From the NCBI GenBank assembly GCA_017462915.1, contig JAFTQG010000042.1:1-64000 (forward strand): a DNA stretch of 64,000 bases. The letters run 5' to 3'. The stretch comes from Prevotella sp. (GTDB taxonomy: Bacteria > Bacteroidota > Bacteroidia > Bacteroidales > Bacteroidaceae). Of this stretch, positions 1-64,000 are shown in pieces. Below the pieces are notes generated by a model that was given only the letters and a program-made list of their open reading frames with translations, did no database searches and had not been told where the DNA came from. Numbering within the stretch: position 1 is the stretch's first letter; each line of letters opens with the position of its first letter. The position numbers and the translations under genes are program-made.

Positions 1-121
1 GGCTCTGCATAACTTCATCATGAACATCTGCGGGGCGCTCACGGCATACTGTTTCTACGACAACAAGCCGGAGGCATTACCTGTACATGTCGAGAAATCA
101 AGACAGCTGGAATTGTTCTGA
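1..121 (+). pseudogene. C-terminal end of a probable IS transposase, cut by window edge
   Basis: An open frame enters from the left edge (codons from base 2) and ends in TGA at 119-121, giving 39 residues with the segments HNFIMNICGALTAYCFY and EKSRQLELF. The pattern resembles the end of Bacteroidetes IS transposases, perhaps IS982-like, but this is from memory and the family is uncertain. The bases just after the stop (CCCGAACTCGCGT near 127-139) could be part of an element terminus. The rest of the gene is outside the window, so intactness cannot be judged. Confidence 0.4.
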
Positions 122-262
122 AATTATCCCGAACTCGCGTATTATTGGATTATTTATATCTCTTTCTTGAGCTAACAGACAATTACACTTCCAATATATA
201 AAATCATAAAAATTTTGCAAAAAGACAGAATGACTTGATTCTCACAATATATGTCCATCAAA

Positions 263-661
263 TCATATCAGCAAGACATCTGCACACTCCATGTATTCTG
301 AAGCAGCATCTAAAGACGGGACACATTTTATTATCTTGATGGCAGGGGCAATGTCCGGGATGAGAGTATGCCTGATGTTTTCTATGTATGTGACAGATTC
401 GTTTCCACAGAATTTTATATAATCAAGGTCGTAATTATATACACGCATGACAATATTCTGCGGCATGTCATCGACAAAGACTCCTACCCTCTTCACTGTA
501 GCTCCATGTAGAGGAAAAGCAGTTTTGTCTGCCCTGTCTGGTATGATACCGGCATAAGATGGCAGTTGGCTGATGTAATCAGGGGAATCCTTGTCAAATA
601 CAAGTTCTATCATGTCGTGCTGCAACTCCGACATATCATGTATTATCTTTGCTTTAATCAT
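263..661 (-). CDS. TrpF-like (phosphoribosylanthranilate isomerase fold) fragment protein
   Basis: A protein of about 132 residues if it starts at the ATG at 659-661; a TTG at 680-682, four bases after trmN6, would add seven residues. The segments HDMIELVFDKDSPDYI, KRVGVFVDD, YDLDYIKFCGNES and IKIIKCV line up in order with the first half of TrpF. The TrpF catalytic cysteine (K-V/I-C-G at the N-terminus) is replaced by AKIIHD, and the second half of the barrel with its FDT aspartate is absent. It is therefore unlikely to be an isomerase and looks like a half-barrel relic or a repurposed protein. It is probably cotranscribed with trmN6. The homology is inferred by eye. Confidence 0.6.
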   Translation of the reverse strand: MIKAKIIHDMSELQHDMIELVFDKDSPDYISQLPSYAGIIPDRADKTAFPLHGATVKRVGVFVDDMPQNIVMRVYNYDLDYIKFCGNESVTYIENIRHTLIPDIAPAIKIIKCVPSLDAASEYMECADVLLI

Positions 662-685
662 ATCTATAGTATTGGTTTTCAAGGT

Positions 686-1411
686 TTACAGGTAAAAATC
701 ATTCATCAGTTGACTGTACCATTCGCTACGTGTACCATCGGAATTGAGCAGGCAAAATGTCTCCTCTACAGGCTCGCGCCGTACACCTTTCTGGAATACG
801 AGTATGAAGCGTTTCGGTTGTTTGCGAGGCACAGTCTTTATGGCATAGCAATGCTTGAGGCAGAATCCTGTTATAAGACATTCTGCCGAGAAGCGCTTGA
901 GAGCCTCCACTGGTATACTTACCGAGAATACGCCTCCATCTGCAAGCAATGAGTAAGCACCGCTGATAAGATCCTGAAAAGACAGGCTTGAGGTATGGCG
1001 TGCCCTTGTACGTCCCTCGTCAGGATTCTCAAAACTATTGTCGAAATACGGCGGATTGCTTACTATACTGTCGAAAACAGGCCTCTGCTCCTCTTGCCAC
1101 ATGCTGCTGTCATAGGGAAATTTGCAGAAATCTCCCTTTACGAGAGTGAGCCTTTCCGAGAAAGGAGATTCCAAGAAATTCTCCTGTGCATCAAGATATG
1201 CATTATCATCAATCTCTATCGCTGTCACATGCGAGTCTGGAAACCGTTGCGCAAACATCAATGATACGACACCTGTCCCAGCACCGATGTCAAGTATGCG
1301 TCTGCCACCCTCGCCAAGTGTGCCAAGAAGGACACCATCTGTACCAACCTTCATCGCCGCACGGCGCTGACGGACAGTAAATTGCTTGAATTGGAAATAG
1401 TCATTGCCCAT
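686..1411 (-). CDS. trmN6: tRNA1(Val) (adenine(37)-N6)-methyltransferase
   Basis: SAM-dependent methyltransferase of 241 residues. The SAM-binding motif LDIGAGTGVVSLMFAQR is at about residues 40-56 and the N6-adenine methylase signature NPPY at 119-122. The N-terminal FQFKQFTVRQ segment is typical of the YfiC/TrmN6 family, which methylates A37 of tRNA-Val next to the anticodon. The length is normal. It is the upstream gene of a probable two-gene unit with the TrpF-like gene, and is divergent from lon across 339 bases. Confidence 0.9.
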   Translation of the reverse strand: MGNDYFQFKQFTVRQRRAAMKVGTDGVLLGTLGEGGRRILDIGAGTGVVSLMFAQRFPDSHVTAIEIDDNAYLDAQENFLESPFSERLTLVKGDFCKFPYDSSMWQEEQRPVFDSIVSNPPYFDNSFENPDEGRTRARHTSSLSFQDLISGAYSLLADGGVFSVSIPVEALKRFSAECLITGFCLKHCYAIKTVPRKQPKRFILVFQKGVRREPVEETFCLLNSDGTRSEWYSQLMNDFYL

Positions 1412-1750
1412 TTGTCTCTATAAATATTTTCTGTCTTTATTATCATGAATCAATCGCTCCGCAGAAGCATGTCAACTGCACTTTTACATTACTTTTTCAT
1501 ATACGCATGACATGCCTAAACACCAGAACATACGCCAAGAGCTCATAAGTCACATAAAAGTACAAAAACACGATGCCAACGGATTTTCCCCATTCACTTA
1601 TTACATATAACCGTGAAAAGCCTTAATTATTGTAATAATTAAACAAAACTTTCGGTTGTTCTAAGATTTTTTCGTAATTTTGCAAGCTCAATAGGCTTCA
1701 AAATCAAGGACAAAGAAAATAACAAACTTACGAATTCTGACAAAGATTAT
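1412..1750. other. Intergenic region between trmN6 and lon
   Basis: These 339 bases separate two divergent genes. The lon-proximal part carries the lon promoter described separately. No gene, tRNA or strong hairpin was seen in the rest. Confidence 0.6.
1650..1682 (+). promoter_or_regulatory. Putative Bacteroidetes-type promoter of lon
   Basis: TAATTTTG at 1675-1682 fits the Bacteroidetes -7 consensus TAnnTTTG. TTTC at 1650-1653 lies 21 bases upstream as a possible -33 element. The lon ATG is at 1751, which leaves a leader of about 60 bases. Confidence 0.55.
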
Positions 1751-4252
1751 ATGAACGAGAACTCACATATACAGATGATTGCCGACTACGAGGGCGATAT
1801 CGAAACTTTATTTGACATACATTTTGACGGAGTTATCCCTATCCTTGCCACAAGAAATATCGTGATGTTTCCTGGGGTCATCTGCCCTATTCTTATCGGA
1901 CGCGAGCAGAGTGTCGGCCTCATCGAGGCAATGCGGGCAAACCCCAACCAAATTTTCGCTGTCTTCTGCCAGCGCAATTCGGATATAGAAGACCCTTCCA
2001 AGGAAGACATATACGATGTCGGCGTATACGCCAAGCTCGTGAAAGTCATAGACATGCCGGGGAATCAGAAGACCGCCATCGTGCAGGGCCTCAGTCGCTG
2101 TATGTTGGAAGACTTATACCGTATGCCGTCTTACTTTGAAGGAAAGGTAAGCTCTATGCCAGAGATTATGCCGAGCGCCGACGACAAGGAGTTCAATGCT
2201 GCTGTGAAGACACTACGCCACAGCATGAATGACTATATCGAGAAGAATGATGACTTCCCGAACGAGTCTTCCTTTGCTCTGCAGAACATCTCAAACGACA
2301 TAATTCTCACAAACTTCTCGGCAACAAATATCCATATTTCTACCACAGAGAAGATAGAGCTTCTGGAGGCAAAAGGCATCAAGGAAAGGCTGTTCAAGCT
2401 GCTGAGAATCCTCAGTCGCGAATTGCAGCTCCTTGACCTGAAACTCAACATACAGACAAAGACCCATGAGGACATAGACGAGCAGCAACGCGAATACTTC
2501 CTCCATCAGCAGATACGCAATATCCGCGAGGAGCTCGGAGGCAGTGAAGGCTCTCCTGAGAAGAAATCCCTCAAGGACAAGGCTGCAACGCAAAAATGGG
2601 ACGAGGATATACGGAAAATCTTCGACAGGGAATATGACAAGCTGGACAACTACAACCCGCAGTCTCCTGACTATCAGATACAGTTGACATATCTCCAGAC
2701 ATTCGTCTCTCTGCCATGGGGCGAGAAGACCATTGACAACCTTGACCTGAAACATGCAGAGAAGATTCTGAACTCCGACCACTATGCCATGGACAAGGTG
2801 AAGGAGAGAATCCTTGAGTTCCTTGCTGTAATGAAGCTGCGCTCCATGGCAAGGCAGAACAAGGAGGAACTGAAGCATAAGTCGCAGATCATCTGCCTTT
2901 TCGGCCCTCCGGGAGTAGGCAAGACATCACTCGGCAAGTCCATCGCCAAGGCCATGGACAGGAAGTACGCACGCATTTCCCTTGGCGGTATGCATGACGA
3001 GAGCGAGATACGCGGTCACCGACGCACATATATCGGTGCCATGCCGGGACGTATCATCAAGGCCCTGCAGAAAGTCGGTTCGTCAAATCCGGTCTTTATC
3101 CTCGACGAGATAGATAAGGTGACACAGCAGACCATCAACGGCGACCCGACATCTGCTCTTCTCGAAGTGCTTGACCCTGAGCAGAATGCCACCTTCCACG
3201 ACAACTATCTCGATGTCGACTATGACCTCTCCGATGTGCTCTTTATCTGCACAGCCAACGACCTCGGCACCCTGCCGCAGCCATTGCTTGACCGTATGGA
3301 AATCATAGAGCTCACCGGCTATACCACAGAAGAGAAATACGAGATAGCAAAGAGGCATCTTGTGAAGCGTGACAAGGTTGACAACGGATTTACAGACAGT
3401 TTGTACAAAGATCTGAAGTTCGACAAGAAGGCTCTTGTGCGAATCATCGAACGATATACACGTGAGAGCGGTGTGCGCCAGCTTGACCGCCAGATAAACA
3501 AGGTATTGCGCAAACTTGCCGTGGAGATGCTCACCTCCGGAGATACAGAAACCTGCCCAGAGAAAATCCAAGTAGACGACATAGAGAAATATCTCGGCAA
3601 GCCGCTGGTAACACGCGATATCTATCAGGGCAACAGCTATGCCGGCGTTGTTACCGGACTGGCATGGACAAGTGTCGGAGGAGAGATACTCTTCATCGAG
3701 ACTTCCCTGTCGAAAGGCAAGGCAGGCAAACTCACATTGACAGGAAACCTCGGCGATGTCATGAAAGAGTCCGCCGTCCTTGCACTCGAATACTGCAAAG
3801 CGCACTCGGACTTGCTGGAGATCGATTATCGCATATTCGACAACTATAACATACACATCCACGTTCCGGAAGGTGCGACGCCGAAAGACGGTCCGTCAGC
3901 CGGCATCACCATTGCGACATCCATCGCCTCCGCTCTTACACAGCGCAAGGTAAGGAAGAACACAGCCATGACCGGCGAGATAACTCTCCGCGGACGTGTG
4001 CTCCCTGTCGGTGGCATCAAGGAGAAGATTCTTGCAGCCAAGCGTGCCGGGATAACCGATATTCTCCTGTGCAACGAAAACAGGAAGGACATCGAGGAGA
4101 TACCTGACATGTATCTTACGGGCGTAACCTTCCATTATGTAGAGAATGTCAAGGACGTGTGGGACTTTGCACTTACAGACGAGAAAGTCGACAACGCCAT
4201 CGAGTTCTCCTTCGAAACTGAGAAGGACAAGACACAGTCCGCTAAAGACTGA
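1751..4252 (+). CDS. lon: ATP-dependent protease Lon
   Basis: Full-length Lon of 833 residues. It has an N-terminal substrate-binding domain, an AAA+ module with Walker [10 protein letters not shown] (about 386-394) and Walker B FILDEID (about 448-454), and a C-terminal peptidase domain with the Ser-Lys dyad at Ser716 (in GPSAG) and Lys757 (in GGIKEK). It is a cytosolic homo-oligomer that degrades misfolded and regulatory proteins. It is followed after 51 bases by tgt and then lptG, a probable operon. There is nothing damaged. Confidence 0.97.
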
Positions 4253-4303
4253 GCAAATTCCATGGTCCCGAAAAACAAGAATAACGACAAGTCGGACAAT
4301 TAA

Positions 4304-5431
4304 ATGAAATTCAAATTAGAATATACAGACAGTTCCTCTGACGCAAGAGCAGGCACGATAACTACCGCACACGGCGAGATAAAGACCCCGATATTCATGC
4401 CCGTCGGCACTTGCGGTGCCGTGAAAGGCGTGCATTTCTCAGAACTCAGAGAGCAGGTCAAAGCCCAGATTATCCTCGGCAATACATATCATCTATATCT
4501 CCGTCCGGGCCTCGACATACTGCGCAAGGCAGGAGGCCTGCACGGCTTCAACGGATGGGAGCGCCCGATACTGACAGACTCAGGAGGCTTTCAGGTCTTC
4601 TCCCTTACCGGCATCAGGAAACTGAAGGAGGAGGGATGCACCTTCCAGTCGCATATCGACGGTTCACGCCACATCTTCACTCCTGAGAATGTGATGGATA
4701 CGGAACGTATCATCGGCGCGGACATCATGATGGCCTTTGACGAATGTGCACCAGGAGAGGCAGACTATGACTATGCGAAGAAGTCCATGCAGATGACCCA
4801 CCGCTGGCTCGATCGCTGCCTGAAACGCTTCAACGAGACCGAGCCACTGTACGGATACGAGCAGACGCTTATGCCTATCGTGCAGGGATGCAAATATCCT
4901 GACCTCCGCAGGGAGTCGGCAAAATACATTGCCGACAAAGGTGCCGATGCCAATGCCATAGGCGGCCTTGCCGTAGGAGAGCCGACAGAAATCATGTACG
5001 AGATGATAGAGGTCGTCAACGAGATACTCCCCAAGGACAGACCTCGCTATCTTATGGGTGTAGGCACTCCGCAGAATATCCTTGAGGCCATAGAGCGCGG
5101 TGTCGACATGTTCGACTGTGTCATGCCTACCCGTAACGGACGCAACGGAATGCTCTTCACCTATGAAGGCACAATGAACATGAAAAACAAGAAATGGGAG
5201 GAGGATTTCTCTCCTATTGACCCTGACGGATGTGATATAGACCGCATATACACCAAGGCATACCTCCATCATCTGTTCAAGGCGCAGGAACTCCTTGCCA
5301 TGCAGATTGCCTCGATACACAACCTCGCATTCTACCTGCGCCTCGTCACCGACGCACGCGAACATATAATAAAAGGTGATTTCACACAATGGAAAAACTC
5401 CGTAATCTCCAATCTCGGCTTAAGAAGATAG
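4304..5431 (+). CDS. tgt: Queuine/preQ1 tRNA-guanine transglycosylase
   Basis: Exchanges guanine-34 in GUN-anticodon tRNAs for preQ1 in queuosine synthesis; 375 residues. The base-binding motif DSGGFQVFS and the catalytic FDCVMPTRNGRNG are both present. The zinc site of the E. coli and Zymomonas enzymes (C-x-C-x2-C followed by a distant His) reads C-D-I-D-R-I here: only the first cysteine and the His of ASIHNL remain, so the protein probably folds without structural zinc. The start is at 4304, and the 3' end precedes or overlaps the start of lptG depending on that gene's start. Confidence 0.95.
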   Translation: MKFKLEYTDSSSDARAGTITTAHGEIKTPIFMPVGTCGAVKGVHFSELREQVKAQIILGNTYHLYLRPGLDILRKAGGLHGFNGWERPILTDSGGFQVFSLTGIRKLKEEGCTFQSHIDGSRHIFTPENVMDTERIIGADIMMAFDECAPGEADYDYAKKSMQMTHRWLDRCLKRFNETEPLYGYEQTLMPIVQGCKYPDLRRESAKYIADKGADANAIGGLAVGEPTEIMYEMIEVVNEILPKDRPRYLMGVGTPQNILEAIERGVDMFDCVMPTRNGRNGMLFTYEGTMNMKNKKWEEDFSPIDPDGCDIDRIYTKAYLHHLFKAQELLAMQIASIHNLAFYLRLVTDAREHIIKGDFTQWKNSVISNLGLRR

Positions 5432-5475
5432 ACCTCCGCCACTTCAATTCCAGGAGGATCCGCGGAATATTGGGA

Positions 5476-6561
5476 ATGAAGCGTCTCGATACTTACATCA
5501 TAGGCAAGTTTATCGGAACGTACTTCTTCTCGATACTCCTCATCATCTCCATATCCATTGTATTCGACTTCAACGAGAACCTGTCGAAATTCACACAGTA
5601 TCACGCCCCATGGCAGGCAATAGTCTTCGACTACTATGCCAATTTCGTGCCGTATTTCGCCAACCTGTTCTCACCGCTTTTCTGCTTCATCGCCGTGATA
5701 TTCTTCACATCTAAGCTGGCAGGCAACTCGGAAATCATCGCCATCATTGCCGCAGGAGTGAGCTTCAAGCGACTGATGCGCCCGTATATGATATCATGCG
5801 TCCTTATCAGCGCAATGTCATTCTACCTCGCATCGTATGTCATACCGAAAGGAAACGTGGTGCGGCAGAACTTCGAGTCGATGTACAAGAACAACAAGAA
5901 GAACACTTCCGCCGACAACGTGCAGCTACAGGTAGACAAAGGCGTCATCGCCTACATACAGCACTATGACAATATCCACAAGATAGGATTCGGATTCTGT
6001 CTCGACAAGTTCGAGAACAAGAAACTCGTCTCCCACATGACAGCGACAAGTGTGCAGTATGATACACTCTCAAACGCCAAGTACCACTGGAAAGCCACCA
6101 ACTGGAAAGTGCGCGAGATGAGGGGCATGAGAGAGAAAATCACCAGCGGCAACGAGAAGGACACACTGATACAGATGGAACCGATGGACCTCGTGTTCTC
6201 CAAAGGACAACAGGAGACATTCACATCTCCACAGCTCAAGGAGTATATCAACAAGCAGATTGACCGCGGTTCAAAAAACATAGTACAGTATGAGGTGGAG
6301 TATCACAAGAGAATAGCCTCCTCCTTTGCCTCGTTTATCCTCACCATAATAGGCGTATCGCTCTCGTCACGGAAACGCAAAGGCGGCATGGGCATGTATC
6401 TTGGCATAGGACTGGCCCTCAGCTTCATATACATAATGTTGCAGACAATCAGCGCGACATTCGCCATAAATGCCGGCGCACCTCCTGCCCTCGCGGCATG
6501 GATGCCGAACATGATATTCGGAATTGTGGCATATTTCTGCTATCGCAATGCGCCGAAATAA
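5476..6561 (+). CDS. LptF/LptG family permease (YjgP/YjgQ)
   Basis: Inner-membrane permease of the ABC complex that extracts lipopolysaccharide for transport to the outer membrane. The ATG at 5476 gives 361 residues starting MKRLDTYIIGKF, the usual start of this family. An in-frame ATG at 5389 would overlap tgt by 43 bases and add 29 basic residues of no family character. N-terminal membrane helices (about residues 10-110) and three C-terminal helices flank a periplasmic beta-rich region. AGGAGG at 5452-5457 lies 18 bases before the chosen ATG. LptF and LptG cannot be told apart by eye; Bacteroidetes usually carry the single-gene type beside tgt. Confidence 0.85.
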   Translation: MKRLDTYIIGKFIGTYFFSILLIISISIVFDFNENLSKFTQYHAPWQAIVFDYYANFVPYFANLFSPLFCFIAVIFFTSKLAGNSEIIAIIAAGVSFKRLMRPYMISCVLISAMSFYLASYVIPKGNVVRQNFESMYKNNKKNTSADNVQLQVDKGVIAYIQHYDNIHKIGFGFCLDKFENKKLVSHMTATSVQYDTLSNAKYHWKATNWKVREMRGMREKITSGNEKDTLIQMEPMDLVFSKGQQETFTSPQLKEYINKQIDRGSKNIVQYEVEYHKRIASSFASFILTIIGVSLSSRKRKGGMGMYLGIGLALSFIYIMLQTISATFAINAGAPPALAAWMPNMIFGIVAYFCYRNAPK

Positions 6562-6617
6562 ACCTGCCGCCAGCATTAACAACAGACATTTCATACATAA
6601 AAACGAGAATTTCATAC

Positions 6618-6651
6618 AGTGTAAGGCATTTTTATCATGCCTTACACTTTT
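6618..6651 (+). terminator. Intrinsic terminator after the lptG-like gene
   Basis: A perfect 12-bp stem, AGTGTAAGGCAT at 6618-6629 with ATGCCTTACACT at 6637-6648, is followed by a T-rich run. It closes the lon-tgt-lptG transcript and marks the left edge of the AT-rich island. Confidence 0.85.
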
Positions 6652-6682
6652 CCTTTGTAATTTTGCCATAGAACAAACAATC

Positions 6683-6774
6683 CTCCCTTCAGCGACACTG
6701 ATTTTGATAATATAGATTTTTATGGTGATAAATATTTAGATAATAATGTTGAATCTGATATACAATTTGAATAA
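6683..6774 (+). pseudogene. Remnant 3' end of an AT-rich gene
   Basis: An open frame without a start codon encodes DFDNIDFYGDKYLDNN followed by VESDIQFE and ends in TAA at 6772-6774, three bases before the next ATG. Base composition shifts sharply to AT-rich near 6697. This looks like the tail of a foreign gene joined to host sequence. The frame is short and could be chance. Confidence 0.35.
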
Positions 6775-6776
6775 TT

Positions 6777-7100
6777 ATGAACTACAAAAAATTAAAGAAA
6801 TTAGAGTTAATAGAATGTTGTGAAAAGTTTGACACACAAGTTAAAACCTTAAAAGAGCAAAATGATAAGAATATAGAAGTTGCAAATGATAAGATTTCTG
6901 TTTTGCATAGAGCTAAAATAAATGCAGAAACAATTGCTAAAACTTATAAAGAAAGTAATACTAATCTTATAAGAGATAATAAAGCTCTTTATACAATAAA
7001 TGATAAACCTAAAAACGTAAAGATACTTATTATGATTATAACTATAATAAGTGTAGTCATGAATATAGTTCTGAGATTGCTTTTTGATGTTATGTTTTAG
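6777..7100 (+). CDS. Small hypothetical protein, coiled coil plus C-terminal membrane helix
   Basis: A lysine-rich protein of 107 residues that I do not recognise. Residues about 1-75 are charged and heptad-like (KKLKKLELIECCEKF onward), suggesting a coiled coil. Residues about 83-106 (KILIMIITIISVVMNIVLRLL) form one hydrophobic helix, so the protein is probably anchored with its bulk in the cytoplasm. The DNA is far more AT-rich than the flanking genes, and a hairpin terminator follows at once. It is probably acquired. No function is claimed. Confidence 0.6.
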   Translation: MNYKKLKKLELIECCEKFDTQVKTLKEQNDKNIEVANDKISVLHRAKINAETIAKTYKESNTNLIRDNKALYTINDKPKNVKILIMIITIISVVMNIVLRLLFDVMF

Positions 7101-7123
7101 GTAATTATGTTATTGTTTTTGGT

Positions 7124-7160
7124 GGTGGTGTTATCACTTATAGTGATAGCACCACTTTTA
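7124..7160 (+). terminator. Hairpin terminator after the 107-residue gene
   Basis: GTGGTGTTATCACT pairs with AGTGATAGCACCAC with one G-U pair and a short loop, followed by TTTTA. Confidence 0.75.
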
Positions 7161-7180
7161 TGCTATCTAACAATATACCT

Positions 7181-7216
7181 AAGTAACTGTTCAAAATTAA
7201 TTTTGAACAGTTACTT
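7181..7216. repeat. Perfect 36-bp palindrome
   Basis: AAGTAACTGTTCAAAATT at 7181-7198 is followed directly by its exact reverse complement at 7199-7216. There is no loop and no T-run. It ends 12 bases before the ATG of the next gene. It may be an operator for a dimeric protein, a recombination site or a cruciform; the sequence does not decide. Confidence 0.8.
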
Positions 7217-7227
7217 AAATAAAACTT

Positions 7228-7698
7228 ATGATTACAATAAATGATTCTATAATTGGTAAACTTGTTGATGATAATACGCCTAATTGTCTTCCTATTGAAA
7301 ATAGACAAATTATTGGTTTTAATCGTAAATCTAAAGAAGTTCTACTATATGATTGGAGATTTGGAATTATAAGAACTAAAGCCAGATATTGTGATAATCT
7401 TAAAGAAAATCCTAATTATAAACCTTATAAGACCAATCAATGTGCTCATTTTCTGTATCATCTGGCCATTGATAACGATACTATCCATTACACTAAATAT
7501 CATATTCTGTTTGACAAAAAAGTAAATTCTCTTTTTAGCAAAGAGAACTCTGAGAATTTATTTGTAAAAGAGGGTTTGAAGGTATCCTCTGAGTGCACAT
7601 CCACTAATGGTGCTAAGAAATATTCAACAAGCGGAGATGACTTTGTTGACAACTGTGCGTCCGTATCTCGTTTCCAGAAGCCACAACATATACGATAA
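7228..7698 (+). CDS. Hypothetical composite protein of the AT-rich island
   Basis: 156 residues, not recognised as a whole. The first ~112 residues are AT-rich in codon use (MITINDSIIGKLVDD onward). The last ~45 residues (KEGLKVSSECTSTNG, KYSTSGDDFVDNCASVSRF) have host-like composition and a different character. The C-terminal part reads like a fragment of a TROVE/DUF2828-like protein whose frame shifts near 7690. The reading frame therefore looks like a chance fusion across the right edge of the island. Whether it is expressed is unknown. Confidence 0.45.
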   Translation: MITINDSIIGKLVDDNTPNCLPIENRQIIGFNRKSKEVLLYDWRFGIIRTKARYCDNLKENPNYKPYKTNQCAHFLYHLAIDNDTIHYTKYHILFDKKVNSLFSKENSENLFVKEGLKVSSECTSTNGAKKYSTSGDDFVDNCASVSRFQKPQHIR

Positions 7699-7728
7699 GG
7701 CTCTTAAAGACATGTGGCTGTCACCGTG
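7570..7728 (+). pseudogene. Frameshifted fragment resembling a TROVE/DUF2828-type gene
   Basis: After STSGDDFVDNCASVSRFQKP the pattern continues in another frame as YDKALKDMWLSP and stops at TGA (7726-7728). This recalls the N-terminal pattern of TROVE/DUF2828-like proteins (TSG-x-x-FVD, then D-M-x-L-L-W), recognised from memory and weakly. It appears to be a truncated, frameshifted relic at the right border of the AT-rich insertion. Confidence 0.3.
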
Positions 7729-7732
7729 ACAA

Positions 7733-7785
7733 GAGGAGCAACATGGAGTTACACGATGTGTAGCTCCATGTTGTTGTTTTTAACC
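7733..7785. terminator. Hairpin between the island and the sigma factor gene
   Basis: AACATGGAGTTACAC pairs with GTGTAGCTCCATGTT with one G-U pair. On the plus strand a T-rich run follows (TTGTTGTTTTT). On the minus strand the stem overlaps the last codons of the sigma gene. It could terminate transcripts leaving the island. Confidence 0.65.
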
Positions 7786-8357
7786 ATTTTGCGGAGATTG
7801 TTCACGGCATAGTGCATACGTCCGAGAGAGGTATTGATGCTCACGCCTGTCGCCTCGGCTATCTCCTTGAACGACATTTCCTGGAAATAGCGCATGAAGA
7901 CCACCTCGCGCTGGAGAGGCGGAAGATTGTCCATAAGATGCTTGACATCGGTAAATGTCTGCTCATTGATGAAAGAGTTCTCCACAGGCTCGTCGGTGAG
8001 GCTGTCGCCCTCTACCCTTGCCATCTCGTTCTCCACATCTACCGTCGAGCTGTTCTGCTGTGAGCGGAACCTGTCCATTATGACATTATGGGCTATACGT
8101 GTGAGCCATGCGCTGAATTTGCCGGAAGGCCGATACTCCCCACGCTGCAACTTGACGATAACCTTCACGAAAGTATCCTGAAAGATATCATCTGCCACAT
8201 CACGGCTACGTACGACAAAAAGTATATACGAGAATAGTTTTGTCTTGTTGCGTTCAAGCAGCAAGTCAAAAGCGCCGTTGTTCCCATCCATGTATGCTAC
8301 TGCCAACTGCTCATTGGTAAGAGCAGACAGCGAGGCTACACTGTCTGAATTGTTCAT
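7749..8357 (-). CDS. ECF-type RNA polymerase sigma factor (sigma-70 family)
   Basis: Extracytoplasmic-function sigma factor of 202 residues. Region 2 (LFSYILFVVRSRDVADDIFQDTF, then WLTRIAHNVIMDRFR) spans about 39-118 and region 4 with its helix-turn-helix (LPPLQREVVFMRYFQEMSFKEIAEATG) about 143-175. No anti-sigma gene follows; the downstream neighbour is the AT-rich island. It stands alone, 225 bases from rarA. Its target genes cannot be read from the window. Confidence 0.92.
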   Translation of the reverse strand: MNNSDSVASLSALTNEQLAVAYMDGNNGAFDLLLERNKTKLFSYILFVVRSRDVADDIFQDTFVKVIVKLQRGEYRPSGKFSAWLTRIAHNVIMDRFRSQQNSSTVDVENEMARVEGDSLTDEPVENSFINEQTFTDVKHLMDNLPPLQREVVFMRYFQEMSFKEIAEATGVSINTSLGRMHYAVNNLRKMVKNNNMELHIV

Positions 8358-8583
8358 TCTTCTTAAATTTTTTATTATTTAAGTAGATATCTTTCTATAG
8401 GCGCTGATTTTAGTTTTAATATTCAGTTTATAGCTATCAGATCACGGCAAAACACCGAAATCATCTGCAAATTTACTGTTTTTTGTCCAATATTCCAAAT
8501 TTTAAGCCCTTGATGACGTTAATATTGCTTAATTATGCGCATAAAACACAATAAAGCATGGTATACGCATACTGTCTCCCCGA

Positions 8584-9858
8584 TTATTCCTTGTATCGGT
8601 CTCCCCAGCAGTTGAGCATATTCTGATACAGCTTCTCCTCGGCAGGATTGTGCTGTCCGTGCCAAAGACGCGCCTCCTGCAACTCGTCGGGCAGGAACTG
8701 CTGACGCACGAAATGTCCGGGATAGTCGTGGGAATACTTATAGCCGTCGCTGTAGCCGAGCTCTGCCATCAGTTTCGTAGGTGCATTGCGCAGATGGAGA
8801 GGTACGGGCAGATTGCCAGTCTCCCGGACAAGTCCCAAGGCAGCGTTTATGCCATTATATGCCGAATTGCTCTTAGGCGAGGTGGCAAGATACACCACAG
8901 CCTCGGCAAGAGGTATGCGCCCTTCGGGCCATCCTATCTTCATGACAGCGTCAAAGGCGGCGTTGGCGAGGAGAAGGGCGTTAGGATTGGCAAGTCCGAT
9001 GTCTTCGGAGGCGGAGATTATCAGACGGCGCGCGATAAACTGCGGGTCTTCCCCACCCTCTATCATCCTTGCCATCCAGTAGAGCGCAGCATCCGGATCA
9101 CTGCCGCGGATGCTCTTTATGAAGGCGGAGATTATGTCATAGTGCATCTCCCCGTCCTTGTCGTATGCAAGAGGATTCTGCTGCAGGCGCGTGGCTACCG
9201 TCTCGTCGGTGATGACAATGTCGTCGCTTCCCTCCGCCTCGACCACGAGTTCGAGGATATTGAGCAGCTTGCGGGCATCGCCGCCGCTGTATCTCAGCAA
9301 GGCACCGCTCTCGCGCACCTCTATCTTCTTCTGCGAGAGGACGATATCCTCATGTATGGCACGGTCAAGAAGCCGCAGCAGGTCGTCCTTCTCCAATGAT
9401 TTCAGCACATAGAGCTGGCAACGCGAGAGCAATGGGCGTATGACCTCAAACGACGGATTCTCTGTCGTCGCGCCGATAAGGGTCACTGTGCCTTTCTCCA
9501 CAGCCCCGAGGAGCGAGTCCTGCTGTGACTTGGAGAAACGGTGTATCTCGTCTATGAAGAGTATCGGACTTGCCGTCTGGAAAAACCTGTTGCCCTCGGC
9601 TTTCTGTATCACATCACGCACATCCTTGACGCCGCTCGTCACTGCGCTCAGGGTGTAGAAAGGCACTTCCATCTGTGTCGCCACTATCTGAGCCAACGTG
9701 GTCTTGCCGACACCCGGAGGTCCCCACAGGAGAAAGGAGGAGATGCGCTTCGCCTCAATCATGTTTCTCAATACAGCACCTTTGCCTACAAGATGCTGCT
9801 GGCCTATATACTGGTCGAGATTGCGCGGACGCATACGTTCTGCTAATGGCTGGCTCAT
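8584..9858 (-). CDS. rarA: Replication-associated recombination protein A (AAA+ ATPase)
   Basis: MgsA/RarA-type clamp-loader-like ATPase acting at stalled replication forks; 424 residues from the ATG at 9856-9858 (MSQPLAERMRPRNLDQYIGQ). A longer in-frame extension upstream is hydrophobic, unlike the family, and crosses the promoter, so it was rejected. Walker [10 protein letters not shown], the DEIHRFSKSQQD Walker B region and sensor 1 GATTENPSFEV are all present. The C-terminal tetramerisation region is intact. It is divergent from the acidic protein gene at 10022. Confidence 0.93.
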   Translation of the reverse strand: MSQPLAERMRPRNLDQYIGQQHLVGKGAVLRNMIEAKRISSFLLWGPPGVGKTTLAQIVATQMEVPFYTLSAVTSGVKDVRDVIQKAEGNRFFQTASPILFIDEIHRFSKSQQDSLLGAVEKGTVTLIGATTENPSFEVIRPLLSRCQLYVLKSLEKDDLLRLLDRAIHEDIVLSQKKIEVRESGALLRYSGGDARKLLNILELVVEAEGSDDIVITDETVATRLQQNPLAYDKDGEMHYDIISAFIKSIRGSDPDAALYWMARMIEGGEDPQFIARRLIISASEDIGLANPNALLLANAAFDAVMKIGWPEGRIPLAEAVVYLATSPKSNSAYNGINAALGLVRETGNLPVPLHLRNAPTKLMAELGYSDGYKYSHDYPGHFVRQQFLPDELQEARLWHGQHNPAEEKLYQNMLNCWGDRYKE

Positions 9859-9912
9859 GGACTGTTGTGATTGCTTTTTTACGGTCTGTAATGTACGGAT
9901 AATTTCTCTTTG

Positions 9913-9943
9913 CAAAATTAAGAAATAAACACGAATTAACAAA
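9913..9943 (-). promoter_or_regulatory. Promoter of rarA
   Basis: On the minus strand, TTTG (9943-9940) and TAATTTTG (9920-9913) are 19 bases apart, an exact match to the Bacteroidetes arrangement. The start codon is 55 bases downstream. Confidence 0.7.
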
Positions 9944-9960
9944 AAATATAATCTAAAATC

Positions 9961-9991
9961 TTGCAAATACATTATTAAAGTCTTACCTTTG
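9961..9991 (+). promoter_or_regulatory. Promoter of the acidic hypothetical protein gene
   Basis: TTG at 9961-9963 and TACCTTTG at 9984-9991 are 20 bases apart. The ATG follows at 10022. The element is back to back with the rarA promoter. Confidence 0.7.
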
Positions 9992-10021
9992 CACCCAAAT
10001 TTAACAAAACAGAAAACATAT

Positions 10022-10828
10022 ATGACGAAAAACAACAATCAGGAAGGAATATCTTCCCTCGCCAATGTGACAAAAGGCAATGCATGGGACTTGCAGGAGA
10101 ACGATGTCGTGAGCCTTTGGCAGGCCGCCGAGAAGGAGGATGATATCCGGGAAAACGGACGCCATTATATGGACATACTGCATGGTGCGTTTGAACTTGA
10201 GGAACTTAAAGTCGACAAACCGGAGGTAATAAAGAAATACGAGGCGCGCGGCATGACCGTCGCGGAGCTGCCTTACGGAGAGGGGACAAAGAAATGGGGC
10301 ATAAAGAAGCGCGCCATAAACCGTGTCACCGACCTTTCCTATGAGAATATCACACACATCTCCGCGGCAAAGCTCGTAGAAGTGCTGGAGCGCAACTTCG
10401 GCGGCGGATGGGACTCGCTGTCACAGGGCATACGTGACATCATCGAGCACGGCTTCGACATCAGCACCACCACTCTGCCTAAGGACCGTCTGAAGAAAAA
10501 GGGCGGCATGTACGAGATGAAGGTCAATGACGGATTTGAGGTTCTCGAGATAGAAAAGGGCTCATGGGTTGAGGCTATCTTCGCCAAGGCAAAGCCGAAG
10601 GTAGAGAAGCATTCCATACTCCTCGGTGACGACAACCGCTCACATTTTGACGACGAGGACGGCGACAACGAGGACATGGATCTGCCAGAGGACACATACA
10701 ATATGCCTGACGAGGACGAAGATCTCGACGAGGATGCTCTCACAGCAGAAAGCTACCGCACGACAATCGACGAGAAGCCTGAGGATCTTGACATCACCGT
10801 CGATGACCTCGATGACGAGGAATACTAA
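10022..10828 (+). CDS. Hypothetical protein with highly acidic C-terminal tail
   Basis: 268 residues from the ATG at 10022 (MTKNNNQEGISSL), the first ATG after a clear promoter. I do not recognise the family. Residues about 1-195 are mixed (for instance GGGWDSLSQGIRDIIEHGFD). From about residue 196 to the end the chain is dominated by Asp and Glu (DDEDGDNEDMDLPEDTYN and similar). There is no signal peptide or membrane helix, so it is probably cytosolic. The acidic tail may bind a basic partner or mimic nucleic acid. Only the composition is seen; the role is unknown. Confidence 0.75.
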   Translation: MTKNNNQEGISSLANVTKGNAWDLQENDVVSLWQAAEKEDDIRENGRHYMDILHGAFELEELKVDKPEVIKKYEARGMTVAELPYGEGTKKWGIKKRAINRVTDLSYENITHISAAKLVEVLERNFGGGWDSLSQGIRDIIEHGFDISTTTLPKDRLKKKGGMYEMKVNDGFEVLEIEKGSWVEAIFAKAKPKVEKHSILLGDDNRSHFDDEDGDNEDMDLPEDTYNMPDEDEDLDEDALTAESYRTTIDEKPEDLDITVDDLDDEEY

Positions 10829-10940
10829 AGAAGAAAGGTGTTTTCGCCTGTCTTCTAATAAGTATAATGACAACAAAAACGGGTTGGATATTCACACATG
10901 GATATCCAACCCGTCTGCTTTTTCCAACTACCTGTCCTCT

Positions 10941-11145
10941 TTTAAACCCAAATCGGTCATTAGATTTCATTTCGTTTCGTTTTTATCTCCGTTGTATTGC
11001 AACCATTTCGGCGAAGGCATAGCAGGCTATGTCGAGACGGAACGGGAAGCAAGACAGCGAAGAGAAAGGCAAAACGAACGAAAAGACCATATAACAATAA
11101 CAGAATATTACTGTAGGTCGGTCTAATGACCGATTTGGGTTTAAA
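10941..11145. repeat. Hairpin element family 1, copy A (MITE-like)
   Basis: A 205-bp unit bounded by inverted repeats of 24 bp whose inner 18 bases are CCCAAATCGGTCATTAGA; the outer bases are TTTAAA on both sides. The centre carries the palindrome-like CATAGCAGGCTATG. A second copy lies at 59691-59882. There is no coding capacity for a transposase. The size, terminal repeats and multiple copies fit a miniature inverted-repeat element or a mobile structured repeat. It follows the acidic protein gene by 112 bases. Confidence 0.8.
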
Positions 11146-11172
11146 ACCCCTCCCTCACAAGAGACTGTGAAG

Positions 11173-11260
11173 AGGGTGACCTTTTATTCTGTCAAGTGTC
11201 ACCTCTTATAATATAAAGTGTCACCTCTTACTCTGTAAAAGGTGACACTTTATCAGGTCT
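11173..11260. repeat. Cluster 1 of four 22-bp direct repeats
   Basis: Four units of exactly 22 bp start at 11173, 11195, 11217 and 11239. Each begins with a variant of AAGGTGACCTTT (here AGGGTGACCTTT, AGTGTCACCTCT twice, AAGGTGACACTT) followed by ten more variable bases. The core is nearly palindromic. The same arrangement of four units recurs at 21039, 33048 and 47516. Confidence 0.85.
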
Positions 11261-11371
11261 GTCTTCACGCATCCGCAAAAGACTGGTTATCAATATGTTC
11301 TACGACCGACAGCCTTGTCTCGCAAGGCATGGCATATCATCTTGCAGAAGCATGGGTCTTAATGCCACGGG

Positions 11372-12700
11372 TTACATCTTCCCGTTGTAGAACTCGATGA
11401 AAGCCTCAGTGCAATACTCATGGTCTGCCGCCGAACCCGTCTCGCGGACGCTGTGCATGGCGAGCACAGGATTGCCCATATCCACACCGCGGAGAGGAAG
11501 TGAGGACGCAAGGATATTGCCAAGGGTAGAGCCTCCGGCGACATCACTGTGGTTGACAAATCGCTGGCAAGGCACTCCGGCACGCTCGCATATCTGCTGG
11601 AATACCGCTGCAGAGACGGCATCACTGGCATATTTCTGGGAGGCATTGAACTTTATCACAGGACCGCCGCCGAGGGTTGGATGGTTTGTCGGGTCATACT
11701 TCTCCGAATAGTTCGGATGCCAGGCGTGGGCATTGTCGGCACTTATCATGAAGGCGTGCTCCACGGCGCGGTACATATCTTCTGCCGTACCGCCCTGCGC
11801 AAGGACAAGACGGTCTATGAGCGACATGAGGAACGGACTGCCTGCACCCTGTTTGGTCTGCGACCCTGTCTCTTCATTGTCAAATATGGCGAGGACATTC
11901 GTCACCTCCGGCACTGTATCACAGGAACTTATCATGGCTTCCATGCCGGCGTGCACCATAGAGAGGTCGTCAAGTCGGCCGGCGGAGATAAACTCATTGT
12001 GCATACCGAAGAGGCACGCTGGAGTCGTATCGTAAAGATACAGGTCGAAATCAATGATGTCTTTTGCCTCTATCCGTGGAGCATCGGCAGCAATATCGGC
12101 GTTCAGCTCGTTGCAGACAGCCGTCATGAGCATACCGTCGCGCTCGAGTTCGTCGTTCACGATGCCCATTATCGGGAGCATATCTTTCTGCTTTGAAAGT
12201 CTCACACCGTCATTCACCTGACGGTTGAAGTGTATGGCGAGATTGGATATCTGCAAAAGCGGACGCTGGATATGCAGGAGGCGTGTCTCAGGCTGCATAG
12301 GGTCGGCTGTGCGCAGTATTACACGTCCGGCGAGGGACAACGGCCTGTCGAACCATGTAGACATTATCGCGCCTCCATACAGTTCGGTGTTCAGCTTCAC
12401 TATTCCCTTCTCACAACGTATCTCGGCGTTAGGCTTGATACGGAATGTAGGAGAGTCGCTGTGGGCACATATCATCCTGAAGCCGGCATCGCCGAGGCTA
12501 CGGCGGCCGATATGGAAGGCGAAGACAGAAGAATCGTTCTTTGTCATGTACAGTTTATCGCCTGGTTTTACAGCCGGCAGAGGGTCTCCGGCATCCACTC
12601 GCGTATACCCGCTCCTGTCAAGCGTGTCACATACGTTTTTCACTGCAAGGAAATTGACTGGAGAGGCGTCAAGAAACGCCAATAATTTTTCTGTATACAT
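11372..12700 (-). CDS. M18 family aminopeptidase
   Basis: Zinc aminopeptidase of 442 residues from the ATG at 12698-12700 (MYTEKLLAFLDASP). M18 metal-binding segments are in order: CAHSDSPTFRIKP, AGRLDDLSMVHAG, FDNEETGSQTKQGAGS and the C-terminal MHSVRETG. Family members remove acidic or other N-terminal residues from peptides in the cytoplasm and form large tetrahedral oligomers. The gene stands alone, 540 bases of repeat-rich DNA before it on the map and cdsA on the other side. The exact substrate is unknown. Confidence 0.92.
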   Translation of the reverse strand: MYTEKLLAFLDASPVNFLAVKNVCDTLDRSGYTRVDAGDPLPAVKPGDKLYMTKNDSSVFAFHIGRRSLGDAGFRMICAHSDSPTFRIKPNAEIRCEKGIVKLNTELYGGAIMSTWFDRPLSLAGRVILRTADPMQPETRLLHIQRPLLQISNLAIHFNRQVNDGVRLSKQKDMLPIMGIVNDELERDGMLMTAVCNELNADIAADAPRIEAKDIIDFDLYLYDTTPACLFGMHNEFISAGRLDDLSMVHAGMEAMISSCDTVPEVTNVLAIFDNEETGSQTKQGAGSPFLMSLIDRLVLAQGGTAEDMYRAVEHAFMISADNAHAWHPNYSEKYDPTNHPTLGGGPVIKFNASQKYASDAVSAAVFQQICERAGVPCQRFVNHSDVAGGSTLGNILASSLPLRGVDMGNPVLAMHSVRETGSAADHEYCTEAFIEFYNGKM

Positions 12701-12851
12701 TGTAATTGTTTTTATGTTTTCAGGTATAGTGTAAACGCCATACGATTGCACTATTGTCTATATATCACAATCATAGGGCCATGCATGAAAACAGTTCGGG
12801 TGTGTTCCGGGAAGACAGAAAAGCATCATTCCCAGGACACACCCGAAAGAT

Positions 12852-13733
12852 TCACGGCATGAAATACTGGAGGGCATAGAGATATATCACACTGGCAGGG
12901 ATGGCAAGAAGCGAGGAGTCGAAGCGGTCGAGCATTCCTCCGTGACCGGGAAGTATGTTTCCAGAATCCTTTATGCCTATGGTGCGCTTGATGAGCGACT
13001 CCACGAGGTCGCCCCATGTGCCGAAGACGGCGACGACTATGCCCAGTCCTACCCATTTCGCTATATACGATGTCAATGGCAGAGGGTCACTGTATGCCGC
13101 CCATACGTATGAAAAATAGCCTATGAGTGCAGCCACTACAACAACAAATATTCCGCCGCCGATGCTTCCTTCCCATGACTTTGCCGGCGAGATGCGTGGG
13201 AACAGCTTATGCTTTCCGAACAGCGAGCCCGCGCAATAAGCACCTGTATCGTTGGTCCACAAGAAGATGAAGACGCTCAGAGGCAGCAGATACTGGTACT
13301 CGACATATCCGTCTACATTCTGGAAGGCAAGGATGTTTATCGTCGAGAACGGTAATGCGATGTACATCTGCCCCATCATGGTATATGCCCAGTCGGCAAG
13401 CGGATTAGGATTTCCCGTGTACAGCTCGCTGACGAAAAGATATACTATTGTCAGCAGGTAAGGTATGAACACTTCGGCCGTGAGCAGTCCGCTGACGAAA
13501 ACGAAGGTCGAGAAGAAGAGGATCATGCCTGCCGCGGTCGAGATCAAACGGTTTACGGAGACATTGCTCACATTATTGTTCACAAGTCCTGTATACTCCC
13601 ACATGGACATTCCTGTTATCAGTGTGAAAAGGAATACCATTGATATCGGTTTCATAAAGCAAGTGACCAGGGTTGCCACAAAGAGCACACCCGTTATGGT
13701 CCTCACTATCAGGTTTTTCTGTTTGTCTGTCAT
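12852..13733 (-). CDS. cdsA: Phosphatidate cytidylyltransferase
   Basis: Makes CDP-diacylglycerol from phosphatidic acid and CTP, the branch point of phospholipid synthesis. 293 residues with about seven membrane helices. The family signature near the C-terminus is complete: SLIKRTIGIKDSG, then ILPGHGGMLDRFD, preceded by SPAKSWEGSIGGG. It starts 22 bases after ftsH and is the last gene of the rsfS-ftsH-cdsA run. Confidence 0.95.
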   Translation of the reverse strand: MTDKQKNLIVRTITGVLFVATLVTCFMKPISMVFLFTLITGMSMWEYTGLVNNNVSNVSVNRLISTAAGMILFFSTFVFVSGLLTAEVFIPYLLTIVYLFVSELYTGNPNPLADWAYTMMGQMYIALPFSTINILAFQNVDGYVEYQYLLPLSVFIFLWTNDTGAYCAGSLFGKHKLFPRISPAKSWEGSIGGGIFVVVVAALIGYFSYVWAAYSDPLPLTSYIAKWVGLGIVVAVFGTWGDLVESLIKRTIGIKDSGNILPGHGGMLDRFDSSLLAIPASVIYLYALQYFMP

Positions 13734-13755
13734 AGTATTTTGATATTTACACGCA

Positions 13756-15807
13756 TCACGCGTCTATATTGGTTTTGTCGGTTGTCGCGTCTCCGTCCTG
13801 CTGTTTTTCTGTCACAACAGGTGCAATGCCTGCGGCTTTCTCCGCGTCATCGTCAGAGGAAAGGATTTCCTCTGAGCGGGAAGTCCACTGGCGTTTACCG
13901 AAGATGCGCTCGACATCCTCTGCAAAGATGACCTCCTTGTCTATGAGAAGCTGTGCCAATGCGTTATGCCCTTCGCTATATTTGTCCAGCAGTTCCTTTG
14001 CGCGGACATACTGTTCGTTTACCATCTTCTGCACCTCCTGATCTATAAGCCTGGCAGTAGCGTCGGAATATGGTTTGGTGAAGGAATACTGGTCCTGATT
14101 GTAGTAGCAGAGATTAGGAAGGGCATCGCTCATGCCGGCATACGCCACCATGGAGTATGCCGCCTTCGTGGAACGCTCAAGGTCGTTCATCGCTCCTGTA
14201 GATATCCTGCCGAGGAAGACATCCTCTGCGGCACGGCCGCCAAGGAGCGCACATATCTCGTCGAGCATGGCCTCCTTTGTCGTTATCTGACGCTCTTCAG
14301 GAAGATACCATGCAGCACCGAGAGCCCTGCCACGAGGGACGATTGTCACCTTGACAAGAGGATTGGCGTACTGGCAGAACCAGCTTACTGTCGCATGACC
14401 CGCCTCATGATATGCTATGGCTTTCTTCTCTTCGTATGTCATTACCTTGGTCTTCTTCTCCAGACCGCCGATGATACGGTCTACAGCAGCAAGGAAATCA
14501 TGCTGAGAGACGGCCTTCTTGTCTGCACGGGCGGCTATCAGTGCTGCCTCATTACATACATTTGCAATGTCCGCACCAGAGAATCCCGGTGTCTGACGTG
14601 CAAGGAGCTCGATGTCAAGATCCTTGTCTACCTTGACAGGACGCAGATGAACCTTGAAGATAGCCTTACGCTCGTTAAGGTCAGGAAGCTCGACATGTAT
14701 CTCACGGTCAAATCGTCCGGCACGCAGAAGTGCCTTGTCGAGCATGTCGACACGGTTTGTTGCAGCAAGGATTATCACGCCGGAGTTTGTGCCGAAGCCA
14801 TCCATCTCAGTGAGAAGGGCGTTGAGTGTGTTCTCACGCTCGTCATTTCCTCCCATTCCTGGATGGTTGGAGCGCGCACGGCCGACAGCGTCTATCTCGT
14901 CTATGAAGATGATACTCGGAGCCTTTGCCTTTGCCTTGTTGAACAAATCACGGACGCGGGACGCTCCGACACCGACGAACATCTCGACAAAGTCCGAACC
15001 AGACATGGAGAAGAACGGCACTCCTGCCTCGCCGGCAACAGCCTTGGCGAGGAGAGTCTTGCCTGTTCCCGGAGGGCCTACAAGCAATGCGCCCTTAGGA
15101 ATCTTACCTCCGAGGTCGGTATATTTCTTAGGATTCTTCAGGAATTCCACTATTTCCTGAACCTCCTGCTTAGCCCCTTCCTGTCCGGCAACGTCCTTGA
15201 ATGTTATGTCGTGAGGATTATCCTTGCCGTACTCCTGAGCCTTGCTCTTGCCGACATTGAAGATACTGCCTCCACTGGCTGAGCCTCCGCCACCGAAACC
15301 GCCACTCATACGGCGGATGATGAATATCCAGACTGCTATGAAGAATATCGTCGGACCTAAAGAAAGGATTATCTCCCAGATGCCGTTGCGGCTGACTTCA
15401 TATTCGAGGTTTCCGTTGAAATGCTTCTGTGCCTGCTGCACGTCAAGGAATTTCTCCACTTGTTCAACGGAACCGAAGTTCACATTGACATACGGATTGA
15501 CACCGACCTGCTTGGCACTCGCATGGAATACCTGACGGACATGTTCCGCCTTTACATACATTTTAAGGGAAGACTCGCTCTTGTTAACCACAATCTTGGA
15601 TGCATATCCGTGGCTAACGAATTGCTTGAAGTCGCTGTATGTAGCTTCCGTAGACGACTGCTTCCCTATGTTTCCACCGCCGGTGAAAAAGAAATAGGCA
15701 AGTATGACGATGATTATCGCATACAGCCAATTAAGATTGAATCGTGGCATTTTCGGGCCTTTCGGCATATTGTCCGGCCCGAAGCCTCCTACTGGTGATT
15801 TTGCCAT
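13756..15807 (-). CDS. ftsH: ATP-dependent zinc metalloprotease FtsH
   Basis: Membrane-anchored AAA+ protease that degrades membrane and regulatory proteins. 683 residues from the ATG at 15805-15807 (MAKSPVGGFGPDNMP); a further upstream frame lacks family character. Two N-terminal membrane helices (about 24-43 and 147-170) flank a periplasmic domain. Walker A GPPGTGKTLLAKA, the second region of homology with NRVDMLDKALLRAGRFD, and the zinc site HEAGH are intact. It is the middle gene of the rsfS-ftsH-cdsA cluster. Confidence 0.97.
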   Translation of the reverse strand: MAKSPVGGFGPDNMPKGPKMPRFNLNWLYAIIIVILAYFFFTGGGNIGKQSSTEATYSDFKQFVSHGYASKIVVNKSESSLKMYVKAEHVRQVFHASAKQVGVNPYVNVNFGSVEQVEKFLDVQQAQKHFNGNLEYEVSRNGIWEIILSLGPTIFFIAVWIFIIRRMSGGFGGGGSASGGSIFNVGKSKAQEYGKDNPHDITFKDVAGQEGAKQEVQEIVEFLKNPKKYTDLGGKIPKGALLVGPPGTGKTLLAKAVAGEAGVPFFSMSGSDFVEMFVGVGASRVRDLFNKAKAKAPSIIFIDEIDAVGRARSNHPGMGGNDERENTLNALLTEMDGFGTNSGVIILAATNRVDMLDKALLRAGRFDREIHVELPDLNERKAIFKVHLRPVKVDKDLDIELLARQTPGFSGADIANVCNEAALIAARADKKAVSQHDFLAAVDRIIGGLEKKTKVMTYEEKKAIAYHEAGHATVSWFCQYANPLVKVTIVPRGRALGAAWYLPEERQITTKEAMLDEICALLGGRAAEDVFLGRISTGAMNDLERSTKAAYSMVAYAGMSDALPNLCYYNQDQYSFTKPYSDATARLIDQEVQKMVNEQYVRAKELLDKYSEGHNALAQLLIDKEVIFAEDVERIFGKRQWTSRSEEILSSDDDAEKAAGIAPVVTEKQQDGDATTDKTNIDA

Positions 15808-15924
15808 AGTCGAACTTTGTTCGATATATATAATTATGTATCTATTATATCTCTCATTCCACTCGCCGTCTGCCAAGACAACGTCCCCAAAGGAAGTCCT
15901 GAAACGGCAAGTGCCTTATACCAT

Positions 15925-16287
15925 TCAGTCTATGTCTGGTATGACTTCCGACGGAGCGTCTGCCCACAGATGTTCCAGATCATAGTGCTCGCGTGTCTCA
16001 GGGACAAAGACATGAACCATGATGTCCACATAATCCATTGCGACCCAGACACTGTTTTCGCGTCCCACGACCCTCATCGGCTTTTCGTTCAAGTCTGTAC
16101 GCATCTTCTCCTCGATATTATCGGAAATGGCATCGACCTGGGAAGGAGAGCCACCCTCGCAGATTACAAACGCCTTTGTGATACAACCGTCAATGCCGGA
16201 AAGGTCTATGACCGTAATTCCTCGTCCTTTCTTATCCTGTATAGCCTCAACAGTCTTGTCTACAAGTTTCTTTATTTCTTCTGTCAT
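15925..16287 (-). CDS. rsfS: Ribosomal silencing factor RsfS (Iojap family)
   Basis: A protein of 120 residues that binds ribosomal protein uL14 and blocks subunit joining under poor nutrition. The Iojap-type core ITKAFVICEGGSPSQVDAISDNI (about 53-75) and the WVAMDYVDIMVHVFVPETREHYDLE segment (about 81-108) are typical. The length is standard. It is the first gene of the cluster with ftsH and cdsA, 117 bases upstream of ftsH. Confidence 0.93.
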   Translation of the reverse strand: MTEEIKKLVDKTVEAIQDKKGRGITVIDLSGIDGCITKAFVICEGGSPSQVDAISDNIEEKMRTDLNEKPMRVVGRENSVWVAMDYVDIMVHVFVPETREHYDLEHLWADAPSEVIPDID

Positions 16288-16448
16288 AATTTATGTTTAC
16301 TTTTTTATCTCAGTTATATATGTGTTTCCTTTGATTGCAAAGGTACACTATTTATATGGAATAAGCACTGCTGAAAGCTGTTTTTTGTGTTTTTTTATGT
16401 AATGATTATAGAAAAATAGAGGTTTTCGAAAAAAAAATCCGCAAAAAG

Positions 16449-16480
16449 TTTGGAGAATTCAGAAAAACTCCGTACCTTTG
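16449..16480 (+). promoter_or_regulatory. Promoter of tRNA-Gln
   Basis: TTTG at 16449-16452 and TACCTTTG at 16473-16480 are 20 bases apart. The tRNA begins at 16532. Confidence 0.75.
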
Positions 16481-16531
16481 CACTCGCAATTGAGAAATCA
16501 CTTGCAAGCTTCAAGGGTGAAGCTAAGAAAT

Positions 16532-16602
16532 TGGGGTATGGTGTAATGGTAACACTGCAGATTCTGGTCCTGCCTTTTCTGGTTCGAGTCCGGATACCCC
16601 AA
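16532..16602 (+). tRNA. tRNA-Gln (CTG anticodon)
   Basis: A 71-base cloverleaf with acceptor TGGGGTA/TACCCCA, a D arm with TAATGGTAA, anticodon loop TTCTGGT (anticodon CTG, bases 35-37 equivalent) and a T arm with GGTTCGAGTCC. The last pair of the anticodon stem is an A-C mismatch. The CCA end is not encoded. Confidence 0.93.
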
Positions 16603-16603
16603 C

Positions 16604-16645
16604 AAAGAAAACCAAGAGTCACATGATTCTTGGTTTTCTTTTTAT
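16604..16645 (+). terminator. Terminator of tRNA-Gln
   Basis: AAAGAAAACCAAGA pairs with TCTTGGTTTTCTTT, followed by TT and AT-rich sequence. Confidence 0.85.
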
Positions 16646-16776
16646 ATATACATGTCATGACTGATTATACATGATTGCAGGTCTAATTGTAAAACGGTGG
16701 GACACCCGATAAATATGATAGGCAGAACATGGCGTAAAGCATTATAATCTCAGACCGTACATACTGCAAACAGACA

Positions 16777-16859
16777 ACGGGCAGACAAACAAGTCTGTGA
16801 TATCCCATACTGATGCATACAATATGCACACGTAATCACAAACTCATTTGTCTGCCCGT
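16777..16859. repeat. Long imperfect inverted repeat
   Basis: Two 25-base arms (16777-16801 and 16835-16859) start and end with ACGGGCAGACAAA and its complement, with three mismatches farther in; a 33-base centre lies between. No T-run follows on either strand. It sits 89 bases beyond the end of deoD and may act as a 3' stabiliser or weak terminator. Confidence 0.7.
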
Positions 16860-16948
16860 ATAGTATGTGCGAGGCACAGGAGTTACAAAACAAAGTTCCC
16901 ACCCGACATCCGTCAGCTCCTGGTTCACAAAGGCCCAGGAGTCATATC

Positions 16949-17671
16949 TTAAAAGGATATCGCGGATTCCAATGCAAGTCTCATCATCTCACGGAAAGAA
17001 TTCTGACGGTCTTCGGCAGAGAGCACCTCATTAGTGCAGAAAGAATCCGAGATGGTGAGTATGCAGGCAGCACGCTTGTTGAGCATGTTTGCATTGTGGA
17101 AGAGGGCGAAACTCTCCATTTCCACACACTCCGTACCCGTCTGTTCGCGTATATCCTGCCAACCGCCGACGTTTGGTGCGGTATAGAAAGCGTCACTCGA
17201 ATGCACTACAGCCTTCTTGCAGTCGATGCCGAGAAGCTCGGCCGTCTCCATGATCTTTGCATTAAGTTCTGCGCTCGGGTACATGGTCTTGTCCATTACC
17301 CCACTTGTCTTCTGTGCAAAAGTAGAGTCACTGTATGCCCTGTCGGCAAGAATGACATCACGGACATTAAGTCTCTCGACATACGAACCAGCAGAACCGA
17401 TACGCACAATATTCTCCACACCGTAATACTGGTACAACTCATAAGAATATATACCTATCGACGGCATACCCATTCCCGAAGCCATTACAGACACCGGGAC
17501 ACCCTTATATGTACCTGTATAACCAAGTATATTACGTACTTCATTGACAAGACGAGGATTTTCAAGGAATTCCTCTGCAATGAACTTTGATCTAAGTGGA
17601 TCGCCAGGCATAAGCACTGTCTTGGCGAAATCGCCCATTTGGGCACCGTTGTGAGGCGTCATAATCTTCAA
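16949..17671 (-). CDS. deoD: Purine nucleoside phosphorylase, DeoD type
   Basis: Phosphorolytic cleavage of purine nucleosides in salvage; 240 residues. Phosphate-binding GDPLRSKFIAEEF (about 23-35), the active-site segment RIGSAGSYVERLNVRDVILAD (about 91-111), CVEMESFALFH and the catalytic ISDSF near residue 206 match the hexameric DeoD family rather than uridine phosphorylase. It is preceded by a HAD phosphatase gene on the same strand, 71 bases away. Confidence 0.88.
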   Translation of the reverse strand: MKIMTPHNGAQMGDFAKTVLMPGDPLRSKFIAEEFLENPRLVNEVRNILGYTGTYKGVPVSVMASGMGMPSIGIYSYELYQYYGVENIVRIGSAGSYVERLNVRDVILADRAYSDSTFAQKTSGVMDKTMYPSAELNAKIMETAELLGIDCKKAVVHSSDAFYTAPNVGGWQDIREQTGTECVEMESFALFHNANMLNKRAACILTISDSFCTNEVLSAEDRQNSFREMMRLALESAISF

Positions 17672-17742
17672 TATTTAAGGTTAGACATTAAATCTGTATT
17701 CAAATCCACGGACTATCCCATGTATATGAATCATCATTCTCA

Positions 17743-18471
17743 TTACTTCGTATACGGAGAGAGTATCCTGTGCAGTTCGCTGCGGAACTCATCCATGGAA
17801 TGGAAGAGCAGGTCTGCACCTTCCTTCAGCAGCATCTCGTCGGGCAGAGGACCAGTGTTTACGGCTACCGTAAAGGCTCCTGCCGCGACACCCGCCCTTA
17901 CTCCAAGCGGTGCATTCTCCACAACGACAGTCTCCCACGGCATGGTTCCTGCGAGCTGCATACCCTTCAGATAAGGGTCAGGAGCAGGTTTCCCCTTCTT
18001 TATGTTCAGTGCCGTGACAAAGATATTCTCGTTTACGAGTCCTTGATAGTCAGACTTCACACGCTCAAGCAGAGAATGCTGTCCGCTGCCGGTAACGACA
18101 CCGATATCCAGACCGCTGCGGCGCATCTCCTGCTGGAGGGCGTATGTGCCCGTCATCATCATGGCAACAGGACATGCGGAATAACAGTCTGACTTGACAC
18201 GGTACATATCAGCCGACTCATCGTCTGATATTTCCCTGCCCCACTGCTTACCGGCGACAATCTTTATCGTCTCGAATCCGCGCATACCTTCAAAGGCATA
18301 GGCATCTTCCTCACTCATGTCGAGACCGTAGCTCGCCATGGACTCACGCCACGCCTTGGCATGATTGGGCATCGAGTCGTAAAGCACGCCGTCCATATCG
18401 AACAGTGCAACCTTCGGCCGGAACTCATTATACCCATGTTTTAAAAGATATGCTACTTTTGCTTTCTCCAT
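17743..18471 (-). CDS. HAD-superfamily hydrolase, beta-phosphoglucomutase-like
   Basis: 242 residues. HAD motif I is ALFDMDGVLYDSM (nucleophile Asp25, acid-base Asp27), a helical cap follows, motif II is GVVTGSG, the motif III lysine is in KKGKPAPDPYL and motif IV is VVVENAPLGVRAG. In motif IV the usual E/D-D pair is E-N, so metal binding differs slightly. Such enzymes dephosphorylate or isomerise small sugar phosphates; the substrate cannot be read. No membrane or signal segment is present. Confidence 0.85.
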   Translation of the reverse strand: MEKAKVAYLLKHGYNEFRPKVALFDMDGVLYDSMPNHAKAWRESMASYGLDMSEEDAYAFEGMRGFETIKIVAGKQWGREISDDESADMYRVKSDCYSACPVAMMMTGTYALQQEMRRSGLDIGVVTGSGQHSLLERVKSDYQGLVNENIFVTALNIKKGKPAPDPYLKGMQLAGTMPWETVVVENAPLGVRAGVAAGAFTVAVNTGPLPDEMLLKEGADLLFHSMDEFRSELHRILSPYTK

Positions 18472-18548
18472 ATTCGGATTGCAAAAGTAGCATATTTTTT
18501 TCTATTCTCCAAATTTTGCCACGCAATAATTCACGGCATTCGGGAAAA

Positions 18549-19154
18549 TCACTTGACAAGATACTTCCTGCCGTTCCTTATCAGCAAGCCTTTCGAGCAT
18601 GAAGAGACACGCTGTCCCGAGACAGTCCACGACGCGCCGTCAGCGGATGCATTCACGTCATTGTCTACAGCATCTATCGCCGTACTGACATAGACGCCCG
18701 TATGCTCGTAGATTATCTCAAACGGCATACTTCCATACTTGAAAGTCAGGATGATATGGAATGTCTTGTCTTTATGCACATATTCCGCAGACATCTTTCC
18801 ACTTACAGCCTTACTGTTGCCGTCTGTCCCTACAGCTGTAGTCGTGAATTCCTGCTCCTCCCATGTGGAAACCATCGTCGGCATGTCCATCTTCCACCGT
18901 GCATCGGTTATGGTAAACGAACTGACCGTGACGCCCATTGCCGTATAGGTCATCTGTGGAAGAGTGATACTTGACATGCCGTCCGAACCTAAAGTCACTG
19001 TGACGACATCACCCTTCTGTACTGTCTTCGGCAAATCAGACATTGCCGGGAGCCAGAAGCTGCCGTCTCCGACAAACTCAAGCCTGCCCGGCATCTGCGC
19101 TGAAACATGGACTGTCGCCGCAAGGGCAACGATAAACATTAGAATCTTTTTCAT
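18549..19154 (-). CDS. Secreted calycin-like domain protein
   Basis: 201 residues from the ATG at 19152-19154 (MKKILMFIVALAATVHVSAQ), a clear signal peptide cleaved after VSA. The body is a series of beta strands (LEFVGDGSFWLPAM, VTVTLGSDGMSSITLPQM) like the calycin-like domain of Bacteroidales proteins. The C-terminus (WTVSGQRVSSCSKGLLIRNG, then RKYLVK) matches the tail seen on many Prevotella exported proteins. Ligand and role are unknown; probably periplasmic or surface located. Confidence 0.7.
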   Translation of the reverse strand: MKKILMFIVALAATVHVSAQMPGRLEFVGDGSFWLPAMSDLPKTVQKGDVVTVTLGSDGMSSITLPQMTYTAMGVTVSSFTITDARWKMDMPTMVSTWEEQEFTTTAVGTDGNSKAVSGKMSAEYVHKDKTFHIILTFKYGSMPFEIIYEHTGVYVSTAIDAVDNDVNASADGASWTVSGQRVSSCSKGLLIRNGRKYLVK

Positions 19155-19166
19155 ATACAAAAACAT

Positions 19167-19536
19167 TTCGGTTTATTTTCCGGATGCAAAGATACATACT
19201 TTTTCCTGTTCCTGCAATACCTACATGTCGGTAATCTGCTTATTATCGGAATTTCATGACATATTTGTAGTGTTCATGCAGACTGAGAGACACTCTGCAA
19301 GCTATTCGGTAAGAGAAGAAAAGCCGCAAGAGAAGAACATGCACAGTAAGCGTTCACTGCCAAAAGACCGATGTCTGACAGAAAAAAAACTTGGTGATTC
19401 TGCATCATACAGACTACAGAATCACCAAGAAATATCCTTACATATTATATTATATGCTCCGCAGCTAAAGCGGTTTTCCTTACCGCCAAAAGAACCCAAA
19501 GCGCAACTACCGGCCGTGAAGCACCGCTGAAAGGCA
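19167..19536. other. Intergenic region between the calycin-like gene and asnA
   Basis: 370 bases without a convincing gene. It holds the asnA terminator near 19381-19429 and otherwise nothing recognisable. Confidence 0.6.
19381..19429 (-). terminator. Terminator of asnA
   Basis: CTTGGTGATTCTG (19390-19402) and CAGAATCACCAAG (19417-19429) form a perfect 13-bp stem. On the minus strand it is followed by eight T. Confidence 0.85.
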
Positions 19537-20574
19537 CTAAATCAGAGGCATTCCAGCCTCATCACACTCACAGCGCATCTCTTCTGGCCATATAGAAGCC
19601 TGTATCTCACCTACATGTGCCTTGTGGAGCATCAGCATACAGAGACGGCTCTGCCCTATGCCTCCGCCTACTGTGAGAGGCAGTTTGCCGTCAAGAAGCT
19701 GCTTGTGGAAATACAGTTCCTTGCGGCTTTCCTCGCCCTCTATCTCAAGCTGGCGGAGCAAAGCCTCCTTGTCTACACGGATACCCATGGACGAGAGTTC
19801 CACGGCATGGTCAAGCACAGGATACCATATAAGCATATCGCCGTTAAGTCCGACGGTGCCGTCCTCCGCTACAGTAGACCAGTCGTCATAGTCCGGGGCA
19901 CGTCCGTCGTGTTTCTTGCCGTCGGACAGCTTTCCGCCTATACCGATAATGAACACCGCACCGTATTTTTCCGTCACCTTGTCCTCGCGCTCCTTCGGCG
20001 AAAGGTCCGGGTACATGCGCAGGAGTTCGTCGGCATGGACGAAATGTATCTTCTCGGGAAGGAAAGGTTTCAGCTGCGGATACCACTCGCAGGCAAGGTA
20101 CTCCGTGCGGCGTATCGCGCCGTATATGCGCTCCACCACCTCACGCAGATATGCCTGTGTGCGCTGGTTTTCCGTGATTACCGCCTCCCAGTCCCACTGG
20201 TCCACGTACAAGGAGTGGAGATTATCCAGCTCCTCATCGGCACGTATGGCGTTCATATCCGTATATATGCCGTATCCCGGAGCGATACTGTCCTCCGAGA
20301 GCTTCATGCGTTTCCACTTTGCAAGAGAGTGCACCACCTCCGCCTTGGCGTCTCCAAGGTCCTTTATAGGGAATGTCACAGCACGCTCCACACCGTTCAG
20401 ATCGTCATTTATGCCAAGCCCCTGAAGCACGAAAAGCGGTGCCGTGACACGGCGCAGACGCAGCTCTGTGCTGAGGTTCTGCTGGAAAAACTCCTTGATA
20501 AGCTTTATGCCCTGTTCTGTCTGTGTCGTATCCAAAAGTGCCTTGTATCCTGCAGGCTTAATCAATTTACTCAT
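19537..20574 (-). CDS. asnA: Aspartate-ammonia ligase (asparagine synthetase A)
   Basis: Makes asparagine from aspartate, ammonia and ATP; a class II tRNA-synthetase-like fold. 345 residues from the ATG at 20572-20574 (MSKLIKPAGYKALLD). The frame continues upstream through the tRNA-Arg gene, which argues for the chosen start. Typical segments are LSTELRLRRVTAPLFV, SLYVDQWDWEAVI and the C-terminal LTVGGGIGQSRLCM with the ATP-binding arginine. The gene stands alone with its own terminator. Confidence 0.95.
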   Translation of the reverse strand: MSKLIKPAGYKALLDTTQTEQGIKLIKEFFQQNLSTELRLRRVTAPLFVLQGLGINDDLNGVERAVTFPIKDLGDAKAEVVHSLAKWKRMKLSEDSIAPGYGIYTDMNAIRADEELDNLHSLYVDQWDWEAVITENQRTQAYLREVVERIYGAIRRTEYLACEWYPQLKPFLPEKIHFVHADELLRMYPDLSPKEREDKVTEKYGAVFIIGIGGKLSDGKKHDGRAPDYDDWSTVAEDGTVGLNGDMLIWYPVLDHAVELSSMGIRVDKEALLRQLEIEGEESRKELYFHKQLLDGKLPLTVGGGIGQSRLCMLMLHKAHVGEIQASIWPEEMRCECDEAGMPLI

Positions 20575-20790
20575 TATCGTATATGATTTCTTGTTTTTTA
20601 ATCCCAGGCGCAAAGTTACGAATAAAATCCCATATACGCAACTTTTGTCATCAAAATTCATCATTTTGCTATCATATTTTTCAAAATACGGCAACACTTG
20701 TTGACATTTTGCATACAGCAAAAAGAGGTTAATAAAGTATAAAATAATATTCTCCGCCATAAAAAGCGACGCTGTTCGGGAAAAAATCAT

Positions 20791-20798
20791 TAATTTTG
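20791..20798 (+). promoter_or_regulatory. -7 element of the tRNA-Arg promoter
   Basis: TAATTTTG lies 11 bases before the tRNA. No perfect -33 element was identified at the usual distance. Confidence 0.5.
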
Positions 20799-20808
20799 CA
20801 ACATCAAT

Positions 20809-20882
20809 GGCCTGGTAGCTTAGTTGAATAGAGCGCAGGATTCCGGTTCCTGAGGTCCTGGGTTTGAGTCCCAGCCGGGTCA
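20809..20882 (+). tRNA. tRNA-Arg (CCG anticodon)
   Basis: A 74-base cloverleaf with acceptor GGCCTGG/CCGGGTC (two G-U pairs), anticodon stem CAGGA/TCCTG around the loop TTCCGGT (anticodon CCG), T loop TTTGAGT and discriminator A. No CCA is encoded. Confidence 0.93.
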
Positions 20883-21038
20883 CTTCCGGCGTTTGGATGT
20901 TGTATATTTTTGATGAAATCCAAACGCAAAGCCACCACAATATTCATGGATAATCCAATCATTGCAGATACATTGTTATTGTTTGGAAAGGTTTCACATC
21001 ATCATCCGTCAAGTTTTACACAAAGCATCACGAGACGA

Positions 21039-21126
21039 AGTGTGACCCTTCGGTATACAGAAGGTTACCTTTCACTGGGCAAAAGGTCACCTTTTGCCTG
21101 ATAAAGTGTCACCTTTTTCCATACGA
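21039..21126. repeat. Cluster 2 of four 22-bp direct repeats
   Basis: Units start at 21039, 21061, 21083 and 21105 with heads AGTGTGACCCTT, AAGGTTACCTTT, AAGGTCACCTTT and AGTGTCACCTTT. Period and number are identical to the cluster at 11173. It lies in the 556-base gap between tRNA-Arg and tdk, which otherwise holds only the tdk terminator. Confidence 0.85.
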
Positions 21127-21289
21127 TTCGCAATCAACTAAAAACATGCAAGTTACGTTTTTAGAGATTTCCGTTATAATAGAAAATCTAATGGCTGGCA
21201 CGATTTTCATGCCACCGACACAACACGCACTGTAACACATCAGTTACAATACCGTTTCCGAAGCATTGCATCCACATAAAAAACATCAG

Positions 21290-21334
21290 AAAAAAGGCAT
21301 GGCATGACGAATCATCCATCCGTCATGCCATGCC
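21290..21334 (-). terminator. Terminator of tdk
   Basis: GGCATGGCATGACG (21296-21309) pairs perfectly with CGTCATGCCATGCC (21321-21334). On the minus strand the stem is followed by a run of T. Confidence 0.85.
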
Positions 21335-21438
21335 TGAACAATATTTCGCCTCGTTTCAAGAGGGTGTCTGGCAGAGTATGCTGCCCTGCGGAGAAGTCAT
21401 CAAACGATTGCCATACACCTTATTTTATATTACAAGGC

Positions 21439-22032
21439 TCACCCTTGCTTGGCAGACGCCATGAGCTTTGCCTTCTCGTAACACTTGCGGCACAAAGGCT
21501 CATATTCCCCTGTCTCGCCGAGGAGCACGCGCTTGTCGCCCTCCACTATGCGGTGGCTGACATAAGCGAGCGAACCGCAATGGACACAGATGGCGTGCAC
21601 TTTGGTCACATCGTCGGCAATGGCCATCAGAGCAGGCATCGGTCCGAAGGGCACTCCCTTGAAATCCATGTCGAGACCGGCACAGATGACTCTCACGCCC
21701 CTGTTTGCAAGCTCGTTGCAGACCTGGACAAGACCATCGTCAAAAAACTGGGCTTCGTCTATGCCCACGACGTCTATGTCGCTGGTAAGCAGCAGTATGG
21801 AGCCTGAGGACTCCACCGGCGTGGAGGGAATCGTGGTATTGTCATGGCTTACCACATCCGCCTCGCTGTAGCGGGTGTCTATGGACGGCTTGAAGATTTC
21901 CACCTTCTGCTTGGCAAACTTTGCACGCTTCATACGGCGTATGAGCTCTTCCGTCTTACCAGAGAACATCGAGCCGCACACGACCTCTATGCGTCCGTGG
22001 CGTCTCATCTCACCTTGTATATTATCAGTCAT
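21439..22032 (-). CDS. tdk: Thymidine kinase, type II
   Basis: Phosphorylates thymidine in salvage. 197 residues from the ATG at 22030-22032 ([15 protein letters not shown]). The P-loop [14 protein letters not shown] (about 19-32), the [10 protein letters not shown] segment and the structural zinc cysteines (CVHCG and CRKCY) are present. A longer frame upstream would run past the promoter and lacks family character. The promoter and terminator are both visible, so it is monocistronic. Confidence 0.95.
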
Positions 22033-22136
22033 TGGGAGTTTATGTATTGCTGTTATGTATTCATTAAGCCTGTGCAGGCAGCGGACAAGCCTATTCCATC
22101 CTGCCTCGGCAAAAAACGGTCGGATGAAATCCAACG

Positions 22137-22167
22137 CAAAATTACAAAGAAAATTTAAAAATCCAAA
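22137..22167 (-). promoter_or_regulatory. Promoter of tdk
   Basis: On the minus strand, TTTG (22167-22164), 19 bases, TAATTTTG (22144-22137). The start codon is about 105 bases downstream. Confidence 0.7.
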
Positions 22168-22184
22168 GAAATATACACTTTTTA

Positions 22185-22215
22185 TTGCTCATATCGGAAT
22201 TTAGGAGTATTTTTG
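22185..22215 (+). promoter_or_regulatory. Promoter of rsmI giving a nearly leaderless mRNA
   Basis: TTG at 22185-22187 and TATTTTTG at 22208-22215 are 20 bases apart. The ATG of rsmI is at 22225, so transcription would start only a few bases before the start codon. Confidence 0.6.
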
Positions 22216-22224
22216 CGGATAGTT

Positions 22225-22986
22225 ATGGGAACACTTTATCTCGTGCCCACACCTGTGGGAAATCTTGAGGACATGACATTCCGTGCTGTCCGTCTTCTGA
22301 AAGAGGCCGACATAATCCTCGCCGAGGACACCCGGACGACGGGCATCCTCCTGAAACACTATGACATACACAAGCCGCTGATGGCACACCATAAGTTCAA
22401 CGAGCACGGCACATCGGCAGGCATCGTGGAGCGTCTGAAGGCTGGACAGACTATATGTCTTGTGACAGACGCCGGCACTCCCGGAATCTCCGACCCTGGA
22501 TTCTATCTCGTAAGGGAGGCTGTCGCGGCAGGAATAGAGGTTCAGACACTGCCCGGTGCCACGGCTTTCGTGCCTGCACTGGTAAGTTCGGGACTCCCCT
22601 GCGACAAATTCTGCTTCGAGGGATTCCTCCCTCAGAAGAAAGGACGGCAGACACGCCTCGAACAGCTCATGACGGAAGAGCGCACCATGATATTCTACGA
22701 GTCGCCCTATCGCCTGCTGAAGACACTGCTGCAGTTTGCCGATATGTACGGCGAAGAGCGTCAGGTGAGCGTATGCAGGGAGATAAGCAAGATACATGAA
22801 GAGTCTGTACGAGGCTCGCTGACAGAGGTTATAGCCCATTTCACGGCCACTCCGCCAAAGGGCGAGATTGTCATAATCCTTGCCGGTGCCGAACCTGTAA
22901 AGTCGAAAGGCAACAGGGAAGAGAGGCGCAGACGCAGGGATGCCGACACCAATCTACAGGAAAACACCGAGACTATCAATGACTAA
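22225..22986 (+). CDS. rsmI: 16S rRNA (cytidine(1402)-2'-O)-methyltransferase
   Basis: Tetrapyrrole-methylase-fold enzyme of 253 residues that methylates the ribose of C1402 in the decoding centre. The start MGTLYLVPTPVGNLEDM is chosen at the ATG at 22225; a TTG at 22213 would overlap the promoter. LAEDTRTTG, SDPGFYLVREAV, LPGATAFVPALVSSGLP and EGFLPQKKGRQTRLE are characteristic. The C-terminal tail is very basic (EERRRRRDAD). The lipoprotein gene begins six bases later, so the two are cotranscribed. Confidence 0.94.
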   Translation: MGTLYLVPTPVGNLEDMTFRAVRLLKEADIILAEDTRTTGILLKHYDIHKPLMAHHKFNEHGTSAGIVERLKAGQTICLVTDAGTPGISDPGFYLVREAVAAGIEVQTLPGATAFVPALVSSGLPCDKFCFEGFLPQKKGRQTRLEQLMTEERTMIFYESPYRLLKTLLQFADMYGEERQVSVCREISKIHEESVRGSLTEVIAHFTATPPKGEIVIILAGAEPVKSKGNREERRRRRDADTNLQENTETIND

Positions 22987-22992
22987 TACAAA

Positions 22993-23853
22993 ATGAATAC
23001 CAATATGAAGAATATCATCTATTTGGCTATATGCCTTATGTGCTTTACCGCATGTGAGAACACAAGCAAGAACCAGTCGACAGAGAACACAGATTCGCGT
23101 GACTCGCTGCAGCGTGTCATCGAGCAGAAAAACAACGAGATAAACGACATGCTCGGCACTCTCAACGAGATACAGGAGGGCTTCCGCCAGATAAGTATCG
23201 CCGAGGAGCGTGTCACTGTCATAAAGGACGGCGAGGCAACAAGCCGCAAGGAGCAGATACGCTCCGACATCGAGTTCATCGCACAGCAGATGAAGCACAA
23301 CCGCGAACTGATAGCCAAGCTCCAAAGACAGAGCCGCGAGGGAAGCATCGCTGCCGAACAGCTCAAGAAGACTATAGAGAATCTCACGGCACAGCTGGAG
23401 GACAAGAACAAGCAGCTGGAGAATCTCCGCGTGGAACTCAACGCTAAGGATGTGCGCATCGTGGAACTTGACCAGGCTGTCTCCTCTCTCAACAATGATG
23501 TCGCCGAACTGAAGAGCGAGTCGGCAAGCAAGTCTGCAACGATTTCCAATCAGGACAAGCAGCTCAACACTGCATGGTATGCTTTCGGAACAAAGAAGGA
23601 ACTGTCTGAAAACCATATCCTTGAAAAAGGAAAGGTGCTCCGTGCAAACTTCAACAAGAACTACTTCACCAAGGTAGATGTACGTGTAGACAGAGAGATA
23701 AAGCTCTACTCCAAATCGGCTAAGCTGCTCACCTCCCACCCTTCCACGGCATATACGCTCCAGCAGGATGCGTCAAAGCAGTATGTACTGCGCATCACCA
23801 ATCCGGAACTGTTCTGGTCTACAAGCAAATATCTTGTGATACAGGTGAAATAA
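22993..23853 (+). CDS. Coiled-coil lipoprotein of unknown function
   Basis: 286 residues. A lipoprotein signal (IIYLAICLMCFTACEN, lipid cysteine at residue 20) is followed by a long coiled coil from about 35 to 190 (VIEQKNNEINDML, QLEDKNKQLENLRVELNAKD) and a compact C-terminal domain (TAWYAFGTKKELSENHILEKG) rich in beta strands. The protein is likely anchored in the periplasm or outer membrane. It follows rsmI by six bases. I do not recognise a named family and assign no function. Confidence 0.75.
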   Translation: MNTNMKNIIYLAICLMCFTACENTSKNQSTENTDSRDSLQRVIEQKNNEINDMLGTLNEIQEGFRQISIAEERVTVIKDGEATSRKEQIRSDIEFIAQQMKHNRELIAKLQRQSREGSIAAEQLKKTIENLTAQLEDKNKQLENLRVELNAKDVRIVELDQAVSSLNNDVAELKSESASKSATISNQDKQLNTAWYAFGTKKELSENHILEKGKVLRANFNKNYFTKVDVRVDREIKLYSKSAKLLTSHPSTAYTLQQDASKQYVLRITNPELFWSTSKYLVIQVK

Positions 23854-23972
23854 GTCTGGCATCAGCCATCGCTTACCGAGGACGCAACCTATGGCGCAGG
23901 CATGTCTTACGCCCGTAGTCATTATTATAAACAGTCTGCAACGACAATGCAGAGAACGTCTGAAAGACATCA

Positions 23973-25106
23973 ATGCTTCAAAGCGAAATAACATTTGACC
24001 GTTTTATCCGGTGGATAATGGCGGCATTTCTGGCAGTGGCCGCATTCCTTACCGTGAATTACCTCAGCAGTGTACTGCTTCCGTTCTTCGTGGCATGGGG
24101 ACTTGCCTATCTGCTGTTTCCTATCGTCACTTTCGTAGAGCGTGTCATGCGTATCCGCATCCGTGCATTGTCTATAATAGTGACGGTGGTTATCGTCGCG
24201 TCGGTGCTCACGGGAGTGACACTCGCCATTATCCCGCCGATGATAGACCAGTTTCAGAAACTCGGCGTGATAGCGACGAACTATATACACCAGCACGCCC
24301 ATGTGACGAGCATTCCTGAGGCACTGAACGAGATGTTCGTCACTTACCGTGCGGAGATTGAGCAGTTCTTCCATTCCAAAGATTTCACTAACCTTGTGAA
24401 GACTACAGCCCCAGGTGTCGTGAGTGTAGTGACAGAGACATTCTCGTTTATAAAGAGCTTCGTCGGTTCGTGTATCACACTGCTGTACATGTTCTTCATA
24501 CTCCTTGACTACGAGAAACTTACAGAGGCCTGGGTAAAGATGTTCCCTGTCAATAACCGCCCTTTCGTGCAGTCTCTGATGCGCGATGTCTCGGTGGCAA
24601 TGAACAGCTACATCCGCGGCCAGGCACTTGTCGCGCTAACGATGGGCATACTGTTCTGCATCGGATTCACCATCATCGGATTCCCTATGGCAATAGGTCT
24701 CGGCATACTCATAGGCATACTTGACCTCGTGCCGTATCTGCACACCTTCGCACTCATACCGACAGCGTTCCTCGCGCTCATGAAAGCCGCCGATACAGGA
24801 CAGAATTTCTGGGTGATTTTCGCATCGGCAGTGGCTATCTTCATAATCGTGCAGATAATAATAGACATGATTGTCACACCGAAGATTATGGGCAAGGCCA
24901 TGGGCATGAACCCTGCAATACTCCTCCTGTCGCTCTCCGTATGGGGTTCTCTACTCGGATTCATCGGTCTTATCATAGCCTTGCCGCTGACGACAATCAT
25001 ACTCACATACTGGAAACGCTATGTCTCTGGCGACGTGGACATGCAGGCGGAGACGGTCAATGAGCAGGCTGGAACTGCGAATACCGACATGAAACAGCAG
25101 CAATGA
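23973..25106 (+). CDS. AI-2E family transporter (PerM/YdiK-like permease)
   Basis: A membrane protein of 377 residues with about eight helices: two at the N-terminus (about 11-50), one near 62-85, a soluble stretch to about 150, then helices to about 350. The segments SVAMNSYIRGQALVALTMGILF and GILIGILDLVPYLHTF are family hallmarks. Members export small molecules or ions; the autoinducer-2 link is only by family name. It starts 119 bases after the lipoprotein gene. Confidence 0.88.
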   Translation: MLQSEITFDRFIRWIMAAFLAVAAFLTVNYLSSVLLPFFVAWGLAYLLFPIVTFVERVMRIRIRALSIIVTVVIVASVLTGVTLAIIPPMIDQFQKLGVIATNYIHQHAHVTSIPEALNEMFVTYRAEIEQFFHSKDFTNLVKTTAPGVVSVVTETFSFIKSFVGSCITLLYMFFILLDYEKLTEAWVKMFPVNNRPFVQSLMRDVSVAMNSYIRGQALVALTMGILFCIGFTIIGFPMAIGLGILIGILDLVPYLHTFALIPTAFLALMKAADTGQNFWVIFASAVAIFIIVQIIIDMIVTPKIMGKAMGMNPAILLLSLSVWGSLLGFIGLIIALPLTTIILTYWKRYVSGDVDMQAETVNEQAGTANTDMKQQQ

Positions 25107-25162
25107 AAACATACAGAAAATAACTTCAATATAAAAAACAAATCAAGCTAACAAAAACATTT

Positions 25163-26317
25163 ATGGCACAAAGATTCATTCTAAACGAAGTATCATACTT
25201 CGGCGCGGGATGCCGCAAGGAACTCCCGGAAGTACTCAACCGCATGGGCCTGAAGAAGGCATTGGTCTGCTCAGACAAGGGTCTCATCAAAGTAGGTACA
25301 ACAGCAAAAGTCACAGAGGTTCTCGACAGTGTAAACTTCCCTTACGAGATCTACTCGGAGATAAAGCCTAATCCTACTGTGACAAATGTAAAGCAGGGCG
25401 TGGAGGCATTCAAGGCTTCAGGCGCAGACTGCATCATCGCCATCGGCGGCGGTTCGTCAATGGATACAGCAAAGGGCATCGGCATCGTTGCCAACAACCC
25501 TGAGTTCTCTGACATAGTAAGCCTTGAGGGCTGCGCTCCTACAAAGAAGAAGAGCGTGCCTATCATCGCACTCCCTACAACAGCAGGCACAGGTGCAGAG
25601 GTTACCATCAACTATGTCATCATAGACGAGGAGCGTCAGGCAAAGATGGTATGCGTAGACCCTAACGACATCCCTGCCGTAGCAATCGTAGACCCGGAAC
25701 TCATGTATTCTCTCCCTAAGGGACTGACAGCCGCAACAGGCATGGACGCTCTCACACACGCCATAGAGGGCTATATAACAAAGGGCGCATGGGTAATGTC
25801 TGACATGTATGAGCTTCAGGCTATCAAGATGATAGCAGAGAATCTCCCTATCGCTGTCGACGAACCTACAAATCCTGTCGGACGCGAAGGTATGGCTCTC
25901 GCACAGTACATTGCAGCACAGGCATTCTCCAATGTCGGTCTCGGCCTTGTACACGGCATGGCTCATCCTATGGGCTCTCTCCATGACATCCCACACGGTG
26001 TGGCAAACGCTCTCCTCCTCCCTACTATTATGGAGTTCAACATGCCTAAGTGCATCGAGAAGTTCGGCATCATAGCAAAGACCATGGGCGTAAACACCGA
26101 CGGCATGACAGCAGAGCAGGCCGCACAGGCTGCCGTAGACGCCGTTAAGGCTCTCTCTATCCGTGTAGGTATCCCGCAGACACTCACAGAGCTCGGCATC
26201 AAGGAAGAGGATATCCCTGCACTCGCAGCACAGGCCATCGCAGATGTCTGCACTCCTGGCAATCCGCGCGATGTGACAGAGGCCGAGATTGTAGAGCTCT
26301 ACAAGAAAGTTCTCTAA
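25163..26317 (+). CDS. fucO: Lactaldehyde reductase (iron-containing alcohol dehydrogenase)
   Basis: Reduces L-lactaldehyde to 1,2-propanediol during fucose or rhamnose fermentation. 384 residues, strongly FucO-like along the whole chain: RFILNE start, IAIGGGSSMDTAKGIGI nucleotide site, LPTTAGTGAEVTINYVI, and iron ligands in GMDALTHAIEGY (Asp, His) and HGMAHPMGSLHDIPHG (two His). No fucose or rhamnose genes lie nearby; it has its own terminator. The codon choice is unusually uniform, suggesting high expression. Confidence 0.93.
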   Translation: MAQRFILNEVSYFGAGCRKELPEVLNRMGLKKALVCSDKGLIKVGTTAKVTEVLDSVNFPYEIYSEIKPNPTVTNVKQGVEAFKASGADCIIAIGGGSSMDTAKGIGIVANNPEFSDIVSLEGCAPTKKKSVPIIALPTTAGTGAEVTINYVIIDEERQAKMVCVDPNDIPAVAIVDPELMYSLPKGLTAATGMDALTHAIEGYITKGAWVMSDMYELQAIKMIAENLPIAVDEPTNPVGREGMALAQYIAAQAFSNVGLGLVHGMAHPMGSLHDIPHGVANALLLPTIMEFNMPKCIEKFGIIAKTMGVNTDGMTAEQAAQAAVDAVKALSIRVGIPQTLTELGIKEEDIPALAAQAIADVCTPGNPRDVTEAEIVELYKKVL

Positions 26318-26357
26318 ATATTTCCAAGAAAGGGAAACTCCCTATTATAATTAATGT

Positions 26358-26394
26358 GGATTCTGATGACAGATAATTCCTGTTGTCAGAATCC
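26358..26394 (+). terminator. Terminator-like hairpin after fucO
   Basis: GGATTCTGATGACA pairs with TGTTGTCAGAATCC with mismatches only in the middle. ATATTT follows. Confidence 0.7.
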
Positions 26395-26559
26395 ATATTT
26401 GCAAAAAATGCTACGGATGTAAATTTCCGCCTAACATTTTACAGTTAGGTCTCATTCTACAATTAAGCCTAAATTTACGGATAATTCATAAAAAGCCAAC
26501 GCTATCTCGGGCATATTCTGTTAATATTATTTAAGGAACCGCCTTTCTTTCGCCTAACA

Positions 26560-26591
26560 TTTCCGTATTTCATTTTTTATGAGTACCTTTG
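26560..26591 (+). promoter_or_regulatory. Promoter of tRNA-Lys
   Basis: TTTC at 26560-26563 and TACCTTTG at 26584-26591 are 20 bases apart. The tRNA starts at 26624. Confidence 0.7.
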
Positions 26592-26623
26592 CACTCGCTT
26601 TATGAGAATAAGGTAGAAATGGA

Positions 26624-26696
26624 GATCCGCTAGCTCAGTTGGTAGAGCACAACACTTTTAATGTTGGGGTCTTGGGTTCGAGCCCCAAGCGGATCA
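26624..26696 (+). tRNA. tRNA-Lys (TTT anticodon)
   Basis: A 73-base cloverleaf: acceptor GATCCGC/GCGGATC, D arm with AGTTGGTAGAGC, anticodon stem CAACA/TGTTG around CTTTTAA (anticodon TTT), T arm with GGTTCGAGCC, discriminator A. Confidence 0.95.
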
Positions 26697-26699
26697 CAG

Positions 26700-26750
26700 A
26701 AAAGGAAAAGCCAAGTCGCTAATACAACAGTGACTTGGCTTTTCCTTTTT
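26700..26750 (+). terminator. Terminator of tRNA-Lys
   Basis: A perfect 18-bp stem (AAAAGGAAAAGCCAAGTC and its complement) ends in a T-run. Confidence 0.9.
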
Positions 26751-26840
26751 AATCAGGGCTTCAGTTATACACCCGTGAGGACAATGATATCGGAACTCTG
26801 AAATCATGTAATATACAATAATCCTAATCACAATATAATT

Positions 26841-27803
26841 ATGACAAAGACAAGAAAAACATACGCTGTTTTATTCATAGCTCTAATCTGCATTACAGCC
26901 TTAGCATCAGCAATGCACCACAATCCAGCTACCGACAAGAACGGGAACACTGCACTGACAAATGTCCTGACAGATAGCATTTCACGAATAACCTCATCCT
27001 GTCCTGGTGAAATCGGAGTAGCTGTCATCATTAACAATACAGATACCGTCACCGTAAATGACAAAAGCATCTACCCCATGATGAGCGTATTTAAGGTTCA
27101 TCAGGCACTGGCAATCTGCAACAGATTCGACAAAGACGCCCTCTCCCTTGATACATTATTGACTATCAAAAGAGAAGAACTTGACCCTATGACATGGAGC
27201 CCCATGATGAAAGAACACCCTGAGTCGCCGATAACCTTGCCTGTGAAAGAATTATTGCGTTATACGCTCATTAAAAGCGACAATAATGCAAGCAACATCA
27301 TGTTTGAACGATTGGCCGATATTGCAGAAACAGACAGTTTCATTGCCACGCTCATTCCCCGTAAGAGTTTCCAGATAGCTTATAAAGAGTCAGAGATGTC
27401 CGCAGACCATGCCAAAGCCTATTCCAATTACACATCACCACTTGGCGCGGCAATTCTCATGAACAGGTTGTTTACCGACACCCTCGTAAGCCGGGAAAAA
27501 CAAGAATTCATCATGAAATCATTAGGAGAATGCGCCACTGGAAAAGACCGTATAGCTGCCCCACTTCTTAGAAAGGAAAAAGTTTCCATTGCCCACAAAA
27601 CAGGTTCCGGCTACACCAACAACGGAGTTCTTGCCGCCCATAACGATGTTGCCTATATCACTTTACCAAACGGCACGCACTACACATTGGCAATATTTGT
27701 CAAAGATTCCAAGGGCAACGAATCACAAGCCTCAAAAGTAGCAGCACATATATCAGCGATTGTGTATTCGCTATTGTCGCCACAAACCGCAGGACATTCC
27801 TGA
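26841..27803 (+). CDS. Class A beta-lactamase, CfxA-like (subclass A2)
   Basis: A serine beta-lactamase of 320 residues with an N-terminal signal/anchor (about 9-25), acting in the periplasm. The catalytic S-x-x-K is SVFK (Ser82, Lys85), SDN is at 146-148 and KTG at 253-255 (AHKTGSGY). The chain follows CfxA of Bacteroides and Prevotella closely (NVLTDSIS, CPGEIGVAVI, YPMMSVFKVHQAL, AYSNYTSPLGAA) but differs at many positions, so it is a homologue, not cfxA itself. It lies between tRNA-Lys and two tRNA-Asp genes, with no mobilisation genes nearby. Hydrolysis spectrum is not predictable from sequence alone. Confidence 0.93.
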   Translation: MTKTRKTYAVLFIALICITALASAMHHNPATDKNGNTALTNVLTDSISRITSSCPGEIGVAVIINNTDTVTVNDKSIYPMMSVFKVHQALAICNRFDKDALSLDTLLTIKREELDPMTWSPMMKEHPESPITLPVKELLRYTLIKSDNNASNIMFERLADIAETDSFIATLIPRKSFQIAYKESEMSADHAKAYSNYTSPLGAAILMNRLFTDTLVSREKQEFIMKSLGECATGKDRIAAPLLRKEKVSIAHKTGSGYTNNGVLAAHNDVAYITLPNGTHYTLAIFVKDSKGNESQASKVAAHISAIVYSLLSPQTAGHS

Positions 27804-27899
27804 TATTAGACATATATCATTAGCCAACCTTTCGGTTTCCGCTGATGAGCCATCACCTCCCCATGTTTGTCGGGTGAGCCCATATTTATAGAGTGAACC

Positions 27900-27937
27900 C
27901 TTTCCTGTCTCTCCGAACCTTAGGTCTGACAGGAAAG
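27900..27937 (+). terminator. Hairpin downstream of the beta-lactamase gene
   Basis: CTTTCCTGTC pairs with GACAGGAAAG around an 18-base loop. There is no clear T-run, so termination is uncertain. Confidence 0.5.
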
Positions 27938-27947
27938 CAAAGGACAT

Positions 27948-27987
27948 AAAAAAAGTCAACCGCTTATTGTAAGTGGTTGACTTTTTT
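27948..27987 (-). terminator. Terminator of the tRNA-Asp pair
   Basis: AGTCAACCGCTT and AAGTGGTTGACT pair (one G-U) and are flanked by A- and T-runs, so the signal works on the minus strand after the tRNAs. Confidence 0.85.
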
Positions 27988-27992
27988 GTTGG

Positions 27993-28066
27993 CGGTGCGT
28001 ACGGGACTCGGACCCGTGACCTCCAGCGTGACAGGCTGGCATTCTAACCAACTGAACTAACGCACC
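27993..28066 (-). tRNA. tRNA-Asp (GTC anticodon), second of two
   Basis: A 74-base cloverleaf on the minus strand: acceptor GGTGCGT/ACGCACC, anticodon stem CCAGC/GCTGG around CTGTCAC (anticodon GTC), T arm with GGTCCGAGTCC, discriminator G. Identical to the copy at 28094. Confidence 0.95.
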
Positions 28067-28093
28067 AATGTGCTGTTTATCGAATCAAGGAAG

Positions 28094-28167
28094 CGGTGCG
28101 TACGGGACTCGGACCCGTGACCTCCAGCGTGACAGGCTGGCATTCTAACCAACTGAACTAACGCACC
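28094..28167 (-). tRNA. tRNA-Asp (GTC anticodon), first of two
   Basis: The same 74-base sequence as the copy at 27993, lying 27 bases upstream of it in the transcript. The two are transcribed together from the promoter at 28197-28227. Confidence 0.95.
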
Positions 28168-28196
28168 AGAAAACCATCCTTGTTTCTTAGCGAGTG

Positions 28197-28227
28197 CAAA
28201 GGTACTACTTTTTTCTGAACTGACAAA
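28197..28227 (-). promoter_or_regulatory. Promoter of the tRNA-Asp pair
   Basis: On the minus strand, TTTG (28227-28224), 19 bases, TACCTTTG (28204-28197). Confidence 0.75.
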
Positions 28228-28318
28228 ACTTTTCTCCACTTTTTTCCTAAAAACTTCCATTATCGCAAAAAAAATATAAAAGGGAGACTGTATACACCTT
28301 AATTTAAATAATATTATA

Positions 28319-28326
28319 TAACTTTG
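28319..28326 (+). promoter_or_regulatory. -7 element of the glnN promoter
   Basis: TAACTTTG lies 38 bases before the ATG of glnN. No exact -33 TTTG was found at 19-20 bases. Confidence 0.55.
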
Positions 28327-28363
28327 CAACGTTTTCGGATATAAGTAAACTCATACATAGCAC

Positions 28364-30553
28364 ATGACAAATCTACGATTCCACGCAGTCATCACTGCAT
28401 CAAAGAAGAAACCAATAATAGTTGAAGAGCCTAAAGAGCGCCCTTCCGATTATTTCGGCAAGTATGTCTTCACACGTTCGAAGATGTACAGATACCTCCC
28501 TGCAAAAATCTACGAACAGATGGTAGACGTCATGGACAACGGTGCACCTTTCGACCGTTCCATAGCCGATGCTGTGGCAAGAGGCATGAAGCAGTGGGCT
28601 GTGGAAAACGGAGTGACACACTACACGCACTGGTTCCAGCCGCTCACAGAGGGAACAGCAGAGAAGCACGACGCTTTCGTCGAGCCTGACTATAAGGGCG
28701 GAATGATTGAGGAGTTTGAGGGAAAGCTCCTCATACAGCAGGAGCCAGACGCTTCATCATTCCCGTCAGGAGGTATCAGAGCGACATTCGAGGCACGAGG
28801 CTACTCGGCATGGGACCCAACCTCACCGGTGTTCATCATCGACGATACGCTGTGTATACCGACGATTTTCATATCCTATACCGGCGAGGCCCTCGACTAC
28901 AAAGCACCGCTTCTCAGGGCCTTGGCAGCCGTAAACAGAGCGGCAACGGACGTATGTCAACTGTTCTACCCCGATGTAAAGAAAGTCTCTGCAAACCTCG
29001 GATGGGAGCAGGAATACTTCCTTGTAGACGAAGATCTCTATGCAGCAAGGCCCGACCTGGTGATGACAGGAAGAACCCTCATGGGACATGACTCGGCAAA
29101 GAACCAGCAAATGGATGACCATTATTTCGGAACTATCCCCGAGAGAGTCGCACAATTCATGAAGGAGCTGGAGATAAAGGCCCTTGAACTCGGCATACCG
29201 TGCAAGACAAGGCATAACGAAGTGGCGCCAAACCAGTTTGAAGTGGCACCGATATTCGAGGAAATGAACCTTGCCATAGACCACAACATGCTCCTCATGT
29301 CCATCATGAAGAGAATAGCAAGGAAGCATGGCTTCAGATGTCTGCTACATGAAAAGCCTTTTGCAGGAATCAACGGCTCAGGAAAGCACAACAACTGGTC
29401 GCTGACAACAGACACAGGCATACTCCTCCACGCACCGGGAAAGACACCGATGGACAACCTCAGATTCACGGTCTTCATCGTGGAGACACTCATGGGTGTC
29501 TACAAGCACAACGGACTGCTCAAAGCATCGATAATGTCAGCATCAAACGCACATAGACTCGGTGCCAACGAGGCTCCTCCGGCCATCGTCTCCTCTTTCC
29601 TCGGAAGACAGTTGTCCGAGCTTCTCGGAGCCCTTGAGAAGTCGGACAGCAAGGATGCTTTCAACCTCGCAGGCAAGAAAGCCGTAAAACTTGACATCCC
29701 TGTCATCCCAGAACTCCTCATGGACAACACCGACAGGAACAGAACGTCGCCTTTTGCCTTTACAGGAAACAGATTCGAGTTCCGCGCCGTAGGTTCGGAG
29801 GCTAACTGTGCAAGTGCAATGATAGTGCTCAACACGGCAGTAGCAGAAGCCCTTGTTGACTTCCGCCAGAGAGTAGACGCACGTGTAGAGGCAGGAGAAG
29901 AGAAGTTTGAGGCTGTGGTGAAAGTGCTCAGGGAAGACATCATCACATGCAAACCGATACACTTCGACGGCAACGGATACTCCGAAGAGTGGAAGAAAGA
30001 GGCCAAGAAAAGAGGTCTTGATACGGAAAGTTCCTGCCCGGTCGTATTCGACAGATACCTTGACGATGACAGCGTAAGGATGTTCGAGAACATGGGAGTC
30101 ATGAGAAGATGTGAACTTGAGGCCCGTAACGAGGTGAAATGGGAGACATACACCAAGAAAGTGCAGATAGAAGCCCGTGTACTCGGCGACCTTTCACTCA
30201 ACCATATCATCCCTACGGCTACAAGATACCAGTCTGAACTCGTAGAACTTGTAGAGAACATGTACAAGATATTCGAGGACGACGAGTGCGGAAAACTCAC
30301 CCATCGCAACAAGGAAATCATACGCGAGATAGCAGAACGCATAGAGCGTATAGAGGCTGGAGTGACTACACTTGTCGCAAACAGGAAGGTAGCCAACAGG
30401 ATTTCCTCCGAGAGGGAGAAGGCTGTCGCATATCACGACACGGTAGTCCCTGTCATGGAGGAGATAAGGAGCGAGATAGACTGTCTCGAACTGCTCATTG
30501 CCGATGAGCTGTGGACTCTCCCGAAATACAGGGAAATGCTGTTTATAAAATAA
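28364..30553 (+). CDS. glnN: Glutamine synthetase type III
   Basis: Makes glutamine from glutamate and ammonia; 729 residues, the usual GSIII length in Bacteroidales. The N-terminal extension contains YFGKYVFTRSKMYRYLP. Catalytic-domain segments include GWEQEYFLVD, CKTRHNEVAPNQFEVAPIFEE, GINGSGKHNNWSL and NRTSPFAFTGNRFEFRAVGS. It is cytoplasmic. It has its own promoter-like element and terminator; no regulator gene is adjacent. Confidence 0.95.
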   Translation: MTNLRFHAVITASKKKPIIVEEPKERPSDYFGKYVFTRSKMYRYLPAKIYEQMVDVMDNGAPFDRSIADAVARGMKQWAVENGVTHYTHWFQPLTEGTAEKHDAFVEPDYKGGMIEEFEGKLLIQQEPDASSFPSGGIRATFEARGYSAWDPTSPVFIIDDTLCIPTIFISYTGEALDYKAPLLRALAAVNRAATDVCQLFYPDVKKVSANLGWEQEYFLVDEDLYAARPDLVMTGRTLMGHDSAKNQQMDDHYFGTIPERVAQFMKELEIKALELGIPCKTRHNEVAPNQFEVAPIFEEMNLAIDHNMLLMSIMKRIARKHGFRCLLHEKPFAGINGSGKHNNWSLTTDTGILLHAPGKTPMDNLRFTVFIVETLMGVYKHNGLLKASIMSASNAHRLGANEAPPAIVSSFLGRQLSELLGALEKSDSKDAFNLAGKKAVKLDIPVIPELLMDNTDRNRTSPFAFTGNRFEFRAVGSEANCASAMIVLNTAVAEALVDFRQRVDARVEAGEEKFEAVVKVLREDIITCKPIHFDGNGYSEEWKKEAKKRGLDTESSCPVVFDRYLDDDSVRMFENMGVMRRCELEARNEVKWETYTKKVQIEARVLGDLSLNHIIPTATRYQSELVELVENMYKIFEDDECGKLTHRNKEIIREIAERIERIEAGVTTLVANRKVANRISSEREKAVAYHDTVVPVMEEIRSEIDCLELLIADELWTLPKYREMLFIK

Positions 30554-30598
30554 GATAAGCCTTTGCCGCTGAGGGCAAGGACACAATACAAATACCAT

Positions 30599-30635
30599 AA
30601 AGAGAGGCTTGTGCTCAGGCATAAGTCTCTCTTTA
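30599..30635 (+). terminator. Terminator of glnN
   Basis: AAAGAGAG (30599-30606) pairs with CTCTCTTT (30626-30633), extended inward by GCTT/AAGT-like pairs. Confidence 0.75.
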
Positions 30636-30750
30636 TGTATATTCCAATTCAGACGGGTATAAACATTTGATGTAAGAACCATCAAGAGTAGACATTTGCA
30701 ACAACAGCGACTTTGTTCTTATACTTATATAAAATAATGATTTGCTCAGC

Positions 30751-30800
30751 AAAAAGACGGGATACCGAAAGGCAATCATACGCCTTCAGGTATCCCGTCT
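30751..30800 (-). terminator. Terminator of htpG
   Basis: GACGGGATACC and GGTATCCCGTC form an 11-bp stem with an inner GGC/GCC extension. On the minus strand five T follow. Confidence 0.85.
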
Positions 30801-30844
30801 TCATATCATCGCGCGCCTTCCACACTGTGAAGGCCGTACGGAAA

Positions 30845-32905
30845 TCACTTTATCATGCTGATGCTGCGAGAGAGGAACTTATCAAGCGCCTCGCCACGCA
30901 ACATGCCGTTCTGCAGGAGGGCAAGGTCTATGAGCTGATGAACGACATCATTCTTCTGCGCATAGTCGGCGAGCACCTTCTTGCGTGCATCCTTCTGTGC
31001 GGTGATGTCCTTCTCGGTCTTCGCGAGATCGTCCTTCTCATCCTGAGGAATCTCGTCATCCTTCTTGCCCGCCTTGCTCTGCTCGAGCACAGCCTTGCGT
31101 GCCTCAAGGCCTTTTATTTCGCTGTCGATAGGCTTCAGCTGGTCTGCGCAAGCAGTCTCCGTATCGCTGAGCACCTTAGCGATAAGCGGATGGTCTGAGT
31201 TGAGAACCATGCCGAACGAGTCAGGCATCTCGCCATAGAACGACATTCCTGCCTGAAGATGAGACATCTCCTTCATGCGGCGCATCCATTCGTTCTGTGT
31301 TATGACAACAGGCTTCTGCTCTGCGCCAAGTCCCTCAACCTCAATATTGAACTGTGCCTTGTCAATCTTAGGGAGCTGGCTCTGGAATACGGCTGACAAG
31401 TTGTCAGTCTCCGCTGCCGACAGCTCGTTTTTCTTCTTGTCGTCCTTTACTATGAGACGCTCCACGATGTCAGCATCCACACGTGTGAAACGCGCCTTCT
31501 CGAAATGCTGCTCAAACACCTGAACAGCAGGAACATCAAGTTCGCCGTCGAACATCAGCACAGAATATCCCTTGTCCTGAGCCGACTTTATATAAGAATA
31601 CTGAGCCTCCTTGTCTGTAGCGTAGAGGTATACGAGATTGCCGTCCTTGTCTGTCTGCGCATCCTTTATGAGTTCCTTGTACTCATCATACGTGAAGAAC
31701 TTGCCGTCGATGTCCTTCAGCAGAGCGAAGTCCTTTGCCCTGTCATAGAAATCCATCTGCGAGAGCATACCGTAGTTGATGAAAAGCTTCAGGGAGTCCC
31801 ATTTCTCCTCATACTCCTTGCGGTTGTCATTGAAGATAGACTTCAGGCGGTCAGCGACCTTCTTTGTGATATAAGTGCTGATTTTCTTGACATTAGCGTC
31901 GCTCTGGAGATAAGAGCGAGACACGTTGAGCGGAATGTCAGGCGAGTCTATCACACCGTGGAGCAGTGTGAGGAACTCCGGCACAATGCCCTCCACCTGG
32001 TCTGTAACGAACACCTGGTTGCAGTACAGCTGTATCTTGTTGCGTGTAAGCTCAAGGTTTGACTTAACTTTCGGGAAATACAGTATACCAGTCAGATTGA
32101 ACGGATAGTCGACATTGAGATGAATCCAGAACAAAGGTTCGTCAGACATCGGATACAGTGTGCGGTAGAAGGTCTTGTAGTCCTCGTCGGTGAGCGACGA
32201 CGGAGTCTTCACCCACATAGGCTCGACATCATTGATGATATTGTCCTCGGCAGTGTCGACCATCTTCTTCTCCTCTGAGCTCCACTCCTGCTTCTTGCCG
32301 AAAGCGACAGGAACAGACATGAACTTGCAGTATTTGTTGAGGAGCTCCTGAATCTTCTGCTGCTCCAGGAATTCCTTGCTGTCCTCAGAGATATGGAGGA
32401 TGATGTCAGTACCGTGGCCTTCCTTCTCGGCATCGGTGATTTCGTATTCCGGCGAACCGTCACAGGTCCATTTCACAGCCTTTGCGCCCTCCTTATATGA
32501 CAGTGTCACGATGTCCACCTTGTCTGACACCATGAACGAAGAGTAGAAGCCGAGACCGAAATGACCTATTATCTGATTGGCATCGTCCTTGAACTTCTCG
32601 AGGAAATCCGTAACGCCGGAGAAGGCTATCTGATTGATGTAACGGTCTATTTCCTCCTCGGTCATACCGATACCGTTATCGCTGATTGTCAGTGTCTTTG
32701 CCTCTTTATCGAGAGAGACAGACACCTTCAAGCCGTCGACGCTTCCCGAAAACTCGCCCTTCTGTGCAAGAGTCTTCAGCTTCTGTGTCGCGTCAACAGC
32801 GTTGGAAACCATCTCGCGAAGGAAGATTTCCTGGTCGCTATACAAGAATTTCTTGATGACAGGGAAGATGTTCTCTGTCGTAACTCCAATATTTCCTTTT
32901 GCCAT
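30845..32905 (-). CDS. htpG: Molecular chaperone HtpG (Hsp90)
   Basis: 686 residues, a complete bacterial Hsp90. The N-terminal GHKL ATPase domain contains EIFLREMVSNAVDATQKL, TISDNGIGMTEEEIDRYI and GHFGLGFYSSFMVSD. The middle domain contains the catalytic-loop arginine region LNVSRSYLQSD. The C-terminal dimerisation domain ends in NGMLRGEALDKFLSRSISM. The gene stands alone with its own terminator, facing a repeat-rich 812-base region upstream. Confidence 0.95.
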   Translation of the reverse strand: MAKGNIGVTTENIFPVIKKFLYSDQEIFLREMVSNAVDATQKLKTLAQKGEFSGSVDGLKVSVSLDKEAKTLTISDNGIGMTEEEIDRYINQIAFSGVTDFLEKFKDDANQIIGHFGLGFYSSFMVSDKVDIVTLSYKEGAKAVKWTCDGSPEYEITDAEKEGHGTDIILHISEDSKEFLEQQKIQELLNKYCKFMSVPVAFGKKQEWSSEEKKMVDTAEDNIINDVEPMWVKTPSSLTDEDYKTFYRTLYPMSDEPLFWIHLNVDYPFNLTGILYFPKVKSNLELTRNKIQLYCNQVFVTDQVEGIVPEFLTLLHGVIDSPDIPLNVSRSYLQSDANVKKISTYITKKVADRLKSIFNDNRKEYEEKWDSLKLFINYGMLSQMDFYDRAKDFALLKDIDGKFFTYDEYKELIKDAQTDKDGNLVYLYATDKEAQYSYIKSAQDKGYSVLMFDGELDVPAVQVFEQHFEKARFTRVDADIVERLIVKDDKKKNELSAAETDNLSAVFQSQLPKIDKAQFNIEVEGLGAEQKPVVITQNEWMRRMKEMSHLQAGMSFYGEMPDSFGMVLNSDHPLIAKVLSDTETACADQLKPIDSEIKGLEARKAVLEQSKAGKKDDEIPQDEKDDLAKTEKDITAQKDARKKVLADYAQKNDVVHQLIDLALLQNGMLRGEALDKFLSRSISMIK

Positions 32906-33047
32906 AGTTTTATGTTTATTTGTTTGTCATTATATTCCTGCCATAGCATACTACAAAATCCATGCCAAAAACGGAATGCAAGATTCACCCCCAAATAGCC
33001 AATCAGACCGTCACAAGGAAAAGTCCCGCCATTTCCGTGCTGTACAG

Positions 33048-33135
33048 ACCGTGACATTTTACCATGTGAAAGGTCACCTTTCGCAATGTAAAAGGTGACC
33101 TATTGCAGCATGAAAGGTGACCTTTCACGACCCCG
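33048..33135. repeat. Cluster 3 of four 22-bp direct repeats
   Basis: Units start at 33048, 33070, 33092 and 33114 with heads ACCGTGACATTT, AAGGTCACCTTT, AAGGTGACCTAT and AAGGTGACCTTT. Three of the four hold a near-perfect palindromic core. Confidence 0.85.
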
Positions 33136-33336
33136 TTAATGCAAGTTTGCATGGATATGTAATAAGGTGTTAATCATCAAATAGTTACAACAAATAGAAG
33201 AAAAGCCTTTACCGCTCATGGATTTACCGATTTTTCCCATCAGTCCACACGATTCATGCATGCAGGAACCACCGTGAACACTCTTTCGGCGTAAGAGCGT
33301 GCAAGGACAAGGGAAAGTGCTGCTATACCTATTATA

Positions 33337-33537
33337 ATAAGTAAGTCAAAAAAATTAAACGATACAATCCATGATAAAGCAAGCACTTACATCTTGTATG
33401 TATAAACCTTGTTCTTTTTGGCTGTTTCCGCCTTGTCGCTCAGTCACATAGCCCGCTATGCTCCCTCGTTCCAAGACGAAAACATCTCAAAAATAACAAA
33501 GCTTTATACTATACATTAATTTTTGTGACTTACTTAT
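33337..33537. repeat. Hairpin element family 2, copy a (MITE-like)
   Basis: 201 bp with 12-bp terminal inverted repeats ATAAGTAAGTCA/TGACTTACTTAT. Inner arms TATAAACCTTGTTCTTTTTG and the complement of TATAAAGCTTTGTTATTTTT pair imperfectly, and the apex is CATAGCCCGCTATG. Other copies lie at 40057, 47640 and, as one end only, 61802. Confidence 0.8.
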
Positions 33538-33679
33538 CAGAGTAATCCCTACAAAGCCAGCATTACCATCTACAGCTGTCAGCCGACGGAATCAAATCGC
33601 CATGAAGCAATTATACCGACAGACAAAATGATTTTCACAAAATTAACAATAGCACTTCCGTTTTCTCTGAAAAATTTAT

Positions 33680-33687
33680 TAACTTTG
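33680..33687 (+). promoter_or_regulatory. -7 element of the ettA promoter
   Basis: TAACTTTG lies 31 bases before the ATG of ettA. A TTCCG at 33656-33660 is 19 bases upstream as a weak -33 element. Confidence 0.5.
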
Positions 33688-33717
33688 TAGGCAAAACATA
33701 AAAACAGAACAAACAGA

Positions 33718-35415
33718 ATGGCTACAGTAGACGACAAGAAAGTTATCTTCTCAATGGTGGGTGTCAACAAAATCATCCAGCAAAACCAAAAGCAAGTCCT
33801 GAAAAACATATACCTGTCCTTCTTTTACGGTGCCAAGATCGGTATCGTAGGTCTCAACGGTGCGGGAAAATCCACGCTCATGAAAATCATCGCCGGCATC
33901 GAACAGCCAACATCCGGCGATGTCGTGTGGAGCCCCGGATATTCCGTTGGCTATCTGCCACAGGATCCTCCGCTCAATGAAGAAAAGACGGTGAAGGAGA
34001 ATGTGCAGGAAGGTGTGCAACATGTCTATGACGCACTGAAGGAGTATGACGACATAAACGTGAAATTCGGCTTGGAGGAATACTATTCAGACCCTGACAA
34101 GATGGACAAGCTCATGGCACGGCAGGCAGAGGTGCAGGACATCATTGACAGCACCGACGCATGGAATATGGACTCACGCATAGAGAGAGCCATGGACGCC
34201 CTGCGCTGTCCTCCGGGAGACTGGGCTGTAGACAAGCTGTCGGGAGGCGAGCGCCGACGTGTCGCTCTCTGCAAACTTCTCCTGCAGAAGCCTGATGTCC
34301 TCCTCCTCGACGAACCTACAAACCACCTCGACGCCGAGTCTATAGACTGGCTCGAGCAGCACCTTCAGCAGTATGAGGGCACGGTGATTGCCGTGACCCA
34401 CGACAGATATTTCCTTGACGACGTGTCTGAATGGATACTTGAATTGGATCGTGGCGAGGGCATTCCATGGAAGGGCAACTACTCTTCATGGCTCGACCAG
34501 AAGACATCACGCATGGCGCAGGAGGAGAAAAGCGCGTCGAAGCGCAGGAAAGCCCTTGAGCGTGAACTGGAGTGGATACGCATGGCTCCCAAGGCGCGAC
34601 AGGCAAAGGGCAAGGCGCGACTCAACAGTTACGATGCCATGCTCAACCAAGAGCAGAAGGAGCGCGAGGAGAAACTTGAGATTTTCATCCCCAACGGTCC
34701 ACGTCTCGGCAACAAGGTCATCAATGCCGAGCATGTCGCAAAGGCTTTCGGAGAGAAGAAACTGTTCACAGACCTCAACTTCATGCTGCCGCCTAACGGC
34801 ATAGTAGGTGTCATCGGTCCTAACGGAGCAGGAAAGACTACCCTCTTCCGCCTTATCATGGGGCTTGACAAGGCTGATGCCGGAACATTCGAAGTAGGTG
34901 ATACCGTCAAGCTGGCGTATGTCGACCAGCAGCACAAGGATATAGACCCGAACAAGACTGTCTATGATGTAGTGTCGGGAGGTACGGAGTCTTTCCGCAT
35001 GGGAGGCAAGGACATCAACGCACGTGCATATCTCAGCAGATTCAATTTCTCCGGCAATGACCAGGGCAAGCTCTGCGGTGTGCTGTCGGGAGGTGAGAGA
35101 AACCGTCTGCAGCTCGCGCTCGCACTGAAGCAGGAAGGTAACGTGCTGTTGCTCGACGAGCCGACCAACGACATCGATGTCAACACTCTCCGCGCACTGG
35201 AGGAAGGTCTGGAGTCGTTCGCCGGATGTGCTGTCGTCATCTCACACGACCGCTGGTTCCTCGACCGTATATGCACCCATATCCTCGCTTTTGAAGGAGA
35301 CGGCAACGTGTTCTTCTTCGAGGGAAGCTACTCAGACTATGAGATAAACAAGGCGCAGCGTCTCGGCACTGACGAAGTGAAGCGTCCGCGCTACAGGAAA
35401 CTGATGGAAGAATAA
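33718..35415 (+). CDS. ettA: Energy-dependent translational throttle protein EttA (ABC-F)
   Basis: An ABC-F ATPase of 565 residues without membrane segments; it binds the ribosomal E site and gates early elongation according to ATP/ADP. Two ABC cassettes: Walker A GLNGAGKSTLMK (about 43-54) and GPNGAGKTTLFR (about 363-374), signature LSGGERRRVALCK and LSGGERNRLQLAL, Walker B LLLDEPTNHLD and LLLDEPTNDID. The second D-loop reads NDID, a feature of EttA. A strong hairpin follows. Confidence 0.93.
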   Translation: MATVDDKKVIFSMVGVNKIIQQNQKQVLKNIYLSFFYGAKIGIVGLNGAGKSTLMKIIAGIEQPTSGDVVWSPGYSVGYLPQDPPLNEEKTVKENVQEGVQHVYDALKEYDDINVKFGLEEYYSDPDKMDKLMARQAEVQDIIDSTDAWNMDSRIERAMDALRCPPGDWAVDKLSGGERRRVALCKLLLQKPDVLLLDEPTNHLDAESIDWLEQHLQQYEGTVIAVTHDRYFLDDVSEWILELDRGEGIPWKGNYSSWLDQKTSRMAQEEKSASKRRKALERELEWIRMAPKARQAKGKARLNSYDAMLNQEQKEREEKLEIFIPNGPRLGNKVINAEHVAKAFGEKKLFTDLNFMLPPNGIVGVIGPNGAGKTTLFRLIMGLDKADAGTFEVGDTVKLAYVDQQHKDIDPNKTVYDVVSGGTESFRMGGKDINARAYLSRFNFSGNDQGKLCGVLSGGERNRLQLALALKQEGNVLLLDEPTNDIDVNTLRALEEGLESFAGCAVVISHDRWFLDRICTHILAFEGDGNVFFFEGSYSDYEINKAQRLGTDEVKRPRYRKLMEE

Positions 35416-35422
35416 ATTCATG

Positions 35423-35468
35423 TCATGCCATTCCTCGCACGACTGTTGACGTGTGAGGAATGGCATGA
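35423..35468 (+). terminator. Hairpin after ettA
   Basis: TCATGCCATTCCTCGCACG pairs with its near-exact complement ending at 35468 around an eight-base loop. The T-run is poor. Confidence 0.7.
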
Positions 35469-35560
35469 TAGCTTGCAAAACCATCTTTCATCACACAAAG
35501 ACTGACAAACCAAACTAAAGAAACATACCGTAATTTACAAAATCTATAAAAACTATTCAC

Positions 35561-36913
35561 ATGAAAAGCATTTCATTAGACATCACGAAGGCGCAGCAGT
35601 TCTTGCCTGCAGGCGCTATCATGGCACTCAAGGAGCAGACTGTAGCTGCACGTAAAGGACTCGAAGAGGGTACTGTACCGGGAAACGACTTCCTCGGATG
35701 GCTTCATCTCCCATCATCCATCACTCCAGAGTTCCTCGCTGAGGTAAAGGCCGTGGCACAGGACCTGCGTTCCAAGGCCGAGGTGATTGTCATTGCCGGC
35801 ATCGGAGGCTCTTATCTTGGCGCGAAATGCGTTATAGAAGGTCTCTCAAACTCCTTCCAGTGGCTTGTAAAAGACGCGTCAGCTCCTGCTGTTGTCTTTG
35901 CCGGAAACAATATCGGCGAGGATTATCTCTATGAATTGACACAGTATCTGGAGGGCAAGACATTTGCCATCATCAATATCTCAAAGTCAGGTACGACAAC
36001 AGAGACCGCGCTCACCTTCCGTCTGCTCAAGACACAGCTTGAGAAGCAGGTAGGCAAGGAAAAGGCAAAAGACCTCATTGTCGCAGTGACAGACGCGAAG
36101 AAAGGTGCTGCGCGTACATGTGCAGACAAGGAGGGCTACCGCTCATTCATCATCCCTGACAATGTCGGCGGACGCTTCTCCGTACTTACTCCTGTAGGCC
36201 TTCTCCCTATCGCATGTGCAGGAATAGACATCGAGCAGCTTGTTGCCGGTGCACAGGCTATGGAGAAGCAGTGTGCCGTTGATGTTCCTTTCGAGGAGAA
36301 TCCGGCAGCTATCTATGCCGCAACACGTAACGCTCTGTATCAGAACGGCAAGAAGATAGAGATTCTTATCAACTACCAGCCAAAGCTCCACTTCTACGCT
36401 GAATGGTGGAAGCAGCTTTTCGGCGAGTCTGAGGGTAAGGACAAGAAGGGCATATTCCCTGCTTCCTGCGACTTCACTACAGACCTTCACTCCATGGGTC
36501 AGTGGATTCAGGACGGCGAGCGCACCATCTTCGAGACATGCATCTCTGTAGAGAATCCTGACAATAAATTGCTGTTCCCTTCTGACGAGGAGAACCTCTA
36601 CGGTCTTAACTTCCTTGCTGGCAAGCGCATAGACGAGGTGAACAAGAACGCAGAGCTCGGCACACGTCTCGCACACGTTGACGGAGGTGTTCCTAATATC
36701 TTGATTTCCATCGAGAAACTCGATGCTTACAACTACGGCCAGCTCATCTATTTCTTCGAGATAGCATGTGGCATGTCTGGTCAGCTCCTCGGCGTCAATG
36801 CCTTCAACCAGCCTGGCGTAGAGGCTTACAAGAAGAATATGTTTGCACTTCTCGAGAAGCCTGGATATGAAGAGGAGACAAAGGCTATCCGTGCAAAACT
36901 TGCTGCTGAATAA
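35561..36913 (+). CDS. pgi: Glucose-6-phosphate isomerase
   Basis: Interconverts glucose 6-phosphate and fructose 6-phosphate. 450 residues, the short Firmicutes/Bacteroidetes type. Phosphate-binding [16 protein letters not shown] and [18 protein letters not shown], the catalytic Glu in [16 protein letters not shown], and the C-terminal [16 protein letters not shown] are present. It is monocistronic, with a shared hairpin terminator toward clpB. Confidence 0.96.
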
Positions 36914-36936
36914 CATTCACAGGAGGCCAATCACAT

Positions 36937-36983
36937 AAAAAAGTCGGCAGAGACAGGGCGTCGCCCCTACTCTGCCGACTTTC
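36937..36983. terminator. Bidirectional terminator between pgi and clpB
   Basis: AAAGTCGGCAGAG and CTCTGCCGACTTT pair perfectly. An A-run precedes and a T-rich stretch follows, so it can serve both converging genes. Confidence 0.8.
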
Positions 36984-37074
36984 ATTATATTCTTATATCT
37001 GTAATCCGCTACTTATTCATAGACAGCCCATGTCGTATTGGAGGATAGAGCTTAGCGTGTTTTACAGACAGCAT

Positions 37075-39183
37075 TTACTTATTTGTAAACGTCAGCCCTT
37101 CTCCTGAAGCGTCGACATTTATCGGATGTGCGGTAACCACTGTTCCGCTCAGCAACTGACGCGACAGCTCGTTGAGCAGCAGGTGCTGGATAGCACGCTT
37201 CACAGGGCGCGCTCCGAAGTCCGGGTCATAGCCTTCACGTGCAAGAATGTCCATCGCGGCATCACTGACCTTGAGCGTGAATCCCTGTTCGGCAAGCATA
37301 CCGATAACCTTGTTGACCTGTATGCGTACCACTTCCTTTATCTCCTTTTCGGAAAGTCTGTGGAAGTCGATGATTTCATCGATACGGTTGAGGAACTCAG
37401 GTCTCATTATCTGATGGAGCATCTCACGCTTGGCATTGGACGTCATGATTATTATGGTGTTCTTGAAGTTCACCGTGCGTCCCTTATTGTCCGTCAGCCT
37501 GCCGTCGTCAAGTACCTGCAGGAGAATGTTGAACACGTCAGGATGAGCCTTCTCTATCTCGTCAAAGAGCACTACGCTGTAAGGCTTTCTGCGGACAGCC
37601 TACGTGAGCTGGCCACCTTCATCATATCCAACATATCCCGGAGGCGCACCGATAAGTCTTGACACGCTGTATTTCTCCTGATACTCTGACATGTCTATAC
37701 GTGTCATCATTGTCTCATCGTTGAAGAGATAGTCGGCGAGAGCCTTTGCCAATTCTGTCTTTCCGACACCTGTAGTGCCAAGGAAGATGAAGCTGGCAAT
37801 AGGACGCTTCGGGTCTTGCAGTCCGGCACGGGAACGGCGGACGGCATCAGAGACAGCCGTGATGGCTTCGTCCTGTCCTATGACACGCTTGTGGAGCTCG
37901 TCTTCAAGATGCAGCAACTTGTCCTTCTCGCTCTGCATCATCTTGCTGACAGGTATACCTGTCCAGCGGGCAACGACCTCTGCGATATCGTCTGCCGTAA
38001 CCTCCTCACGTACAAGTGCGGAAGAGTCTCCCGGCTGTCCGTCACGCTTGGAAAGCAGTTCTGCCTGCGCCTTCTTGAGTTCTGCCTCAAGACCTTGCAT
38101 CTGACCGTACCGTATCTCTGCCACACGGCCATAGTTGCCTTCACGCTCGGCTCTGTCTGCCTCAAATCTCAGACGCTCGATAAGTTCCTTCTTCTGCTGG
38201 ATATTATTGATAAGGAGGCGCTCTCCCTCCCAGCGGTCACGGAATTCCTTCTCCTGTTTGCGGAGAGAGGAAATGTCATTGTCAAGCTGTGCAAGTTTCT
38301 CCTTGTTGTCCTCACGCTTTATAGCCTCACGCTCTATCTCCAGCTGTGCAAGCCTGCGGCTTATCTCGTCAAGCTCCTCTGGTACGGAGTCGCGTTCCAT
38401 CCTGAGCTTTGCCGAAGCCTCGTCCATCAGGTCTATAGCCTTATCCGGCAGGAAACGCTCCGAGATGTATCGCTCCGACAGTTGTACGGCGGCAATGCAG
38501 GCATCATCCTGGATACGGACCTTGTGATGGTTCTCATATCTTTCCTTCAAGCCACGGAGGATGGAAATTGCACTCAGCTCGTCCGGCTCGTTGACCATGA
38601 CGGTCTGGAACCTTCTCTCAAGAGCCTTGTCCTTCTCAAAATACTTCTGATACTCATTGAGGGTCGTTGCACCGACAGCTCTCAGTTCGCCACGGGCAAG
38701 GGCTGGTTTCAGGATATTTGCGGCATCCATGGCACCATCGCCTGCACCGGCGCCTACAAGCGTGTGTATCTCGTCTATGAAGAGGATGATTTCGCCGTTA
38801 GACTGTACCACCTCGTTCACAACGCCTTTAAGACGCTCCTCAAACTCACCTTTATACTTCGCTCCTGCTATAAGCGCACCCATATCAAGGGTGTACAGCT
38901 GCTTGCGCTTGAGGTTTTCCGGGACATCGCCTCTGACAATCCTCTGCGCCAGCCCTTCTACTATAGCGGTCTTTCCCGTACCAGGCTCACCGATGAGTAT
39001 CGGGTTGTTCTTAGTACGGCGCGAGAGTATCTGCAAGACGCGGCGTATCTCTTCGTCACGGCCGATGACCGGGTCAAGTTTTCCCAGCCGTGCATCCTCC
39101 ACAAGATTCTTTGCATACTTAGGAAGATGCTGCAGGGAGGTGTTTGCATCGTTCCCTGCATTGCTTCTGTTGTAATTGTTCAT
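37075..39183 (-). pseudogene. clpB: clpB with in-frame amber codon, lacking N domain
   Basis: Encodes the Hsp100 disaggregase but is interrupted. The first part (527 codons) covers AAA-1 ([15 protein letters not shown]), the coiled-coil M domain and the start of AAA-2 ([15 protein letters not shown]) and stops at TAG (37600-37602) in GGQLT[12 protein letters not shown], where the family has Glu (GAG). The rest continues in the same frame for 174 residues. The usual ~150-residue N domain is missing: a real start with the Shine-Dalgarno-like AAAGGAG lies at 39181-39183. After sensor 1 (IIMTSN) about 20 residues are also absent before [10 protein letters not shown]. Sequencing error could explain the stop, not the other losses. 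Confidence 0.85.
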
Positions 39184-39378
39184 GGTTTACTCCTTTCTTT
39201 TATATGCTTCTGTTATATCCTTTTCGTTATCACGACAACTGTCAATATGCTATATACCGACGGTGTCATTCTAAAACAAAGAACCTCAAAGGTCATGCCT
39301 CTGAGGTTCTCATGTCATTTTGGCATCTATCGGATGTCAAAATGTCAATCTTGCAAGTATAATCCTGTCTTCTGAAAA

Positions 39379-40056
39379 TCAATCGAAAGTCTTGAACTCA
39401 TATCCCTGCGACTTAAGCCATCTCAACGATGCCGGCAGGGCGAAATACAGCTTGTCTATTGACTTCAACGAGTCATGGAATGTTATTATGCTGCCGTTTC
39501 GGGTGTAGTTCTTCACATTGCGCACCACATCATACGGGGAAAGGAGCTTGGAATAGTCACGCGTGACAAGATCCCACATCACGATACGCAACTTGTTCTT
39601 ATACCGCAGATATTGTGTCGGGAGCATCCAGCCGTGAGGCGGACGGAACAGAAGGTTCTGCCCACGTATCTGTCCTTTCCTGTCAGAATCGCCACAGGTT
39701 TTCTGAAGGAAAGGATTATACTCGTCCATCACCCTGAAACACTTGTCGACATTCCTCTCAAAGAAACTGATCGTATGGCGTGCAGACCCGATGTGATTGT
39801 AAGTGTGGTTGCCCACCTGATGGCCGTCCTCAAGTATCTGACGGTACAGGTCTGGATACTTATGGACATTGTCTCCAACGACAAAGAAGGTTGCCTTTAT
39901 GTCAAACTCGCGCAACGTCTTGAGGATATACGGAGTAGACTCCGGTATCGGGCCATCATCAAAGGTCAGATATACCGAGTGCTCGTTTTCGTCCATACGC
40001 CACAATGCCTTAGGGTAAAGCCATCGCAACCATTTTGACGGTTGTTCTATAAACAT
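39379..40056 (-). CDS. Polysaccharide deacetylase family protein (NodB domain)
   Basis: 225 residues. The NodB domain starts with YLTFDDGPIPESTPYIL (catalytic Asp-Asp pair), has the metal HxxxH as GNHTYNHIGSARH, RPPHGWMLP and a final TRNGSIITFHDSLKS. These are all catalytic motifs of carbohydrate esterase family 4, which removes acetyl groups from peptidoglycan or other sugars. There is no clear signal peptide. A family 2 hairpin element begins one base before its start codon. Confidence 0.88.
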   Translation of the reverse strand: MFIEQPSKWLRWLYPKALWRMDENEHSVYLTFDDGPIPESTPYILKTLREFDIKATFFVVGDNVHKYPDLYRQILEDGHQVGNHTYNHIGSARHTISFFERNVDKCFRVMDEYNPFLQKTCGDSDRKGQIRGQNLLFRPPHGWMLPTQYLRYKNKLRIVMWDLVTRDYSKLLSPYDVVRNVKNYTRNGSIITFHDSLKSIDKLYFALPASLRWLKSQGYEFKTFD

Positions 40057-40246
40057 AAGCAGGTCAACTAAATTAAACTATATAATAAAGCAAATGCCTT
40101 GAGCTTGCATGTATAAACGCAGTTATTTTTGACTGTTCCTCCTTGCCACTCCGTCACATAGCCCGCTATGTTCCTTCATTACAAGAATAAGACATTTCAA
40201 AAATAACTGCGTTTTATATCATACATTGATTTGGTTCACTTCCTTA
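40057..40246. repeat. Hairpin element family 2, copy c (diverged)
   Basis: About 190 bp. The ends are imperfect (AAGCAGGTCAAC against the complement of GTTCACTTCCTT), but both inner arms carry CGCAGTTATTTTTG, a perfect 14-bp pairing that replaces the different arm sequence of copies a and b. Apex CATAGCCCGCTATG is kept. It fills the gap between the DUF2723 gene and the deacetylase gene and touches the latter's ATG. Confidence 0.75.
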
Positions 40247-40248
40247 CC

Positions 40249-43200
40249 TTAAAACTCGTCAGGAATTATTCCGCCCTTGTTCTGGTATGCATACACTGTC
40301 GCCGAGAGCTGCTTCACCATCTTGTCAGCCTGCGCTGTATCAACGGTCTCCGTCAGGTCTATGAGCGAGCGCATGACATATATCTGATAAAGACAGTCGC
40401 GCTGTGCCTGACTGAAGCGGTTTGCATCGAGAGACATGTACCAGCGCATATACTGCTGACAGTTCTTCCACATGCTGCCGACAATGCGCAGAGCCTCCTG
40501 CTTCATTCCAAGCTGTGCGTAGCAGCGGATAATGTCAAGGCCTCCTGAGAGATAGGACGTCGGGACATTATACTCAGGCATCACCTTATTCATGTAAGCC
40601 AGCACCTTCTTTGCCTTGGCCGTCTGTCCTTCGGCTATGAGGTTCAGGGCAAGACCGGCAAACAGGCGTTTGTGCGTATAGCACATGCGCGATACCGTCT
40701 CATCGAGATAGAGCCCCTTCTTGTCAAGTCCGCCGAACTTGAAGCGTTTCATCACATTATTATATACGCGCTCCGTATCATAGTTCCTTGCGCCTTCCAC
40801 ATTTGTGGTGAAAGGAGTGATACGGTTGACAAGACCTTCCTGCACAAAGTTATCACCGAGATTCATGTAGTTTTCCTGTCCCACTGTGAGAGCGACATAT
40901 AGTGGACGCGTCCAGTTGGCATTGGCAAGCATCTCCAGGAGCATGAGGTCGCCCTTGTAAAGCGCACGCTTGCCAGCAAGAGAGATAATCATCCTGTCCG
41001 GTATGGTATCGGCAGCCATCATCATGCCGGATTTCCTCACAGCCTCCTTGTCGACAGTAAGATAGAGAGTATCCGTAGGGATGATATGCGTACCCTCCTC
41101 GTCCGTACCTTCACGAACCCAGTACTTGAGGATATTCTTCACCTCAAACGGCTCCTCACCCCATGCCTTCTTTGCAGCCTCAGGATTATCCTTGTAGAGC
41201 TGCAGTATCTGTGCTTTATATTCCGGCTCTATGGACACATACTCGTTGGTACCGGAGCAGTAGTCTACACGTGGCCATGTGATAGGAAGAGAAGGAGAGT
41301 CGTAAGCCGGACGCACCATCTGGTCTATATACCAGTCTGTCTGCAGATAGGAAAGGTTGCAGACACGTGCGTTCGTGCCGACACCCTCCACATCCTGATT
41401 GTACCAGAGAGGGAACGTGTCATTGTCGCCGTTCGTGAATATTATAGGATAGCCTGTGTCCTGCATGGAGTTGAGATAGTTCTGTCCGAAGTCACGGCAG
41501 GTATAGCGTCCTGAACGGTCGTGGTCGTCCCATGTCTGGCTTGCCATCTGTATCGGGACGAGAAGACATACCAGTCCGACGACAGCGGCAATGCCTGCAT
41601 TGCTCATCTTCAGCTTACGCTCTATGATGTCAAGTATCGCGGCTACGCCCATACCACACCAGATGGCGAAAGCGTAGAACGAGCCTGCATACGCATAGTC
41701 GCGCTCACGAGGCTGGCTCGGTGTCTGGTTAAGATAGAGTACGATGGCAAGACCTGTCATGAAGAACAGGAAGAACACCACCCAGAACTGCTGTATGCCC
41801 TTGTCGCCGCGGAATGCCTGCCAGAAGAGACCTATCAGGCCGAGCAGCAACGGGAGACAGTAGAAGACATTATGTCCCTTGTTTTCCTTCAGTTCGTCAG
41901 GCAGAAGCGACTGGTCTCCGAGCATCATGTTGTCTATGAACGGGATTCCCGTTATCCAGTTGCCGTGCTCCAGTTCGCCGTTGCCCTGCAAGTCGTTCTG
42001 ACGGCCTGCAAAGTTCCACATGAAATATCTCCAGTACATGAAGTTGCACTGATATGAGAGGAAGAACCTTATATTCTCTGCCATTGTCGGCATCTTCACC
42101 ATTATCTCCTCGCCGCAACGGTCGAAAGGCACCTCCGTGCCCTGCACTCCGCCCATCCAGTCCTCGTACTGCTGTGCGTGTGCCGAGCTGTGCATACGTG
42201 GGAAGAGCATATTCTGCGCATAGACATACTTATCCTTCGTGCGCACTGTGAAATATCTGTCAGGCTCATCCTCGCTGTGCTTCTCCACCTTCTGTATTAT
42301 CGGTGCACCTGTCTTCATCACAGGCTTGCATATATTTCCATCAACCTCCAGAGCCACCTGCGACGTGTACGCCTCACCGTATGCCAATGGTCTGTCGCCA
42401 TACTGGTCACGGCTGAGATAGTTGCCGAGAGTGAATATGTCCTCTGGAGAGTTCTGATCCATAGGAGGATTGGCTGCCGAGCGTATGACAATGACAGCGT
42501 ATGTGCTGTAGCCTATCATAAGCATCAGCATACAGAGGAGTGCGGTATTCTTGAACCGTGATGTGACAAACGCCTTTCCACCACGCTTATACTGCAACAC
42601 GCCCCACAGGATGGCAAGAACCACGATACCTGTCACCGCAGCAGACCATCCGTAGCCATAGAACGGTATGCCAAGCATACCCACCGAGGCGAGGAAAGAG
42701 ATGTCTTCACGCTTCTTGTTCTTACCCATGAAACTCTCGTAGATAGCCCAGAGAACCGTACCCACAAGGAGCACAAGATATATGATGACGCCTGTATTGA
42801 ACGGACATGAAAGGGTATTCACGAAGAACAGTTCACACCCTCCTCCTACAGTGATTAGTCCCGGCACAACACCATAGAGCACCGCAGCGACTATAGCAAA
42901 GGATACCGCAAGCGCAGCAAGAGACCCCTTGAGATTGGCTGCAGGATTCTTCTTATAATAATATACCAGCACTATCGCCGGGATACATAGGAGATTCAGC
43001 AGATGGACACCGATAGAGAGGCCTGTCATATAGGCTATCAGCACAAGCCAGCGGTCGCTGTGAGGCTGGTCGGCATTGTCCTCCCATTTGAGGATGAGCC
43101 AGAACACCACTGCCGTGAACGCCGACGAATAGGCATAGACCTCGCCTTCTACCGCCGAGAACCAGAATGTATCCGAGAATGTGTATATCAAAGCACCCAC

Positions 43201-43575
43201 AAGTCCCGAAGCCTCAATGGCTATCAGACGTGTCGTGCTTATGACCGTATCACTGCCTACAAGCAACTTGCGCGTAAGATGGGTGATGGACCAAAACAGG
43301 AACAGGATACACAGTGCCGACAACAGTGCCGACATCGTGTTCACCATCATCGCCACCTGCGACGGGTCGCTGGCAAACTGCGAGAAGATATTGGCCGTGA
43401 GCATAAAGAACGGCGCGCCCGGCGGATGCCCCACTTCAAGTTTGTAGCCTGTGGTAATAAACTCTGGACAGTCCCAAAAAGAGGCTGTCGGTTCGATGGT
43501 AGAGCAATAGACGAAAGCCGCGACAAGGAATGTCAGCCAGCCCATGACATTGTCTACGAGTCTAAACTTCTTCAT
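40249..43575 (-). CDS. Large DUF2723 membrane protein (predicted glycosyltransferase)
   Basis: 1108 residues. The N-terminal DUF2723 domain has about twelve membrane helices up to roughly residue 700, with WDCPEFITTGYKLEVGHPPGAPF and the acidic DTFWFSAVEGEVYAYSS in the first luminal loops, as in GT-C glycosyltransferases. A soluble periplasmic C-terminal part (about 700-1108) includes FTNGDNDTFPLWYNQDVEGV and TPR-like helices near the end. Animal TMEM260 belongs to the same family and is an O-mannosyltransferase; acting on exported proteins here is inference. Monocistronic. Confidence 0.88.
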   Translation of the reverse strand: MKKFRLVDNVMGWLTFLVAAFVYCSTIEPTASFWDCPEFITTGYKLEVGHPPGAPFFMLTANIFSQFASDPSQVAMMVNTMSALLSALCILFLFWSITHLTRKLLVGSDTVISTTRLIAIEASGLVGALIYTFSDTFWFSAVEGEVYAYSSAFTAVVFWLILKWEDNADQPHSDRWLVLIAYMTGLSIGVHLLNLLCIPAIVLVYYYKKNPAANLKGSLAALAVSFAIVAAVLYGVVPGLITVGGGCELFFVNTLSCPFNTGVIIYLVLLVGTVLWAIYESFMGKNKKREDISFLASVGMLGIPFYGYGWSAAVTGIVVLAILWGVLQYKRGGKAFVTSRFKNTALLCMLMLMIGYSTYAVIVIRSAANPPMDQNSPEDIFTLGNYLSRDQYGDRPLAYGEAYTSQVALEVDGNICKPVMKTGAPIIQKVEKHSEDEPDRYFTVRTKDKYVYAQNMLFPRMHSSAHAQQYEDWMGGVQGTEVPFDRCGEEIMVKMPTMAENIRFFLSYQCNFMYWRYFMWNFAGRQNDLQGNGELEHGNWITGIPFIDNMMLGDQSLLPDELKENKGHNVFYCLPLLLGLIGLFWQAFRGDKGIQQFWVVFFLFFMTGLAIVLYLNQTPSQPRERDYAYAGSFYAFAIWCGMGVAAILDIIERKLKMSNAGIAAVVGLVCLLVPIQMASQTWDDHDRSGRYTCRDFGQNYLNSMQDTGYPIIFTNGDNDTFPLWYNQDVEGVGTNARVCNLSYLQTDWYIDQMVRPAYDSPSLPITWPRVDYCSGTNEYVSIEPEYKAQILQLYKDNPEAAKKAWGEEPFEVKNILKYWVREGTDEEGTHIIPTDTLYLTVDKEAVRKSGMMMAADTIPDRMIISLAGKRALYKGDLMLLEMLANANWTRPLYVALTVGQENYMNLGDNFVQEGLVNRITPFTTNVEGARNYDTERVYNNVMKRFKFGGLDKKGLYLDETVSRMCYTHKRLFAGLALNLIAEGQTAKAKKVLAYMNKVMPEYNVPTSYLSGGLDIIRCYAQLGMKQEALRIVGSMWKNCQQYMRWYMSLDANRFSQAQRDCLYQIYVMRSLIDLTETVDTAQADKMVKQLSATVYAYQNKGGIIPDEF

Positions 43576-43655
43576 TCTTCTGTTTTTGTTTTTTCTGTAT
43601 TCCGCTCGTTCTCCGTGGTATCCACGACACTACGGCACGAATCTTAAATAATGTG

Positions 43656-43663
43656 CAAAGATA
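43656..43663 (-). promoter_or_regulatory. -7 element of the DUF2723 gene promoter
   Basis: TATCTTTG on the minus strand, 80 bases before the ATG. The -33 part is not clear. Confidence 0.5.
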
Positions 43664-43850
43664 TAAAAAATAACTGACAGAGAGAACGGCTTTTATAAGA
43701 AAATACGTTTTCGTAAGATAATTTAAGCAACAGGGATAAAAGACAATAAATTCCTGAAACAAGATGCAGACTCACAAATAAAGGCAAAAACAAGCCGTTG
43801 GAATTTAGTAATATTAGAGCCAATACCTCATAAACGAAATGCCCATTAAT

Positions 43851-43878
43851 CCCAATCGGTCATTAATCCAAGGGTTTA
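43851..43878. repeat. Relic of a family 1 element end
   Basis: CCCAATCGGTCATTA at 43851-43865 matches the family 1 terminal repeat with one base missing, and AGGGTTTAA follows shortly after like the opposite tip. The interior is absent, so it looks like a deleted copy. Confidence 0.45.
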
Positions 43879-43932
43879 ATAGCGTTGCATGGATTACATC
43901 ACACCCAAGACATTGTATCTGACAAACAGACT

Positions 43933-43968
43933 ATTAGGGACAAACATTTCTTGATGTTTGCCCCTAAT
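43933..43968 (-). terminator. Hairpin beyond the UDG-like gene
   Basis: ATTAGGGACAAACAT pairs with ATGTTTGCCCCTAAT with one mismatch and a six-base loop. No T-run is present on the minus strand, so its role as terminator is uncertain. Confidence 0.5.
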
Positions 43969-44015
43969 TTATCGCCTAATGAAGCATACAGTCTCGTTTG
44001 ATTTTGTTCAAATAC

Positions 44016-45158
44016 TTATTTGCTTGATAAAACTTCATTAAACCTGGCAGAGATCTCTTTTATCTCTGTCATAATCTGATTGCAAAGGTCTTCTGCAGAT
44101 GTTCCGTTATATGCCCTCATATTCTTAACTCCCAAACAAGTCGCACTTACCTCATACCCGAATTGTCCGAGAACTTGCAGGAACTCTGCTGTACAACAGT
44201 AATTGGCATTCGGATTGTCATAATGAATCTTGCCGTTGTAATCTATATGACGCCAATATACATGCTGTTTGCGTTTTTGAGCAACGACAACAGCTTCACA
44301 GATAGGGTTTACCTTTAATCTCACTGCATCCTGTTTCTTTTCTAAGACATCATATCGATTAGCGATTAAATGCATGACCTCTTGGGCAATATCGTAAGAA
44401 ACATTAGGCGCCGGTCTATAATTCCGAACCGCCAACAACTCTGAGCCACACTCCTTTTGCAGCATTTCTTTCATCTCCGAGAGTGACAACGCAAGATTAT
44501 CCTTGATTATCTTTATTGACTTTTTCACCAAAGCCACCTGAGGATTGGTATAGAAAGAAGCCGGATGATATATACCGACATACGTGAGTTCATGCAAGCG
44601 TCCGATTATTAGTATATTGCCAAAAACCTTCTCTTGTGCAAACCCATTACCATACTTTGCCCGTAGAATCCCGAAACAGTTAGAACCACTGAGAGCTACA
44701 ACCAGTTGAGGTGAAAGAATATCTATTAAATCAATCGTGTATGGGAGTGTTTCTTCAAGAAGTCCTTTTGGCAACTGATTCGCTTTTTTCGTATTGAAAA
44801 ATGTTGCATTGGTGTAGATGATGTCATTATCCCCAAAACGCTCTACAGGAAAGGCCTCCGACAATAATCTTTTTGTTTTTTGCCAGAATCTCCACGTGCC
44901 TCGGGTGGACCACGCCTTGTTTCCAGCCAAGAGATGTTCACCTGTAGCATCTTCTTTATTCAATGCCCATACCTCGTTGGCTTTCTGGTCTGTATAACTG
45001 CCACCTGAGCCAGGATTGATACCCATGACAACAACCTTGACAGGTTCTGTAATGTCATTCAGCGGAGTCTGCTGGTAAAATGCCAGATCATTTGATTCAG
45101 CAAGATGAACATATGCTTGGGCAGTCTTATCAGCCCAAAACTTTAGCTTTTCTTTCAT
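44016..45158 (-). CDS. Uracil-DNA glycosylase-like protein with extra C-terminal domain
   Basis: 380 residues. Residues about 1-235 look like the UDG superfamily: VVVMGINPGSGG (about 39-50) resembles the GINPG motif of TDG/MUG enzymes, and GIYHPASFY (about 212-220) stands where the second catalytic loop (HPS or HPA) is expected. Residues about 235-380 form an additional domain that I do not recognise (YDIAQEVMHLIANRYDV, YCCTAEFLQVLGQFGYEV). It may excise a damaged base or bind modified DNA. The family is judged by motif only. It is a lone gene. Confidence 0.6.
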   Translation of the reverse strand: MKEKLKFWADKTAQAYVHLAESNDLAFYQQTPLNDITEPVKVVVMGINPGSGGSYTDQKANEVWALNKEDATGEHLLAGNKAWSTRGTWRFWQKTKRLLSEAFPVERFGDNDIIYTNATFFNTKKANQLPKGLLEETLPYTIDLIDILSPQLVVALSGSNCFGILRAKYGNGFAQEKVFGNILIIGRLHELTYVGIYHPASFYTNPQVALVKKSIKIIKDNLALSLSEMKEMLQKECGSELLAVRNYRPAPNVSYDIAQEVMHLIANRYDVLEKKQDAVRLKVNPICEAVVVAQKRKQHVYWRHIDYNGKIHYDNPNANYCCTAEFLQVLGQFGYEVSATCLGVKNMRAYNGTSAEDLCNQIMTEIKEISARFNEVLSSK

Positions 45159-45227
45159 ATATAGATCCTTTTGGTTAATAAAATATCAACAGCGACGGAT
45201 GGTTACAATATTAAGCATCTATAAGAG

Positions 45228-46952
45228 CTAATCTACTTTCACCTTAATAGAACGCCGTGTAGGAGTCACAACGACATATACACCTGTCGGAAGATCATCA
45301 TCATCATGTATTTCAAAGCCAGAGAGATTGAATACGCGAGAACCTGCAGGCGCAATGATACGTCCGTCGATCACTTTTACAAGAGCATCATCCCTGCCGT
45401 CTATTGTATTTTCATCTATAGCTGTTTTTATAACACCTATAGTATCAAAATGTCCCCACACTTCATGCTTTTTATATTCATCCTGTGATTCGTACGGTAC
45501 CCAGAGTCTGATTCTTTTGTAACGATAATAGCCGTCATGGTCAAACGAATTCGCGTAAACCGTAGGAGGTGTGACGGCAAGTACCTCAAAATCCTTTAAG
45601 TCACTACACCAGTAAAAAGCTTCTTCACCAATAAACTTCACAGAACTTGGTATGGTTACTGAAGACAAAGACGAGCAGCATGAAAAAGCACTATTCGCAA
45701 TAGTTTTCACAGAATAAGGAATAGTAATTGATGTTAAGTTATTGCTTCTTGAGAAAGCATCACGTCCTATAAATGTCACAGAATTAGGAATGGCATAATG
45801 GCCATTCCTTCCCTCAGGATATTTAACAATAGTTGTCATGTCTTTCGAGAATAAGACTCCATCCACAGACGTATAAGCAGTATTGTCTGGAGCTACAATG
45901 ATATTTTCCATAGAACTGCAGGCGTCAAATGCTCTAACTCCAATACCCGTTACAGAGTAAGGTATGGCAATGGAAGATAAAGACGAGCAATCAGAAAATG
46001 AATAATGATCAATCTTTTCTAAAGAATTAGGCAAGGTTATCGAAAATAAAGATGAGCAACCTTGGAAAGCCATATTACCAATGGATGTCAACGAGCTGGG
46101 ATTCGGAATATTGACAGATGACAAAGACGAGCAACTTGAAAATGCTGAGCTTTCTATAGATGTCACAGAGCTTGGAATATTGACAGATAATAAAGACGAG
46201 CACCTGGAGAAAGCACAAGTTCCTATTGTTTTCACAGAATTCGAAATTGTAACAGAGGATAAAGACGAGCACTGAAAAAAAGCCTCATCACATATAGATA
46301 TCACAGAACTTGGGATGGTTACGGAAACCAGAGCTGAGCACCCATGAAATGTGCCCCTATTAATAGCTCTGACAGAATTTGATATTGTGACTGAGGACAA
46401 AGACGAACATCCCTCAAATGCCCAAGCCTTTATAGATGTCACAGAGTTAGGAATTATTATAGATGGTAAAGACGAACACTGATAGAAAGCAATTTCTCCT
46501 ATAGTCTTCACAGAATTGGGAATGGTGATAGAGGATAAAGACGAACAATCCCTGAAAGCCCAGTCTCCTATTATTAGCACTGAACTTGGAATGGTTACAG
46601 ACAACAAATAATTACAACCTACAAATGCGCCTTTTCCTATAGCTGTCACAGAATAAACGCAACCATCATAGTTCACTTCTGCCGGGATGTCGATTTCTGT
46701 GAATGCATAACAGTTTGTAGGTGGATATGCTACTTCTGCAGTTTTCTTTGCATTATCAAGATTGTAATAAAGTTCTCCTATCTTAACTTGCGCAAAGAGA
46801 GTCAGTGAAGAAAAGACCAGGAAGATAACCAAGAAGCATCTTAAGGACGACGACAATCCCCTGCGCAAAGGGTATTGCAAATGTAACCAGTGGCAATAGA
46901 AATGGCTACTACACACATGACCGGAAATGGTAAATCTGCTCATAAGAAACAT
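45228..46952 (-). CDS. BspA-like leucine-rich repeat surface protein
   Basis: About 574 residues. A hydrophobic signal segment (CFLVIFLVFSSLTLFAQ) ends near residue 55 and is preceded by an unusually long basic N-region; the true start may be an in-frame TTG near 46855 rather than the ATG at 46950-46952. Some fifteen LRR_5 repeats of about 23 residues follow (pattern F-x-x-CSSL-x-S-[IV]-x-IP-x-S[VL]), then a beta region and the tail PTGVYVVVTPTRRSIKVKVD seen on exported Prevotella proteins. Relatives mediate attachment. It is expressed behind the structured leader described separately. Confidence 0.85.
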   Translation of the reverse strand: MFLMSRFTISGHVCSSHFYCHWLHLQYPLRRGLSSSLRCFLVIFLVFSSLTLFAQVKIGELYYNLDNAKKTAEVAYPPTNCYAFTEIDIPAEVNYDGCVYSVTAIGKGAFVGCNYLLSVTIPSSVLIIGDWAFRDCSSLSSITIPNSVKTIGEIAFYQCSSLPSIIIPNSVTSIKAWAFEGCSSLSSVTISNSVRAINRGTFHGCSALVSVTIPSSVISICDEAFFQCSSLSSVTISNSVKTIGTCAFSRCSSLLSVNIPSSVTSIESSAFSSCSSLSSVNIPNPSSLTSIGNMAFQGCSSLFSITLPNSLEKIDHYSFSDCSSLSSIAIPYSVTGIGVRAFDACSSMENIIVAPDNTAYTSVDGVLFSKDMTTIVKYPEGRNGHYAIPNSVTFIGRDAFSRSNNLTSITIPYSVKTIANSAFSCCSSLSSVTIPSSVKFIGEEAFYWCSDLKDFEVLAVTPPTVYANSFDHDGYYRYKRIRLWVPYESQDEYKKHEVWGHFDTIGVIKTAIDENTIDGRDDALVKVIDGRIIAPAGSRVFNLSGFEIHDDDDLPTGVYVVVTPTRRSIKVKVD

Positions 46953-47335
46953 AAGTCTTAAATGAAAAGCCTCGGTCGTCCCCTCGTTGGCCCTATAGTA
47001 TTAAATGTGAAAAGCGTAGGAGTCTGTACCTGTCACCGTCCTACTGTCAGAGGCTTCTCGCATTGCCTATCTATGTCGGACGGCAACGCAGAAGCCCACG
47101 CTTATATATGCAATCGATGTGTCCGGCTATATTTCACATGAAATATCGTGCCGGATACTGGATAGACATATATCCACGGGCATCTACCGTTGCTCAACCC
47201 TTGACATAGATATGAAATTTTGCGAGAATTTCTGACAGTCAAGAATCAGCGCGGATAAACGCTTTCTTATGTGTGGTTAACACATCCCAGCCTCACTTAA
47301 CCCCAGACCGGGGCTTCTGCGAGGCGGTCTGTAAG
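46953..47335 (-). ncRNA. Candidate structured 5' leader RNA with switch-like pairings
   Basis: The transcript from the promoter at 47338-47368 has about 380 bases before the ATG. Hairpins visible: CAGACCG/CGGTCTG (47304-47331), ATGTG/CACAT (47269-47285), a 14-bp interrupted stem at 47122-47155, GGATA/TATCC (47160-47175), a ~15-bp stem between 47052-47067 and 47082-47096, and GTAGGA/TCCTAC (47016-47044). The loop of the first hairpin (47311-47321) is complementary over 11 bases to 47087-47097, one arm of the 15-bp stem. The other arm (47050-47059) can pair over 10 bases with 46964-46973, 12 bases before the ATG. No known riboswitch class was recognised. Confidence 0.6.
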
Positions 47336-47337
47336 TG

Positions 47338-47368
47338 CAAAAGTAATAAATTTTATTAATCTGACAAA
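47338..47368 (-). promoter_or_regulatory. Promoter of the BspA-like gene
   Basis: On the minus strand, TTTG (47368-47365), 19 bases, TACTTTTG (47345-47338), a perfect Bacteroidetes arrangement about 390 bases before the ATG. This defines the long leader. Confidence 0.75.
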
Positions 47369-47515
47369 CGAGGGAATAAATAATTTTCCTTTTTTAACAA
47401 TTCACGATAAATTAGTCTCAAAGTCAGGAAAAAGAGGCCTAATATGCAAAAAGTCTACATTCTCACAAAGCATGACTGACAACCGAAGAACAGCTGGTAA
47501 ACAACACCAGAAAAA

Positions 47516-47603
47516 AGGGTGACACTTTACCTTATAAAAGGTGAGGCTTTGCCATGCAAAAGGTGACACATGAAAAGGCAAAAGGTCACCGTCATAACAC
47601 ACA
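47516..47603. repeat. Cluster 4 of four 22-bp direct repeats
   Basis: Units start at 47516, 47538, 47560 and 47582 with heads AGGGTGACACTT, AAGGTGAGGCTT, AAGGTGACACAT and AAGGTCACCGTC. It lies between the BspA-like promoter and a family 2 hairpin element. Confidence 0.85.
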
Positions 47604-47639
47604 TCGGCAATTAGACCGACACAAAAGGCTGGGCTGTTG

Positions 47640-47842
47640 TTAAGTAAGTCAACAAAATTAAACGATACAATCCATGATAAAGCAAGCACTTACATCTTGT
47701 ATGTATAAGCCTTGTTCTTTTTGGCTGTTTTTGCCTTGTCTCTCAGTCACATAGTCCCCGCTATGTTCCTTCGTTACAAGACGAAAACATCTCAAAAATA
47801 ACAAAGCTTTATACTATACATTAATTTGGGAGACTTACTTAA
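47640..47842. repeat. Hairpin element family 2, copy b
   Basis: 203 bp, nearly identical to copy a through most of its length, with terminal repeats TTAAGTAAGTC/GACTTACTTAA and apex CATAGTCCCCGCTATG (two bases longer than in copy a). Confidence 0.8.
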
Positions 47843-47961
47843 GCAATTATATGCTGAGGAATACGGACACACACGGTTCCTGCGAGGGACAACGGGCGAA
47901 TTATACATACGGTTAAGGCGGTTTTATGGAAATAGCCTTTCCTATAACACGAACAACCGCA

Positions 47962-48852
47962 TCACCGCATCCTGCATAGCCTTATCCCGAGCTGTGTGGG
48001 ATGCCTGTTCATGTATGTATGGAGCGTCATCGGCTCCTCAACGACCTTCTTGTGTATCTGCGACGCATTGAGCATGTGGAGGCTGTCGGCATGCCATACG
48101 GCGATGCCTATATGGGATGTGTCAAGACCTTTCTTTGAGGTGATTATGGCTATTATATCTCCGTCCTTGATATAACGCCGAAGATTCCTTGTATTGGACT
48201 TCCCCAGTGCCGACTTCGGGATGTAGCGATAGCGTCTCTGCGCCATTGTCTGTTCCATGCGTCTGATGCCTGGTAGCCATTCCCTGTGTGCAGAAAGCAT
48301 CTTGTAGGAGGAAATGTGTGTCGACATATAGTTGACAGGAGTCTTGGAGAAGTCCTGCCAGGCTGTAAAGGGATGGTCGCCCGTCTTTATACCAGCAGGA
48401 GAAGGCTCTACACGTGAGACTATTCCCTGTCGCGCGTTCTGCTCTATCCAGTATGTAAAGTAATGCTGGCGTGCGGTGTACTCTACGCGGCCGTCGGCAT
48501 AGCGTATGTCGCGCAGATGGCGGCAGTAGTCGTCGAAGGAGGTCTCGCCGTTGCGCGAACAGAGGGCGAGGGCGAGGACTGTCTCCACGTATGTCGTGCA
48601 GTCGAGGGCGCGGAGATTTACGACAAGGCGCTCTTCCGTGGCCTTGTCGAGTGTGCCGCCGACATAGGGTATGCCTTTCAGGGCACGGGCGAAATGGAGG
48701 ACTGTCTCTCCCATGGTCTTACCTCGCAAAGAGGTCTGGGAAGTAAGGAGACGTTCTACAAGTGTCTTGTCCGACGACTGGAAGTCGACCTTCGGAGCGG
48801 CACTGCAGAGGACTGCCGTAAGGGAAAACAGGAGCAGGAGGATTCTTTTCAT
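47962..48852 (-). CDS. DUF1460 secreted protein (NlpC/P60-like amidase)
   Basis: 296 residues with a signal peptide (MKRILLLLFSLTAVLCSAAP). LRALDCTTYVETVLALAL (about 91-108) carries the nucleophile-type cysteine, and DTSHIGIAVWHADSLHMLNAS (about 243-263) the histidine of a papain-like fold. DUF1460 proteins are related to N-acetylmuramoyl-L-alanine amidases and act on peptidoglycan fragments in the periplasm. Its start overlaps the stop of the DUF4421 gene by four bases (ATGA), so the two are translationally coupled. Confidence 0.85.
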   Translation of the reverse strand: MKRILLLLFSLTAVLCSAAPKVDFQSSDKTLVERLLTSQTSLRGKTMGETVLHFARALKGIPYVGGTLDKATEERLVVNLRALDCTTYVETVLALALCSRNGETSFDDYCRHLRDIRYADGRVEYTARQHYFTYWIEQNARQGIVSRVEPSPAGIKTGDHPFTAWQDFSKTPVNYMSTHISSYKMLSAHREWLPGIRRMEQTMAQRRYRYIPKSALGKSNTRNLRRYIKDGDIIAIITSKKGLDTSHIGIAVWHADSLHMLNASQIHKKVVEEPMTLHTYMNRHPTQLGIRLCRMR

Positions 48853-49991
48853 AACTCAAAAAACTTTCCAGGTGTGCGGTAGCGTTTCTTCTTGCCGAAG
48901 TTCACACCGACATATATATTGATGTTGCCGAAGGTATTGCGGAGAGAAAACTGCGACTTGCTGTAGGCGAAGGAGTGGACTTGTCCGGAGACGCCTGCAA
49001 ACCAACGTGTGTTGTTCCACACGATGCCCATGCGTCCGACACCATCGAAACTTATATTCGAGAATTTGAAGTCGCTGAAGAACTTCTCAAGCCGCATCTG
49101 CTCTCCGCTCGACTTATTGTATGTCAGTGCTGCCGTAAGCGAGGCACCCAGCATCCAGTTGCGGGCGAAGACCCAGTTGTAGGAGTATCCTCCATAGAGC
49201 GAATAGCAGCTGTAGTCGATATTCTCGAAAAACTGCATACCCTCCATCTTGTCCTTGTACTCCTCTACATACTGTGATGCCATGTCCACAATCCTGTTCC
49301 AGTCCATCGAAAGGGCATACTTCGAGTATCCGAAGCCTGCCAGCGGAGAGCCTGCCGAGCGTCTCTGACAGGTAGACTGGTTGTAGGCAGCCGGATAGCT
49401 GTGCTTGCGGTGATTGAAGATGTAGTAGATATTGTATCCCCAGCGCTTCACGTCAAAGCCCTCAAAATGCTTGTCTACAAGGGGCGAGACGTCTACAGCC
49501 GTACCGTCGGCAGCCTTGACGTCTGTCATGCGGAAGTCAGAAATCTTGCGGTAATAGAAGTCGACACCTATCAATGAAGTGTAGAGGCTGAGATTGAAAG
49601 TCTTGGCGTTGTCGGCGATATGCAGGTTGTTGAACTGGAGCGTATAGCCGAGGAATATAAGCGAATATCCTGCATAAGGGCCTATCTTGGTCGAAGTCTC
49701 CGGGGCAAAGGTCACCGATGCGCCGTTCTTCTGGCGTATCTCGTAGGACTCAAGGTTGGTGGTCGACTGGAGCATCGCCTGGAACTTATAGTGCTGGGGC
49801 TCGATATAGCTTGTATCGACATTATCAAACTCGCTGATAATCTTCGAGATGCCCTTCCCTATCCTCTTGAACAGAGACGGCTTTTTCTCCTTCACCGTCG
49901 GGACAGACATGATAGAATCGACCTGCACGGTGTCGGTCTGTGCAGTGTCGGTCTGTGCAGAGACAGTTCCGCACAGACATGACAGAAACAA
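48849..49991 (-). CDS. DUF4421 outer-membrane-type protein with a non-ATG start
   Basis: About 380 residues. SYIEPQHYKFQAMLQSTTN, SVTFAPETSTKIGPYAGYSL and IFLGYTLQFNNL are typical of DUF4421, a beta-rich family likely in the outer membrane. The signal sequence (RIAHILFLSCLCGTVSAQ) has no ATG: codons upstream are TTG (49989-49991), ATA, then others back to an in-frame TAA at 50022-50024 inside a tandem repeat. The next ATG lies after the signal peptide. The repeat seems to have replaced the original start. DUF1460 follows with a four-base overlap. Confidence 0.75.
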   Translation of the reverse strand: MFLSCLCGTVSAQTDTAQTDTVQVDSIMSVPTVKEKKPSLFKRIGKGISKIISEFDNVDTSYIEPQHYKFQAMLQSTTNLESYEIRQKNGASVTFAPETSTKIGPYAGYSLIFLGYTLQFNNLHIADNAKTFNLSLYTSLIGVDFYYRKISDFRMTDVKAADGTAVDVSPLVDKHFEGFDVKRWGYNIYYIFNHRKHSYPAAYNQSTCQRRSAGSPLAGFGYSKYALSMDWNRIVDMASQYVEEYKDKMEGMQFFENIDYSCYSLYGGYSYNWVFARNWMLGASLTAALTYNKSSGEQMRLEKFFSDFKFSNISFDGVGRMGIVWNNTRWFAGVSGQVHSFAYSKSQFSLRNTFGNINIYVGVNFGKKKRYRTPGKFFEL

Positions 49992-50013
49992 TATGTGGGC
50001 GATTCGTATCAGC

Positions 50014-50112
50014 GTGGTGGTTTAGTGGTTTGGTGGTTTAGTGGTTTGGTGGTTTAGTGGTTTGGTGGTTTAGTGGTTTGGTGGTTTAGTGGTTTGGTGG
50101 TTTAGTGGTTTG
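50014..50112. repeat. Tandem 16-bp minisatellite
   Basis: About six copies of GTGGTTTAGTGGTTTG, itself two variants of an 8-base unit, lie between the oxidoreductase and DUF4421 genes. At 50157-50196 the complementary pattern (AACTACTAAACAACTAAACC and similar) follows in opposite orientation, so the two tracts could form a long hairpin. Copy number is likely to vary by slippage. Confidence 0.9.
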
Positions 50113-50156
50113 GCAGATAGCCGAAATAGCAGTAATAGCCTGTATAGAGAACTGAT

Positions 50157-50196
50157 AACCAAACTACTAAACAACTAAACCACCAAACAACTAAAC
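50157..50196. repeat. Inverted, degenerate counterpart of the minisatellite
   Basis: Five 8-base units of the type CCAAACAACTAAAC, complementary to the tract at 50014-50112. It ends three bases before the stop codon of the oxidoreductase gene. Confidence 0.7.
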
Positions 50197-50198
50197 GG

Positions 50199-51179
50199 CT
50201 AAATCTTCTTCAATATACGGTCAAGAACCCAGTTGACAGGAGTCACGGAAAGACTTGTGCAGTCGCAGGTGTTGATACCCTGAAGCGTCTCCACAATGGT
50301 CTTGATGAGCGGTTGCTGCACATGTTCCGGATTTGGTATGTCAAATTCTCGGAAGCCTTCAGAAGTGCGGAGATGAATCGGGTCGAAATTGAATACGGAG
50401 AAACAGATCGTCCCTTTGCTTCCAAGTATCTCGATACGGTCCTCGCTATGCGACTCATGGCCAACGAAGCACCATGAACCGGAACCGACAAGACCGTTCT
50501 CAAACTGGAAGCAGGCGCTGACGCTGTCTTCCGCCTCATACAGTCCGCCACGGTTGGAAGAATAGCCACGGGCATGAGTTATCAGTCCGAAGAGTTCCTG
50601 AAGCAGATCCAGCTGATGTGGAGCCATATCATAGAAATAGCCTCCTCCTGCTATGGACGAACGTACACGCCACGGCAGATTGTCAGGGTTAAGGTCTTCC
50701 TGTCGCGGAGGACAGGAATAGCGTATCTGCACGTTCTGCACCTTTCCTATGACATTGGATTGTACAAGTTCCTTGACTTTAAGGAAGTAAGGCAGATAGC
50801 GGCGGTAATAGGCTACGAAGCAAGGTACGCCTGTCGTGAGCGAGACATGGTTTATACGGGCACAGTCGTCATAGCTGGCGGCAAGCGGCTTCTCTACATA
50901 AACGGGCTTGCCGGCATTCATCGCCATGATGGAATATATGGGGTGTGATGACGGCGGCGTCGCCACATATACAGCATTGACCTCCGGGTCGTTTATCAGT
51001 TCAGCAGCGTCTGTGTACCACCTCTTTATATTATGTCGCATGGCATAGCTGCGTGCACGCTCCACGGTGCGGCTCATGACCGCCACGACCTCCGAGCCTT
51101 CCACTTCCCTGAATGCCGGACCGCTCTTCTTCTCCGTCACCTCACCGCATCCGATGAAGCCCCACTTTATCTTCTTCAT
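50199..51179 (-). CDS. Gfo/Idh/MocA family oxidoreductase
   Basis: NAD(P)-dependent sugar or inositol dehydrogenase-like protein of 326 residues. The Rossmann start KWGFIGCGEVTEKKSGPAF (about 4-22), the AVYVATPPSSHPIYSI loop (about 70-85), the EKP motif (VEKPLAAS) and DMAPHQLDLLQELFG with the catalytic-type Asp and His are present. The substrate is unknown. The TetR gene ends 12 bases before its start, so the two are probably cotranscribed. Confidence 0.9.
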   Translation of the reverse strand: MKKIKWGFIGCGEVTEKKSGPAFREVEGSEVVAVMSRTVERARSYAMRHNIKRWYTDAAELINDPEVNAVYVATPPSSHPIYSIMAMNAGKPVYVEKPLAASYDDCARINHVSLTTGVPCFVAYYRRYLPYFLKVKELVQSNVIGKVQNVQIRYSCPPRQEDLNPDNLPWRVRSSIAGGGYFYDMAPHQLDLLQELFGLITHARGYSSNRGGLYEAEDSVSACFQFENGLVGSGSWCFVGHESHSEDRIEILGSKGTICFSVFNFDPIHLRTSEGFREFDIPNPEHVQQPLIKTIVETLQGINTCDCTSLSVTPVNWVLDRILKKI

Positions 51180-51190
51180 ACGTCCTTCAG

Positions 51191-51826
51191 CTATTCGTTG
51201 TTCAATATTGTCTTGTCAAGCCGCTCGATGCCCTTTATGGTGCACATGCTGCGGACAAAGAATATCATCATGATTTGGAAAACATCCTTTATAGGGTACG
51301 ACTTGTCTGCATACTTCCCACTACCACGGAAATTGTCGACAACGCTGTTGCCTACATCATCGATGATATCAAATCTCAGCCCTGTGATAAAGTACCCCTG
51401 TTCCTGCCCTTTGCGGAAGAACTCATGCGTCTGCGCCTTGTGCTCTTCATTGCGATGTTCGAAAAATTCCAAGACACGGGGATACATACGGATATCCTCA
51501 AAGAAGCATGGATTCATGTCCTTGATCTCGTTGAATCTCATCTTGAGAAACTCCGTGAGGATATCCATGGCATCGTCTGTATGGCTCATCTTCTCCTGCA
51601 GTTCACGCTTGGATGTCTCGATATGCAGCCTGAAACTCTCAAGAACGACATCTTCTTTATTGGCATATATCTCGTAAAGCGTACGCTTGGAGATGCCGAG
51701 ATGGTGTGCAATGTCGTCCATCTTGACAGCGCGGATACCATTCTTCAGGAACAATTTGTACGCCTCTGTGAGGATATTACTCCTTAACTCGTTGCGGTAA
51801 TGTGTTGAAGCGGGTTTTCGTGCCAT
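51191..51826 (-). CDS. TetR family transcriptional regulator
   Basis: 211 residues. The N-terminal helix-turn-helix (ILTEAYKLFLKNGIRAVKMD then DIAHHLGISKRTLYEIYANK, about 19-58) is typical. The helical C-terminal ligand domain is not assignable. It overlaps the end of the DUF4296 gene by 50 bases and is followed by the oxidoreductase, which may be its target. All belong to one run with lspA. Confidence 0.9.
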   Translation of the reverse strand: MARKPASTHYRNELRSNILTEAYKLFLKNGIRAVKMDDIAHHLGISKRTLYEIYANKEDVVLESFRLHIETSKRELQEKMSHTDDAMDILTEFLKMRFNEIKDMNPCFFEDIRMYPRVLEFFEHRNEEHKAQTHEFFRKGQEQGYFITGLRFDIIDDVGNSVVDNFRGSGKYADKSYPIKDVFQIMMIFFVRSMCTIKGIERLDKTILNNE

Positions 51827-52724
51827 GTTGCTTTATGTTTTGAGGTTCTTGGATTGTAGTCTTCATTGTGTCGCGCGAGAGTGTCTGCGTTGGCCCCTCC
51901 AGCTGTCTATGCGGAAGTTCTGGTAAAGCCTGTACCGTACCGGGCTCATGAGAAAGACGGATATCATAAAGTGAGAATATCTGATGCTGTACTGACTCCG
52001 ATGCAGAGATTCCTGTCAAATCAGCAGGCCTGCGCATCATGAACATCCCATAAACGGACTTTATGCCTATAGCCTTGTCATCAGTTATTACAAGTGTGTT
52101 TGGACCAGACATTGAACAGGTCATGTTGCGTGTCACGATACTGTCATTGTCCAAGCGGAGTGCAAGGACTGCCGTGACTGCATGGGCGGCCTTATCTGAG
52201 AGGAAAAGGCCTGAGAAGCGTAATGTTATGCGGTCTCCAGGAGAAAGAAGGGAGTCTGTCTCGACAGCCCATGTCTTTGTCGTATACGGCGGATAGTCAA
52301 AGAGAAGCATCTGCCGCTCCGCATTCCATATATCCGTGGTGTCCGTCATCTCTCCGACACCTGCGCCCATAGCTATCGCCTCGTTGTTGACCCGCTCAAA
52401 AAGCCTCTCGTATATCCGTTCCAGCTCGTTGGCATTGCGTGTATAATAGACCATGGACGAGTCCCATTCAGCCTGCGTTACATCATGTTTTTTCAACACA
52501 TTGAGGAACAGCGCATACTGACGGGCACCGTTCTCGCGGTCCTTATAGTCAGAATACGAGAAGTGGGCTCTGTGGACATCATACAGCACATCCTCCATCT
52601 CGTCCTCGTCAAGAACGTATGAAGGACGCGATGATTCGCAGGCTACCGTCAGCACAGACATGAACAATATGTAAAGAATATTCCTTTTCAATATCTGCAG
52701 ATTCATACTTTTCATATTAATCAT
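51777..52724 (-). CDS. DUF4296 lipoprotein
   Basis: 315 residues. A lipoprotein signal (YILFMSVLTVACESSRP, lipid Cys near residue 29) is followed by the DUF4296 domain (VLDEDEMEDVLYDVHRAHF, about 37-120, with HDVTQAEWDSSMVYYTRN). The remaining ~190 residues form a beta-rich extension and a polar tail. The function is unknown. It overlaps lspA by eight bases upstream and the TetR gene by 50 downstream, an order seen in other Bacteroidales. Confidence 0.8.
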   Translation of the reverse strand: MINMKSMNLQILKRNILYILFMSVLTVACESSRPSYVLDEDEMEDVLYDVHRAHFSYSDYKDRENGARQYALFLNVLKKHDVTQAEWDSSMVYYTRNANELERIYERLFERVNNEAIAMGAGVGEMTDTTDIWNAERQMLLFDYPPYTTKTWAVETDSLLSPGDRITLRFSGLFLSDKAAHAVTAVLALRLDNDSIVTRNMTCSMSGPNTLVITDDKAIGIKSVYGMFMMRRPADLTGISASESVQHQIFSLYDIRLSHEPGTVQALPELPHRQLEGPTQTLSRDTMKTTIQEPQNIKQHGTKTRFNTLPQRVKE

Positions 52725-53373
52725 CCTTGGACTCCGCCTTGGATGCTATCCCTATCTCCGACAGCTCTTTACGGCAGAACAGCAACAGTGCCACTACAGA
52801 GCAACTGATGCTTGCATCGGCAAAGTTGAAGACCGGCTGGAAGAATATGAACGGCCGTCCTCCGAAATATGGAATCCAATCGGGATAGGTACTCACTATG
52901 AGCGGGAAATAGAACATATCCACGACCTTGCCCGTAAGGAAGCCCGAATATCCCTCGCCAAAGGGTACAGCATAGGCTACATAGTCCGGTGTAGACTGTG
53001 TAAAACACATGCCGTAGAACATGCAGTCGATGAGATTGCCCGCTGCACCGGCAAGCACCATCGACAGCAGCACGACATATATCCAGCGTGCTCCGCTCAC
53101 TATCTGGCGGCACAGATACCACCCTATGACACATATTGCCACGAGACGGAATATGCTCAAGGCATACTTGGGGATGAAAGTCATGCCATAAGCCATGCCG
53201 TTGTTCTCGACGAAAGTGATGTAAAACCATGATGTCACCTCATGGCTTTCATAAAGCGACATGGAGGTCTTCACCACAATCTTTATCCATTGGTCTATGA
53301 TGAGAATTGACGCGACCAGCAAGATCGCGACAATTCCCTGTTTTTTCTTCTTTTCGTTCAACATCTGATACAA
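52717..53373 (-). CDS. lspA: Lipoprotein signal peptidase (signal peptidase II)
   Basis: Inner-membrane aspartic protease of 218 residues that cleaves prolipoprotein signal peptides after lipid attachment. Four membrane helices; the catalytic aspartates are in GAAGNLIDCMFYG and FNFADASISCSVV. It is longer than E. coli LspA because of an insert before the second aspartate, common in Bacteroidetes. Its substrates here include the adjacent DUF4296 lipoprotein. ileS lies just upstream, 42 bases away. Confidence 0.94.
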   Translation of the reverse strand: MYQMLNEKKKKQGIVAILLVASILIIDQWIKIVVKTSMSLYESHEVTSWFYITFVENNGMAYGMTFIPKYALSIFRLVAICVIGWYLCRQIVSGARWIYVVLLSMVLAGAAGNLIDCMFYGMCFTQSTPDYVAYAVPFGEGYSGFLTGKVVDMFYFPLIVSTYPDWIPYFGGRPFIFFQPVFNFADASISCSVVALLLFCRKELSEIGIASKAESKDD

Positions 53374-53415
53374 AGAGACGCAAACCGTCTTGACTGAATG
53401 TTCAACAGAAAGGCG

Positions 53416-56400
53416 CTACGCCTTGACAACGAGAATCTTGGCAGTAAACTCTCCAATCTCAGATTCTATGCCGTCCGTAGCATCACCGAGGGTGATTTCG
53501 TTGGCAAGAACCTGTGCAGAGATATGCTCCCCAAAGTTCTTTATTACTCCAGCCAACTCTGGCTTGTCCTCTATCTTGACAACGATACGGTCGGTAATTT
53601 CAAGACCGCTCTCCTTACGGATAGCCTGAATGCGCTTTATCACAAGACGTGAAAGGCCTTCCTCTTTCAGCTCTGGAGTGATATTGATGTCAAGCGCCAC
53701 AGTGACAGTGCCTTCCTGTGCTATTGTCCAGCCAGGGATGTCCTCTGAGATTATCTCCACATCCTCGCGCTCGATAAGTGCTACAGTATCTGCAACATCA
53801 AGACTGATAGAGCCATTCCCCTCAAGCTCTGCAATCTGCTCCTGAGTCATAGACATTACGGCAGCATTGACGTCCTTCATGAGTTTGCCGAACTTCTTAC
53901 CCATCGTGCGGAAATTACATTTCACCTTCTTTACAAGGATGCCGGCACCGCTCTCGATGAATGTGAGTTCCTTGACATTGGTCTCAGCAAGAATGACAGA
54001 AGCCATACGCTCTACACACTTACGCATCTCCATGTCCGTCGCCGGAATAGAGATTGTCTGCAACGCCTGTATTACAGGAATCTTCACTTTCTTACGCAAC
54101 GAGAGGACCATAGATGTCACCTGCATGGCAACCTGCATGGCGCGCTCGAGCTCCGTATCTATCTTTGAGACATCAGCCTCCGGGAACTTTGCAAGGTGTA
54201 CGCTCTCGGCCTTGTCCTTGCCCGTAACAGCATTAAGGTCGAGGAAAAGCCTGTCGGCGTAGAACGGAGACACAGGAGCCACAAGACGTGCAAGCGTATC
54301 AAGACATACATACAGTGTCTGATAAGCGGAGAGCTTGTCCTGAGTCATGCCGCCACCCCAGAAGCGTTTCTTGTTCAGACGGATATACCAATTAGAGAGC
54401 TTGTCCACGACAAACGACTGTATGAGTCTTCCTGCCGGAGTGACATCATAGTCGGAGAGATACTTGTCTACATCCTTGACCAGCGTATTGAGTTCCGACA
54501 GCAGCCAACGGTCAAAGTCCGGACGCTCTGCAAACGGGACATCGGCCTCGGAATAGTCGAATCCGTCAACATTGGCATACAGTGTAAAGAACGAATATGC
54601 CTGATGGAGCTTAATGAAGAATGAGCTTGTCACTTCCTTCACGCCATCCGGGTCGAAAGACAGATTATCCCATGGAGACGAGTTTGTCACCATATACCAA
54701 CGGACAGGGTCTGTGCCGTATTTTGCAATGCAGTCGAAAGGATTGATGACATTGCCCAGACGCTTGGACATCTTCACACCGTTCTTGTCAAGCACAAGAC
54801 CGTTGGAGATGACATTCTTATATGCCACGGAGTCAAATACCATTGTCGCGATGGCATGGAGCGTGAAGAACCATCCACGTGTCTGGTCCACACCTTCAGC
54901 AATGAAGTCTGCCGGATAGACGCGGCGAGAGTCAAGAGCCTCCTTGTTCTCAAACGGATAATGTATCTGCGCATAAGGCATGGCACCGGAATCAAACCAT
55001 ACGTCAATGAGGTCCAGCTCACGGGTGAGCACAGCACCGCTCTCTCCGACGAGCTTGATATAGTCAACGTAAGGACGATGGATATCAATCTTGTCATAGT
55101 TCTCCTGCGACATGTCTCCCGGAACGAATCCCTTGTCTTTCAAAGGATTGCTCTCCATGACGCCAGCGGCAACCGACTTTTCTATCTCGTTATAAAGTTC
55201 TTCAAGCGAACCGATGCATATCTCCTCCTTAGTATCACGGTTGCGCCATATAGGCAGCGGAGTGCCCCAATAGCGTGAACGTGAGAGGTTCCAGTCATTA
55301 AGATTCTCAAGCCACTTGCCGAAACGTCCTGAGCCAGTTGACTCCGGATGCCAGTTGATGGTCTTGTTGAGTTCAAACATACGGTCCTTCTTTGCAGTCG
55401 ACCTGATAAACCAAGAGTCAAGAGGATAATAGAGCACAGGCTTGTCTGTACGCCAGCAATGCGGATAGTTATGTACATGCTTCTCTATCTTGAATGCGCT
55501 GCCCTCCTCCTTCATCTCGAGGCAGATGACCACATTGAGGTCCATATCCTTCTGTGCGGCCTTTTCATCATATTTGCCACCGACATTGTATTTCGGGTCA
55601 TAGGCATTCTTGACATAGTCGCCGGAGTGCTTCCAATAGCTCTCATTCACACAAGCGCTGACGAATTCTTCATCCATGTCTTCCCTGACGAAATACTTGC
55701 CTTGGAAATCCACCATAGGACGGGTATCTCCTGCCTTGTCTATGACAAACAGTGAAGGTATTCCGGCATCTTTTGCCACTTTAGCATCGTCTGCACCGAA
55801 TGTCGGTGCTATATGCACAATGCCTGTACCGTCTTCTGTCGTCACATAGTCACCCAAGATGACACGGAACGCCTCAGCTTCCTTTACAACAACCTTGTCA
55901 TTCTCAAGCGCACAAGGCTTCACCCATGGCATCAGTTGGCTATAATGGACATCCACAAGCTCCGTACCCTTGCCACGCCACAGGATTTCGACAGGGACAT
56001 CGTTTCCTTCCTCGTCCTTTGAAGGCTGGAAATAAGCGCCCATACGGTTCTCGGCAAGGACATATACGGCTTCCTCACCTGTATATGGATTATGTCCCTT
56101 CACGGCTACATAGTCTATCTTCGGGCCGACACACAGCGCTGTATTAGAAGGCAATGTCCATGGTGTAGTCGTCCATGCAAGGATATAGAGCGGAAGCTCT
56201 GTGTCTATGCCGAGCGGATTCTCGTCAGCGACCTTGAACTGTGCCGTCACCGTAGTATCTTTTACATCACGATAGCATCCAGGCTGGTTGAGCTCATGAG
56301 ACGACAGTCCTGTACCTGCCGCAGGCGAATAAGGCTGTATCGTGTAGCCCTTATACAGCAAGTCCTTGTCATACAGTTGCTTCAAGAGCCACCAGAGAGA

Positions 56401-56877
56401 CTCTATATACTTTATATCATAGGTAATGTAAGGATGCTCAAGGTCAACGAAATAGCCCATCTTGTCCGTCAGCTGTGTCCACTCATCCGTGTACATCATC
56501 ACATTCTTGCGGCAAGCGTCATTATACTCATCAACGCTGATTTTCTTGCCTATGTCCTCCTTTGTTATCCCAAGGCTTTTCTCCACAGAGAGTTCCACCG
56601 GCAATCCATGGGTATCCCAGCCAGCCTTACGCTTCACCTGGTATCCCTTCATAGTCTTATAGCGGAGGAATGTATCCTTTATCGTACGTCCCATGACATG
56701 ATGGATACCCGGATGTCCGTTAGCGGACGGAGGTCCCTCAAAGAATACGAACTGTGGACATCTTTCTTTCTCGTCGATACTCTTGTGGAAAACATCTTTT
56801 TCTTTCCACAAAGCAAGAACCTCGTTATTGACATCTGTGAGGTTCAGGGTCTTGTGCTCAGCGAATTTCTTTGCCAT
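53416..56877 (-). CDS. ileS: Isoleucyl-tRNA synthetase
   Basis: 1153 residues from the ATG at 56875-56877 (MAKKFAEHKTLNLTD). The HIGH-type motif is in SANGHPGIHHVMGRTIKD (about 52-69), the editing domain lies near 200-420, and KMSKR is in GVKMSKRLGN. The long C-terminus without zinc fingers is the type found in Bacteroidetes and eukaryotes. It charges tRNA-Ile. lspA follows directly; the dksA-like gene often found between them in this phylum is absent. Confidence 0.96.
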   Translation of the reverse strand: MAKKFAEHKTLNLTDVNNEVLALWKEKDVFHKSIDEKERCPQFVFFEGPPSANGHPGIHHVMGRTIKDTFLRYKTMKGYQVKRKAGWDTHGLPVELSVEKSLGITKEDIGKKISVDEYNDACRKNVMMYTDEWTQLTDKMGYFVDLEHPYITYDIKYIESLWWLLKQLYDKDLLYKGYTIQPYSPAAGTGLSSHELNQPGCYRDVKDTTVTAQFKVADENPLGIDTELPLYILAWTTTPWTLPSNTALCVGPKIDYVAVKGHNPYTGEEAVYVLAENRMGAYFQPSKDEEGNDVPVEILWRGKGTELVDVHYSQLMPWVKPCALENDKVVVKEAEAFRVILGDYVTTEDGTGIVHIAPTFGADDAKVAKDAGIPSLFVIDKAGDTRPMVDFQGKYFVREDMDEEFVSACVNESYWKHSGDYVKNAYDPKYNVGGKYDEKAAQKDMDLNVVICLEMKEEGSAFKIEKHVHNYPHCWRTDKPVLYYPLDSWFIRSTAKKDRMFELNKTINWHPESTGSGRFGKWLENLNDWNLSRSRYWGTPLPIWRNRDTKEEICIGSLEELYNEIEKSVAAGVMESNPLKDKGFVPGDMSQENYDKIDIHRPYVDYIKLVGESGAVLTRELDLIDVWFDSGAMPYAQIHYPFENKEALDSRRVYPADFIAEGVDQTRGWFFTLHAIATMVFDSVAYKNVISNGLVLDKNGVKMSKRLGNVINPFDCIAKYGTDPVRWYMVTNSSPWDNLSFDPDGVKEVTSSFFIKLHQAYSFFTLYANVDGFDYSEADVPFAERPDFDRWLLSELNTLVKDVDKYLSDYDVTPAGRLIQSFVVDKLSNWYIRLNKKRFWGGGMTQDKLSAYQTLYVCLDTLARLVAPVSPFYADRLFLDLNAVTGKDKAESVHLAKFPEADVSKIDTELERAMQVAMQVTSMVLSLRKKVKIPVIQALQTISIPATDMEMRKCVERMASVILAETNVKELTFIESGAGILVKKVKCNFRTMGKKFGKLMKDVNAAVMSMTQEQIAELEGNGSISLDVADTVALIEREDVEIISEDIPGWTIAQEGTVTVALDINITPELKEEGLSRLVIKRIQAIRKESGLEITDRIVVKIEDKPELAGVIKNFGEHISAQVLANEITLGDATDGIESEIGEFTAKILVVKA

Positions 56878-57124
56878 TTTTATTGTAGTTTTATTCCTTT
56901 CGTTTTGAATATTCATACGTCGCTCCACGTCTTGGAGTGCGCATATTAGGATGCAAATTTAGCAATTTTCCACGACTTGGCAAAACGTTTATACCTTTTT
57001 TAATAACAAAGAAATTAAAATCCTGCAAATATTTGGTGACATCAGAAAAAAACACTACCTTTGCCAATAATATATGCCCACAGCAGGGCTTACCTTTTTC
57101 ATTCACAAATCAACAATCCCCAAT

Positions 57125-58330
57125 ATGCCAAAGATTTCAATCCGAGGCCATGAGATGCCGGAATCGCCAATCAGAAAGCTGGCACCTCTGGCAGCCGCAG
57201 CAAAGAAGCGCGGCACGAAGGTCTATCATCTGAACATCGGCCAGCCAGACCTCCCTACTCCACAGGAAGGCCTGCACGCCCTGAAAAACATAGACCGCAC
57301 GATTCTCGAGTACTCACCATCGCAAGGCTATCTGTCATATAGAGAGAAACTTGTAGGTTACTATAAGAAGTTCAATATCAATGTCTCTGCCGATGACATC
57401 ATCATCACCGCAGGTGGCTCGGAGGCTGTATTGTTCTCATTCCTTGCCTGTCTGAATCCTGGTGACGAGATTATCGTCCCTGAACCGGCTTATGCCAATT
57501 ACATGGCATTCGCGATTTCCGCCGGAGCAAAGATACGCACCATCGCCACAACCATCGAGGAGGGCTTCTCCCTGCCTAAGGTCGAGAAGTTCGAGGAACT
57601 TATCAACGAGCGTACACGTGCCATCATGATATGCAACCCGAACAACCCTACCGGGTATCTTTATACACGCCGCGAGATGAACCAGATACGCGACTTGGTG
57701 AAGAAATATGACCTTTATCTCTTCTCTGACGAGGTTTACCGCGAATATATCTATACCGGTTCGCCATATATCTCTGCCTGCCACTTGGAAGGAATAGAGG
57801 ACAATGTCGTGCTCATCGACTCCGTGTCAAAACGATATTCCGAGTGTGGCATCCGCATCGGCGCATTAATCACGAAGAATGCCGAGGTGCGTGCCGCCGT
57901 CATGAAATTCTGTCAGGCACGTCTCTCCCCACCGCTTATCGGACAGATTGTCGCGGAAGCATCACTTGATGCTCCAGAGGAATATCATAGAGACGTATAC
58001 GATGAATATGTAGAGCGCCGCAAATGCCTTGTAGACGGTCTCAACAGAATACCTGGTGTCTACTCCCCTATCCCTATGGGAGCATTCTACACCGTGGCGA
58101 AACTGCCTGTCGACGACGCCGAGAAGTTCTGCCGCTGGTGTCTTGAGTCGTTTGAATATGAGGGAGCTACCGTCATGATGGCTCCTGCTGCAGGATTCTA
58201 TACTACTCCTGGGGCAGGAATAAACCAGGTACGTATTGCATACGTGCTGAAGAAAAACGACCTTGAACATGCCCTCATCGTCTTGAGAAAGGCTCTTGAG
58301 GCATATCCGGGACATATCATGGAGGACTGA
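57125..58330 (+). CDS. PLP-dependent aminotransferase, class I/II (aspartate aminotransferase-like)
   Basis: 401 residues from the ATG at 57125 (MPKISIRGHEMPESPIRKL). The family landmarks are NIGQPDLPTP, ITAGGSEAVLFSFLACL, ICNPNNPTGYLYTRREM, FSDEVYREYIY and the PLP lysine in DSVSKRYSECGIRIG. Fold type I, cytosolic. The amino acid is not decided by these motifs; aspartate is the usual assignment. The permease gene starts on the same base as its stop codon ends, so they are coupled. Confidence 0.9.
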   Translation: MPKISIRGHEMPESPIRKLAPLAAAAKKRGTKVYHLNIGQPDLPTPQEGLHALKNIDRTILEYSPSQGYLSYREKLVGYYKKFNINVSADDIIITAGGSEAVLFSFLACLNPGDEIIVPEPAYANYMAFAISAGAKIRTIATTIEEGFSLPKVEKFEELINERTRAIMICNPNNPTGYLYTRREMNQIRDLVKKYDLYLFSDEVYREYIYTGSPYISACHLEGIEDNVVLIDSVSKRYSECGIRIGALITKNAEVRAAVMKFCQARLSPPLIGQIVAEASLDAPEEYHRDVYDEYVERRKCLVDGLNRIPGVYSPIPMGAFYTVAKLPVDDAEKFCRWCLESFEYEGATVMMAPAAGFYTTPGAGINQVRIAYVLKKNDLEHALIVLRKALEAYPGHIMED

Positions 58331-59589
58331 TGCTCAGCAGATTCCTTGCAAAAAAGATATACAACGACTCCGGCGACACAAAGAGAGTGTCGCTGCCGGC
58401 CGTCCGTATCGCCACACTCGGTATGGCGACAGGAATTGCTGTGATGATTGTCTCCGTAGCCGTTGTCTTCGGATTCAAGCATACCATACGTGACAAGGTC
58501 ATCGGATTCGGAAGCCATATCGTCGTGCAGAATTTCTCAAACGTGCAGAATGACAATATGGCCCAGATAGGTGTGTCGGACTCGATGCTCTCCGTGTTGA
58601 GGAAAGCTCCCGGTGTTAACCACACGCAGAGGTATGCCATGAAGCAGGGACTGCTGAAGACCGACACCGACTTTCTCGGCATCATGCTGAAAGGTGTCGG
58701 GCAGGAATGGGACTCCACCTTCATAGCCCGAAGCATCATTGACGGCGCTATACCTGCATCCATTTACAAGAAGGACGGACAACCGGCACAACCTCAGATT
58801 CTTATATCAAAGATAATGGCTGACAAGCTGGGGCTGAAAGTAAAAGACAGGGTGCTGGCATATTTCCTCGGAAAAGACAATGTGCGCATGAGGAGATTTG
58901 TAATATCGGGCATCTACCAGACAAACCTTACAAAATACGACGAGTCTATGGTATTCTGCGACCTCAATACCGTACAGAAGCTGAATGGCTGGGACAGCGA
59001 TGAGGTCAGCGGAGTGGAGATGACTGTCAATGATTTCGGCAGCATCGGCGAGACGGCAGAATGGCTGATACATAAAGTCAACCGCACCAAAGACTGCTAC
59101 GGCAACACGTATGTCTCTTCCACCATAAAGGAAATCAATCCGCAGATATTCTCCTGGCTCGACCTTCTTGACCTCAACGTGTGGATAATACTCGCACTGA
59201 TGATATGCGTGGCTTCCGTAACAATGATCAGCGGACTGCTCATCATCATACTTGAACGCGTGCCGATGATAGGCATACTGAAAGCCCTCGGTTCACGAAA
59301 CAGTGTGATACGCCATACATTCCTTTGGTTCGGGATGTTCATCATAGCAAAGGGACTTGTCATTGGCAACATACTCGGTATAGGTATATGCCTGTTGCAG
59401 AGATACACAGGTATAGTGAAACTTGACCCAGCGACATATTATGTATCGGAAGTGCCTGTAGAACTGAACATTCCTGCTATCCTGCTTATCAATGTCGGGA
59501 CTTTCATCATTTGCACGCTGGTGCTCACAATGCCGAGCTTCCTTGTATCACGTATCCAACCTGCAAAGACTATAAAATTTGGAGAATAA
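58330..59589 (+). CDS. FtsX/LolE-like ABC transporter permease
   Basis: 419 residues. An N-terminal helix (about 28-55, GMATGIAVMIVSVAVVFGFK), a large periplasmic domain (about 56-275), and three C-terminal helices (about 280-310, 325-355, 380-405). This is the MacB/LolE topology used for lipoprotein release or efflux. No ATPase gene adjoins it, so the partner is encoded elsewhere. It begins at the last base of the aminotransferase gene. Confidence 0.87.
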   Translation: MLSRFLAKKIYNDSGDTKRVSLPAVRIATLGMATGIAVMIVSVAVVFGFKHTIRDKVIGFGSHIVVQNFSNVQNDNMAQIGVSDSMLSVLRKAPGVNHTQRYAMKQGLLKTDTDFLGIMLKGVGQEWDSTFIARSIIDGAIPASIYKKDGQPAQPQILISKIMADKLGLKVKDRVLAYFLGKDNVRMRRFVISGIYQTNLTKYDESMVFCDLNTVQKLNGWDSDEVSGVEMTVNDFGSIGETAEWLIHKVNRTKDCYGNTYVSSTIKEINPQIFSWLDLLDLNVWIILALMICVASVTMISGLLIIILERVPMIGILKALGSRNSVIRHTFLWFGMFIIAKGLVIGNILGIGICLLQRYTGIVKLDPATYYVSEVPVELNIPAILLINVGTFIICTLVLTMPSFLVSRIQPAKTIKFGE

Positions 59590-59618
59590 AAGGCAACAAA
59601 GACACATGTTACATAAAA

Positions 59619-59664
59619 AACGGCAACAGGGCTGAAGTATCTTCTTTGCTCTGTTGCCGTTTTC
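59619..59664 (+). terminator. Terminator of the permease gene
   Basis: AACGGCAACAGGGC pairs with GCTCTGTTGCCGTT with one mismatch, and TTTC follows. Confidence 0.8.
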
Positions 59665-59690
59665 ATATATCTGGCCGCATTTTGCTTATC

Positions 59691-59882
59691 CCAAATCGGT
59701 CATTAGATTTCACTTCGTTTCGTTTTTATCTCCGTTGTATTGCGACCACTTCGGCGACGGCATAGCGGGCTATGGCGAGACGGAACGGGAAGCAAGACAG
59801 CGAAGAGAAAGGCGAAACGAACGAAAAGACCATATAACAATAACAGAACATTACCGTATGTCGGTCTAATGACCGATTTGGG
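59691..59882. repeat. Hairpin element family 1, copy B
   Basis: 192 bp between inverted repeats CCCAAATCGGTCATTAGA and its complement. The internal sequence matches copy A (10941-11145) apart from scattered substitutions; the apex is CATAGCGGGCTATG. It sits between the permease terminator and the 3' end of the helicase gene. Confidence 0.85.
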
Positions 59883-59917
59883 TTTATATCTTTTGTATAC
59901 AAGGATTCAATCCTGAC

Positions 59918-61804
59918 CTATTTTTTCTTTTTCCGTCCAGCCTCATCATCTATGGATGACTTGGCCTTGCTCTCCACATAGCGTTTCACATCAAAACCAT
60001 ATTCCAGAGTTGTCTTCAGTGTTCCTGTCTTGATGCTGTATGAGAGACGCAGGGAGTCGAGCGCATTGCCATACTGTTTTTTTACGGCTTTATTGTTTAT
60101 GGTAACGGCTGATGCTTCCATTACAGGTGAGAGTATGTCCTGGACCTTAGCAAGAAAATACTCAGAAGCAGAATGAATGCGTCGGCAAAGTTGCTCATCC
60201 TTAATATAATTGACACCCGAACGGGAGAGTATAGTGTCATACTGCACCTTGAACCTGTCTGCGACAGCCACCAGCTCTGTGAGAATACGTGGCTGGGCAT
60301 CACGGATCATGTCCACGAAAGCAGGATGCGAGTTATGCAGATTGGTGCATACCACACGCATGAGATACTCGAAATCATAGGCAAGTTTGCCGAACGAGAA
60401 CTGCTCCTGCAACAGATGGTAGTAATATTCATACCGCAGACGCGGCAGACGGTCTACACTGTCGGCCGATGATGCCAATGATGTCGATACATAGTCATTG
60501 ACTTTCTGGTCGGTAATGACACTTCCAGCATCAAGCGGAGCGGAGAGCACGAGTCCTTCGAGTGTACGGCAACGTGACAGGGCGACATACACCTGCCCAT
60601 GGGTGAAGGCGCTGTTCGCGTCTATCACTGCATGGTCAAAGGTAAGTCCCTGAGACTTATGCACGGTAATAGCCCATGCAAGGCGCAGAGGATACTGTCG
60701 GAACGTGCCGTCCACCTCCTCGCGTATCTCCTTAGTCTCTTCGTCTATGATATATTTCTTGTTTTCCCACTCCTCCTGCTGCACTTCTATCCTATACCGT
60801 CTCCCGTTGTCTCCAGCACAGGAGACGACAAGTCCGCGCGGAGAGATTTCCTCCACACGCCCTATCTTGCCGTTATAATAACGCTTCTCCTGCGAATTGT
60901 CATTCTTCAGGAACATCACTTGCGCTCCTGCCTTCAATACCAGACGCTCGTCGGTAGGAAAGGACAGTTCTGGAAAATCACCTGTTATCTTCGCCTTGAA
61001 CGTGACGGCAGGAGACGGCAGGGCAGCAAGGCGGCTGTCATTATACCGTTGTGCCATGACGTTATGCGTCGTCAGCCTTATCCAGTCCTCGCTCTCACGG
61101 AAACCGGGGACATAGCGCGAGTTCAAGGCCGACAGGATATCGGCCGTCACACGGTTTTCACGAATGGCGGAAAGGATGGAGACGAAATGCTCGTTCTGCT
61201 GACGGTAAATGCGTTGCAGCTCTATGGTGACATACGGGAGATGCTGCAAAGCCTGTGCACTGAAGAAGTACGGCGTCTCGTAATATTGCGACAGCAGGCT
61301 CCACTCCTCGTCCTTCACTACAGGAGGCAACTGCTGAAGGTCTCCGATAAGGAGAAGCTGCACGCCGCCGAAAGGCGACAGCGGGTCGCGGTACTTTCGC
61401 AGGACATCATCCACGGCGTCAAGGAGGTCACAGCGTACCATGGACACCTCGTCTATCACAAGCAGGTCCATGGTGCGGATAAGATTCTTCTTCTGCTTGG
61501 ACATGCTGAAATATTTCTTGTCCTTCGGCGGACGCCCGCGTCTCTTTGCATCGGGATTGTTCGTGACGCCAGGTATGAAGGGCTTGAAGTCAAGCTGGAA
61601 GAACGAGTGCACCGTCTGGCCATCAGCGTTCAGCGCGGCAACACCTGTAGGCGCAAGCACTACCATACGTTTCGGCGACAGCTCGCGCAGACGCTTGAGG
61701 AATGTCGTCTTGCCCGTACCGGCCTTGCCAGTAAGGAACACGCTCGTCTGCGTGCCGGCGATATACTGCCAGGCAAGATTCATCTCGTCATTGTGCTGTG
61801 CCAT
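59918..61804 (-). CDS. Pif1/RecD-like AAA helicase
   Basis: 628 residues. The helicase core has Walker A LTGKAGTGKTTFLKRL (about 20-35), Walker B LLVIDEVSMVRCD, LLIGDLQQLPPV and a C-terminal UvrD/RecD-type motif WAITVHKSQGLTFDHAVID followed by YVALSRCRTLEGL. The last ~200 residues form a helical region ending in a lysine-rich tail (DEAGRKKKK). Likely a DNA helicase of repair or replication; the exact role is unknown. Its ATG lies within the end of a family 2 hairpin element. Confidence 0.88.
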   Translation of the reverse strand: MAQHNDEMNLAWQYIAGTQTSVFLTGKAGTGKTTFLKRLRELSPKRMVVLAPTGVAALNADGQTVHSFFQLDFKPFIPGVTNNPDAKRRGRPPKDKKYFSMSKQKKNLIRTMDLLVIDEVSMVRCDLLDAVDDVLRKYRDPLSPFGGVQLLLIGDLQQLPPVVKDEEWSLLSQYYETPYFFSAQALQHLPYVTIELQRIYRQQNEHFVSILSAIRENRVTADILSALNSRYVPGFRESEDWIRLTTHNVMAQRYNDSRLAALPSPAVTFKAKITGDFPELSFPTDERLVLKAGAQVMFLKNDNSQEKRYYNGKIGRVEEISPRGLVVSCAGDNGRRYRIEVQQEEWENKKYIIDEETKEIREEVDGTFRQYPLRLAWAITVHKSQGLTFDHAVIDANSAFTHGQVYVALSRCRTLEGLVLSAPLDAGSVITDQKVNDYVSTSLASSADSVDRLPRLRYEYYYHLLQEQFSFGKLAYDFEYLMRVVCTNLHNSHPAFVDMIRDAQPRILTELVAVADRFKVQYDTILSRSGVNYIKDEQLCRRIHSASEYFLAKVQDILSPVMEASAVTINNKAVKKQYGNALDSLRLSYSIKTGTLKTTLEYGFDVKRYVESKAKSSIDDEAGRKKKK

Positions 61805-61838
61805 GTATACTATACATTAAGTTGGGTGACTTACTTAT
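61802..61838. repeat. Solo end of a family 2 hairpin element
   Basis: TATACTATACATTAAGTT followed by GGGTGACTTACTTAT matches the right end of copies a and b over about 35 bases. The rest of the element is absent. On the minus strand it forms the bases directly before the helicase ATG. Confidence 0.7.
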
Positions 61839-61846
61839 GTGTTAAA

Positions 61847-61886
61847 ACAAAAAAGGACTCTCCCTTGACGAGAGAGTCCTTAAAGC
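61847..61886 (-). terminator. Terminator of uxaC
   Basis: AAGGACTCTC (61853-61862) pairs with GAGAGTCCTT (61872-61881). On the minus strand a T-run follows. Confidence 0.85.
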
Positions 61887-61899
61887 TGTATGCGGTCGA

Positions 61900-63315
61900 T
61901 TAGAACTGGAAGTAGTTCTTTGCGTTATTGTAGCAGATATCCTCTACCATCTGGCGCACGCGCTTCTCCTCATAGCCTGTGAAAGGTATGATGCCTGCCT
62001 CGATGTCGTTGCCGAGGAGGTTGCAGAGAGTGCGGCGGAAATACTCGTGGCGTGGATAAGAGAGGAACGAGCGGGAGTCTGTCAGCATACCCACGAAACG
62101 TGAGAGGAGACCGAGTACAGAGAGAGCGTTCATCTGCTTCTCCATGCCGTCCTTCTGATCGAGGAACCACCAGCCTGAACCGAACTGTATCTTGCCTGCA
62201 ACGGAGCCGTCCTGGAAGTTGCCGAGCATAGTGGCAATCACCTCGTTGGCACAAGGGTTGAGGTTGTAGAGGATAGTCTTTGCGAGTGTACCCTCTGTGT
62301 TCAGTTCGTCAAGGAAGTGTGACATTGCCTTCGCTGTCGTGAACTCGCCGATAGAGTCGAAACCTGTATCAGGACCGAGCTGTGCAAACATCTTGGAGTT
62401 GTTGTTGCGGATAGCACCATAGTGATACTGCTGTGTCCAGCCTGAAGCATAGTCCATCTTGCCCTGAGCCTTCAGGTAAGCATGTTTGTACTTACGCTGC
62501 TCCTCTACTGTAGGTGTAGTACCGGCAAGAGCCTTCGCCATGATAGCGTCGATCTCCGCGTCTGTGTACGGCTCGTCATAGAACTCCTCTATGCCGTGGT
62601 CAGAGAGCCTGCAGCCCATAGAGTCGAAGAAGTCGTGACGCTTCTGGAGAGCCTCGTTGAGCGACGCGAAGTCCTTGATGTCCACATCAGCCACCTCTGC
62701 GAGCTTCTCGATGTAAGCCTTCCATGTTGCAGCCTCGATATTCATGCCTGCGTCAGGACGCCATGTAGGGAGCATACGTGTCTTTGCTGTAGGGTCTGCC
62801 TTCACTACCTTGTGCCACTCGAGAGAGTCTGCCGGGTCGTCTGTTGTGCAGACAATCTCCACATTATAGTGCTCCATCATTCCGCGCGGGCAGAATTTCG
62901 GGTCGTTCTTGATCATGTCGTTACACTTGTCGTAGATTTCCTTAGCATTCTCTGGATTGAGAGTCTCCTCGATGCCGAAGGCTGTCTTCAGCTCAAGGTG
63001 TGTCCAGTGGTAGAGAGGATTGCGGAATGTATAAGGCACAGTCTCTGCCCACTTCTCGAACTTCTCCCAGTCTGTAGTGTCCTTGCCTGTACAGAAGCGC
63101 TCGTCGATGCCGTTTGAACGCATTGCGCGCCACTTGTAGTGGTCGCCCATAAGCCATATCTGCGCTATGGAGTCAAACTTCTTGTTCTCGGCAACCATCT
63201 GCGGGATAAGGTGGCAGTGATAGTCGATGATAGGCATCTTCGCCGCATGATTGTGGTAGAGGTCTTTCGCTGTCTCGGTCTCGAGAAGGAAATCAGGATC
63301 ATTGAACTTTTTCAT
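61900..63315 (-). CDS. uxaC: Glucuronate isomerase
   Basis: Isomerises D-glucuronate to fructuronate and D-galacturonate to tagaturonate in uronate (pectin, xylan side chain) breakdown. 471 residues, full length. Family segments: MPIIDYHCHLIPQMVAENKK with the metal-like His pair, RNPLYHWTHLELKTAFGI, VCTTDDPADSLEWH, and FVGMLTDSRSFLSYPRHEYF. It is monocistronic; no other uronate genes lie in the window. Confidence 0.95.
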   Translation of the reverse strand: MKKFNDPDFLLETETAKDLYHNHAAKMPIIDYHCHLIPQMVAENKKFDSIAQIWLMGDHYKWRAMRSNGIDERFCTGKDTTDWEKFEKWAETVPYTFRNPLYHWTHLELKTAFGIEETLNPENAKEIYDKCNDMIKNDPKFCPRGMMEHYNVEIVCTTDDPADSLEWHKVVKADPTAKTRMLPTWRPDAGMNIEAATWKAYIEKLAEVADVDIKDFASLNEALQKRHDFFDSMGCRLSDHGIEEFYDEPYTDAEIDAIMAKALAGTTPTVEEQRKYKHAYLKAQGKMDYASGWTQQYHYGAIRNNNSKMFAQLGPDTGFDSIGEFTTAKAMSHFLDELNTEGTLAKTILYNLNPCANEVIATMLGNFQDGSVAGKIQFGSGWWFLDQKDGMEKQMNALSVLGLLSRFVGMLTDSRSFLSYPRHEYFRRTLCNLLGNDIEAGIIPFTGYEEKRVRQMVEDICYNNAKNYFQF

Positions 63316-63775
63316 AATTCCTTAAGGTTTTTATTTGTTTGTCTTGATATATTCTGTATATGTTTGCAAATATACTCAAATTATTCCTGTAAAAGGGCAT
63401 TATGACAAAAGAATTAACAAGAATTAATGTGAATCAAGTGGAGTACAACTATTCAGGCCACACACCAGCGTCCATGAATGGCCAGAATGGTTACAATTCC
63501 AGAATTGCCCAATTACAGTATATTCATGCTTTTCATGATCATTCCAGTATGATTCTTGTCTGTTTATATGAATAAGCAGAGATATAATCTCCTGCTTTTA
63601 TAATGATGTATCCCCTTATCGAACACGAATATCTTGCCTAATTCTCCAATCGGTAATCCAATGTATGGGTATGTAGTTCAACGTGATATAAGTACAGGAG
63701 AAGAGTAGATTATAAATACATGAGATGCGCCTATTTGATGAAGCACATCCCATGTATACAAGCTGTAAAAAATAT
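63316..63775. other. Intergenic region upstream of uxaC
   Basis: 460 bases with no convincing gene. A -7 element TATATTTG lies on the minus strand at 63367-63374, about 50 bases before the uxaC ATG, without a clear -33 partner. An imperfect hairpin at 63718-63755 (ACATGAGATGCGC with GCACATCCCATGT) may end the transcript of the next gene. Confidence 0.55.
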
Positions 63776-64000
63776 TTACTTTATAAAAATCTTTCGAACG
63801 GAGCCGTTAGAATAGCGGATTATATTCAGTCCCTTCTGTAAATCATTATACTTGCGCCCATTAATATCATAATAACCTGTGGCGACAGGACTTGACTCTT
63901 CAGTCACCGCATAGTCAATGCCTGTGGCGGATGCTTCTGTGGTAAATGTCTGTTCCTCACCGTATGTGATACTGGAAGCTGTCTTCACGAACGTGCGGAA
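63776..64000 (-). CDS. C-terminal end of a probable secreted protein, cut by window edge
   Basis: The frame is open to the right edge, so only the last ~74 residues are seen. It ends with VATGYYDINGRKYNDLQKGL, then NIIRYSNGSVRKIFIK, the same kind of tail as the exported calycin-like and BspA-like proteins in this window (G-Y-Y-D-x-NGR, KGL-x-I-x, G-x-x-x-K-x-x-I-K). The main body and function lie outside the window. Confidence 0.65.
   Translation of the reverse strand, partial: FRTFVKTASSITYGEEQTFTTEASATGIDYAVTEESSPVATGYYDINGRKYNDLQKGLNIIRYSNGSVRKIFIK

What the first reader, a model, noticed from the sequence alone, without database searches (positions are those of the whole stretch)
46953..47368. 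Switch-like structured leader RNA before a BspA-like surface protein
Seen: a perfect promoter gives a ~380-nt untranslated leader with at least five hairpins. The loop of the first hairpin (47311-47321) is complementary over 11 bases to 47087-47097. That segment is also one arm of a strong ~15-bp stem with 47052-47067. The other arm (47050-47059) can pair over 10 bases with 46964-46973, just before the ATG. Inference: two exclusive states exist, one leaving the start region open and one covering it, as in a riboswitch, thermosensor or RNA-controlled surface-protein switch. No known class was recognised.
Basis: partly seen in the sequence, partly recalled or inferred. Interest (0 to 1): 0.82.

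Follow-up and report, generated by a model that had tools for sequence, protein, structure and literature searches.

The report
Widespread new leader RNA in Bacteroidales
The stretch before this surface-protein gene is one copy of a previously uncatalogued, intricately folded RNA that gut-type bacteria place, up to a dozen or so times per genome, in front of unrelated surface, regulatory and phage-defence genes, probably to decide whether those genes are transcribed.

Summary
The leader (about 47331-46953, minus strand) belongs to an RNA family with no Rfam match. A covariance model of its 3' domain finds 12 strong copies in this genome, matches in 111 of 150 genomes of the genus and 45 of 295 of the order, both counts including this genome, and in none of the 295 others of a phylum sample. 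Most copies share a promoter, a 5' domain, a 3' domain ending in a U-tract, and an ATG about 70 nt on. The genes behind differ: LRR_5, NusG-like, AbiH, DUF2971, LytTR (55). Covariation proves long-range pairing between the domains: LR1 is 98.1% paired against 51.6% shuffled, and in further, dereplicated loci 74 of 75 match in cis against 12.2% mismatched. Alternative helices compete for the strand before the U-tract, so I favour conditional transcription termination (0.6). The signal is unknown; a NusG paralogue in trans is not obligatory. No transcript data were available.

The parts
47338..47368 (-). Promoter: TTTG (47368-47365) and TACTTTTG (47345-47338)
   Evidence: Sequence; box at matching place in 56 of 79 family members vs 5 of 79 control
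47311..47321 (-).
   Evidence: cis/trans test z -6.8 in 64 leaders; z -1.9 in 13 dereplicated
47181..47273 (-). 5' domain: hairpin P1, stem P2 (47245-47238 with 47205-47198), small hairpin P3, conserved GCAACGGUAGAUG
   Evidence: Found before 81 of 82 3'-domain hits; the exception is cut by the contig end; alignments A2, A5
47232..47237 (-). LR1 5' strand UGUCAG, pairs with 47050-47045
   Evidence: 98.1% paired vs 51.6% shuffled, all four Watson-Crick pairs at 5 of 6 positions, 63 leaders
47222..47227 (-). K1 5' strand UCUCGC in the P3 loop, pairs with 47061-47056
   Evidence: 97.6% vs 81.3% shuffled; z -13.7
47203..47211 (-). LR2 5' strand AUCUAUGUC, pairs with 47077-47069
   Evidence: Window-scan z -18.5; further loci z -26.9
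47010..47112 (-). 3' domain (covariance model R1): P0, S1a, S2, LR2, K1, LR1 strands, T hairpin, U-tract
   Evidence: A1, R1, A3; 86.3 bits for the window copy
47087..47097 (-). S1a GGGCUUCUGCG: pairs with E0 or with S1b (47067-47052)
   Evidence: S1 85.9% paired, 28 double-change cells; E0 z -6.8
47032..47087 (-). S2 stem: 47087-47078 with 47041-47032, enclosing the LR2, K1 and LR1 3' strands
   Evidence: 98.3% paired, 38 double-change cells, 0 of 500 shuffles as high
47045..47077 (-). Apical loop of S2: LR2 (47077-47069), GGCAAU, K1 (47061-47056), LR1 (47050-47045) 3' strands
47014..47044 (-). Terminator-like hairpin T: GUAGGA (47044-47039) with UCCUAC (47021-47016); the same 3' strand also pairs with P0 5' (47101-47095)
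   Evidence: T 89.4% paired, 24 double-change cells; P0 96.6%, 13
47010..47013 (-). U-tract (4 U in the window; 4 or more in 76 of 82 members)
45228..46952 (-). Downstream gene: BspA-type LRR_5 surface protein, 574 aa
   Evidence: PF13306 E 1.5e-91

Best explanation
A cis-acting regulatory leader RNA of about 230-380 nt, so far found only in Bacteroidales. Shown: it has two domains joined by base pairing (LR1, K1, LR2), in which the loop of the 5' P2 hairpin is complementary to the loop of the 3' S2 hairpin. Shown: the strand CCCACGC in front of a conserved U-tract has two supported alternative partners, P0 (far upstream) and T (adjacent), and T overlaps S2. Suggested in many members, weaker after dereplication: a third partner in a hairpin after the U-tract, and an alternative pairing of S1a with the first hairpin. 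Inferred: the fold decides which partner takes that strand while RNA polymerase passes, so transcription either stops at the U-tract about 70 nt before the start codon or continues into the gene. Inferred: a common cellular signal (metabolite, ion, protein or elongation-complex state) sets the choice for all copies in a cell, making a regulon of otherwise unrelated accessory genes.
For: Covariation of S2, P0, T, S1. LR1/LR2/K1: an unbiased scan of 990 window pairs on 64 leaders ranks them first, z -25.4, -18.5, -13.4; in 63 leaders LR1 is 98.1% paired vs 51.6% shuffled; in further loci found by a DNA pattern, after removing near copies of the first set and dereplicating at 85%, LR1 74 of 75 in cis vs 12.2% mismatched, z -26.2, LR2 -26.9, K1 -11.5, two control pairings +1.5 and -0.4. 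U-run of 4 or more in 76 of 82. Leader position: sense ORF of at least 80 aa within 250 nt in 137 of 159 loci, against 52 of 159 on the control side; ATG median 67 nt downstream. Promoter 56 of 79 vs 5 of 79.
Against: No transcript, termination or reporter data. The window copy has only four U, and the terminator scan, which allows loops of 3-8 only, found none. T is short (5-6 bp with a loop of about 17 nt), and P0 also abuts the U-tract, so which fold is ON and which OFF cannot be read from sequence. Not every covariation measure beats the shuffles: for P0 the numbers of double-change pairs and of pair types (40 and 45 of 500 shuffles as high), for T the pair types (400 of 500) and for S1 the double-change pairs (164 of 500) do not stand out. 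T with the post-U hairpin, S1a with E0 and S1 are weak in 13 dereplicated loci (z -1.8, -1.9, -1.8). In four NusG-type leaders the post-U pairing is -4.3 to -5.7 kcal/mol, weaker than the mismatched mean of -8.5. One own copy (L026/L075) has no downstream sense ORF. Covariation cannot separate pairing within one molecule from pairing between identical molecules.
Confidence: 0.6

Rival explanations
1. A protein-recruiting antitermination element: the folded leader is bound by a NusG paralogue (UpxY-like) or other elongation factor, which carries RNA polymerase through the terminator, as LoaP does at the dfn leader.
For: 6 of 144 downstream proteins match Pfam NusG, and eight NusG-domain genes in the listed part lie directly behind a leader (G000:C29, G015:C160, G066:C4, G104:C90, G126:C3, G134:C4, G152:C22, G152:C61). 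UpxY proteins prevent premature termination in capsule untranslated regions (PMC7315117, passages). LoaP needs a leader hairpin plus an intrinsic terminator (PMC12691694, passages).
Against: G069, a single-contig genome 99% complete, has 7 leaders and only one NusG-domain match, of the size of the strongest NusG matches elsewhere (189 aa). The RNA is far larger than the dfn hairpin. Housekeeping NusG, NusA or another factor stays possible.
Confidence: 0.3
2. A riboswitch: the two-domain fold is an aptamer for a small signal molecule or ion.
For: Highly conserved stretches (GCAACGGUAGAUG, GGCAAU) beside freely varying helices; alternative 3' pairings.
Against: Downstream genes point to no metabolite (86 Pfam families among 144 proteins).
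Confidence: 0.3
3. The RNA works as a particle: the variable loops pair between identical molecules and build homo-oligomers, as ROOL and GOLLD RNAs do, and the leader position is secondary.
For: LR1/LR2 sequences are highly variable but self-matched in nearly every copy, which fits homomeric kissing as well as cis pairing. GOLLD, ROOL and OLE form homo-oligomers (PMC12286853, start of abstract in search listing).
Against: Consistent ATG about 70 nt downstream and the promoter at the 5' end argue for an mRNA leader. Each pairing segment is short (6-9 bp), so I infer that it can form within one molecule.
Confidence: 0.08
4. A stand-alone small RNA that ends at the U-tract and happens to lie before genes.
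For: U-tract end; one own copy without a downstream gene.
Against: 137 of 159 vs 52 of 159 control for a close sense gene, with a narrow spacing.
Confidence: 0.08
5. A DNA-level repeat (MITE-like palindrome) that carries a promoter.
For: Multi-copy, palindromic as a whole (antisense matches).
Against: The partial matches to the window leader in its own genome are 69-79% identical, whereas a real MITE next door (47640-47842) lies at 40 places, own copy included, the others at 79-96% identity to it. Compensatory changes, including G-U pairs, keep helices in each copy.
Confidence: 0.03

Closest known systems
UpxY-regulated 5' untranslated regions of Bacteroides capsule operons
   Same: Same order; premature termination in the untranslated region before the first gene; some of our leaders precede NusG-domain genes
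   Different: Most of the scanned leaders precede other genes; at least one genome has leaders and no extra NusG-domain match; I could not check whether the published capsule leaders carry this RNA
LoaP/dfn leader (Firmicutes) and RfaH/ops-JUMPstart (the latter recalled)
   Same: Leader element plus terminator before accessory operons
   Different: Those elements are small hairpins or short motifs; this is a two-domain RNA with long-range pairing; binding protein unknown
Riboswitches with expression-platform terminators
   Same: Mutually exclusive helices around a U-tract, conserved core
   Different: Downstream genes share no pathway; ligand unknown
Bacteroidales-1, Bacteroides-1, Bacteroid-trp and other Bacteroidota motifs (Weinberg 2010; PMC2864571, passages)
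   Same: Structured RNAs of the same order or phylum
   Different: No Rfam match to the window or 20 other loci. Bacteroides-2 and GUCCY-hairpin carry no Rfam number in that table, so they were not tested
GOLLD / ROOL ornate RNAs
   Same: Large, ornate, loop-loop pairing; some copies of ours on viral contigs
   Different: Here an mRNA leader with its own promoter and a gene about 70 nt downstream

Membership tests
Any Rfam 15 family | Match at gathering score | tested here: not met
   Only tRNAs elsewhere in the window and in L090; permissive search of the region gives only hits far below gathering scores
Cis-regulatory leader RNA | Consistent position directly upstream of, and co-oriented with, a gene | tested here: met
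   137 of 159 vs 52 of 159 control, median 67 nt to ATG
Cis-regulatory leader RNA | Conserved secondary structure with covariation | tested here: met
Transcription attenuator | Hairpin followed by U-tract, with an exclusive alternative | tested here: met
   T and P0 share one strand; 76 of 82 with U-run of 4 or more. Caveat: the window's own terminator scan was negative
Transcription attenuator | Condition-dependent termination at the U-tract | not testable with these tools
   No transcript data
Riboswitch | Direct binding of a ligand | not testable with these tools
   None
NusG-paralogue (UpxY/LoaP) antitermination element | A NusG paralogue present wherever the element is present | tested here: not met
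   G069: 7 leaders, 1 NusG-domain match in a single-contig genome; paralogues too divergent for the Pfam model are not excluded
Homo-oligomeric ornate RNA (ROOL/GOLLD type) | Intermolecular kissing loops | not testable with these tools
   Covariation cannot distinguish cis from homomeric pairing
MITE | Near-identical dispersed copies with terminal inverted repeats | tested here: not met
   Own-genome matches to the window leader are partial, 69-79% identical

The most novel reading that the evidence does not exclude
A new class of large regulatory RNA with long-range loop-loop pairing, confined to Bacteroidales, that serves as a portable RNA control module: one fold with copy-specific, self-matched loops placed in front of unrelated accessory genes (surface LRR proteins, NusG paralogues, phage-defence genes, plasmid and phage genes), so that a single unknown signal gates a cell's variable arsenal through transcription termination.
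Probability: 0.4. Interest if true: 0.93.

Novelty: new variant of a known kind. Interest (0 to 1): 0.86.

Why it matters
An RNA class with up to 13 matches per genome in a major gut and rumen order, ahead of surface, regulatory and defence genes, would be an unseen layer of control over how these bacteria meet hosts and phages. It makes a testable prediction: many unrelated accessory genes in one cell should respond together to one signal acting on nascent RNA. The highly variable but self-matched loops also give an unusually clean natural record of long-range RNA pairing for structure prediction.

Tried and rejected
Rfam at gathering and at permissive thresholds: nothing. RNAalifold on the 5' domain alone gave only 4 pairs; I attribute this to that domain pairing largely with the 3' domain. 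The idea that a NusG paralogue in trans is obligatory: counter-example G069. Plasmid and phage collections: 2 Phocaeicola plasmids and one 44-nt match at the edge of a phage record.

Papers: ten full-text searches (the last was about ROOL/GOLLD) listed no paper that I recognised as describing this RNA. I read passages only of PMC8040213, PMC2864571, PMC7315117, PMC12691694 and PMC7366714; in PMC11109978 five Bacteroidota words had no occurrence (62). PMC8040213 names several palindromic Bacteroidetes candidates of 80-132 bp (HMP_4078, HMP2_4205, HMP2_1065, HMP2_1032) whose sequences I could not compare; its supplementary tables and the 2017 list of 224 motifs (recalled) could not be searched outside Rfam. 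A fragment of this RNA may be listed there.

No enrichment control was run for the Pfam and PADLOC tallies, so I claim diversity, not enrichment; each output shows 25 of its families. For hairpin P3 I tried three registers; the best is 80.2% vs 62.7% shuffled.

Rows dropped: the cis/trans test and the window scan used 64 of 82 leaders (those with a 5' domain, 500 nt of upstream sequence and a promoter box); A5 used 63 of those (one near-identical row left out); the gene tally used 144 of 204 hits (188 had an ORF, 182 after removing identical starts, then ORFs starting within 130 nt and six near-duplicates removed). The second set of loci: 117 pattern hits, 110 with enough upstream sequence, 106 with a 5' domain, 88 with a recognisable T5 and non-identical. 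On re-checking, 10 of the 117 proved to be near copies (90% or more) of the first set, 6 of them at 99% or more, so the set was not fully held out; without them LR1 matches in 78 of 79, and after dereplication in 74 of 75, which is what I report. The 5'-domain profile was built from 21 loci that are themselves among the 82, so one search is independent only for the rest.

Full report
What was checked. All are in the sequence at the stated places. The gene is an LRR_5 protein (PF13306, E 1.5e-91). The leader folds far better than shuffles (z -6.5).

It is a family. A plain DNA search with the leader found partial matches at three other places in this genome (69-79% identical) and matches in 14 of 60 genomes, own genome included. 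Iterated nhmmer over 20 fetched loci and the window recovered 22 sense copies. No Rfam family matches. A covariance model (R1) of the 103-nt 3' domain finds 12 copies at E 3e-9 or better in this genome, one weak one (E 0.004) and two very weak antisense ones; matches at E 0.01 in 111 of 150 genomes of the genus, 43 of 69 of the good-quality ones, with up to 13 per genome; at E 0.001 in 45 of 295 genomes and 28 of 184 genera of the order, own genome included in both; and, at E 1e-4 in a phylum sample of 296, only in this genome. The rows listed for a DNA pattern name Prevotella, Bacteroides, Phocaeicola, Parabacteroides, Muribaculaceae, Odoribacter and Paludibacteraceae. Five viral contigs (host DNA in them is not excluded) and two Phocaeicola plasmids also carry it. 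Two records are labelled Firmicutes and Lachnospiraceae; both are uncultured genomes and I treat them as unproven.

Two domains travel together. Of 82 matches to the 3' domain, 81 have the 5' domain about 20-111 nt upstream (nhmmer E from 5e-22 to 0.02); the exception has 11 nt of contig upstream. A promoter box lies 35-130 nt before the 5' domain in 56 of 79, against 5 of 79 and 4 of 79 in controls. T is at 0.77-0.94 for six positions after the 3' strand against 0.28 background, and 76 of 82 have a run of four or more.

It is a leader. With the same ORF rule on both sides, a sense ORF of at least 80 aa starts within 250 nt downstream in 137 of 159 loci, against 52 of 159 on the control side; the median distance is 67 nt, quartiles 53-81. 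The genes are diverse. Among 144 proteins there are 86 Pfam families, of which the 25 shown include LRR_5 13, NusG 6, DUF2971 4, LytTR 4, AbiH 2 and UvrD helicase 2. PADLOC families shown (25 of 120) include AbiH, GajB, BrxP, SspB and type III methyltransferase. By a crude hydrophobicity rule 74 of 144 have a secretion-like N terminus.

Structure. On 82 aligned 3' domains: S2 is 98.3% paired with 38 double-change cells; P0 96.6% with 13; T 89.4% with 24; S1 85.9% with 28. On cells paired, on double-change cells and on covariation score all four exceed all 500 shuffles, and on cells paired and covariation score all slid controls; on the counts of pairs with double change and of pair types, P0, T and S1 do not stand out clearly. 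The alignment was fitted to P0 and S2 but not to T and S1. P0 and T use the same 3' strand; T overlaps S2; S1 overlaps S2. These are mutually exclusive pairs, each with evolutionary support.

Long-range pairing. A test that compares pairing energy within a leader against mismatched leaders gave, on 64 leaders, K1 z -13.7, T -9.8, S2 -9.2, post-U hairpin with the T strand -8.2, S1a with the first hairpin -6.8, S1 -3.5, while the pre-ATG pairing gave -1.4 and nine other segment pairs lay between -2.4 and +2.8. On 13 dereplicated leaders K1, S2 and T hold (-5.2, -4.8, -3.2); the other three fall to about -1.8. An unbiased scan of 990 window pairs put LR1 first (z -25.4), then LR2 and K1. Counted directly in 63 leaders, the six LR1 pairs are 98.1% paired against 51.6% shuffled, 58 of 63 leaders having all six, with all four Watson-Crick pairs at 5 of 6 positions; K1 is 97.6% against 81.3%. 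A second set of loci, found by a DNA pattern, gave the same (87 of 88). Ten of its 117 hits turned out to be near copies of the first set; without them, and dereplicated at 85%, LR1 z -26.2, LR2 -26.9, K1 -11.5, two control pairings +1.5 and -0.4, and the six-base complement is present in cis in 74 of 75 against 12.2% of mismatched pairs. In words: the loop of the 5' P2 hairpin and the loop of the 3' S2 hairpin are complementary in three segments, and the outer segments are free to change so long as both sides change together. The eleven own-genome copies printed all have different loops. The scan also hints at a pseudoknot between the P1 loop and GGUAGA (z -6.3) and at pairing of AAAGCG with CGCUUUU at the U-tract (z -4.8); these I leave as suggestions.

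Mechanism. The conserved strand before the U-tract has competing partners, and the leader sits a short, fairly constant distance before the start codon. Conditional transcription termination is the simplest reading. Which fold terminates is not decided by sequence: T is short with a long loop, P0 abuts the U-tract, and a simple terminator scan of the window found none. The signal is open. A NusG paralogue is attractive, because such genes sometimes lie behind the leader and UpxY and LoaP work on leaders, but a single-contig genome with 7 leaders has only one NusG-domain match.

Novelty. None of the ten paper searches listed a description that I recognised, and Rfam lacks it. Candidate lists in supplementary files could not be searched, and some palindromic Bacteroidetes candidates of PMC8040213 could be fragments of it. 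I call it a new variant of a known kind (structured leader RNA/attenuator), with a reasonable chance that it deserves a class of its own.

Noticed in passing
window 47640-47842: A MITE-like element of about 200 bp with 22-nt inverted ends (TTAAGTAAGTC...GACTTACTTAA, 86% complementary) just upstream of the leader's promoter; it lies at 40 places in this genome, own copy included, the others at 79-96% identity.
   Followed up: partly
window 47514-47590: Several CACCTTTT-like repeats upstream of the promoter, seen by eye.
   Followed up: no
L033 2500-5308: Two leaders in tandem, each before its own secreted-protein-like gene.
   Followed up: no
L026 4132-4583 (G000:C52): A good leader copy with no sense gene behind it; possibly a remnant.
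   Followed up: no
L240, L241: The same leader before a hypothetical protein on 92-95 kb Phocaeicola dorei and P. vulgatus plasmids.
   Followed up: partly
L235-L239: Leader core on five viral contigs; behind one (L235) is a helicase-like protein (by eye) very similar to the one behind a Prevotella ihumii leader (L127).
   Followed up: no
L027, L029, L044, L067, L073: Leaders before NusG-like genes (by eye; L027, L067 and L073 also) share a core subtype GGCUCUGACGUUGUCUGUUC. In the four that could be tested (not L044) the first hairpin region is long and the post-U region does not pair well with the T strand.
   Followed up: partly
window 46952: The LRR_5 ORF as opened has about 37 residues before its signal-peptide-like stretch; the true start may be further in.
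   Followed up: no
window 47965-48852: Upstream gene is an AmiA-like amidase (PF07313).
   Followed up: no
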